From IMG/VR virus record IMGVR_UViG_3300022929_002455, positions 1 to 28,922 of that record: a stretch of DNA of 28,922 nt. One strand, 5' to 3'. Source of the DNA: a virus. The first letter of the stretch is position 1. The number at the start of each line of letters is the position of its first letter. Under the pieces are notes generated by a model. The model was not told where the DNA came from, searched no databases, and saw only the letters and a list, made by a program, of their open reading frames with translations. This document shows, piece after piece, positions 1 to 28,922 of this stretch. The position numbers and the translations under genes were made by a program.

Positions 1-350
1 ATGGATACTCTTTAGGTTTTAGACTTGTCTTCAGTGCCGAAGTACTTGATGATAAAAATTGGGTTGTTGACTTTGGCGGTCTAAAGAAATTAAAAGAGTG
101 GCTGAAGGAAATGTTTGACCACAAACTGGTTGTTGCAGGAACTGACCCTAACCTCAAAGACTTTCTTGACCTTGAAGAAAAAGGTCTTGCAGATGTAGTG
201 GTAATGACTGGTGTTGGTTGTGAAAAATTTGCTGAAATAGTTTTTCATTATGCCAATAATTTGGTAAAAGACATGACGAATGGTCGTTGCAAGTGCGTAG
301 AAGTTGAATGCATGGAACACGGCGCCAACTCTGGGATTTATAGAGCCTAA
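1..350 (+). CDS. queD: QueD-like 6-carboxytetrahydropterin synthase, 5'-truncated by window edge
   Basis: This is the C-terminal about 115 residues of a QueD/6-pyruvoyl-tetrahydropterin-synthase family protein. The frame is open from base 3 to the TAA at 348-350. The first visible residues read GYSLGFRLVFSAEVLD. The codon cut by the window edge ends in AT, so a CAT (His) giving the family HGH/HGY zinc-ligand motif is likely but not seen. Then come the WVVDFGGLKKLKEWL segment, the catalytic-type DH in the piece FDHKLVV, and an E in VECMEHGANSG that matches the conserved C-terminal Glu. In the family the enzyme makes 6-carboxytetrahydropterin on the way to preQ0, used for queuosine or for 7-deazaguanine DNA modification in phages. 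The next gene starts on its stop codon (TAATG). The call is good at family level. Whether the product feeds tRNA or DNA modification cannot be read from this window. Confidence 0.8.
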   Translation, partial: GYSLGFRLVFSAEVLDDKNWVVDFGGLKKLKEWLKEMFDHKLVVAGTDPNLKDFLDLEEKGLADVVVMTGVGCEKFAEIVFHYANNLVKDMTNGRCKCVEVECMEHGANSGIYRA

Positions 351-1396
351 TGCGAATTGCCTTGATAACAGACACGCACTTTGGTGCTAGGTCCGACTCC
401 ATTCCTTTCGACAATTTTTTCAAGTCGTTTTATGATAATTGTTTTTTTCCTAAGTTAGAAGAACAAGGGATAAAAACTGTTATACACCTTGGTGATATTT
501 TTGATAGAAGAAAATACATCAACTTCAATACTCTAAAAAGTTGTAAAGAGTATTTTTTTGATAAGGCAAAAGAACTGGAAATAGATATTCACCTTATTCC
601 AGGTAACCACGATACCTACTTTAAGAACACAAATGAAATTAATTCTCCCAATCTTTTGTTGAGAGAATACGACAACATAAAACTGTATGAACAACCAAGC
701 GAAGTAATTTTTGGCTGGCAAAAAATACTTTTTATGCCTTGGATATGCAGTGATAACTACCAGCAGTCAAGGACTGCTATGGAGGAAACCGATGCTACAG
801 TATGTTTCGGACACTTTGAACTCGCTGGCTTTCAGATGTACAAGGGCGTTAAAAACGAGCATGGTATGGATCCTAGCATATTCAATACTTTTGATCTTGT
901 TTGCTCTGGGCATTTTCACCATCGTGACCGTAACGGTAATATATATTATTTGGGCAATCCTTACGAGATTACATGGTCTGATTATGACGACCCTAGAGGA
1001 TTTCATATACTGGATTCGGAGTCGCTAGAGTTTGAGTTTATACAAAACCCATATAACATGTTCCATAAAATCTATTATGATGACTCAAAAGAGATGGAAA
1101 AGATAGATTATGACAAACTTGAAAGAACATGTGTTAAGGTCATTGTAGTACGAAAAACGGACTTCACAAAGTTTGACAAAATCATTGACAATCTGTATAA
1201 TTGCAATCTTGTCGAATTGAAAATCATTGAAGATTTTTCTGAGTTTGAAGATGAAGCAGTAGGTGAAGAGAACATAAATCTTGAGGATACAATGACTCTT
1301 CTTAGTGAGTATGTTGATAATATTGAAACAGAACTTGACAAAGAAAGATTGCAAAATTATCTCAGAACTCTGTACATAGAAGCACAGAATATATAA
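350..1396 (+). CDS. 47: gp47-like recombination nuclease subunit (SbcD/Mre11 family)
   Basis: This 348-aa protein is a calcineurin-like phosphoesterase, the nuclease subunit of the T4 gp46/gp47 complex. All the family metal-binding motifs are visible in order: D8-x-H10 (ITDTHFG), G48-D49-x-x-D52-R53, G85-N86-H87-D88, G154-H155 and G187-H-F-H190. The length is close to T4 gp47 (about 340 aa). In T4 the complex resects double-strand ends for recombination-dependent replication and helps degrade host DNA. The start overlaps the queD stop by one base. It ends 7 nt before gp46, the expected partner, so the two are presumably co-translated. High confidence from motifs and neighbour. Confidence 0.96.
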   Translation: MRIALITDTHFGARSDSIPFDNFFKSFYDNCFFPKLEEQGIKTVIHLGDIFDRRKYINFNTLKSCKEYFFDKAKELEIDIHLIPGNHDTYFKNTNEINSPNLLLREYDNIKLYEQPSEVIFGWQKILFMPWICSDNYQQSRTAMEETDATVCFGHFELAGFQMYKGVKNEHGMDPSIFNTFDLVCSGHFHHRDRNGNIYYLGNPYEITWSDYDDPRGFHILDSESLEFEFIQNPYNMFHKIYYDDSKEMEKIDYDKLERTCVKVIVVRKTDFTKFDKIIDNLYNCNLVELKIIEDFSEFEDEAVGEENINLEDTMTLLSEYVDNIETELDKERLQNYLRTLYIEAQNI

Positions 1397-1403
1397 GGCT
1401 TAT

Positions 1404-3074
1404 ATGATTTATTTTGAAAAACTTAGATGGAAAAACTTTCTGTCTACAGGTAATGCATTTACAGAGATAGATTTTACTCGGAGTCCATCTACTCTTATTG
1501 TGGGTGAAAACGGCAGTGGTAAATCTACTATGCTGGATGCTCTTTGCTATGTGTTGTTTAACAAACCTTTTAGAAGCATAACTAAGCCACAGTTAATCAA
1601 TACTATCAATAACAAATCTTTGGAAGTTGAAATTGAATTTAGGATTGGTACACATGAATATCTAATAAAAAGGGGTGCCAAGCCTAACCTGTTTGAAATT
1701 CATTGTGATGGAAATCTTGTAGACCAAGATGCCGCTGTTCGTGATTCACAAAAGTATCTTGAAGAATCCATTCTAAAATTAAATTACAAATCCTTTACTC
1801 AGATAGTTATACTAGGTAGTGCATCGTTTACGCCTTTCATGCAATTGCCTCTTGGGCAAAGAAGGGAGATCATTGAAGACATTTTAGACATTCAAATCTT
1901 TACTGTGATGAATAGTGTCCTTAAAGACAAGCAGAATGTTCTTCGTGAAACTATTAGAGATATTGAAACTGAAATGGAAGTTGCCAAGCAGAAGGCAGAA
2001 ATTCAGAAACAATATATAGAAACGCTAGAAGAAAACAAAGCCAAAAAAATTACAGAGATACAGGAGCAAATAAATGTCCTCGACAAGACGATTGCAGATG
2101 CGGCGGCAACAGTTGAGAAACTTACAGCAGAGAAGGCTGCGCTGGGCAACCCTGAAGAAAAAAGAAGAAAACTTGGAGCCTTCAAAGACAAGTTTAACAC
2201 CCAGCTCCGAAAAATCCGACAAGAGTTAGATTTCTACGAGAAGCACGATGACTGTCCTACCTGTAAGCAAGGTATTCCTCATGAGTTTAAAAAGGAAATT
2301 CAAGGAACAAAGTTGTCTAAGGTTGAAGAACTTGAAACTGCTACGAAGGATCTAGATGAAAAGTTTGCGGAACTAGATACTTTAGTCGCAAATTATAATG
2401 AGATTAATGAATCAATCAACGCAGAAAATAATGAGATTATCTCTAACCAACGATACTTACAAAGACTCAATGTAGAATTGTCAGAGGCACAAAATAATGT
2501 AGCCAACATTGATGAAGAAAAACAAAAATTGAAAGAATTGGCTAAAGAAGTAGTTTCAAAAAATACTTTGCGTTCAGAAAAGAATGAAGAGCAACACTAT
2601 CTAACAGCGTGTGCCGCACTTCTAAAAGACACAGGAATTAAAACGAAGATAATTAAACAGTATCTTCCTGCTATAAATAAACTTGTAAACAAATATCTGG
2701 CTGCAATGGACTTCTTTGTTCAGTTTGATTTGGACGAGAAGTTTAGTGAAACGATTAAATCAAGGTATAGAGATAAATTCTCTTATGCAAGTTTTAGCGA
2801 AGGAGAAAAACAACGAATAGACTTGGCTTTGTTGTTTACTTGGCGAACTATTGCTAAGATGAAAAATTCTGCCGCAACAAACTTGCTAATACTTGATGAG
2901 GTTTTTGACAGCAGTTTAGATAATAACGGAACTGACTATGTTATGACATTGTTGGATACTATAGGTGAAGAGACTAATGTATTTGTTATCTCTCACAAAG
3001 GCGATCAACTGTTTGACAAGTTTAGAAGTGTTATTAAATTTGAGAAGAAACAAAATTATTCGGTGATGACATGA
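1404..3074 (+). CDS. 46: gp46-like recombination ATPase subunit (SbcC/Rad50 family)
   Basis: This 556-aa protein is the ABC-type ATPase partner of gp47. The Walker A is GENGSGKST (residues 34-42). Long coiled-coil-forming segments lie at about 180-280 and 300-400 and flank a zinc hook CPTC (C284, C287). The ABC signature SEGEKQR is at 465-471, Walker B LLILDE at 494-499, and the switch His at 531 in VISHKGD. These are the full Rad50/SbcC set at a T4-like length. It couples ATP hydrolysis to DNA-end processing. Its last four bases overlap the deformylase start (ATGA), so the two are translationally coupled. No missing key residue is seen. Confidence 0.96.
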   Translation: MIYFEKLRWKNFLSTGNAFTEIDFTRSPSTLIVGENGSGKSTMLDALCYVLFNKPFRSITKPQLINTINNKSLEVEIEFRIGTHEYLIKRGAKPNLFEIHCDGNLVDQDAAVRDSQKYLEESILKLNYKSFTQIVILGSASFTPFMQLPLGQRREIIEDILDIQIFTVMNSVLKDKQNVLRETIRDIETEMEVAKQKAEIQKQYIETLEENKAKKITEIQEQINVLDKTIADAAATVEKLTAEKAALGNPEEKRRKLGAFKDKFNTQLRKIRQELDFYEKHDDCPTCKQGIPHEFKKEIQGTKLSKVEELETATKDLDEKFAELDTLVANYNEINESINAENNEIISNQRYLQRLNVELSEAQNNVANIDEEKQKLKELAKEVVSKNTLRSEKNEEQHYLTACAALLKDTGIKTKIIKQYLPAINKLVNKYLAAMDFFVQFDLDEKFSETIKSRYRDKFSYASFSEGEKQRIDLALLFTWRTIAKMKNSAATNLLILDEVFDSSLDNNGTDYVMTLLDTIGEETNVFVISHKGDQLFDKFRSVIKFEKKQNYSVMT

Positions 3075-3601
3075 ACTTAGAAAAATTAGAACTTGTTCCT
3101 TTCAACGATGAAGCATTGAAAAGGAAACCGGATGTGTTTAATTTTGATGAGCATGATGCAGAAGAAGTGTGTAATGCTATCTTTGCAAAACAAAAGTCTT
3201 TGAACGGTGCAGGTCTTTCGGCTAATCAAGTTGGACTTAACATGCGCATCTTCACTATGGGAGATGGAAAAAATTTAACTCGGTACATTATAAACCCTGA
3301 AATTATTGACATCTCGGAAGAAACTGTTCTTATGACAGAAGGCTGTCTGAGTCTCCCAGGAGTGTGGTTGAATCTAAGACGACCTAAAGAAGTTACTGCT
3401 AGATACCAAGATATTGATAGTAGCTGGTCAGTAGAGAAGTTTGAAGGAATTGCCGCAAGAGTTTTCTTGCATGAGTATGACCACATGCTTGGTCAAAATT
3501 TTACACAAAGAGCCTCAAGGCTGAAGGTAGAAAGAGCCTTACGAAAAGTTGAGAAGAGAGCAAAACGATATATTCAAAATCAACTGGCAAAAGGAAGATA
3601 A
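3071..3601 (+). CDS. def: Peptide deformylase
   Basis: This 176-aa protein has all three deformylase motifs: motif 1 GAGLSANQ (residues 46-53), motif 2 EGCLS (90-94, metal ligand C92) and motif 3 HEYDH (134-138, ligands H134 and H138, catalytic E135). The family removes the N-formyl group from nascent proteins. Phage copies are known in marine T4-like phages, where preferential processing of some nascent proteins has been proposed. It starts by ATGA overlap inside the last codons of gp46, an unusual partner for a translation-maturation enzyme. The C-terminus is basic (KVEKRAKRYIQNQLAKGR), which could touch the ribosome, but that is inference. All catalytic residues are intact, so it should be active. 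Confidence 0.95.
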   Translation: MNLEKLELVPFNDEALKRKPDVFNFDEHDAEEVCNAIFAKQKSLNGAGLSANQVGLNMRIFTMGDGKNLTRYIINPEIIDISEETVLMTEGCLSLPGVWLNLRRPKEVTARYQDIDSSWSVEKFEGIAARVFLHEYDHMLGQNFTQRASRLKVERALRKVEKRAKRYIQNQLAKGR

Positions 3602-3603
3602 AT

Positions 3604-3813
3604 ATGAAAGATAAAATGATTAAAGTAGCCCGCGGTTATTTCAGCGGGCAAATTGGAAAGCATCTAATCAATGCTGACAATCTAATGACCAACCCAGTTG
3701 GCATTGGCGAGCATGGTGACATTATCGAGGAACTTGAAAAAGAACTCGCTAAGGTTGCCGAATACGAAGAGAAAATAGCAGTACTAGACAAGTACTTTGG
3801 AGAGGGAAAATAA
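3604..3813 (+). CDS. Small conserved-type phage protein, function unknown
   Basis: This 69-aa product begins two bases after the deformylase stop. A purine-rich stretch (aaaaggaag) lies just upstream. It reads as a basic N-terminal segment, a central GIGEH turn (about residues 33-37) and a C-terminal acidic/basic helix rich in E and K with leucine heptad spacing, so a short helical hairpin or coiled coil is likely. I recall similar small proteins in marine T4-like phages but cannot name a family. The neighbours are deformylase upstream and another small helical protein immediately downstream (TAA directly followed by ATG). It is probably part of one transcript. No function is assigned. Confidence 0.7.
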   Translation: MKDKMIKVARGYFSGQIGKHLINADNLMTNPVGIGEHGDIIEELEKELAKVAEYEEKIAVLDKYFGEGK

Positions 3814-4182
3814 ATGGCAGACGACTTTGATTTCGGCTTTACTATTGTTGATAGTGAGGACTTGAGTCCACAAACAGCGACCACTGTGCAAGCAACAGTG
3901 CCTGATGACTTCAAAGACGAAATCATGGCGAAACTGTACGACTTGGAAAATAGAATTCTATCTTCGGATAGCTCGGGAATGATTAATGAGCACCGTGCCT
4001 TGGTTGAACAGGATGTCGCAACAAAATTGCGTGACCTTGAAGACCTTATCATGCCGCTACTTATCAACCTGAAAAAGAATCCTGAAAAGGATTACATTCA
4101 CTGGCCCAATAGAACGGCTATCATTGATAAACAAATTGAAAAAATTAAGGCGGTCACAAGATATTATGAGCGAATCAACTGA
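3814..4182 (+). CDS. Hypothetical protein with acidic N-terminus and helical C-terminus
   Basis: This 122-aa product has its start abutting the previous stop. The N-terminal 30 residues are acidic and low in structure (repeated D and F). The rest is strongly helical, with an NPEKDYIHWPNR stretch at about residues 91-102 that resembles a segment I associate with small marine T4-like phage proteins, but no family can be named with confidence. It has no signal peptide and no membrane segment. It overlaps the ClpP-like gene start by 17 bases, pointing to translational coupling. The bulk acidity and helix content would suit an accessory or assembly factor, but that is only inference. Confidence 0.7.
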   Translation: MADDFDFGFTIVDSEDLSPQTATTVQATVPDDFKDEIMAKLYDLENRILSSDSSGMINEHRALVEQDVATKLRDLEDLIMPLLINLKKNPEKDYIHWPNRTAIIDKQIEKIKAVTRYYERIN

Positions 4183-4747
4183 GAAAGCAATCCGTGGGTA
4201 TGTTGACCAAACTCTTAACCGAGTACATCATTTTTATGTGTCAGGTGAAATCACCGAAGCAGAAAATTATGTTGAGTGGTTTCAGATTATTAGGTCAGCA
4301 GGACCCCACGATGTAATATATCTTCATATTAATTCTGAAGGTGGCGATGCGTTTACTGCAATTCAATTTATGCGTGTCCTATCTGAGACAGAAGCAAAAG
4401 TTATTACTTCAGCAGAAGGCTTTTGTGCATCGGCAGCCACAATGCTATTTTTGTGTGGTGACCAGTGTGAAGTTTCAGATCATTCTGTATTCATGTTTCA
4501 CACCTTTTCATCGTTTTCATATGGCAAGAGCAGTGAAATGTTTGCTCAAGTTACTATGGAGCGGTCGTGGGGTGAGAAGATGGTCTCTAGCATCTACCAG
4601 GGATTCTTTGATGAGGATGAGATCGAGGCTTTGCTAGAAGGTAAGGACTATTGGATGGAAGGGGCTGAAGTAATTCAAAGACTGACTACGAGAAAGGAAC
4701 TCCTCGAGGCTCCTAAAAGAAAGACTACTACCAGAAAGAAAAAGTAA
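4166..4747 (+). CDS. ClpP-like serine protease (ClpP/SppA fold)
   Basis: This 193-aa protein keeps a full ClpP-type catalytic triad at the expected spacing: S89 in CASAATM, H112 in MFHTF and D161 in GKDYWM. An oxyanion-type glycine pair lies in INSEGGDA (about 56-62). I chose the ATG at 4166 (MSESTEK) rather than the upstream in-frame ATG at 4124, because the earlier start would overlap the preceding gene by 59 bases and add a basic tail absent from ClpP. The C-terminus is very basic (KRKTTTRKKK), a tail not usual in bacterial ClpP. It could act with host Clp ATPases or as a stand-alone protease, and a role in capsid maturation cannot be excluded because the T4 gp21-type protease is not in this window. 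The substrate is unknown. Confidence 0.88.
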   Translation: MSESTEKAIRGYVDQTLNRVHHFYVSGEITEAENYVEWFQIIRSAGPHDVIYLHINSEGGDAFTAIQFMRVLSETEAKVITSAEGFCASAATMLFLCGDQCEVSDHSVFMFHTFSSFSYGKSSEMFAQVTMERSWGEKMVSSIYQGFFDEDEIEALLEGKDYWMEGAEVIQRLTTRKELLEAPKRKTTTRKKK

Positions 4748-4771
4748 GTTTATTGAAAGAAAGGATTCATC

Positions 4772-5515
4772 ATGGATTTAGATGATGTTTTAGAAAATGG
4801 GGTTACCATTAAAAGCTCGGGTACAACTGGAGAACCTAAACAGTTTTTCCAGTCACCCGAGAAGTTAGATATTGCAAACACTGTAGCGAATGTGGTACAG
4901 TCAATCACACCACTAAGTAAAGTCTACACCGTATGCAAGCTAGATCATGCAGGCGGGCTTCTTGCTCAAACTTTACCTGCTCATTCTATTGGTGCAGAAG
5001 TTACTGTCGAGACCTTTAATGCGTATAGATTTGTAAAGGTGATAAAAGACTATACGCATTCTCACCTTACTCCTGACCACGCTAGGGCAGTAATGGGTAC
5101 AAAAGGATTTGACCAATTGGACTTAACAGGTATTGTAATTACCTGTGGTTCTGATAGAGTTACATGGGATATCATTGAAGCATTCGTGACAAGAGGTTGT
5201 CAGTTTATTGTCAATTGGGGAATGAGCGAAATAGGACCAGTTGCTATCAATCACAAATTCAATTCACTTGAAGAGGTTGAAAAAGTTAAAGCACTGTGCC
5301 CTGAAGGAACTACTCTGATGGGCAGTACCAAATATTGTTACTATAAAGTGAGTGAATCGGGAGAGTTGTCAGTCAAAGGAGACATATGTATCTTTGATGA
5401 TTGGTACCAAACGGGCGATATTGTGGTCGAAAAAGATGAGTTTTTGTTCTATTTGGGTAGAAAAAATTTGAACATTTTTCACAAACCCAATGAAATCAAG
5501 CACTTAGAGATGTAG
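4772..5515 (+). CDS. Miniature AMP-forming ligase (ANL/acyl-CoA synthetase-like core)
   Basis: This 247-aa protein carries the diagnostic adenylation motifs in order. The P-loop-like A3 motif SSGTTGEPK is at residues 15-23, the A5 motif NWGMSE at 148-153, the A7-type YQTGD at 212-216 and the A8 hinge GRKN at 229-232. Normal family members have 350-550 residues. Here the first about 150 residues and the whole C-terminal lid domain are missing, yet the reading frame is clean, with a good Shine-Dalgarno (aaagga) before the ATG. A KLDHAGGL stretch at 56-63 is reminiscent of MenE/LuxE-type enzymes. It could activate a small carboxylate or transfer an acyl-AMP to a partner, but the substrate is unknown. 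It sits between the protease and a strong early promoter, with no obvious pathway partner. Confidence 0.8.
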   Translation: MDLDDVLENGVTIKSSGTTGEPKQFFQSPEKLDIANTVANVVQSITPLSKVYTVCKLDHAGGLLAQTLPAHSIGAEVTVETFNAYRFVKVIKDYTHSHLTPDHARAVMGTKGFDQLDLTGIVITCGSDRVTWDIIEAFVTRGCQFIVNWGMSEIGPVAINHKFNSLEEVEKVKALCPEGTTLMGSTKYCYYKVSESGELSVKGDICIFDDWYQTGDIVVEKDEFLFYLGRKNLNIFHKPNEIKHLEM

Positions 5516-5522
5516 AAAAAGG

Positions 5523-5567
5523 TTGACTTATAGGTTCAAAGGCATCATACTATGCATATAGTTAGGA
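5523..5567 (+). promoter_or_regulatory. Sigma70-type early promoter P1 plus shared leader
   Basis: TTGACT (5523-5528), a 17-bp spacer, then CATACT (5546-5551) form a near-consensus host-type promoter upstream of the VWA gene. Bases 5547-5567 (atactatgcatatagttagga) are identical to 7863-7883 before the AAA+ gene. The shared block includes most of the -10, the start region and the beginning of the Shine-Dalgarno. The transcription start itself is inferred. Confidence 0.7.
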
Positions 5568-5575
5568 GAATGTCT

Positions 5576-7789
5576 ATGGAAATCAACAAAAAAAGTACAC
5601 TCGCAAAGTTGCTTGCTACTGAGAACATCACTCTGGAGCATCGCAAAGTACCGACTGCATACTTCGATTTAAAAGAGCGCAAAGTTGTTCTTCCCATGTG
5701 GAAAGAAATGGACTCTGACCTTTATGATATGCTTATCGGTCACGAGGTTAGTCATGCTTTGAATACTCCCTATTCAGGTTGGCATGACAATGTAATCGAA
5801 TATGGTCCTGGAATCAAATCATTCCTCAATGTGGTTGAGGATGCTCGTATTGAACGGCTCATCAAAGAAAAATTTCCTGGGCTAGTCAAAAATTTCTATG
5901 CAGGTTATCGCAAACTCTTCAATGATGATTTCTTCGGAGTCAAGGGTCGTGACCTTTCTGAGTTGCCCCTCATTGACCGAATCAATCTACACTTCAAAAT
6001 TGGTTCTATGCTCGGCATTGATTTCACTGATGAAGAACAGGTGATGGTTGACCGAGTTGCAAACTGTCAGACCTGGGAAGATGTAGTCGAGGTTGCCCAT
6101 GATTTGTACGGCGATGCAAAAGCAGAGTTAGAAGAACAACAGGAACAGGAATCAGGCGAATCTTCCTTTGAGTTTGAGGATGAGGAGTTTGAGAATGATT
6201 ATGAACCATCTTCTGGCGACTCTGAATCTGAGGAAGAGGAAAAAGAAACTGAAGAAGAAGGAAATTCTCCTTCAAATGAATCCAAAGACAAAGAAGAAGA
6301 GGCTTCTGAAGAAGAATCGAATGAACCTCGAACTCCCGAAGTAGAACAAGGTTCTGATAACACGGAGCCAGTTGCACAAACCGATGTCAATTATCGTGAG
6401 GCTGAAGAGTCCCTACTGAACACTAATTCCAAGGACATCATATATGCCGACTGGAATACACTTGATCCTAAGAAATTTGTTGTCCCTGTCAAAAAAACTT
6501 GGGCGTTTGATTTTGAAGGTGTGTTTAAAGAGGACTGGGGCAGTGATGTTAAGTTATCTCCCAAACAAGTTGGAGAAACTCTAACCAACAGATTCAAAAC
6601 AAAAAATACTTCATACATCAATCAAATGGTTCAGCAGTTTGAAATGAAGCGCACGGCTCATTGTTTAGCCCGTTCCCGTCAAAACAAAACTGGTGAGTTG
6701 AACATGAAAAAACTCTGGGCAACTCAATTGACTGAGGATGTATTTCTTTCTAATACAGTTGTCCCTCAAGGCAAAAATCATGGCATGATGATGTTCATAG
6801 ATTTTTCAGGTAGCATGAGTGGTGATATAGCGGCGACACTTGAACAAACTTTAATCATGACGGCATTTTGCAAAAAGGTAAACATTCCTTTTGATGTTTA
6901 TGGTTTCACCAATGCACTCAACTACAATTCTACCGTGTCTGCCAAGACACCAGATCAGCTGGCGATTGACAACGGAGGCATCACTCCTGGTAAAATGCAC
7001 ATTGCTGATGAAAGGTTTGCTTTGGTTCAGTTGATTAATTCTAAAATGTCTTCAACGGCTTACAAGGACGCATTTGCAAAAATGCTGATGACGGCTGAGG
7101 TGTATGAATGTCGCAAGCATTACTATTCCAATGTAGAAAGAGACTGGACCGCAAGTACTTGGGACTTACCCGACTACTTGCAACTTAGCGGAACTCCTCT
7201 GAATGAGGCGGCAATGGTAGCCCGTGAACTCATTAAAAAGTTTAAGGCTGACAATCGCATTGAGATTATGAATGCTATCTTTCTCACTGACGGCGGACCA
7301 ACAGGAAACATTGAGTTGGGTGTTCCGACATCATATTACAAAGCGGATCGAATTATTATCCGTGAAGGCGGCATCAACACGGTAGAGAAGTTTGGTTATT
7401 ATGATCGTTATTCGCAGTCAATTCAACTCAGAGCCATTCTAAAACATATCAAGGCTACAGTTGATGTCAATCTAATCAACTTTCATATTGGCTCGTTTAA
7501 GAAGAGTGATCTCTCCTCATGTTACATGCAGACTTCTGCTCCGTATGAAGCCTTTGATGACAAGTATAAAAAAGAATTCTTAGGCAACAAGTTTTTTGAA
7601 TTGAATGCCTATCAAAACTTTGATACTGTTTACTTGATTAAAAATGGTAAAAGCCTTGAGATTGAGGAGCAGACACTTGAGGTCAAGTCTGACAAAAAGG
7701 GCGATTTGCTTCGAGGATTCCGCAATTTTCAGAAAGGCAAGGCGTCTAGCCGAGTGTTTCTGAGCAGATTGATGGACAAAGTGGCGTAA
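5576..7789 (+). CDS. HExxH metallopeptidase-like plus VWA (MIDAS) protein, CobT-like
   Basis: This 737-aa protein is counted from the ATG at 5576, which has AGGAG 7 nt upstream; the earlier in-frame ATGs at 5552 and 5570 lie before or too close to that site. The N-terminal part has a zinc-type H56-E-V-S-H60 motif followed by VEDARIE at about 87-93. Residues about 180-265 are an extreme Glu/Ser/Asp tract. The C-terminal VWA domain keeps the whole MIDAS: D409-x-S411-G-S413, T540 (SGTPLNEA) and D572 (FLTDGGP). This layout of an acidic linker before a VWA domain recalls CobT-type chelatase subunits and VWA partners of MoxR ATPases. The downstream AAA+ gene under the same promoter type is the expected partner. 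Whether it inserts metal, remodels a complex or cleaves protein is unknown. Confidence 0.88.
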   Translation: MEINKKSTLAKLLATENITLEHRKVPTAYFDLKERKVVLPMWKEMDSDLYDMLIGHEVSHALNTPYSGWHDNVIEYGPGIKSFLNVVEDARIERLIKEKFPGLVKNFYAGYRKLFNDDFFGVKGRDLSELPLIDRINLHFKIGSMLGIDFTDEEQVMVDRVANCQTWEDVVEVAHDLYGDAKAELEEQQEQESGESSFEFEDEEFENDYEPSSGDSESEEEEKETEEEGNSPSNESKDKEEEASEEESNEPRTPEVEQGSDNTEPVAQTDVNYREAEESLLNTNSKDIIYADWNTLDPKKFVVPVKKTWAFDFEGVFKEDWGSDVKLSPKQVGETLTNRFKTKNTSYINQMVQQFEMKRTAHCLARSRQNKTGELNMKKLWATQLTEDVFLSNTVVPQGKNHGMMMFIDFSGSMSGDIAATLEQTLIMTAFCKKVNIPFDVYGFTNALNYNSTVSAKTPDQLAIDNGGITPGKMHIADERFALVQLINSKMSSTAYKDAFAKMLMTAEVYECRKHYYSNVERDWTASTWDLPDYLQLSGTPLNEAAMVARELIKKFKADNRIEIMNAIFLTDGGPTGNIELGVPTSYYKADRIIIREGGINTVEKFGYYDRYSQSIQLRAILKHIKATVDVNLINFHIGSFKKSDLSSCYMQTSAPYEAFDDKYKKEFLGNKFFELNAYQNFDTVYLIKNGKSLEIEEQTLEVKSDKKGDLLRGFRNFQKGKASSRVFLSRLMDKVA

Positions 7790-7818
7790 GTTATTGATTC
7801 CTAAGGAGAAAAAAGTTT

Positions 7819-7838
7819 GCATTTTGGTACGAAAATGC
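7819..7838 (+). terminator. Hairpin downstream of the VWA gene
   Basis: GCATTTT (7819-7825) and AAAATGC (7832-7838) form a perfect 7-bp stem with a GGTACG loop, followed by TTGACTTTT. It lies after the VWA stop and directly abuts the next -35 box. It may be a weak terminator insulating the two promoters. The stem is AT-rich and the U-tract is broken by GAC. Confidence 0.35.
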
Positions 7839-7883
7839 TTGACTTTTAGGAACAGTGGAATTATACTATGCATATAGTTAGGA
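7839..7883 (+). promoter_or_regulatory. Sigma70-type early promoter P2 plus shared leader
   Basis: TTGACT (7839-7844), a 17-bp spacer, then TATACT (7862-7867) is a better match to consensus than P1. The block 7863-7883 repeats the P1 leader exactly. The ATG at 7906 follows after a second purine-rich site (gaagagga). The two genes it and P1 drive are inferred partners. Confidence 0.75.
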
Positions 7884-7905
7884 AAATGAGAAGAGGATAT
7901 ACATT

Positions 7906-9066
7906 ATGAATGACCGTCAAACCCTTTTACAGGCACTTGCTAATTCAGACAATGATACTGGTGTCTTTGGTCGAGGTGAAGTATTGCAGATTGCTAAGTC
8001 TGTTGGACTCAAGCCCCCCAAATGGTTCTTTGAGGAAAACAAAATTGGTCGAGGCAAATATGTTATCGATATGGCTGGGCAAGTTGTTCCAATGCGAGCA
8101 CCAACTGCTCCCATCAAACCCGAGCCGATTGTCACTATTCAGCCGCAAGAGGCTAAAATTTTGACTCAGGCTAAACTGTCAGTTGAGGTTGATAATCTCA
8201 TTCCGACTGCTGACCCTACTTACATTCCTTTTGGCTTCAGTAAGGATCTGACTCAGATTATCAAGTCGGGTATCTTCTATCCAACTTTCATCTCAGGTCT
8301 ATCAGGTAATGGTAAGACTACAATGGTTGAGCAGACCTGCGCTAAACTCAAGCGTGAGGCTCTCCGTGTCAATATCTCCATCGAGACTGATGAGGATGAT
8401 TTGATCGGCGGCAACACCCTTGTCGATGGCAATGTGGTCTATCGTGAAGGTCCTGTACTGACCGCTATGAAGCGTGGTGCAGTGCTGATACTTGATGAGT
8501 TAGACCGTGGCTCTAACAAACTGATGTGCTTACAGGCTATTCTAGAGGGTAAGCCCTACTTCAATAAGAAGACAGGTGAGGTTGTTACTCCTGCTCCCGG
8601 CTTCAACATCATTGCAACGGCTAACACTAAAGGTCGAGGCTCTGATGATGGCAAGTTTATGTCTGCTCAGATTCTTGATGAGGCATTCCTTGAGCGTTTC
8701 GCTATCACGGTTGAGCAGGAGTATCCTAATGCGGCGAATGAGAAGAAAATCATTCTCGGCAAAATGGGTAAAGTCAATAAGGTCGATGAGGACTTTGCTG
8801 ATAAGCTGGTCACTTGGGCTGAAATCATTCGCAAGACCTTCAAGGAAGGTGCGATTGATGAGTTGGTTTCTACTCGCCGTCTTGAACACATTGTCAATGC
8901 GTATGCAATGTTTGATGACCGACTCAAGGCTATCGAACTGTGTGTGAATCGATTTGATGAGGACACTAAGTCTGCATTCACTGAGTTGTACACTAAGGTT
9001 GATTCTGGTGCGACTCTGGAGTCACTTGATGCTGATGTTGAAGACTCAAGCGAGGTATCATACTAA
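7906..9066 (+). CDS. cobS: MoxR/CobS-family AAA+ ATPase
   Basis: This 386-aa protein has a central AAA+ domain. Walker A GLSGNGKT is at residues 131-138, Walker B LILDEL at 194-199, the sensor-1 Asn at 240 in IIATANT, and the ERF arginine motif at 263-265. The IETDEDDLIGG segment (about 159-169) and the GPVLTAMKRG stretch are typical of the MoxR/CobS clade. Marine T4-like phages carry a gene usually annotated cobS, and this matches it, but true cobaltochelatase activity is unproven because no cobalamin pathway is seen here. The N-terminal 60 residues, with LKPPKWFF, look like a small recruitment domain. It has its own promoter, lies directly after the VWA protein and overlaps DUF3310 by one base. 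An ATPase plus VWA adaptor machine is the likely role. Confidence 0.9.
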   Translation: MNDRQTLLQALANSDNDTGVFGRGEVLQIAKSVGLKPPKWFFEENKIGRGKYVIDMAGQVVPMRAPTAPIKPEPIVTIQPQEAKILTQAKLSVEVDNLIPTADPTYIPFGFSKDLTQIIKSGIFYPTFISGLSGNGKTTMVEQTCAKLKREALRVNISIETDEDDLIGGNTLVDGNVVYREGPVLTAMKRGAVLILDELDRGSNKLMCLQAILEGKPYFNKKTGEVVTPAPGFNIIATANTKGRGSDDGKFMSAQILDEAFLERFAITVEQEYPNAANEKKIILGKMGKVNKVDEDFADKLVTWAEIIRKTFKEGAIDELVSTRRLEHIVNAYAMFDDRLKAIELCVNRFDEDTKSAFTELYTKVDSGATLESLDADVEDSSEVSY

Positions 9067-9347
9067 TGGCTAAGGTCGATTACAAATACAATGAGGGTCA
9101 GCTTATTGCTGACCTTCAAAAGTATGTTGATGCCACATATGGTGAGCATTATTCGGTAAACAAATTTCAAGCCACCGAGTTTATCATTGACGGTGGTCAT
9201 GGTGAAGGTTTTTGCATTGGTAACATTATGAAGTATGCCCAACGATATGGGAAAAAGGAAGGTTACAATCGCAAAGACCTTATGAAGGTACTACATTATG
9301 CCTTGATTGCACTGCATGTGCATGATCTGGAACATCCAGAGGGCTAA
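9066..9347 (+). CDS. DUF3310-type small phage protein
   Basis: This 93-aa protein has the DUF3310 pattern: a GNIMKYAQRYGKK helix (residues 52-64) and then a KDLMKVLHYALIAL helix (70-83). The family is common in phages and is sometimes mislabelled as a nucleotide kinase. No NTP-binding motif is present. It starts on the TAATG of the ATPase gene, so it is the last member of that transcription unit before a large hairpin. The function is unknown; a regulatory or nucleotide-metabolism-related role is only guessed in the literature. Confidence 0.8.
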   Translation: MAKVDYKYNEGQLIADLQKYVDATYGEHYSVNKFQATEFIIDGGHGEGFCIGNIMKYAQRYGKKEGYNRKDLMKVLHYALIALHVHDLEHPEG

Positions 9348-9353
9348 CCGGCT

Positions 9354-9412
9354 TGGGCGGCGGTGAGTGATTTCCTAACTATACTTCTCTCCTCGTTATT
9401 CACCGCCGCCCA
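9354..9412 (+). terminator. Long GC-rich hairpin, candidate terminator or structured RNA
   Basis: TGGGCGGCGGTGA (9354-9366) pairs perfectly with TCACCGCCGCCCA (9400-9412), 13 bp. Wobble and AU pairs continue inside, around a pyrimidine-rich loop. It is far more GC-rich than its surroundings. CTCTTTTATTATAAA follows, so the U-tract is imperfect and runs into the late promoter at 9422. It ends the AAA+/DUF3310 unit. Confidence 0.55.
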
Positions 9413-9421
9413 CTCTTTTAT

Positions 9422-9429
9422 TATAAATA
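9422..9429 (+). promoter_or_regulatory. T4-type late promoter (TATAAATA)
   Basis: TATAAATA lies 33 bp before the ATG at 9463, with AGGAG (9449-9453) between. It matches the T4 late -10 read by a gp55-type sigma. It directly follows the long hairpin, as expected for a new transcription unit. Confidence 0.65.
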
Positions 9430-9462
9430 AGTATGTTCACACATATTTAGGAGAATACAAAC

Positions 9463-9777
9463 ATGGCAAAGATAGTTGAAATGTCTTATTTCCGAGACAG
9501 CATTTCAGACCCGTGGCCCGAGGGCAATACACCGAGAGCTGAAACATGGGAGTCTATCGTGCATGATATAATGAACACTTATAATGGTGTTCTTTCTGTT
9601 GAATTTTCTGAGGACAATCTTCAGAAGAATATTGTTCTGATGTTTCCTGATGAAACTAACCTTCCTGATGTTAAGGAGGCGTTTGAAGCAGGACTCAATC
9701 ATAGTGCCGAAGAGAAGGCAGAGATTCAAGCTATGAAGGATGCTGGTAAATATCAAATGACCATTGTCGATGAATAA
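9463..9777 (+). CDS. Hypothetical small protein under a late promoter
   Basis: This 104-aa product has a good Shine-Dalgarno (AGGAG, 9 nt spacing). It is acidic, has no signal peptide or membrane segment, and is not recognised. It is a one-gene unit: it lies between the TATAAATA box at 9422 and the terminator hairpin at 9791-9816, although the genes on both sides are early replication-type genes. That placement suggests late expression independent of its neighbours. The mix of strands and helices gives no fold call. Confidence 0.72.
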   Translation: MAKIVEMSYFRDSISDPWPEGNTPRAETWESIVHDIMNTYNGVLSVEFSEDNLQKNIVLMFPDETNLPDVKEAFEAGLNHSAEEKAEIQAMKDAGKYQMTIVDE

Positions 9778-9790
9778 CACTTGATTATTA

Positions 9791-9830
9791 GGAGCCTTAT
9801 GTTAGAATAAGGCTTCTTTCGTTTTAATAT
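9791..9830 (+). terminator. Rho-independent terminator
   Basis: GGAGCCTTAT (9791-9800) pairs with ATAAGGCTTC (9807-9816), a 10-bp stem with one wobble and a 6-base loop, followed by TTTCGTTTT. It separates the late small gene from the sliding clamp gene. Confidence 0.75.
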
Positions 9831-9849
9831 TATATTATGGAGCTACATT

Positions 9850-10506
9850 ATGAAAATCTCAAAGGCAACTTTAGATGTATTGAAAAACTATGCTAGTATC
9901 AATACGAACATCTTGGTTCGTGAAGGCAACACACTAGCAACAATCAGCACAGGCAAAAATATCTTTTCCCGGGCAACGGTCGCTGAGACTTTTGATCGGG
10001 AGTTTGCTATCTATGACTTAAACAGCCTTCTTGCTCTCTTGACTCTAATGGAAGACACCGATGTAGAGTTTGGTGAAGAGAGCATCACTATCAGCAAGGA
10101 TCGAAGTCAGTTTGAATACTATTATGCTGACCCAAGCATTGTAGTATCCGCCCCTGACAAAACCATTGAAGTAGATAATCACTACGGGTTTAACTTGTCT
10201 TCTCAAGATGTTCAGATGGTCATGAAAGCGGCGGCAATTGTCTCTGCTCCTATGCTGAGTGTTGTATCTAAGGGTGGTCAAGTTACTCTATCTGTAGGTG
10301 ACCCATCTACTCCTCGAAGCAATACTTTCCGAAACATCATCGGAGACTGTGATAAAGAATTTGATTGCCGACTTGCAATCGAAAACTTCAAGATCATTCC
10401 GGGTGACTATGAGGTTACTTTATCTCAGAAAAAATTCATGTATCTGAAAAACAAAAATACTGACATTCAGTATTGGCTTGCACTTGAACCTAGCTCAGTT
10501 ATCTAA
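9850..10506 (+). CDS. 45: Sliding clamp, gp45-like
   Basis: This 218-aa protein matches the T4 gp45 clamp in length (T4 228 aa), in its start (a short MKISKATLDVLKNYA helix), in the alternating strand/helix pattern of the clamp fold, and in its place directly upstream of the clamp-loader region. The clamp tethers the gp43 polymerase and, in T4, also activates late transcription with gp33 and gp55. The TATAAATA promoters in this window make that second role likely here too, although gp33 and gp55 lie outside. GGAG sits 7 nt before the ATG. Sequence divergence from T4 is high, so the call rests on pattern plus context. Confidence 0.92.
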   Translation: MKISKATLDVLKNYASINTNILVREGNTLATISTGKNIFSRATVAETFDREFAIYDLNSLLALLTLMEDTDVEFGEESITISKDRSQFEYYYADPSIVVSAPDKTIEVDNHYGFNLSSQDVQMVMKAAAIVSAPMLSVVSKGGQVTLSVGDPSTPRSNTFRNIIGDCDKEFDCRLAIENFKIIPGDYEVTLSQKKFMYLKNKNTDIQYWLALEPSSVI

Positions 10507-10516
10507 GGAGTGACAA

Positions 10517-11131
10517 ATGGCTGAATTTAATTACCGCGTTCCGAATGTAATTTTTAAAACTCGGGTGCGTGATGAAACTATCACTGAAGGAAATCCCTTT
10601 CGATGGGAGCATATAACCTCTCAAGAACTCTTTGCTGGGAAACGAGTCATTGTATTCTCACTTCCTGGAGCATTCACTCCTACATGTTCTACATTCCAGT
10701 TGCCTGACTTTGAGAAAATGTTTCCTGAGTTTCAGGAACAGGGCATTGATGAAATCTATTGCATGTCAGTGAACGATGCATTCGTGATGAATGCTTGGGC
10801 TAAGTCTCAGGGGTTGCGGAATGTAAAGGTGATTCCTGATGGTTCTGCTATCTTCACTACTTACATGCATATGGATGTGAAGAAAGACAATCTAGGCTTC
10901 GGTGTTCGCTCTTGGCGTTATGCTATGATTCTTGATGATATGAAAGTCGAAAAGGCTTTTGTGGAACCTGGTCTACAGGACAATGCGGATGATGATCCAT
11001 ATGGTGTCACTTCCCCGCAGAATATCATGAAGTATTTGAAAGGTGAGGATTTTGATGCAGGACCCACAACGGGCAGACAACTTACCCTAAACTTGTCTGA
11101 TGGTGTTGACTCAAAGGCGACAATGAGTTAA
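10517..11131 (+). CDS. Peroxiredoxin, Prx5/AhpC-TSA type
   Basis: This 204-aa protein has the peroxidatic active site PGAFTPTC (P50, T54, C57), the Prx5-class form, and the conserved Arg region VRSWRYAMILDD (about 130-141). The family reduces H2O2 and alkyl hydroperoxides using a thiol donor. A second Cys lies in IYCMSVND (about residue 81), but it is not clearly the usual resolving position, so a 1-Cys mechanism is possible. The tail after about residue 170 is longer than in many Prx5 proteins. It lies between gp45 and gp44, splitting a normally close replication pair, with 10-nt and 30-nt gaps. Likely protection of the infected cell from oxidative stress, which is inferred. Confidence 0.92.
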   Translation: MAEFNYRVPNVIFKTRVRDETITEGNPFRWEHITSQELFAGKRVIVFSLPGAFTPTCSTFQLPDFEKMFPEFQEQGIDEIYCMSVNDAFVMNAWAKSQGLRNVKVIPDGSAIFTTYMHMDVKKDNLGFGVRSWRYAMILDDMKVEKAFVEPGLQDNADDDPYGVTSPQNIMKYLKGEDFDAGPTTGRQLTLNLSDGVDSKATMS

Positions 11132-11134
11132 ACT
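11106..11134 (+). promoter_or_regulatory. Possible early promoter for gp44, inside the end of the peroxiredoxin gene
   Basis: TTGACT (11106-11111), a 17-bp spacer, then TAAACT (11129-11134) resembles the three clear early promoters in -35 and spacing. The -10 is weaker. It would allow gp44 transcription separate from the peroxiredoxin gene. Confidence 0.35.
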
Positions 11135-11161
11135 AGTATTTTATATTATGAGAGGTGAATA

Positions 11162-12094
11162 ATGTCAGATGAATTTTTGTGGGTCGAGAAGTATCGACCT
11201 CGTACACTTGATGAGTGTATTCTGCCTGATGCGCAGAAGGATGTGTTCAAGCAGTTTGTTGCGTCAGGTGAGATTCCTAACATGCTCCTCTGCGGCACTG
11301 CTGGCACAGGTAAGACTACAGTTGCCCGTGCCCTTTGCAATGAACTTGGGTGTGACTACATTGTAATCAACGGCTCAGAAGAATCAGGCATTGATGTACT
11401 TCGCACAAAGATCAAAAACTTTGCGAGTACAGTTTCATTTGAAGGTAAGCCTAAGGTTGTTATCTTAGACGAGGCTGACTATCTGAATCCTAATTCTACA
11501 CAGCCTGCTCTTCGTGCATTCATCGAGGAGTTTTCTAAGAATTGTCGATTCATCTTCACATGTAATTTTAAGAATCGTATCATTGCTCCTCTACACAGTA
11601 GGACTACTGTTGTTGAATTCAAACTTGTGAATGGTCAGAAGAAAAAGATGGCTACCAAGTTTCACAAGCGCATGATGGATATCCTAAAGACTGAAGGCGT
11701 AGAGTACAATGATAAGGTTCTCGCTGAACTGCTGATGAAACACTTCCCTGACTATCGCAGGGTGTTGAATGAGTTACAGCGATACAGTGCGGGCGGTGTC
11801 ATAGATGAGGGCATTCTAAGTAACCTATCTGAACTGAACACTAAGGCTCTAGCAGATGCCCTAGCAGATAAAGATTGGAAGAAGATGCGTCAATGGGTCG
11901 CTAACAATGTTGACTCGGACCCGCAAACTGTGTACAGAAAAGTATACGATACACTGCTTGAGCGAGCCAAGCAGGTACCGCAGTTTGTGTTAATCATTGC
12001 CGACTATCAGTACAAAGCGGCATTTGTAGCAGACCAAGAGATTAATCTCACGGCATGCTTAACCGAGATTATGGCGAATGTTGAAATCAAATAG
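11162..12094 (+). CDS. 44: Clamp loader large subunit, gp44-like
   Basis: This 310-aa AAA+ clamp loader ATPase has VEKYRPRTLDE at residues 8-18, Walker A GTAGTGKT (45-52), Walker B DEAD (103-106), a sensor-1 region FTCNFKNRI (about 132-140), and SRT at 146-148 where clamp loaders usually have SRC. The length equals the T4 family. It loads the gp45 ring with gp62. Unlike T4, gp62 is not next door: 2.4 kb of accessory sequence separates the two. A Shine-Dalgarno (gagagg) precedes the ATG. The Cys-to-Thr change in the SRC motif is outside the catalytic Arg and should not abolish function. Confidence 0.95.
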   Translation: MSDEFLWVEKYRPRTLDECILPDAQKDVFKQFVASGEIPNMLLCGTAGTGKTTVARALCNELGCDYIVINGSEESGIDVLRTKIKNFASTVSFEGKPKVVILDEADYLNPNSTQPALRAFIEEFSKNCRFIFTCNFKNRIIAPLHSRTTVVEFKLVNGQKKKMATKFHKRMMDILKTEGVEYNDKVLAELLMKHFPDYRRVLNELQRYSAGGVIDEGILSNLSELNTKALADALADKDWKKMRQWVANNVDSDPQTVYRKVYDTLLERAKQVPQFVLIIADYQYKAAFVADQEINLTACLTEIMANVEIK

Positions 12095-12096
12095 GG

Positions 12097-12204
12097 TTAC
12101 AGTTTGTATGTATACTCTGAATAATCTATTTCTATATATTTAATGATTTTATCTAGACGGCTACACTTCATTAATCTGTCGAATTTTTTCCATAGTCTTT
12201 TCAT
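12097..12204 (-). CDS. Candidate 35-aa basic mini-protein, minus strand
   Basis: The ATG at 12204 opens 35 codons ending in TAA at 12097-12099, only 2 bases after the gp44 stop on the other strand. The product starts MKRLWKKFDRLMK, a basic amphipathic helix pattern, and ends in a Tyr-rich stretch. It begins 5 bases after the stop of the upstream minus-strand ORF, an operon-like arrangement, but no Shine-Dalgarno is visible. Every other gene in the window is on the plus strand. A short ORF in AT-rich DNA may be chance, so confidence is low. Confidence 0.25.
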   Translation of the reverse strand: MKRLWKKFDRLMKCSRLDKIIKYIEIDYSEYTYKL

Positions 12205-12209
12205 TGAAT

Positions 12210-12317
12210 TCACACAAAAATGAAGAGGCAAAGAATTATTGCCATAGAAAAACGAAGTAATAACATATGGCGATAAGCCTGATCAACCGTGTAAGATTTA
12301 TTAAATAGTGATTTCAT
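12210..12317 (-). CDS. Candidate 35-aa single-span membrane mini-protein, minus strand
   Basis: The ATG at 12317 is preceded on its own strand by AGGGGG with a 4-base gap to the start, a plausible Shine-Dalgarno. The product begins MKSLFNKSYTVDQAYRH and ends in a hydrophobic run (MAIILCLFIFV), so a short tail-anchored membrane peptide is predicted. I use this internal start, not a far upstream ATG that would run across the RHH gene. The AT-rich block at 12331-12390 would hold its promoter. It could be a small toxin-like or host-membrane peptide, but the function is unknown and chance occurrence is possible. Confidence 0.35.
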   Translation of the reverse strand: MKSLFNKSYTVDQAYRHMLLLRFSMAIILCLFIFV

Positions 12318-12413
12318 GGTGCCCCCTATAATTACTATTAATATATTAAGTATATATACTATATATAATAATTTAAATTTCAATGTTACAAAATTGTGAC
12401 AAAAGGGTGAGAA

Positions 12414-12557
12414 ATGTCGGAAAAAAATGACCAACTCCTTGTGAAGATAAACAAGGAAGACAAAAAGGAATTCATCAAGGTGTGTAAAGAACTTGATACT
12501 TCTGCAAGCCGTGAGGTAAGGCACTTCATTAAGAAGTTTATCAAAGATAATAAGTAA
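12414..12557 (+). CDS. 47-aa ribbon-helix-helix DNA-binding protein
   Basis: This small gene encodes 47 residues starting MSEKNDQLLVKINKEDKK. The pattern is that of an Arc/CopG-type ribbon-helix-helix protein: a short strand QLLVKIN (about 7-13), a first helix EDKKEFIKVCKEL, a turn with DTSASRE, and a second helix REVRHFIKKFIKDN. A purine-rich site (aaagggtgag) precedes the ATG. Its stop shares a base with the radical SAM start (TAATG), so the two are coupled. RHH proteins usually repress their own promoter or act as antitoxins. The AT-rich region just upstream is the obvious operator candidate, but that is inference. Confidence 0.7.
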   Translation: MSEKNDQLLVKINKEDKKEFIKVCKELDTSASREVRHFIKKFIKDNK

Positions 12558-13630
12558 TGTGGTCCTTTGACAATCTAAATGCAGTGCATCTAGAGTTGAG
12601 TAGCCGATGTAATGCCGCTTGTCCTGGTTGCCCAAGATTCCTTAGAAACTCACCTAATGTTGATCCTGACTTAACACAAAGAGATATTAGCCTATCTGAT
12701 TTCAAGTCTTGGTTTAGTCCAGAGATCCTCAAGAAAATTAGAAGCTGGCACATTTGTGGCACTCATGGTGACCCTATCACATGTAAGGATTTGATTGAGA
12801 TTGTAAGTTACATTTGTGAATACAGTGATGGTTCAATTCAAATTCACACTAATGGCGGGGCAAGAAATGAAAACTTCTTTTCAAAATTAGGAAAGGTTTT
12901 ATCCGACAATACAATACCAGGTAGAGTTAGAGGAGTCGTCTTTTCTGTTGATGGCTTAGAAGATACCAATCACTTATATAGAAGACAGGTGAAGTGGGAT
13001 AAACTGATTAAAAATATGAAAGCCTATGTAGCCACCGGGGGAATGGCAGGCTGGCATTTTCTTAGGTTCGCACACAACTACCATCAGATTGAAGAAGCAA
13101 AGCAATTAGCAGAAAGTCTTGGTGTGCATTTTAAAGTTAAGAATCCTTTTGGTGTTGATGGTGTGGGTATGCCTGTATATGATAAAAGTTATAACTTAGA
13201 CTATGTTATAAATCATTATGAAAGACCTGAAGAAAAACCATACACACCTCCTGAAATAGGCTACATCGCACCTATGCCTAAAAAAACAAACAAGCAAGGA
13301 TGCATTGAGTGTGCGTCATTTAGGCAGTATGGAACTCTTAACATAAATGAGATATACATTGACCACTTGGGTCGTGTACATCCATGCTGTTATGTTGCTA
13401 ACAAAATGTTTGGTCCGTCTATATCAGAAGAAGCTACCGAAGTTAGGTACATACAAAGTAAGTTGAGAAATAAAAATAGTCTGTATTACCATAATCTAAA
13501 GGAAATCATTGACAGCGATGTGCTTAAAGTATATAGTGATAGCTGGGAAAATAAATCTATTAATCAATGCTGGGTACAGTGTGGTGGAGATAGACTCATT
13601 GATAAATTATTTGTAAGGGAAATTGAATGA
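12557..13630 (+). CDS. Radical SAM enzyme with SPASM-like cysteine tail
   Basis: This 357-aa protein has the CxxxCxxC cluster motif at C18, C22 and C25 (CNAACPGC), very near the N-terminus. A SAM-binding-type segment HICGTHGDP follows (about 65-73). In the C-terminal third lie six further cysteines: C249/C252, C277/C278 and C338/C342. That is the spacing style of SPASM/twitch domains holding extra Fe-S clusters. Such enzymes often modify peptides (thioether, C-C or epimer products). No obvious precursor peptide is adjacent, unless it is one of the minus-strand mini-ORFs. It overlaps RHH by one base and TauD by four (ATGA). The family is recurrent in marine phages, but its substrate is unknown. 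Confidence 0.88.
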   Translation: MWSFDNLNAVHLELSSRCNAACPGCPRFLRNSPNVDPDLTQRDISLSDFKSWFSPEILKKIRSWHICGTHGDPITCKDLIEIVSYICEYSDGSIQIHTNGGARNENFFSKLGKVLSDNTIPGRVRGVVFSVDGLEDTNHLYRRQVKWDKLIKNMKAYVATGGMAGWHFLRFAHNYHQIEEAKQLAESLGVHFKVKNPFGVDGVGMPVYDKSYNLDYVINHYERPEEKPYTPPEIGYIAPMPKKTNKQGCIECASFRQYGTLNINEIYIDHLGRVHPCCYVANKMFGPSISEEATEVRYIQSKLRNKNSLYYHNLKEIIDSDVLKVYSDSWENKSINQCWVQCGGDRLIDKLFVREIE

Positions 13631-14499
13631 TTAAATGTCTTGACATCAACATTGAAGAGACTTGCCCTGAGATGTCAGAGCAAGTTTTTTCTGACCTCAA
13701 GGAACATTTGATTGTAGTGATACCTAGACAGACTACTGACCCTATTTACGCATCAAGGCTCATTCACAACATGAGTTATCTTGCTAACATGGATCAGCTA
13801 GTATGGGATACTGAAGGTAACATGTTAGGTTCACCTGAGTCGTACATAGACCCATGGAGTGTAGATACTATGCCTGTGCAGAGAGTCACAGGAGAAAAGA
13901 AAGCCGATAATTACACTGGCATATTTCCTGTAGGTGAACTAGGTTGGCATGCCAACTTGAATGGTCCTAAGAGAGCAGATGGGGTAGCACTACAAGGTGT
14001 GCGTGATGTTGCTGGAACAGTTACCTCTTGGATAAACACTGCTGAAGTCATTAAAGAAATGAAAGTAGAAGAGCCTGACCTGTATGATTCTATTCAAGAT
14101 AAGTGGTGTTCCTATAAATATGATGGTGGACTTGGATGGTCTACACCTGTGAACGAAAAGCAAATCGCTTACATGCAAAAGAACGCCAATGAATATTCTA
14201 TGCGAATACTGCAAAAGAATGTAGCAGGTGTTGAAGGAATGTATTTCTACACCAATAACAATCAGGAAGCAGTTGACTATGAATTAATGTCTGAACTGAA
14301 ATCTTTTATTCACCAAGAAAGATTCATGTATCATCATCATTGGGAAGTCGGCGATCTTGTTTTGAGTGACCAACTTCTAACACTACACAGGAGAGAGCCT
14401 TACCCTACCAGTGTGTTAGAAAAGCGTGTGCTTCACAGATGGACATTTCCTATCAGCAATGCAATCGACCCTGAATACATTTTAAAGAGGAATAGTTAA
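13627..14499 (+). CDS. TauD/TfdA-family 2OG-Fe(II) oxygenase with altered metal triad
   Basis: This 290-aa protein follows the TauD layout. The proximal ligand motif is GWHAN, with H108 and N110 where the family has H-x-D. The distal His is H254 in DQLLTLHRR, and a 2OG-binding-type Arg is R271 in LHRWTF. The WEVGDLVLSDQ stretch before the distal His matches the family strongly. The Asp-to-Asn change is unusual: the Asp is an iron ligand, and Asn can weaken iron binding or open a site for another ligand. The protein may still be active, may be a halogenase-like variant, or may be a non-enzymatic relic; the otherwise clean gene argues against decay. It is coupled to radical SAM upstream and to gp62 downstream (TAATG). 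Confidence 0.85.
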   Translation: MIKCLDINIEETCPEMSEQVFSDLKEHLIVVIPRQTTDPIYASRLIHNMSYLANMDQLVWDTEGNMLGSPESYIDPWSVDTMPVQRVTGEKKADNYTGIFPVGELGWHANLNGPKRADGVALQGVRDVAGTVTSWINTAEVIKEMKVEEPDLYDSIQDKWCSYKYDGGLGWSTPVNEKQIAYMQKNANEYSMRILQKNVAGVEGMYFYTNNNQEAVDYELMSELKSFIHQERFMYHHHWEVGDLVLSDQLLTLHRREPYPTSVLEKRVLHRWTFPISNAIDPEYILKRNS

Positions 14500-14942
14500 T
14501 GCTTGAAGGCATGGGTGATCCAGTAGTCTCTTTTGATGCTGAAGAATACAAAGAAAAGAAAAAGGCAATCAGCCCTTTTGATTTTGCTAATAGTATCAAT
14601 CATAGCAAAGAAAACTTAATTGTTGATGACTGGAGCGAGAAGCAATACAATGCTTTCATCGTGAACAAGGCTATGAGTTATGGTCCTGACACTGTGATTG
14701 CGGCAAATGAAATGAATGCTCGTCCTCACATAGCATCAAAGATGCAATATGATTTTCTTTTGAATGTAGTGCGACCTAAGAAACGATACAACAAATGGTT
14801 AAAGCCCGAGAAAGAGGAAAGGCTAGAGATTATCAAAGAGTACTATGGCTATAGCAATACTAAGGCGCAAGAGGCGTTGAGATTGTTATCAGAAAAGGAT
14901 TTAGATGTGTTGAAACAAAGGATGTTCAAAGGAGGTAAGTAA
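14499..14942 (+). CDS. 62: Clamp loader small subunit, gp62-like
   Basis: This 147-aa protein has the marine T4-like gp62 pattern: SPFDFANSIN (residues 25-34), YNAFIVNKAMS (50-60), the KMQYDFLL stretch (81-88), KKRYNKW (94-100) and a helical C-terminus ending in GGK. It lacks ATPase motifs, as expected: gp62 is the structural partner of gp44 in loading the gp45 clamp. It is shorter than T4 gp62 (187 aa), as in other marine relatives. Its start overlaps the TauD stop by one base, so its translation is now coupled to the accessory cassette and not to gp44. The order gp62 then RegA is kept from T4. Confidence 0.93.
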   Translation: MLEGMGDPVVSFDAEEYKEKKKAISPFDFANSINHSKENLIVDDWSEKQYNAFIVNKAMSYGPDTVIAANEMNARPHIASKMQYDFLLNVVRPKKRYNKWLKPEKEERLEIIKEYYGYSNTKAQEALRLLSEKDLDVLKQRMFKGGK

Positions 14943-14954
14943 AACTCATTATTT

Positions 14955-14962
14955 TATAAATA
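14955..14962 (+). promoter_or_regulatory. T4-type late promoter candidate before regA
   Basis: TATAAATA lies 51 bp before the regA ATG, in the gap after gp62. RegA in T4 is mainly an early/middle protein, so a late box here is a little unexpected, or it serves the downstream oxygenase and regA late in infection. Confidence 0.5.
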
Positions 14963-14965
14963 GAG

Positions 14966-14994
14966 TCAATAAACGATGCTTTTTGCTTTATTGA
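14966..14994 (+). other. Hairpin in the regA leader
   Basis: TCAATAAA (14966-14973) pairs with TTTATTGA (14987-14994) around a 13-base loop containing TTTTT. It lies between the late box and the regA start. It could be a weak terminator for upstream transcription or a leader structure. RegA autoregulation is known in T4 but the T4 operator is not recognised here. Confidence 0.45.
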
Positions 14995-15013
14995 TTATAA
15001 TAGGAATAAAAAA

Positions 15014-15427
15014 ATGAGTGACTTTTTTGACATTGATATTCCCGGCTATAAGCCGCTGGAAGTCAAGCTAGAACATGCAGATGATTTTCTGAAAATTCGT
15101 GAAACCTTATCACGCATTGGAGTGGCATCTCGCAAAGACAAAACCCTGTATCAGTCCTGCCACATTTTACACAAGCAAGGTAGATACTTCATCACACACT
15201 TTAAAGAGTTGTTTGCCTTGGATGGTAAACATGCAAACTTAGACGATACGGATTTGGCTAGAAGAAATGCAATCGCAAAACTTCTAGCAGACTGGGGATT
15301 ATTGACGATGGTTTCTCCTGAGTTGCATGAAGACCTTGCACCTATAGGACAAATTAAAATTATATCTTATAGAGAGAAAGATGAATGGGAACTAGTGACG
15401 AAATACAACATAGGGCGGAAGAACTAG
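15014..15427 (+). CDS. regA: RegA translational repressor
   Basis: This 137-aa protein has the conserved RegA segments KIRETLSRIG (residues 27-36), LYQSCHILHKQG (45-56) and HFKELFALDG (62-71), then RRNAIAKLLADWGL (83-96). The C-terminus is DEWELVTKYNIG. RegA binds the start regions of selected early mRNAs and blocks their translation, including its own and clamp/clamp-loader genes in T4. Targets here are unknown; gp45 and gp44 share a TATATTATGRG leader that is worth testing. The leader before its ATG is A-rich (gaataaaaaa). Its last 43 bases are overlapped in another frame by the following oxygenase gene. Confidence 0.95.
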   Translation: MSDFFDIDIPGYKPLEVKLEHADDFLKIRETLSRIGVASRKDKTLYQSCHILHKQGRYFITHFKELFALDGKHANLDDTDLARRNAIAKLLADWGLLTMVSPELHEDLAPIGQIKIISYREKDEWELVTKYNIGRKN

Positions 15428-15969
15428 ATTGTTGTACCCCTGTACCTGATCTTATAACCGAAGAAGAAAAGACACAACTACTAGAAATTTGGAATTGGAT
15501 TAAATCCAATTACCTAATTGAATATCAAAGGGATACCTACCCAGGATATATGCTCAATGGTGTATATTCTTCGGATATATGGTGTAACTGGAGAAGCAAA
15601 GACAGAAGGTATGTTGTGTCTCTTGCGCAAAGGTATCCCCATCCTCAACCTAAATTACTTACTGCTTCACTGGTAGTAATTCACAAAGGGGGGATAGGGG
15701 CTAAAAAGCACATAGACAAACACCCTGGTAGAAGGTGTGTGGTGTCCATTCCTCTGCAAACAGAATCGCCAATACTTTTTTACGAAAACGAAAACAGCAC
15801 AGAACCAATGGTGTCGGTTAAATATGATACTCCTATGTTATTAAATGTAGGACAAAAGTATCATTCAGTACCATCTTCTGACAAAGATAGAGTCATGCTT
15901 CAGCTAATTTATGGTGAAACATACCAAACAATGAAAAAAAGATTTGAGGAGTGGGGGCAAAGTATATAA
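15385..15969 (+). CDS. 2OG-Fe(II) oxygenase-like protein
   Basis: This 194-aa protein has a double-stranded beta-helix iron-site pattern: H109-I-D111 (KKHIDKH), a distal H160 (GQKYHSV) and R169 (KDRVML). RCVVSIPLQ lies between them, as in aspartyl-hydroxylase-like or phage prolyl-hydroxylase-like enzymes. All three metal ligands are present, in contrast to the TauD-type protein upstream. Its ATG lies within regA (43-base overlap, different frame), following a GAGAGAAAG site, so translation depends on ribosomes leaving regA or reading it in parallel. The substrate is not known; the short length and N-terminal helix (EEEKTQLLEIW) fit a small protein or amino-acid hydroxylase, which is inference. 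Confidence 0.75.
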   Translation: MGTSDEIQHRAEELDCCTPVPDLITEEEKTQLLEIWNWIKSNYLIEYQRDTYPGYMLNGVYSSDIWCNWRSKDRRYVVSLAQRYPHPQPKLLTASLVVIHKGGIGAKKHIDKHPGRRCVVSIPLQTESPILFYENENSTEPMVSVKYDTPMLLNVGQKYHSVPSSDKDRVMLQLIYGETYQTMKKRFEEWGQSI

Positions 15970-15972
15970 ATA
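15965..15972 (+). promoter_or_regulatory. T4-type late promoter overlapping a stop codon (before hsp20)
   Basis: TATAAATA contains the TAA stop (15967-15969) of the oxygenase gene. It lies 59 bp before the hsp20 ATG. A small hairpin (GAAG...CTTC, about 15979-15997) follows in the leader. Confidence 0.55.
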
Positions 15973-16031
15973 TATGTGAAGTGCCGAAAGGGCTTCGTAA
16001 ATGAAAACTCGCTTAATAAAGGAGACCTATA

Positions 16032-16508
16032 ATGGTTACTAAAAAATATACCGTATCTGATCTACACGACTTTGCAAATAATGTTAAGCCATTCTCAATT
16101 GGCTTTGAATCTATCTTTGATAATTTGTTTACTACTGCCGAAGTGGCAAACAATTACCCTCCCTATAACATCATCAAAGACGATGATGAAAACTATACAA
16201 TAGAAATGGCTTGTGCAGGCTTTCATGCAGATGAATTTAATATTCATGTTGTTCCTGATGGCAACAAGTTAGTTGTTCAGGGTGTACAAGACCGCGGTGA
16301 AGATAAAAGAGAATTCTATCACAGAGGGATTGGTGCTAGAAACTTCACTAGAACTTTTGCATTGACAGAGGATGTTAAAGTTACTGGTGCTGACTACAAG
16401 GACGGTGTTTTGATTATCGGACTTCGACGGGTGATACCCGAAGAGAAAAAGCCCATTGAAATTAAAGTGGGTTCTGTAAAGTCTAAAAAAGAATTATTGC
16501 AAGGCTAA
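16032..16508 (+). CDS. hsp20: Small heat shock protein (Hsp20/alpha-crystallin family)
   Basis: This 158-aa protein has an N-terminal region with the IbpA-like FSIGFESIFDNLF stretch (about 21-33). The alpha-crystallin domain spans about 45-145, with YTIEMACAGF and the DGVLIIGLRR strand near its end. The C-terminus carries EEKKPIEIKVG, the tail strand that docks onto neighbours in oligomers. Hsp20 is a common gene of marine T4-like phages and is thought to guard proteins during assembly, often near replication genes as here. AGGAG lies before the ATG (aaaggagacctata). Probably late expressed, since the TATAAATA box is its nearest promoter. Confidence 0.95.
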   Translation: MVTKKYTVSDLHDFANNVKPFSIGFESIFDNLFTTAEVANNYPPYNIIKDDDENYTIEMACAGFHADEFNIHVVPDGNKLVVQGVQDRGEDKREFYHRGIGARNFTRTFALTEDVKVTGADYKDGVLIIGLRRVIPEEKKPIEIKVGSVKSKKELLQG

Positions 16509-16515
16509 CTAATAC

Positions 16516-16534
16516 GGGGGGATTTATTCCCCCC
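16516..16534 (+). terminator. G6/C6 hairpin after hsp20
   Basis: GGGGGG (16516-16521) pairs with CCCCCC (16529-16534) with A-T closing and a short loop, followed by AAATTT. It sits between hsp20 and the next gene. The stem is strong but the U-tract is poor, so it may attenuate, and it may protect the hsp20 mRNA 3' end. Confidence 0.5.
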
Positions 16535-16553
16535 AAATTTAAGGAACTATATT

Positions 16554-16871
16554 ATGAGTGATAAAAATATTCAAGTAGTAAAATTAATTTCTGGTGAAGA
16601 AGTTATTGGTAGCATTGAGGACATTGAGATTGAAGGTAAACCTGTAATCAAAATTACAAAACCTGCAATCATTCTTCTGATACCCAAAGAGAACAATCCA
16701 AATGAGGCACAAATTGCCCTAGCTCCCTGGGTACCCTATGCGGACGAAGGCGGTGTCTTTCTTATGGTTCATGCTGTATCAGCAATCATTATGCCCAAAG
16801 CAGATATTGTAAATGAATACACCAGAATCACTTCTAACATCATTCAACCCGATAAAAAAATTGTGACCTAA
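16554..16871 (+). CDS. Small conserved-type phage protein, possibly Sm-like beta fold
   Basis: This 105-aa protein starts with a VVKLISGEEVIGSIED stretch, then IKITKPAIILLI. That opening, with a GEE turn followed by strands, is what small Sm-like barrels show, and I have seen similar small proteins in marine T4-like phages, but no RNA-binding role is demonstrated. It is soluble, with no signal or membrane segment. It shares the TATATTATG leader motif with gp45 and gp44, except that here the ATG of the motif is the start codon itself. It is followed by a gap holding the gp43 promoter. Confidence 0.7.
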   Translation: MSDKNIQVVKLISGEEVIGSIEDIEIEGKPVIKITKPAIILLIPKENNPNEAQIALAPWVPYADEGGVFLMVHAVSAIIMPKADIVNEYTRITSNIIQPDKKIVT

Positions 16872-16895
16872 TACCCTGTTTCGGCTAAAAACCCT

Positions 16896-16924
16896 TTGAC
16901 TTTAAACTTAATATTATGTATAGT
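16896..16924 (+). promoter_or_regulatory. Sigma70-type early promoter for gp43
   Basis: TTGACT (16896-16901), a 17-bp spacer, then TATAGT (16919-16924). The -10 ends only 7 bases before the gp43 ATG at 16932, so the transcript start would be at or next to the initiator codon. This predicts a leaderless or nearly leaderless gp43 mRNA from this promoter, or that most gp43 message comes by read-through. Confidence 0.6.
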
Positions 16925-16931
16925 GTGAAAC

Positions 16932-19421
16932 ATGGAAAAAGAATTTTACAGCTGGGCGTGGCAATACGGCAACAAGGTATTGGTTCGTGGTGTTCGCAAC
17001 GGTAAAAGATTTACCACAAAGCGAGACTTCAAACCTACCTTGTATGTTCGTGCTGATGGGGACTCTCCTTACAAAGGTCTTTATGGAGAGAATATCAAAC
17101 CTATTGAGTTTGGGAATAACTCAGATGCAAAAGAATTTTTAGATAATTATTCTGAAATTGAAAACTATCCTATATACGGTCAGACTGACCTGACATACCA
17201 GTTTCTTTCTTCTGAATATCCTAACGAGATTGATTTTGATTTGTCACAACTCTCAGTGTGGTCTATGGACATTGAGACAACGGCAGAGTCTGGCTTTCCC
17301 AGCGTAGATAACCCTACTGATAAAGTCCTTTTGATTACGATGATGAATAATCATACAAAGGAGATCATCACTTGGGGTGAGGGTGAATGGACACCCGGTC
17401 CTGAAACAAAAGACTTGAATGTAAACTATACTCCTTGCGATGATGAGAAACAACTTCTCACAAAGTTTGGTACATGGTGGTGTAATGAATATCCAGACAT
17501 CGTTACTGGTTGGAACATTGAGTTTTTTGATATTCCTTATATTGTTGCCCGCATGGATAGAATATTTGGGAATGATGCTAAGAACTCTCTCTCGCCTTTT
17601 AACATGACAAGGCGAAAAGGTATCACGATCAATAACAAGGAACAGACTACCTACGACATAAAAGGCGTTTCGATTCTGGATTACTTGGACTTGTATAAGA
17701 AGTTTACTTATTCTAACCAAGAGTCCTACAAACTAGATCACATTGCAGAAGTTGAACTAGGTAAAAACAAACTTGAGAGCGGCTTTGATACTTTTAAGGA
17801 GTTTTACGAAAACGATTGGCATCGATTCATTGATTACAATATCATTGATACAAAACTTGTGGACGAACTTGAAGATAAGATGAAACTTATCGAACTGATT
17901 GCTACCATGACATACGATGCCAAGGCAAACTTCAGAGACATTTTTTCTTCGGTGCGAACTTGGGACTGCTTGTTGTATAATCACTTGCTGTCTAAAAACA
18001 TTATGATTCCTCAGAAAAAGAATATGCAAGGTCGTACAATTGAAGGTGCCTTTGTGCAGGAACCTAAGCCCGGTCCTTATAAGTGGGTGATGGCATTTGA
18101 TGCTACATCTCTGTACCCTTCTATTCTTATGCAATACAACATGTCTCCTGAAACGCTTGTGCCTGGTATGGTAGATGTAAATGTTGAAGGAATGCTTGAG
18201 CGAAAATATAAAATTGATGATGATTATGCTGTCACTGCCAATGGTGCAAGGTTCAGTAAAGACTCTCAGGGATTGTTTCCTGAGATTGTACAAAAGTTTT
18301 TTGATGATCGACAGAAATACAAAAAGCTGATGATTCAGGCTCAAAATGATTATGAGTCTACAAAAGATCCTAAGTATTTGAATGATATTGCTAAGTACAA
18401 TAACTATCAGATGGCAAGAAAGATTCAGTTGAACTCTCTCTATGGTGCGATGGGCAATCAATACTTCCGTTACTATGATGATAGGATTGCTGAAGGCATC
18501 ACAATGACAGGTCAGTTTATTATTCGTGAAACTGCAAAGGCTCTTGATGCATTTTTAAACAAGGTGTGTGGTACGAAGGATCAGATGTATTCTTTTTATT
18601 CTGACACTGACTCTTGTTACATCACAATGGACAATCTTGTACAAAAATATTTGGCTAAGAAAAACTACAGTGGTATTATCGATGCTCTGGATAAAATTGG
18701 GAGCGAACAGATTGAGCCGGCGATTGCTAAATCGATGACAAAGTTGGCGAAATATACCAATGCGTTTGAAGAAAAGATTGTGTTCAAGCGTGAGGTAATT
18801 GCTGATAAAGGCATTTGGGTTGCGAAGAAACGATACGCATTGAATGTGTATGACAATGAGGGGGTTCGCTACAAAGAACCTAAACTGAAAGTGATGGGTC
18901 TTGAGATTGTTCGATCATCTACGCCCGCACCTGTTCGTGTGAGCCTTAGAGAGGCGGTTAAACTTTGCTTGACTGCTAAAGAAGACACACTGCAAAACTT
19001 TGTTGAAAGAACTTGGCAAGAATTTAAAGAGATGTCTCCAGAACAAATTGCTTTTCCTCGAGGGTGCAATAATTTAGGAAAGTATACTGACTCTGCATCC
19101 ATCTACACTAAAGGTACACCCATGCATGTTCGAGGTGCATTGATGTATAACTTTCATCTAAATAAAAATAAACTCTCGCATAAGTATGAGAGCATACAAG
19201 ACGGAGACAAAATTAAATTTTTGTACTTGAAGGAACCTAATCACATCGGTGAAAATTGTGTTGCATTTAATGCCAAACTTCCTGCTGAATTTGATTTGCA
19301 TCGCTATGTTGATTATGAAACTATTTTTGAAAAGGCTTTTATTGAACCTTTAAACACTATCGCTAAAAGTATTAACTGGAATACAAGACCTGTTGCTTCA
19401 CTAGAGGATTTGTTTTCGTGA
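16932..19421 (+). CDS. 43: DNA polymerase, gp43-like family B
   Basis: This 829-aa family B replicative polymerase has a proofreading exonuclease. Exo I is SMDIETT (D113, E115), Exo II GWNIEFFD (193-200) and Exo III YNIID (302-306). Polymerase motif A is FDATSLYPS (389-397), motif B KIQLNSLYG (497-505) and motif C YSDTDS (556-561); T4 has YIDTDS. All catalytic residues are present. It is shorter than T4 gp43 (898 aa), as in other marine relatives, mainly in the N-terminal and linker parts. It works with the gp45 clamp, gp44/62 loader and gp41 helicase encoded here. The following gene starts with GTG overlapping its stop. Confidence 0.97.
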   Translation: MEKEFYSWAWQYGNKVLVRGVRNGKRFTTKRDFKPTLYVRADGDSPYKGLYGENIKPIEFGNNSDAKEFLDNYSEIENYPIYGQTDLTYQFLSSEYPNEIDFDLSQLSVWSMDIETTAESGFPSVDNPTDKVLLITMMNNHTKEIITWGEGEWTPGPETKDLNVNYTPCDDEKQLLTKFGTWWCNEYPDIVTGWNIEFFDIPYIVARMDRIFGNDAKNSLSPFNMTRRKGITINNKEQTTYDIKGVSILDYLDLYKKFTYSNQESYKLDHIAEVELGKNKLESGFDTFKEFYENDWHRFIDYNIIDTKLVDELEDKMKLIELIATMTYDAKANFRDIFSSVRTWDCLLYNHLLSKNIMIPQKKNMQGRTIEGAFVQEPKPGPYKWVMAFDATSLYPSILMQYNMSPETLVPGMVDVNVEGMLERKYKIDDDYAVTANGARFSKDSQGLFPEIVQKFFDDRQKYKKLMIQAQNDYESTKDPKYLNDIAKYNNYQMARKIQLNSLYGAMGNQYFRYYDDRIAEGITMTGQFIIRETAKALDAFLNKVCGTKDQMYSFYSDTDSCYITMDNLVQKYLAKKNYSGIIDALDKIGSEQIEPAIAKSMTKLAKYTNAFEEKIVFKREVIADKGIWVAKKRYALNVYDNEGVRYKEPKLKVMGLEIVRSSTPAPVRVSLREAVKLCLTAKEDTLQNFVERTWQEFKEMSPEQIAFPRGCNNLGKYTDSASIYTKGTPMHVRGALMYNFHLNKNKLSHKYESIQDGDKIKFLYLKEPNHIGENCVAFNAKLPAEFDLHRYVDYETIFEKAFIEPLNTIAKSINWNTRPVASLEDLFS

Positions 19422-20095
19422 TACTAGAGTTTCATGGTATTGAATGGGAGACCATTAACAATTCTTTTTCAGAACGGTATGTTGAATTTTTAAATGAAAG
19501 ACTTTCTGAATCCGAAGAATACTATGAAGACAATGTTTTTTTACTGTCAACTATAGAAGACCAAATAAAAGAATTGTGCTTGCAATTAGGAATAGAGTAT
19601 AGTAACATAAACGATGTACATGAAACTACAGTTGCCCACAGACAGGACAATCATCTGTATTCAAAATTAAATGATTTGATTCATTACTATGAAAGGGAGC
19701 AAAATAATTATCCCCCTAGGTGGGGATACAGAAATGGAAACTCCGCTATAGAGTTGCAAGATTCTGATTATGATTTTTTTACCGTAAACAGAAAATATGG
19801 ATATCTTTATGTTATGTATCCTCATGTAGCTAGACATTTTGCTGAAGCGGTTATGGCAGATGATCCTACAGGAACAATACAACCTCAAACTCTTGCCAGA
19901 CCTAACTTTTTTTGTTGGCTAGGAAAGGATAGTATTGTAGAAAATAAGTTTAAGGTACTAGCACAATCGTTTATTGATAGACATAAATTATCATATGAGT
20001 TATCCGATAAAAAACTCGCACTCGGTTACATACCGTTTGCAAAATTAAAAAATGATGTTGTTGATTTAGAAAAAAGGTTAAGAGATGAACACTGA
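19418..20095 (+). CDS. Hypothetical protein downstream of gp43
   Basis: This 225-aa product starts with GTG at 19418, sharing a GTGA overlap with the gp43 stop. GAGGAT lies upstream as a Shine-Dalgarno, and no alternative ATG follows near. The N-terminal 70 residues are acidic and helical (many E and Y). The middle has PPRWGYRNGN and a YGYLYVMYPHVARHFAEAV segment, and the C-terminus is helical with basic and acidic residues. No family is recognised. Tight coupling to the polymerase suggests a replication-linked accessory role, but the sequence gives no functional motif. Confidence 0.75.
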   Translation: MILEFHGIEWETINNSFSERYVEFLNERLSESEEYYEDNVFLLSTIEDQIKELCLQLGIEYSNINDVHETTVAHRQDNHLYSKLNDLIHYYEREQNNYPPRWGYRNGNSAIELQDSDYDFFTVNRKYGYLYVMYPHVARHFAEAVMADDPTGTIQPQTLARPNFFCWLGKDSIVENKFKVLAQSFIDRHKLSYELSDKKLALGYIPFAKLKNDVVDLEKRLRDEH

Positions 20096-20381
20096 AGATT
20101 ATGAACAAAGGATTGTTGGCTGGCACCATGATAGAAATTTGATTGAAGGTGCAACTGATAAAGATCAATTGTGTAAACTAGTGCAGGAAGTAGGAGAGCT
20201 AAGTGATAACATCTGCAAAGGTCGTTCTGTGGCTGACGATATTGGTGATTGCATTGTGGTGCTTATTAATATTGCAGAGCGTAACAATCTAACACTTAAA
20301 GATTGTATGGCAGTTGCATGGAATGATATTAAGGATCGCAAAGGTAAGATGGTCGATGGAATTTTTATTAAAGAGGAATAA
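20085..20381 (+). CDS. mazG: MazG-like NTP pyrophosphohydrolase, short form
   Basis: This 98-aa all-alpha protein has the MazG metal-binding pattern: E35-x-x-E38 in QEVGELS and D52-x-x-D55 in DDIGD, where the first Asp replaces the more common Glu. The helices between match the small single-domain MazG type of marine phages. The family hydrolyses NTPs or (p)ppGpp-type nucleotides to monophosphates. Phage versions have been suggested to sway host nucleotide or stringent signalling, though the real substrate in phages is debated. It overlaps the preceding gene by 11 bases and ends 2 bases before uvsX. The AGG site upstream supports the start chosen. Confidence 0.85.
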   Translation: MNTEDYEQRIVGWHHDRNLIEGATDKDQLCKLVQEVGELSDNICKGRSVADDIGDCIVVLINIAERNNLTLKDCMAVAWNDIKDRKGKMVDGIFIKEE

Positions 20382-20383
20382 TT

Positions 20384-21436
20384 ATGAGTCTGATTGACAA
20401 ACTAAAAAAGAATTCGACAATTAAAGAGTCGAATATTTTAACTGAATCAAAATTCTTTAACACAAAGGACTTGATTCAAACTTCTGTCCCTGCACTTAAT
20501 GTTGCATTGAGCGGAAGGCTTGACGGTGGATTGACTCCTGGTTTGACAGTATTTGCAGGTCCGTCTAAACACTTTAAAACTGCTTTTGCAATGTTGCTTG
20601 CAAAATCTTATCTGGAAAAATACGATGATGCAGTGGTTCTCTTCTATGATTCTGAATTTGGTGCGCCTCAGGGTTACTTTACTAGTTTCGGCATTGATAC
20701 AGATCGTGTTATTCACACTCCTATTACTGATATTGAACAACTCAAACATGATGTAATGTCGCAGTTGAATGGTCTTGAAAGAGGAGATCATGTGATTGTG
20801 ATTGTAGACTCGGTGGGCAACTTGGCTTCTAAGAAAGAAGTTGAAGATGCACTTGAAGGCAAGTCTGTTGCTGACATGACAAGGGCAAAGCAGATGAAGT
20901 CTTTGTTCCGAATGATTACCCCTCACTTGACTATCAAAGATATTCCTGCTGTAGTTGTTAATCACACTTACAAAGAAATCGGATTGTTTCCGAAAGATAT
21001 TGTATCAGGTGGTACAGGTATTTACTATTCTGCTGACAATATCTTTATCATCGGCAGACAACAAGAGAAGCAAGGTACTGACATTGTAGGATACAACTTC
21101 ATCATCAATGTTGAGAAGTCTAGATTCGTTAGAGAAAAATCTAAGATTCCTGTCGAAGTCAAATTTGATGGTGGTATCAGTAAGTGGTCGGGTCTGTTAG
21201 ATATGGCGTTAGAGTCAGGTCATGTTATCAAACCTAGTAATGGTTGGTATCAACATGCTAATGGAGAAAAGAAATATCGTGCAAAAGAAACTTACACGAA
21301 AGAATTCTGGTTGCCAGTGTTGACGGATCCTACTTTCACACAGTGGATCGAAAAAAGATATTTAATTTCAGGGGGTGATATTATGTCAGAGGAAGTTTCT
21401 GAAGCTGATATTGCCGAAGCATACGGAGAAATATAA
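20384..21436 (+). CDS. uvsX: UvsX-like recombinase (RecA family)
   Basis: This 350-aa recombinase has Walker A GPSKHFKT (59-66, compare T4 GPSKSFKS), Walker B HVIVIVD (136-142) and a DNA-binding/L2-type segment around SGGTGIYYSADNIF (about 209-222). It has a UvsX-like C-terminus. T4 UvsX is about 390 aa, so this one is about 40 residues shorter. It forms filaments on ssDNA for strand invasion and recombination-dependent replication, with gp46/47 making the ends. It is preceded by a purine-rich site (agaggaa), and its stop overlaps the next start (TAATG). The C-terminal acidic tail (EEVSEADIAEAYGE) resembles the regulatory tails of RecA-type proteins. Confidence 0.95.
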   Translation: MSLIDKLKKNSTIKESNILTESKFFNTKDLIQTSVPALNVALSGRLDGGLTPGLTVFAGPSKHFKTAFAMLLAKSYLEKYDDAVVLFYDSEFGAPQGYFTSFGIDTDRVIHTPITDIEQLKHDVMSQLNGLERGDHVIVIVDSVGNLASKKEVEDALEGKSVADMTRAKQMKSLFRMITPHLTIKDIPAVVVNHTYKEIGLFPKDIVSGGTGIYYSADNIFIIGRQQEKQGTDIVGYNFIINVEKSRFVREKSKIPVEVKFDGGISKWSGLLDMALESGHVIKPSNGWYQHANGEKKYRAKETYTKEFWLPVLTDPTFTQWIEKRYLISGGDIMSEEVSEADIAEAYGEI

Positions 21437-21891
21437 TGAAAGATAGATTTGACCTTGAACAACAAATTATGGAATGTTGGAATATAGTAGAAGACATTGA
21501 TGTGACTACATCACACTTTGTTGATAATCCTAAGTGGGCACACATTCCTCCTGATGTTTGCGATGCTTTAATGAATAAGTATTTCGCCATTAAAGAGTTG
21601 TACGAAATTCGTTTTGAAAGGCTTTGGGAAACTTTCGGTGAACTCATTCCTGCAATGGATGCGGGTTCAACAAAGGTGGACATCACTAAAGATGTTGGTG
21701 AAGTTTCTACAAACATCTCATTCTCTGATGCAATGGATTCTTTTAATGGTTATAGCCCTAAACCTAATCAAACATTTGATACTCCAACTTGGGATAATAT
21801 GACCTATACAGTAAATGGGGTCACTGGTGACGAAAGTGCTATCACATTTACTTTTGGTAACGAAGACCACGACTATAACGAACAAAAATGA
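21436..21891 (+). CDS. Conserved-type hypothetical between uvsX and gp41
   Basis: This 151-aa product has a helical N-terminal half (LEQQIMECWNIVEDI, about 7-21) and a low-complexity, Thr/Asn/Asp-rich C-terminal half with aromatic residues. I recall similar proteins next to uvsX in cyanophages, where they are uncharacterised. It has no catalytic motif, no signal and no membrane segment. It begins on the UvsX stop (TAATG), and its own stop overlaps the next small gene (ATGA), so four genes in a row are coupled. A role with the recombinase or helicase is plausible from position only. Confidence 0.75.
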   Translation: MKDRFDLEQQIMECWNIVEDIDVTTSHFVDNPKWAHIPPDVCDALMNKYFAIKELYEIRFERLWETFGELIPAMDAGSTKVDITKDVGEVSTNISFSDAMDSFNGYSPKPNQTFDTPTWDNMTYTVNGVTGDESAITFTFGNEDHDYNEQK

Positions 21892-22049
21892 TTTGCGACC
21901 GTTGCGATAAAAAAATCCTTGACGATGATGCCGCTATGTGTTTTAATAGCGGTGATGAAGAGACATACCTTTGTGAACCTTGTATTGAAGAAATTAAACG
22001 GGAATGGATGAGTGAGAATAGAGACACAAATTTTAGCGAATCTGATTAA
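21888..22049 (+). CDS. 53-aa CxxC-CxxC zinc-ribbon-like protein
   Basis: The ATG at 21888 overlaps the previous stop as ATGA and opens 53 codons ending in TAA at 22047-22049. The product starts MICDRCDKKI and carries cysteines C3, C6, C29 and C32 (CDRC and CEPC) with 22 residues between the pairs, plus an extra C18. That is a small zinc-ribbon/treble-clef spacing. Its last 38 bases overlap the gp41 start in another frame. Such proteins often bind nucleic acid or act as small adaptors; no target is visible. The start is supported by the overlap and by the strong ordering of the cysteines. Confidence 0.65.
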   Translation: MICDRCDKKILDDDAAMCFNSGDEETYLCEPCIEEIKREWMSENRDTNFSESD

Positions 22050-23403
22050 CAACGAACCTTTTCTAAGAAAAGTTATTCCTTTTATTCGGGAAGAATATTT
22101 TTCTGAATCTGAGGATAGAAAAGTTTTTCAGACAATCAAAACATATGTTGATAAGTACAATGGCACTCCCACAAAGAGTGCCTTACTTATTGCACTGCAA
22201 GAAGATAAATCAGTATCAGAAGATTTGTATCTCAGATGCGAAACCGCTATCAATGGTTTGAATTCAGATTCAAACACAGATGAATCTTGGTTGCTGGATC
22301 AAACTGAAAAGTATTGTAAAGATAAAGCAATTTACAATGCTATCATGGACAGCATTCAGATCATCGATGGCACAAACAAAGAGATGGGACCTGATGCATT
22401 ACCCTCTCTTTTGTCCGCGGCTTTGGGTGTAGGGTTTGATAACAATGTTGGTCACGACTATATCGAAAACGCAGATAAGCGATTTGAATTCTATCATCAA
22501 CTTGAAGAAAAGATTCCTTTTGACTTAGAATACTTCAACAAGATTACTCAGGGTGGGTTGTCAAACAAAACTCTTAACATTGCACTCGCAGGCACGGGTG
22601 TAGGTAAGTCTCTGTTCATGTGTCACATGGCGGCTGGTGCTATCTCTCAAGGCAAAAATGTTTTGTACATAACACTTGAAATGGCAGAAGAAAGAATCGC
22701 AGAAAGGATTGATGCGAATCTGATGAATATTCCTATTCAAGACTTGAAAGATATGCCTAAGAAAATGTTTGATGATAGGATCAGCAAGATTAACGAGAAG
22801 ATTCAAGGAAGACTTATCATCAAAGAATACCCGACTGCATCTGCACACGCAGGTCACTTTAAGGCACTGTTGAATGAACTCAAACTTAAAAGAACTTTTG
22901 TTCCCGATATTATTTTCATTGATTATCTTAACATCTGCACTTCAAGTAGGTTCAGAGCAGGCTCTTCGGCTAACTCTTATACAATTATTAAGTCCATAGC
23001 AGAAGAGTTGAGAGGGCTTGCTGTAGAGTTTAACTTGCCTATTGTGTCTGCAACACAGACAACACGAAGCGGTTATGCTAACAGTGATGTTGAACTGACT
23101 GACACTTCAGAATCATTTGGGTTGCCTGCAACTGCTGACTTGATGTTTGCTCTCATAAGCACAGAGGAGCTAGAGCAGTTAGGTCAGATTATGGTGAAAC
23201 AGTTGAAGAATCGTTACAGTGATCCTACTTCTAACAAACGATTCATGGTGGGTGTAGACAGGAGCAAGATGAGGCTGTACGACTTGGATGCATCGGCACA
23301 GAAAGGTATCACGGACTCAGGTCAGACTGTTGATGATGGACCGGTGTTCGACAAAGGTTCATTCGGCGGACGCTTGGGAAATTTTGAAAGCATAAAAGTC
23401 TGA
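22012..23403 (+). CDS. 41: Replicative helicase, gp41-like (DnaB family)
   Basis: This 463-aa helicase has Walker A AGTGVGKS (193-200), Walker B IIFIDYLNIC (300-309), a DnaB-type TLEMAEERIAERIDAN stretch (221-236), and a C-terminal VKQLKNRYSDPTSNKRF segment. The whole aligns by eye with T4 gp41 (475 aa), including the N-terminus, which supports the GTG start at 22012. It unwinds the fork and recruits the primase (gp61), not in this window. No loader (gp59) is visible here either. The gene overlaps the zinc-ribbon ORF. It is followed by a 45-base gap and then a radical SAM gene, not by another replication gene. Confidence 0.96.
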   Translation: MRIETQILANLINNEPFLRKVIPFIREEYFSESEDRKVFQTIKTYVDKYNGTPTKSALLIALQEDKSVSEDLYLRCETAINGLNSDSNTDESWLLDQTEKYCKDKAIYNAIMDSIQIIDGTNKEMGPDALPSLLSAALGVGFDNNVGHDYIENADKRFEFYHQLEEKIPFDLEYFNKITQGGLSNKTLNIALAGTGVGKSLFMCHMAAGAISQGKNVLYITLEMAEERIAERIDANLMNIPIQDLKDMPKKMFDDRISKINEKIQGRLIIKEYPTASAHAGHFKALLNELKLKRTFVPDIIFIDYLNICTSSRFRAGSSANSYTIIKSIAEELRGLAVEFNLPIVSATQTTRSGYANSDVELTDTSESFGLPATADLMFALISTEELEQLGQIMVKQLKNRYSDPTSNKRFMVGVDRSKMRLYDLDASAQKGITDSGQTVDDGPVFDKGSFGGRLGNFESIKV

Positions 23404-23448
23404 AAAAAAACAGCCCAGCGTATCATGTGCGAGTGAGTACTTACTATT

Positions 23449-24951
23449 ATGCAGTATGATGTTATCTTTATTAACAGTCAAGCGGAGTTGAATGTTAAAC
23501 AACGCGGTGCTGGTCCACATCTACTAGCAACTGAATTGCGGAGACATGGATATTCTGCACTTGTCTTAGACTTTATTGAACATTGGACCATGGAAGAATT
23601 TAAACAAGCAATTGATAAATTCTCAGGTCCAAACACAATGTATGTTGGTTTCTCTATTACTTGGGCTAAGGTAGGTCTGCCTAGCGAGACAGGAAAGATA
23701 GGTGCAGAAATATTTAATCATACTGATATTTCTGGAGAATTTGTTTTAGGAAATTACATCCGAGAAGGAAAACTTCCTGAAATGGTTGACCACATCCTTG
23801 CAAAAGGAATCAAGGTAATTTTTGGGGGAAGTAAAGCAAGTCAAGTAAGAGAGATGCTACCCCTAGATAAAATAGCACACATCTTTGTTGGCTATTCTGA
23901 GACACAATTTATTGACTTGGTAAAGGGTGAAAGAATATTAAACAAAATTGTTGACCACGACACTAAAGCACATGCTGAACATACAGGGTATGATTTTTCT
24001 ATTGCAAAAATGGAAATGCAACCAGAAAATTTTGTTACGCCCAATGAGATACTTGCGGTAGAATGTTCAAGGGGGTGCAGATTTAAATGTAAGTTTTGTT
24101 CTTATCCTCTGATAGGAATGAAATCAGTTGCGGCATATACTAAGACAAAAGAAAGTTTCAGAGAACAACTTTTAAGAAACTATGAAATGTTTGGTGTTAC
24201 CAAATATTCTTTTGTCGATGATACTTTCAATGATACAACAGAAAAAGTCAGACTATTCACTGAAGTAGTTGACTCTCTTCCTTTTGATATAAAGGTTTGG
24301 GCGTACCTAAGGGCTGAAGTTATCGTAAACAATCCTGAGCAGATTGAGTTACTAAAAACTTTGGGCCTTGCGCAGTGCTTCTTTGGTGTAGAGACTTACA
24401 ATCAGGTAGCAGGTAGAAGTGTAGGTAAGGGAATGGATCCTGAGCGCATAAAAGAAATGCTGTACAACTGTAAGAACTCTTGGAAGGGAGCGACACACAT
24501 TCAACAGGGGCTTATTGTTGGCTTACCAACAGAAACAGAAGAAAGTGTGATGAATACAATTGAGTGGTGCGCAAGTGATGAGTGCCCGGTTGATACTACT
24601 GTTTTATCTTCACTTTCAATTGTACCTGAATTCGTAAGAGAAAAATTTCATGTGCATTATGTTTCAGAGTTTGACAGAAAGTATGCAGATTATGGATATC
24701 GTTTTCCAAACATAAATCACCCTGACAGAGACAACATGAAAATATCAGACATTATGCCTTTAGTGCTATGGGAAAAAGATGACGGTGGCATACCGAGTTT
24801 TGTAAAAGCACATGAGATAGTAGAAAAATATCAGCCGATACTAAACAACAAAAAATCGCTCTATGAACCTTCATTGGGTATTCAGTATGGGAGTTTTACT
24901 AACACGAAAGATATAAGAGAAAATTATGTTGCAAAAGTGCTGGCTTTATAA
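23449..24951 (+). CDS. B12-binding-like radical SAM enzyme
   Basis: This 500-aa protein has an N-terminal about 150-residue Rossmann-like domain of the cobalamin-binding type: GPHLLATELRRHGY (22-35), YVGFSITW (65-72), VIFGGS (123-128) and VGYSETQF (147-154). There is no DxHxxG motif, so if cobalamin is bound it is not through the lower-axial His. The radical SAM motif follows: CRFKCKFC (C210, C214, C217), with an extra C206. The layout resembles MiaB-distant, hopanoid or peptide-acting B12-rSAM enzymes. The substrate is unknown and no partner gene is obvious. It separates the replication genes from the late lysis block, and its stop codon is inside the next late promoter. It may be a modification enzyme for a metabolite, RNA or protein. 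Confidence 0.82.
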   Translation: MQYDVIFINSQAELNVKQRGAGPHLLATELRRHGYSALVLDFIEHWTMEEFKQAIDKFSGPNTMYVGFSITWAKVGLPSETGKIGAEIFNHTDISGEFVLGNYIREGKLPEMVDHILAKGIKVIFGGSKASQVREMLPLDKIAHIFVGYSETQFIDLVKGERILNKIVDHDTKAHAEHTGYDFSIAKMEMQPENFVTPNEILAVECSRGCRFKCKFCSYPLIGMKSVAAYTKTKESFREQLLRNYEMFGVTKYSFVDDTFNDTTEKVRLFTEVVDSLPFDIKVWAYLRAEVIVNNPEQIELLKTLGLAQCFFGVETYNQVAGRSVGKGMDPERIKEMLYNCKNSWKGATHIQQGLIVGLPTETEESVMNTIEWCASDECPVDTTVLSSLSIVPEFVREKFHVHYVSEFDRKYADYGYRFPNINHPDRDNMKISDIMPLVLWEKDDGGIPSFVKAHEIVEKYQPILNNKKSLYEPSLGIQYGSFTNTKDIRENYVAKVLAL

Positions 24952-24954
24952 ATA
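24947..24954 (+). promoter_or_regulatory. T4-type late promoter overlapping a stop codon (before spanins)
   Basis: TATAAATA spans the TAA stop (24949-24951) of the radical SAM gene. The i-spanin ATG is only 5 bases after it, so transcription from here would start at or just past the ATG. Either the i-spanin is translated from a leaderless message or upstream transcripts carry it. Confidence 0.5.
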
Positions 24955-24959
24955 AGCAT

Positions 24960-25364
24960 ATGTTTAAACTATATGCTTTTCTAATAATTTTTGGATTAGT
25001 TGGTGCTGTCGGCTATGGTGCTTATTACGAGTACAAAGACATGCAACAACGAATTGCTACCTTAAGAGAAAACAACGCAAGATTGCAAATTGCCGCAGAA
25101 GACAATCGTAAAGCATTGGAAGAAGTGCAGGCATTTGCTGAACAAATGAGTCAACGGAACCAAGAACTTCAGTCAAATCTACAACAAGCTGAAGCGTATA
25201 AAGATGAGTTGCAAGGTAAACTACAAAGACATGATCTTTCTAGGCTAAGTTTGCAAAGACCCGGATTAATAGAACAGAGAATTAATGATGCGACTAAGAG
25301 AGTATGGGACGAAATTGAAGCCATTACTGGCTCCAACGCTTCTCCTTCTAGTGACAGTCCTTAG
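24960..25364 (+). CDS. Rz: i-spanin (Rz-like), inner membrane subunit
   Basis: This 134-aa protein is built like an inner-membrane spanin. It has one N-terminal membrane span (residues about 3-22), no cleavage site, then a long periplasmic coiled coil rich in E, Q, L and R (about 27-95), and a tail after a helical break. The length fits Rz-type proteins. It would pair across the periplasm with the lipoprotein encoded in the overlapping frame, to fuse the membranes at lysis. The start is the first ATG and gives the whole transmembrane span; the next Met (residue 28) would remove it. No Shine-Dalgarno is visible in front. The homology call is by architecture. Confidence 0.85.
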   Translation: MFKLYAFLIIFGLVGAVGYGAYYEYKDMQQRIATLRENNARLQIAAEDNRKALEEVQAFAEQMSQRNQELQSNLQQAEAYKDELQGKLQRHDLSRLSLQRPGLIEQRINDATKRVWDEIEAITGSNASPSSDSP

Positions 25365-25716
25365 CGGCTGTTCAATTTTAAAGAAACCTGAAACAGAAGT
25401 TGTTATCAGAACACAGATTGTGGAGAAAAAAATTCCACTGCAATCTTCTCCCAGACCTGTCTCTCTCAATCACCCCCAAATGTATGTGGTGACCGCAGAA
25501 AACTGGGAAACATTTATTGAACAATTCAAAGAAGACAATGGTCAAGAATGGGTATTCTACGCTATTAGTGTGAGAGGATATGAAACACTAGCATTGAACA
25601 TTGCAGAAATTCGTAGATACATGGAGCAACAAAACGCCATAATTCTTTATTATGAGCAAGCTATCACAGGGAACACCGAAGAGGATGAACCCGTAGAAAG
25701 TGAGGATGTAGAATGA
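25285..25716 (+). CDS. Rz1: o-spanin (Rz1-like) lipoprotein, overlapping frame
   Basis: This 143-aa lipoprotein has a signal peptide with a basic start and a hydrophobic core (about 14-25), and a lipobox LSGC with C29. It begins 80 bases before the i-spanin stop, in another frame, a classic nested or overlapping Rz/Rz1 layout. Typical Rz1 proteins are short (about 40-60 mature residues), so the mature part of about 114 residues here is long; its C-terminal half contains helical runs (VTAENWETFIEQF, RGYETLALNIAEIRRYME). It would be anchored in the outer membrane and bind the i-spanin tip. It is followed by ATGA overlap with another lipoprotein. Confidence 0.82.
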   Translation: MMRLREYGTKLKPLLAPTLLLLVTVLSGCSILKKPETEVVIRTQIVEKKIPLQSSPRPVSLNHPQMYVVTAENWETFIEQFKEDNGQEWVFYAISVRGYETLALNIAEIRRYMEQQNAIILYYEQAITGNTEEDEPVESEDVE

Positions 25717-26084
25717 AAAAAATATGGATTATCGCAGTAGCACTTATTATTGTTGGTTGTCAATCTTATGATATAAGTTTTTATGATGATAACGAATCTA
25801 TGCTTGCAGTTAATGTGTGGGCATCCGTAGATCGAATCAATTGTGAGAATGCATCAACAAGCAGACCACAATTTTTTATCGTCAAAGAAAATCTAACTAC
25901 CTTTCAACTATACACTATTGCAAAGGGTTCTTCAGACATCACAGAGATTCTTGGGTTGATTCAGCAGACAGTTGACCCAGTTTTACTCAGAGATGAAATC
26001 AGCCCTGCTTATTGCAATTCTAAGAAAAGAAGTTTAGCAACTCAAAGTAGAGATGTTGCCCAAGCAGTCATGAGGAGATTTTAA
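25713..26084 (+). CDS. Small lipoprotein, unknown role
   Basis: This 123-aa protein has a lipoprotein signal: KKIW, a hydrophobic core, then IIVGC with C16 as the lipidated residue. The mature part (about 108 residues) has two further cysteines (in INCENA and AYCNSK), which could form a disulfide in the periplasm. It starts by ATGA overlap with the o-spanin, so it is part of the lysis block. It could be a third lysis factor, a superinfection-exclusion lipoprotein or an accessory lipoprotein. No family is recognised. Confidence 0.75.
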   Translation: MKKIWIIAVALIIVGCQSYDISFYDDNESMLAVNVWASVDRINCENASTSRPQFFIVKENLTTFQLYTIAKGSSDITEILGLIQQTVDPVLLRDEISPAYCNSKKRSLATQSRDVAQAVMRRF

Positions 26085-26317
26085 TGCTGGATAAAATGCA
26101 AGAGTTTTTGGCGTGTGGGGAATCTGACCTAGAATTTCATGCGCAAGAAATTTTGGACTTACAAGAAACTTTTGAAGACGGTCTTATTACTAAAGAAGAG
26201 TACGAAGAACTGTTGCAGGATATTGAAGTTACAGTTGAAGTAAATGCACGATGTAATGAAGTAGTGATGAAAGCGAATTTTCTTAAAGCACTGAATTTGA
26301 TTGCTAAAGCATTATAA
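26084..26317 (+). CDS. Small acidic helical hypothetical protein
   Basis: This 77-aa product starts on the TAATG of the lipoprotein stop. It is strongly acidic, almost all helical, and has two cysteines. The segment EDGLITKEEYEELLQDIE looks like the SHOCT-like short helix pair (GLITEEEY) found at ends of small phage and bacterial proteins, which is suggestive only. There is no signal or membrane segment, unlike the three genes upstream. Its stop codon lies inside the TATAAATA box at 26313-26320. Confidence 0.7.
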   Translation: MLDKMQEFLACGESDLEFHAQEILDLQETFEDGLITKEEYEELLQDIEVTVEVNARCNEVVMKANFLKALNLIAKAL

Positions 26318-26320
26318 ATA
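26313..26320 (+). promoter_or_regulatory. T4-type late promoter overlapping a stop codon (before DUF1552-type gene)
   Basis: TATAAATA contains the TAA (26315-26317) of the preceding gene. It lies 103 bp before the next ATG, giving a leader of about 97 bases. Confidence 0.6.
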
Positions 26321-26331
26321 ATAAACATACT

Positions 26332-26423
26332 TTTAGCAAGGGCTAAAGACCCGAGCGAATAGGTTAGCTTACTGTGATAGTATCGCTAACTGTCAAAGGT
26401 AATTAACTTTACAGGAGACAGTT
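26332..26423 (+). promoter_or_regulatory. Structured leader with competing hairpins before the DUF1552-type gene
   Basis: Three stems are visible: TTTAGC/GCTAAA (26332-26337 with 26342-26347), GTTAGC/GCTAAC (26363-26368 with 26385-26390), and AACTGTC/GACAGTT (26388-26394 with 26417-26423). The second and third share bases 26388-26390, so they exclude each other. The third ends directly before the ATG and reaches the AGGAG site (26413-26417). TTAGC and GCTAA also occur in alternating copies that could pair differently. It looks like an RNA switch or translational control leader. Confidence 0.45.
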
Positions 26424-27713
26424 ATGCTTTTAAATCGCAGAACTATGCTAAGAGGTGCAGGTGCAACACTTGCACTGCCTATATTGGATGCTATGATTCC
26501 TTTGGCATCTGCTCAAACAAATCCTCAATTCAGAGCCGCATTTGTATATGTTCCTCACGGTGTCATATTAGACGAGTGGAACTATAACGGCATTTTAAAG
26601 CCACTGCAACCTTATCAGGATCAGGTTAGCATTTATCGTGGCATGAAACTGAATACAAGCAATCATGCAGGCTCTGGTCATGCTACAAGTTCCGCTACAT
26701 GGTTATCTGGTGCCGTTGCTAAAGATACAGCAGGTGCAGATGTAGAGGCAGGTAAAACAATTGACCAGATGATTGCAGATAAAATACGAGGTGATACTGT
26801 ATTACCAAGTATGCAGTTGGGTATAGAAGATGTATCGGAAATGATAGGTGCCTGCGATGGTACTTCATCCTGTGCTTATATTAATTCAATAAGTTGGGAT
26901 AGCGATAATTCAAACTTGCCCATGGAAATTAACCCAAGAATATTGTTTGAAAAAATGTTTGGGTATGGTGCTACACACGAAGAAAGACTAACCCGTACAA
27001 GTGTGGACAGTAGTTTGCTTGATAGCATTATGGATTCATCGGCAAACCTAAGAAAGAGATTGGCAGCCCAGGACAAGGAACGACTTGCGGACTTTTTAGA
27101 CTCTGTTCGAGAAGTTGAGATAAGAATTGCTAACTTAGAGAACAAACTAAGAACACAAGGTTCCAATTTATCTACCGCACCAATTGAAGTACCTGAATTG
27201 TATGACGATCATGTAAAAGCTATGACTGATATTATGGTGTTAGCATTACAGACTGATACAAGCAGAGTACTTTCATTTATGTTAAGCAGAGAGCTTAACC
27301 AAAGAACATATCCGCAGATAGGAGTACCTGAACAACATCACGGTGTTTCTCATCACGGATATAATCCAGAAAGAGAAGCATTACACGCATTAATTAACAC
27401 TTACCATGTCAAGTTATTCACAGAAGGTTTTGTGGACAGACTTGCAAACACACCTGACATAGACGGAAGTTTATTAGACAATACTCTGATTATGTACGGT
27501 GCTGGGATGGGAGACGGAAATGTACATAGCAAAGACCCTTTATCAAATCTACTTGTGGGTGGACGAAATCTTGGTGTCCGCGGAGGTCGGGACATCGACA
27601 CAGTGCAGCCTGATGGTTCAAGCATGCCAAACGCTAACCTCCTTAGAGGCATGTTAGAGAAGTTTGACATTCACTTAGATGAGTTAGGACATTCTACTGG
27701 AGTTTTTATCTAA
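26424..27713 (+). CDS. Tat-exported DUF1552-type protein
   Basis: This 429-aa protein has a twin-arginine signal (NRRTMLRGAG, R5/R6, then a hydrophobic run to about residue 30 with a LASA cleavage-type site). The mature part has the DUF1552 pattern: FVYVPHGVILDEWN near the start, GSGHATSSATWLSG (about 83-96), and a late NTLIMYGAGMGDGNVHSKDPLSNLL stretch resembling the DUF1501/sulfatase-like family end. DUF1552 proteins are secreted proteins of unknown function in marine and environmental bacteria. I know of no standard role for one in a T4-like phage. It sits between a spanin block and a holin-like gene under a late promoter. It could be an exported enzyme, a virion protein or an acquired host gene. 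Confidence 0.85.
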   Translation: MLLNRRTMLRGAGATLALPILDAMIPLASAQTNPQFRAAFVYVPHGVILDEWNYNGILKPLQPYQDQVSIYRGMKLNTSNHAGSGHATSSATWLSGAVAKDTAGADVEAGKTIDQMIADKIRGDTVLPSMQLGIEDVSEMIGACDGTSSCAYINSISWDSDNSNLPMEINPRILFEKMFGYGATHEERLTRTSVDSSLLDSIMDSSANLRKRLAAQDKERLADFLDSVREVEIRIANLENKLRTQGSNLSTAPIEVPELYDDHVKAMTDIMVLALQTDTSRVLSFMLSRELNQRTYPQIGVPEQHHGVSHHGYNPEREALHALINTYHVKLFTEGFVDRLANTPDIDGSLLDNTLIMYGAGMGDGNVHSKDPLSNLLVGGRNLGVRGGRDIDTVQPDGSSMPNANLLRGMLEKFDIHLDELGHSTGVFI

Positions 27714-27724
27714 TTCATTAGCCT

Positions 27725-27732
27725 TATAAATA
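27725..27732 (+). promoter_or_regulatory. T4-type late promoter before the holin-like gene
   Basis: TATAAATA lies 28 bp before the ATG at 27760, with AGGAGG (27749-27754) at 5-nt spacing. It is a clear late promoter plus a strong ribosome site. Confidence 0.7.
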
Positions 27733-27759
27733 ATCCGAGAGATTGTTTAGGAGGCTATA

Positions 27760-28083
27760 ATGGCTGAGGAAGAAGTAAAAGGTTCTACCTATCACCCTGC
27801 AGATACAAACGGTGATGGTAAAGTAAGTGCAGAAGAAGAGGCAATGTACCTTGAGTTTAAGCGAAAAGAACTTGAGGACAAAGATGCACAAAGAGATGCT
27901 ATCCGTAAGATGGCTTGGTTTTCTCTAAGTGGATTGCTAGTATACCCAATTGGTATCGCTATTACTTCTTTTGCTGGAATGGACACAGCCGCACAATTGA
28001 TCGCTGACATTGCACCAACATACTTTGCATCTATTGCAGTGTTGGTGTCAGCATTCTTTGGTGCAGACGCACTCAAAAAATAG
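27760..28083 (+). CDS. EF-hand plus two-TM holin-like protein
   Basis: This 107-aa protein begins with one EF-hand loop D15-TNGDGKVSAEE (residues 15-26), then a charged helix (about 30-50), and two membrane spans (about 52-72 and 83-101) with a short polar turn. It ends in a KK tail. The size, the two spans, the basic end and the place beside spanin genes suit a class II holin. The EF-hand at the N-terminus is unusual and could sense calcium or just stabilise the cytosolic domain. No homology to a named holin is proven, so the lysis role is inferred from build and context. Confidence 0.65.
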   Translation: MAEEEVKGSTYHPADTNGDGKVSAEEEAMYLEFKRKELEDKDAQRDAIRKMAWFSLSGLLVYPIGIAITSFAGMDTAAQLIADIAPTYFASIAVLVSAFFGADALKK

Positions 28084-28092
28084 GATACTTGA

Positions 28093-28842
28093 ATGTCAAC
28101 ATTTCTTAGAGGGGGCGATCTACCACTACTAGATATTGCTAGAGGGAAAGTTAGAAACGCTAGTGCTGTACACAAGTTTGGAGCAACACCTGAGATTTCT
28201 GTTTCTGTTACTGCTACCATTTGGGACAAAGCAGACACCCTTTACCCCTGGTCTACCTTTGATGGTGGAGCCGTCACTCTGAATGTTGACTCTTCAAGTG
28301 CTTCAGATGTAGGTGAGCAAGTTACCATTGTAGGATTAGATGATGACTTTGCTCCCCTTACTGAAACTGTTACCCTTGCCACACAAACAAACAATAATAC
28401 CACAAATCAATTCCGTAGAGTGTTTCGTGCATATATGTCAAACACTGCTGCCAATGTGGGTGATATATCAATACAATCAGGTAGCACAGATGTTGCTGTT
28501 ATCAGAGCAGGTAAAGCGCAAACTCTAATGGCAATCTATACTGTTCCTGCTGGTTACACTGGTTACATTCTTACAGGTGATTCTACAGTAAAAGCTGGCA
28601 GTGACATGACTCTTTACATGTATGCTCGTTATGGTGGCACAGGTCCATTCCGCATTGGTCACCAAGCAGAAATCTCACCAAACGGATACAACTATCAATT
28701 CCAAGTCCCGCTTGTTATACCAGAGAAAACGGACATTGATGTTAGAGGCAGAGCAAATACCAATAATATACGCTCAACAGCCGTTTTTGACATTCTTTTA
28801 ATCAAAGAAAACGCCTTCAATGAGTGGTCTTCAGGCTACTAA
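28093..28842 (+). CDS. Virion structural protein (phage surface or fibre type)
   Basis: This 249-aa beta-rich protein has a GKVRNASAVHKFG opening, a VTATIWDKADTLYPW segment, a Ser/Asp-rich middle VDSSSASDVGEQVTI, then NNNTTNQFRRVFRAYMSNTAANVGDI (about 99-124) and a C-terminal region rich in strands. I associate this pattern with a widespread marine phage virion protein, often annotated as a structural or tail-associated protein. It lacks signal and membrane segments. It is 9 bases after the holin-like gene and probably uses the same late promoter. The exact virion position is unknown. Confidence 0.7.
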   Translation: MSTFLRGGDLPLLDIARGKVRNASAVHKFGATPEISVSVTATIWDKADTLYPWSTFDGGAVTLNVDSSSASDVGEQVTIVGLDDDFAPLTETVTLATQTNNNTTNQFRRVFRAYMSNTAANVGDISIQSGSTDVAVIRAGKAQTLMAIYTVPAGYTGYILTGDSTVKAGSDMTLYMYARYGGTGPFRIGHQAEISPNGYNYQFQVPLVIPEKTDIDVRGRANTNNIRSTAVFDILLIKENAFNEWSSGY

Positions 28843-28852
28843 TCCTACTTAT

Positions 28853-28874
28853 CCTGCGCTCTAGGAGCGACAGG
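28853..28874 (+). terminator. Hairpin after the structural gene
   Basis: CCTGCGCTC (28853-28861) pairs with GAGCG-A-CAGG (28865-28874), 9 bp with one bulged A and a TAG loop. It follows the last gene by 10 bases. There is no U-tract, so it may be a transcript-end stabiliser or a processing site. The remaining 48 bases to the window end show nothing clear. Confidence 0.4.
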
Positions 28875-28922
28875 AATCTCCAATCTGAGTCAGAATACAG
28901 TCTAAAATTACGCCTCACACAG

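Follow-up and report, generated by a model that had tools for sequence, protein, structure and literature searches.

The window, by which we mean the entire 28.9-kb virus record that was analyzed, belongs to a marine T4-like phage. Along one part of it lie gp45, a peroxiredoxin gene, gp44, a spacer, genes for an RHH-like protein, a radical SAM (rSAM) protein and a TauD-like protein, gp62, and regA. The large subunit of the clamp loader is encoded by gp44 (positions 11162 to 12094, plus strand; phrog_168, E = 4.4e-125, and Gp44_lid), and the small subunit is encoded by gp62 (14499 to 14942, plus strand; phrog_225, E = 1.7e-42); these genes are the left and right borders of what we call the slot. 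They are 2404 nt apart, which agrees exactly with the coordinates and the distance of about 2.4 kb in the initial annotation. All three intervening genes are on the plus strand: the RHH-like protein of 47 amino acids (aa) at 12414 to 12557 (phrog_19878, E = 1e-6), the rSAM protein with a C-terminal twitch/SPASM-like Cys region at 12557 to 13630 (identified by motif and predicted fold), and the TauD/TfdA-fold protein, in which H108-A-N110 replaces the HxD motif, at 13627 to 14499 (identified by PF02668, predicted fold, and a PDB-profile alignment). The family assignments of gp44, gp62, and the TauD-like gene, which are made from sequence, are firm.

As was noted before, the inserted genes are chained into gp62. 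The RHH/rSAM and TauD/gp62 junctions are 1-nt TAATG overlaps, and the rSAM/TauD junction is a 4-nt ATGA overlap. The gp62 start codon thus overlaps the TauD stop codon, and a Shine-Dalgarno-like GAGG lies within the 3′ end of the TauD-like gene. Because overlaps of 1 to 4 nt are frequent elsewhere in the window (at least seven further junctions, at 350, 3071, 9066, 19418, 21436, 25713, and 26084), the overlaps alone do not set the three genes apart.

The AT-rich spacer that follows gp44 (12095 to 12413; about 320 nt, local GC content of 29%) was not commented on in the initial annotation. It belongs to the insert and is missing in the empty slots of L013, L014, and L101. On its minus strand is an open reading frame (ORF) of 35 aa (12210 to 12317) that begins MKSLFNKS, has a GGGGG stretch preceding its ATG, and may be a real small gene, judging from its translation. 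A second minus-strand ORF (12097 to 12231), containing KKFDRLMKCSRLDKIIK, is similar, when the translations are compared by eye, to minus-strand ORFs at the same position in L249 (KKFDDLMKQGRLSNVVK) and L253 (KKFDNLMKQGRLSNVVK). This second ORF is perhaps also similar to a plus-strand ORF of 39 aa in L011.

Other features of the window were also noted. The peroxiredoxin gene between gp45 and gp44 (10517 to 11131) is common to many related contigs. After regA, a 194-aa ORF (15385 to 15969) without a Pfam or PHROG match has HxD...H-like residues (KKHIDKH ... KYHSVP) and is possibly another protein of the 2-oxoglutarate (2OG) type. Rfam gave no match above its gathering scores, and a promoter scan gave 16 sites versus 10.7 expected, an uninformative excess. 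PADLOC reported no defense system of weight, and a reading of the locus as a defense system was dropped for that reason.

We gathered contigs by their relationship to gp44, gp62, the rSAM gene, or the TauD-like gene and read the gp44-gp62 interval in each. These related contigs contained 90 distinct inserts, plus 40 empty or short junctions; many of the slot sequences derive from marine samples that overlap, so the insert counts are not counts of independent events. The contents of the slot vary. It may hold TauD-like genes, single or in tandem; an rSAM gene alone (L011); an rSAM gene with genes for a 52-aa protein and a cytidylyltransferase-cupin (L009 and L010); a split rSAM gene with a TauD-like gene and a MazG/PRA-PH-like gene; or genes for a DUF481 protein, an alpha/beta hydrolase, a 2OG-FeII_Oxy_3 protein, or Dam. 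Isolates, too, have genes between gp44 and gp62: Dam in ACG-2014d, S-ShM2, and S-M1, an Fe2OG dioxygenase in Mosig, and a methyltransferase plus other genes in S-T4. Mapped onto a 114-row gp44 tree, occupancy of the slot by an rSAM gene requires at least 5 changes and occupancy by a TauD-like gene about 15, the latter count being approximate since L118 and L124 were scored as "other" despite carrying a TauD-like gene. The slot is empty in the phages whose gp44 is closest to that of the window (91% identity), and in L014 the gp62 ATG is apparently within the end of gp44. As far as gene order can tell, marine T4-like phages of this group use the gp44-gp62 junction as a cargo slot whose contents change.

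The hyperplastic or variable regions of T4-like phages and the gp44-gp62 inserts of cyanophages, such as Dam in S-ShM2, likewise place accessory genes amid conserved replication genes. The slot described here differs in that it often holds TauD-like and rSAM genes, usually with a stop-start overlap onto gp62. A second insertion point adjoins gp44 on its other side: immediately upstream of gp44 in L121 (1992 to 3725) and L023 (3930 to 5663) is a gene for a 577-aa protein with an rSAM part and a C-terminal short-chain-dehydrogenase-like part, and in L121 this gene is preceded by a cytidylyltransferase-like gene.

The overlap with gp62 is a common property of the inserts. The final cargo stop codon is no more than 14 nt from the gp62 start in 64 of the 90 inserts, and the commonest junctions are ATGA (30 inserts) and TAATG (9 inserts); in 25 of the 90, the gp62 start has no cargo stop codon close by. 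In T4, the translation of the clamp-loader genes is coupled (PMC2988022 and the Torgov 1998 reference therein). We infer from the junctions that genes enter the slot in an arrangement that leaves reinitiation at gp62 intact. Successive phages fill the slot with different small genes, the last stop codon mostly coinciding with the gp62 start codon or lying close to it, and gp62 would thereby be recoupled to the cargo and no longer to gp44; the arrangement is read from the DNA, and the coupling is what we would expect in vivo. The slot thus illustrates how T4-like phages can add genes inside a replication operon with gp62 staying beside an upstream stop codon.

The initial annotation called the 47-aa product an RHH protein and placed the two enzymes under it as their own repressor. 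The sequence is RHH-like and has the PHROG match given above, but its scores are below the curated cutoffs (18 bits versus 23.4 for RHH_9 and 22.1 versus 45.65 for RelB_DinJ), and the RHH assignment, as a reading of the sequence, is weak. In L249, L250, and L253, an rSAM gene is preceded by a copy that is 93% identical (43 of 46 aligned residues), with the same TAATG junction, and the rSAM protein there is 63 to 65% identical to that of the window; L254 also has a copy upstream of an rSAM gene, which is cut off. Related copies are found between regA and hsp20 (the latter recognized by eye from its sequence) in L328, L330, L333, L336, L337, L339, and others. In these phages, gp44 and gp62 are adjacent, and there is no rSAM gene nearby. 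Between the window and the L249 copy, pN is 0.073 and synonymous sites are saturated, which indicates strong selection on the protein.

By its gene neighborhoods, then, the RHH-like protein is a resident of the replication operon, and its presence does not signal the enzyme pair. It may regulate the local operon, but it would not be a dedicated repressor of the rSAM and TauD-like genes, since elsewhere it sits without either of them. A toxin-antitoxin reading was rejected because the RelB-like score is well under its cutoff and there is no adjacent toxin.

The description of the second gene as a SPASM-like rSAM enzyme is supported by its motif and predicted fold, although its profile scores are below the cutoffs. 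The protein has the cysteines C18xxxC22xxC25, GxxxPC277C278, and C338xxxC342. Across 11 rSAM relatives, C18, C22, and C25 are invariant, as are C277, C278, C338, and C342, candidate ligands of a C-terminal auxiliary cluster; the SPASM Pfam score is under the cutoff. Because the protein falls below the Pfam and NCBIfam cutoffs, reaching with NF033640 (N_Twi_rSAM) 48.9 bits, far under the 170 set by NCBIfam, the assignment is based on the CxxxCxxC motif and the predicted structure. That structure (pLDDT of 83) matches SPASM/twitch enzymes with Z scores of about 15 to 18 by VIA; the protein is like the twitch/SPASM enzymes (the SuiB, SkfB, MoaA, BlsE, and BtrN folds) in its CxxxCxxC core, its putative twitch-like Cys region, and its predicted fold. 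RiPP maturases, MoaA, sugar-acting enzymes, and viperin-like enzymes score near one another in the VIA list, and thus the substrate class is not readable from the fold.

The nearest relatives of the rSAM protein (63 to 68% identity) are located in the slot. Remoter ones (55 to 30%) are at other phage loci, beside structural genes or in gene clusters that include epimerase-, cytidylyltransferase-, and other rSAM-like genes, several of these identities being assigned by eye. In eight slot loci (L137, L140, L153, L133, L135, L142, L143, and L144), the rSAM gene is split into overlapping genes for a core of about 260 aa and a Cys-rich twitch-like tail of about 85 aa. Both reading frames stay open over a shared 35 nt, and in each of the eight loci the second ATG has an AAGGA-like stretch ahead of it; separate translation is therefore simpler than a programmed frameshift, which we rejected. 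The unrelated rSAM gene of L238 is likewise split.

The third gene had been annotated as an oxygenase, and its membership in the TauD family is well supported. The protein scores 59.8 bits against PF02668 (cutoff, 27), its AlphaFold model, from 47 sequences, has a pLDDT of 93.2 and a pTM of 0.92, and by VIA the model matches Pseudomonas putida TauD (3pvj) with a Z score of 24.1 and a root mean square deviation of 2.5 over 247 residues. The predicted fold is clearly that of TauD, and we do not consider it in doubt. With the TauD/TfdA Fe(II)/2OG dioxygenases (PF02668; 1gqw, 3pvj, and the AAD-2 structure 5bke), the protein shares the fold over nearly the full chain, the proximal His, the distal His, and the 2OG-binding Arg region. 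It differs from the solved structures in having Asn for the metal-ligand Asp, in being only about 12 to 18% identical, and in having no link to taurine.

The HxD/E...H facial triad is absent from the window protein, which has H108-A-N110...H254, a feature that the initial annotation did not point out. In the PDB-profile alignment, its WHAN is aligned to WHTD of E. coli TauD (1gqw), so that N110 corresponds to Asp101, the metal-ligand Asp of that enzyme. Among 70 distinct full-length relatives, this residue is Asn in 67 and Asp in 3; an earlier alignment had 71 Asn, 2 Asp, and 3 truncated sequences. The retrieval patterns for the family did not contain the HxN motif, but the family was gathered from contigs seeded by HxN members, and in these counts HxD members are perhaps undersampled. 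The isolates Mosig, P-HM1, and P-HM2 have HSN. Relatives on bacterial plasmids have HTD in 3 of 3 cases (two aligned and the third read directly); two genome scans with a narrow pattern returned no bacterial relatives. In two tandem slots (L213, 5992 to 8012, and L214, 920 to 2499), the first TauD-like gene encodes HxN and the second HxD. A search of the open literature found no report of a 2-His-1-Asn or HXN 2OG oxygenase. As far as could be found, then, the swap to HxN is conserved throughout the phage family and apparently has not been described before.

Does the loss of the carboxylate mean the loss of chemistry? The change from HxD to HxN may have abolished oxygenase activity. If so, the HxN proteins would be noncatalytic sensors or scaffolds that bind 2OG or metal. 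The replacement of Asp by Asn takes away a charged metal ligand, and the HxN and HxD copies in the single slots of L213 and L214 would fit a division of labor between pseudoenzyme and enzyme. But W107, H108, H254, R267, and R271 are invariant in the 47 sequences, whose members are 21 to 57% identical to the window protein, and R267 and R271 fall on the RIMHR region of TauD, in which Arg binds the C5 carboxylate of 2OG. A dead active site would not ordinarily keep H108, H254, R267, and R271 invariant at such divergence, and we think this possibility rather unlikely.

A carboxylate ligand is not needed by all 2OG enzymes: aspartate/asparagine beta-hydroxylase (AspH), which has two His ligands, and the HXA/G halogenases are active without one and are a precedent for catalysis by HxN proteins (PMC10947486). 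In FIH, replacement of the ligand by Gly kept some activity and replacement by Ala or Glu did not (PMC10947486). AspH and the halogenases resemble the HxN proteins in their lack of a carboxylate ligand, although they have Gly or Ala where the phage proteins have Asn (PMC10947486, PMC13168262). That shared feature, a hallmark of the halogenases (PMC10947486), together with the chloride-rich seawater in which these phages live, would suit a 2OG-dependent halogenase or pseudohalogenase with halide in the vacated site. We regard this as a very doubtful reading of the HxN proteins: Ala and Gly were never seen here, 67 of 70 relatives have Asn, which could itself occupy the site, and AspH does not halogenate in spite of having no carboxylate ligand (PMC13168262). 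Instead, the HxN protein most likely keeps Fe(II) and 2OG binding through its two His residues, with Asn or water as the third ligand, and would oxidize a small molecule or a macromolecule.

We also asked whether the three genes travel together. The initial annotation had proposed a self-contained modification system under its own repressor. Spelled out, the RHH protein would repress rSAM and TauD-like enzymes that work together on one substrate, and the genes would move as a unit. The tight overlap of the three genes would agree with this, as would the recurrence of the RHH-rSAM TAATG junction in L249 and L253 and the adjacency of rSAM and TauD-like genes in at least three subfamily combinations (the window type, the split-slot type, and L238, where the pair is outside the slot, near uvsX/thyX). 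But the complete trio turned up in no contigs other than the window and four that are nearly identical, and each of its genes occurs without the others. Relatives of the rSAM gene are in the slot without a TauD-like gene in L008 to L011, L249, and L253. TauD-like genes are in the slot of many phages without an rSAM gene, and many more are at unrelated loci; only 8 of 70 distinct TauD-like genes have an rSAM gene within three genes, and 62 do not. Thus, with the RHH-like gene also found between regA and hsp20, the genes do not always sit at gp44/gp62.

The gene trees, besides requiring the many changes on the gp44 tree given above, do not fit a single origin of the pairing. AU tests rejected a single clade for rSAM-paired TauD-like proteins (P = 2e-58) and for TauD-paired rSAM proteins (P = 9e-100), and also rejected one origin of all slot TauD-like genes (P = 1e-7). 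The window's TauD-like gene groups with the nonslot genes L173 and L176, and L173 shares a 39-kb contig with the rSAM slot locus L010, so that one phage carries both genes but at separate places. We therefore rejected the trio as a mobile unit. By these comparisons, members of different subfamilies have come together as rSAM-TauD pairs on at least three occasions. Such repeated pairing suggests a partnership, but a TauD-like gene is present in about two of four slot rSAM lineages, which is about what the frequency of TauD-like genes in the slot predicts. A statistical association at the level of lineages is accordingly not claimed, and the adjacency may reflect chance pairing in a slot that favors both types of gene. 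In sum, the earlier interpretation holds for the site of insertion, gp44/gp62, and for the stop-start overlap that leads into gp62, but not for the unit; with genes that occur separately and slot contents that vary among 90 inserts, a self-contained system is improbable.

The best overall reading, to which we give a probability of roughly 0.6, is that the slot carries an operon-resident RHH-like protein, a twitch-type rSAM protein, and an unusual HxN enzyme of the 2OG type. Expression of the rSAM and TauD-fold proteins most likely accompanies that of the replication genes, and each would be a tailoring enzyme in its own right, attacking unactivated C-H bonds. Several relatives of both proteins have as neighbors genes for fatty acid desaturase, cytidylyltransferase-cupin, aminotransferase, or carbamoyltransferase, neighbors that suit tailoring enzymes. 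More tentatively, and at less than even odds, these proteins may be a widespread phage 2OG family that uses a natural 2-His-1-Asn iron center, is repeatedly placed beside rSAM proteins in marine phages, and makes an as-yet-unseen modification during replication.

The HxD/E...H triad is the cue by which annotators recognize 2OG oxygenases, with few exceptions (the halogenases and AspH). The conservation of HxN over divergent phages, and its occurrence beside HxD in one slot, amounts to a natural experiment on the need for the carboxylate ligand. Related TauD-like proteins with the same HxN (HSN) are T4-GC447 of the Prochlorococcus phages P-HM1 and P-HM2 and Mosig_00075 of the Pelagibacter phage Mosig, which are 22 to 27% identical to the queries used and are sited elsewhere (in the gp59-gp32 region and on the tail-fiber side). 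Sullivan 2010 (PMC3037559) lists GC447 by annotation as a taurine catabolism dioxygenase, seemingly without mention of the motif. Because the "taurine dioxygenases" of P-HM1, P-HM2, and Mosig share HxN, the taurine-catabolism reading should be reconsidered.

Two groupings of such genes away from the slot were also noted. In L230 (3674 to 6804), three HxN TauD-like genes lie beside a fatty acid desaturase-like gene. Near the tail fiber genes of phage Mosig (L166, 46547 to 67248) are TauD, several MoaA-like rSAM, aminotransferase, Asp_Arg_Hydrox, fatty acid desaturase-like, and carbamoyltransferase genes, a group that, from its gene content, looks like a small biosynthetic cluster.
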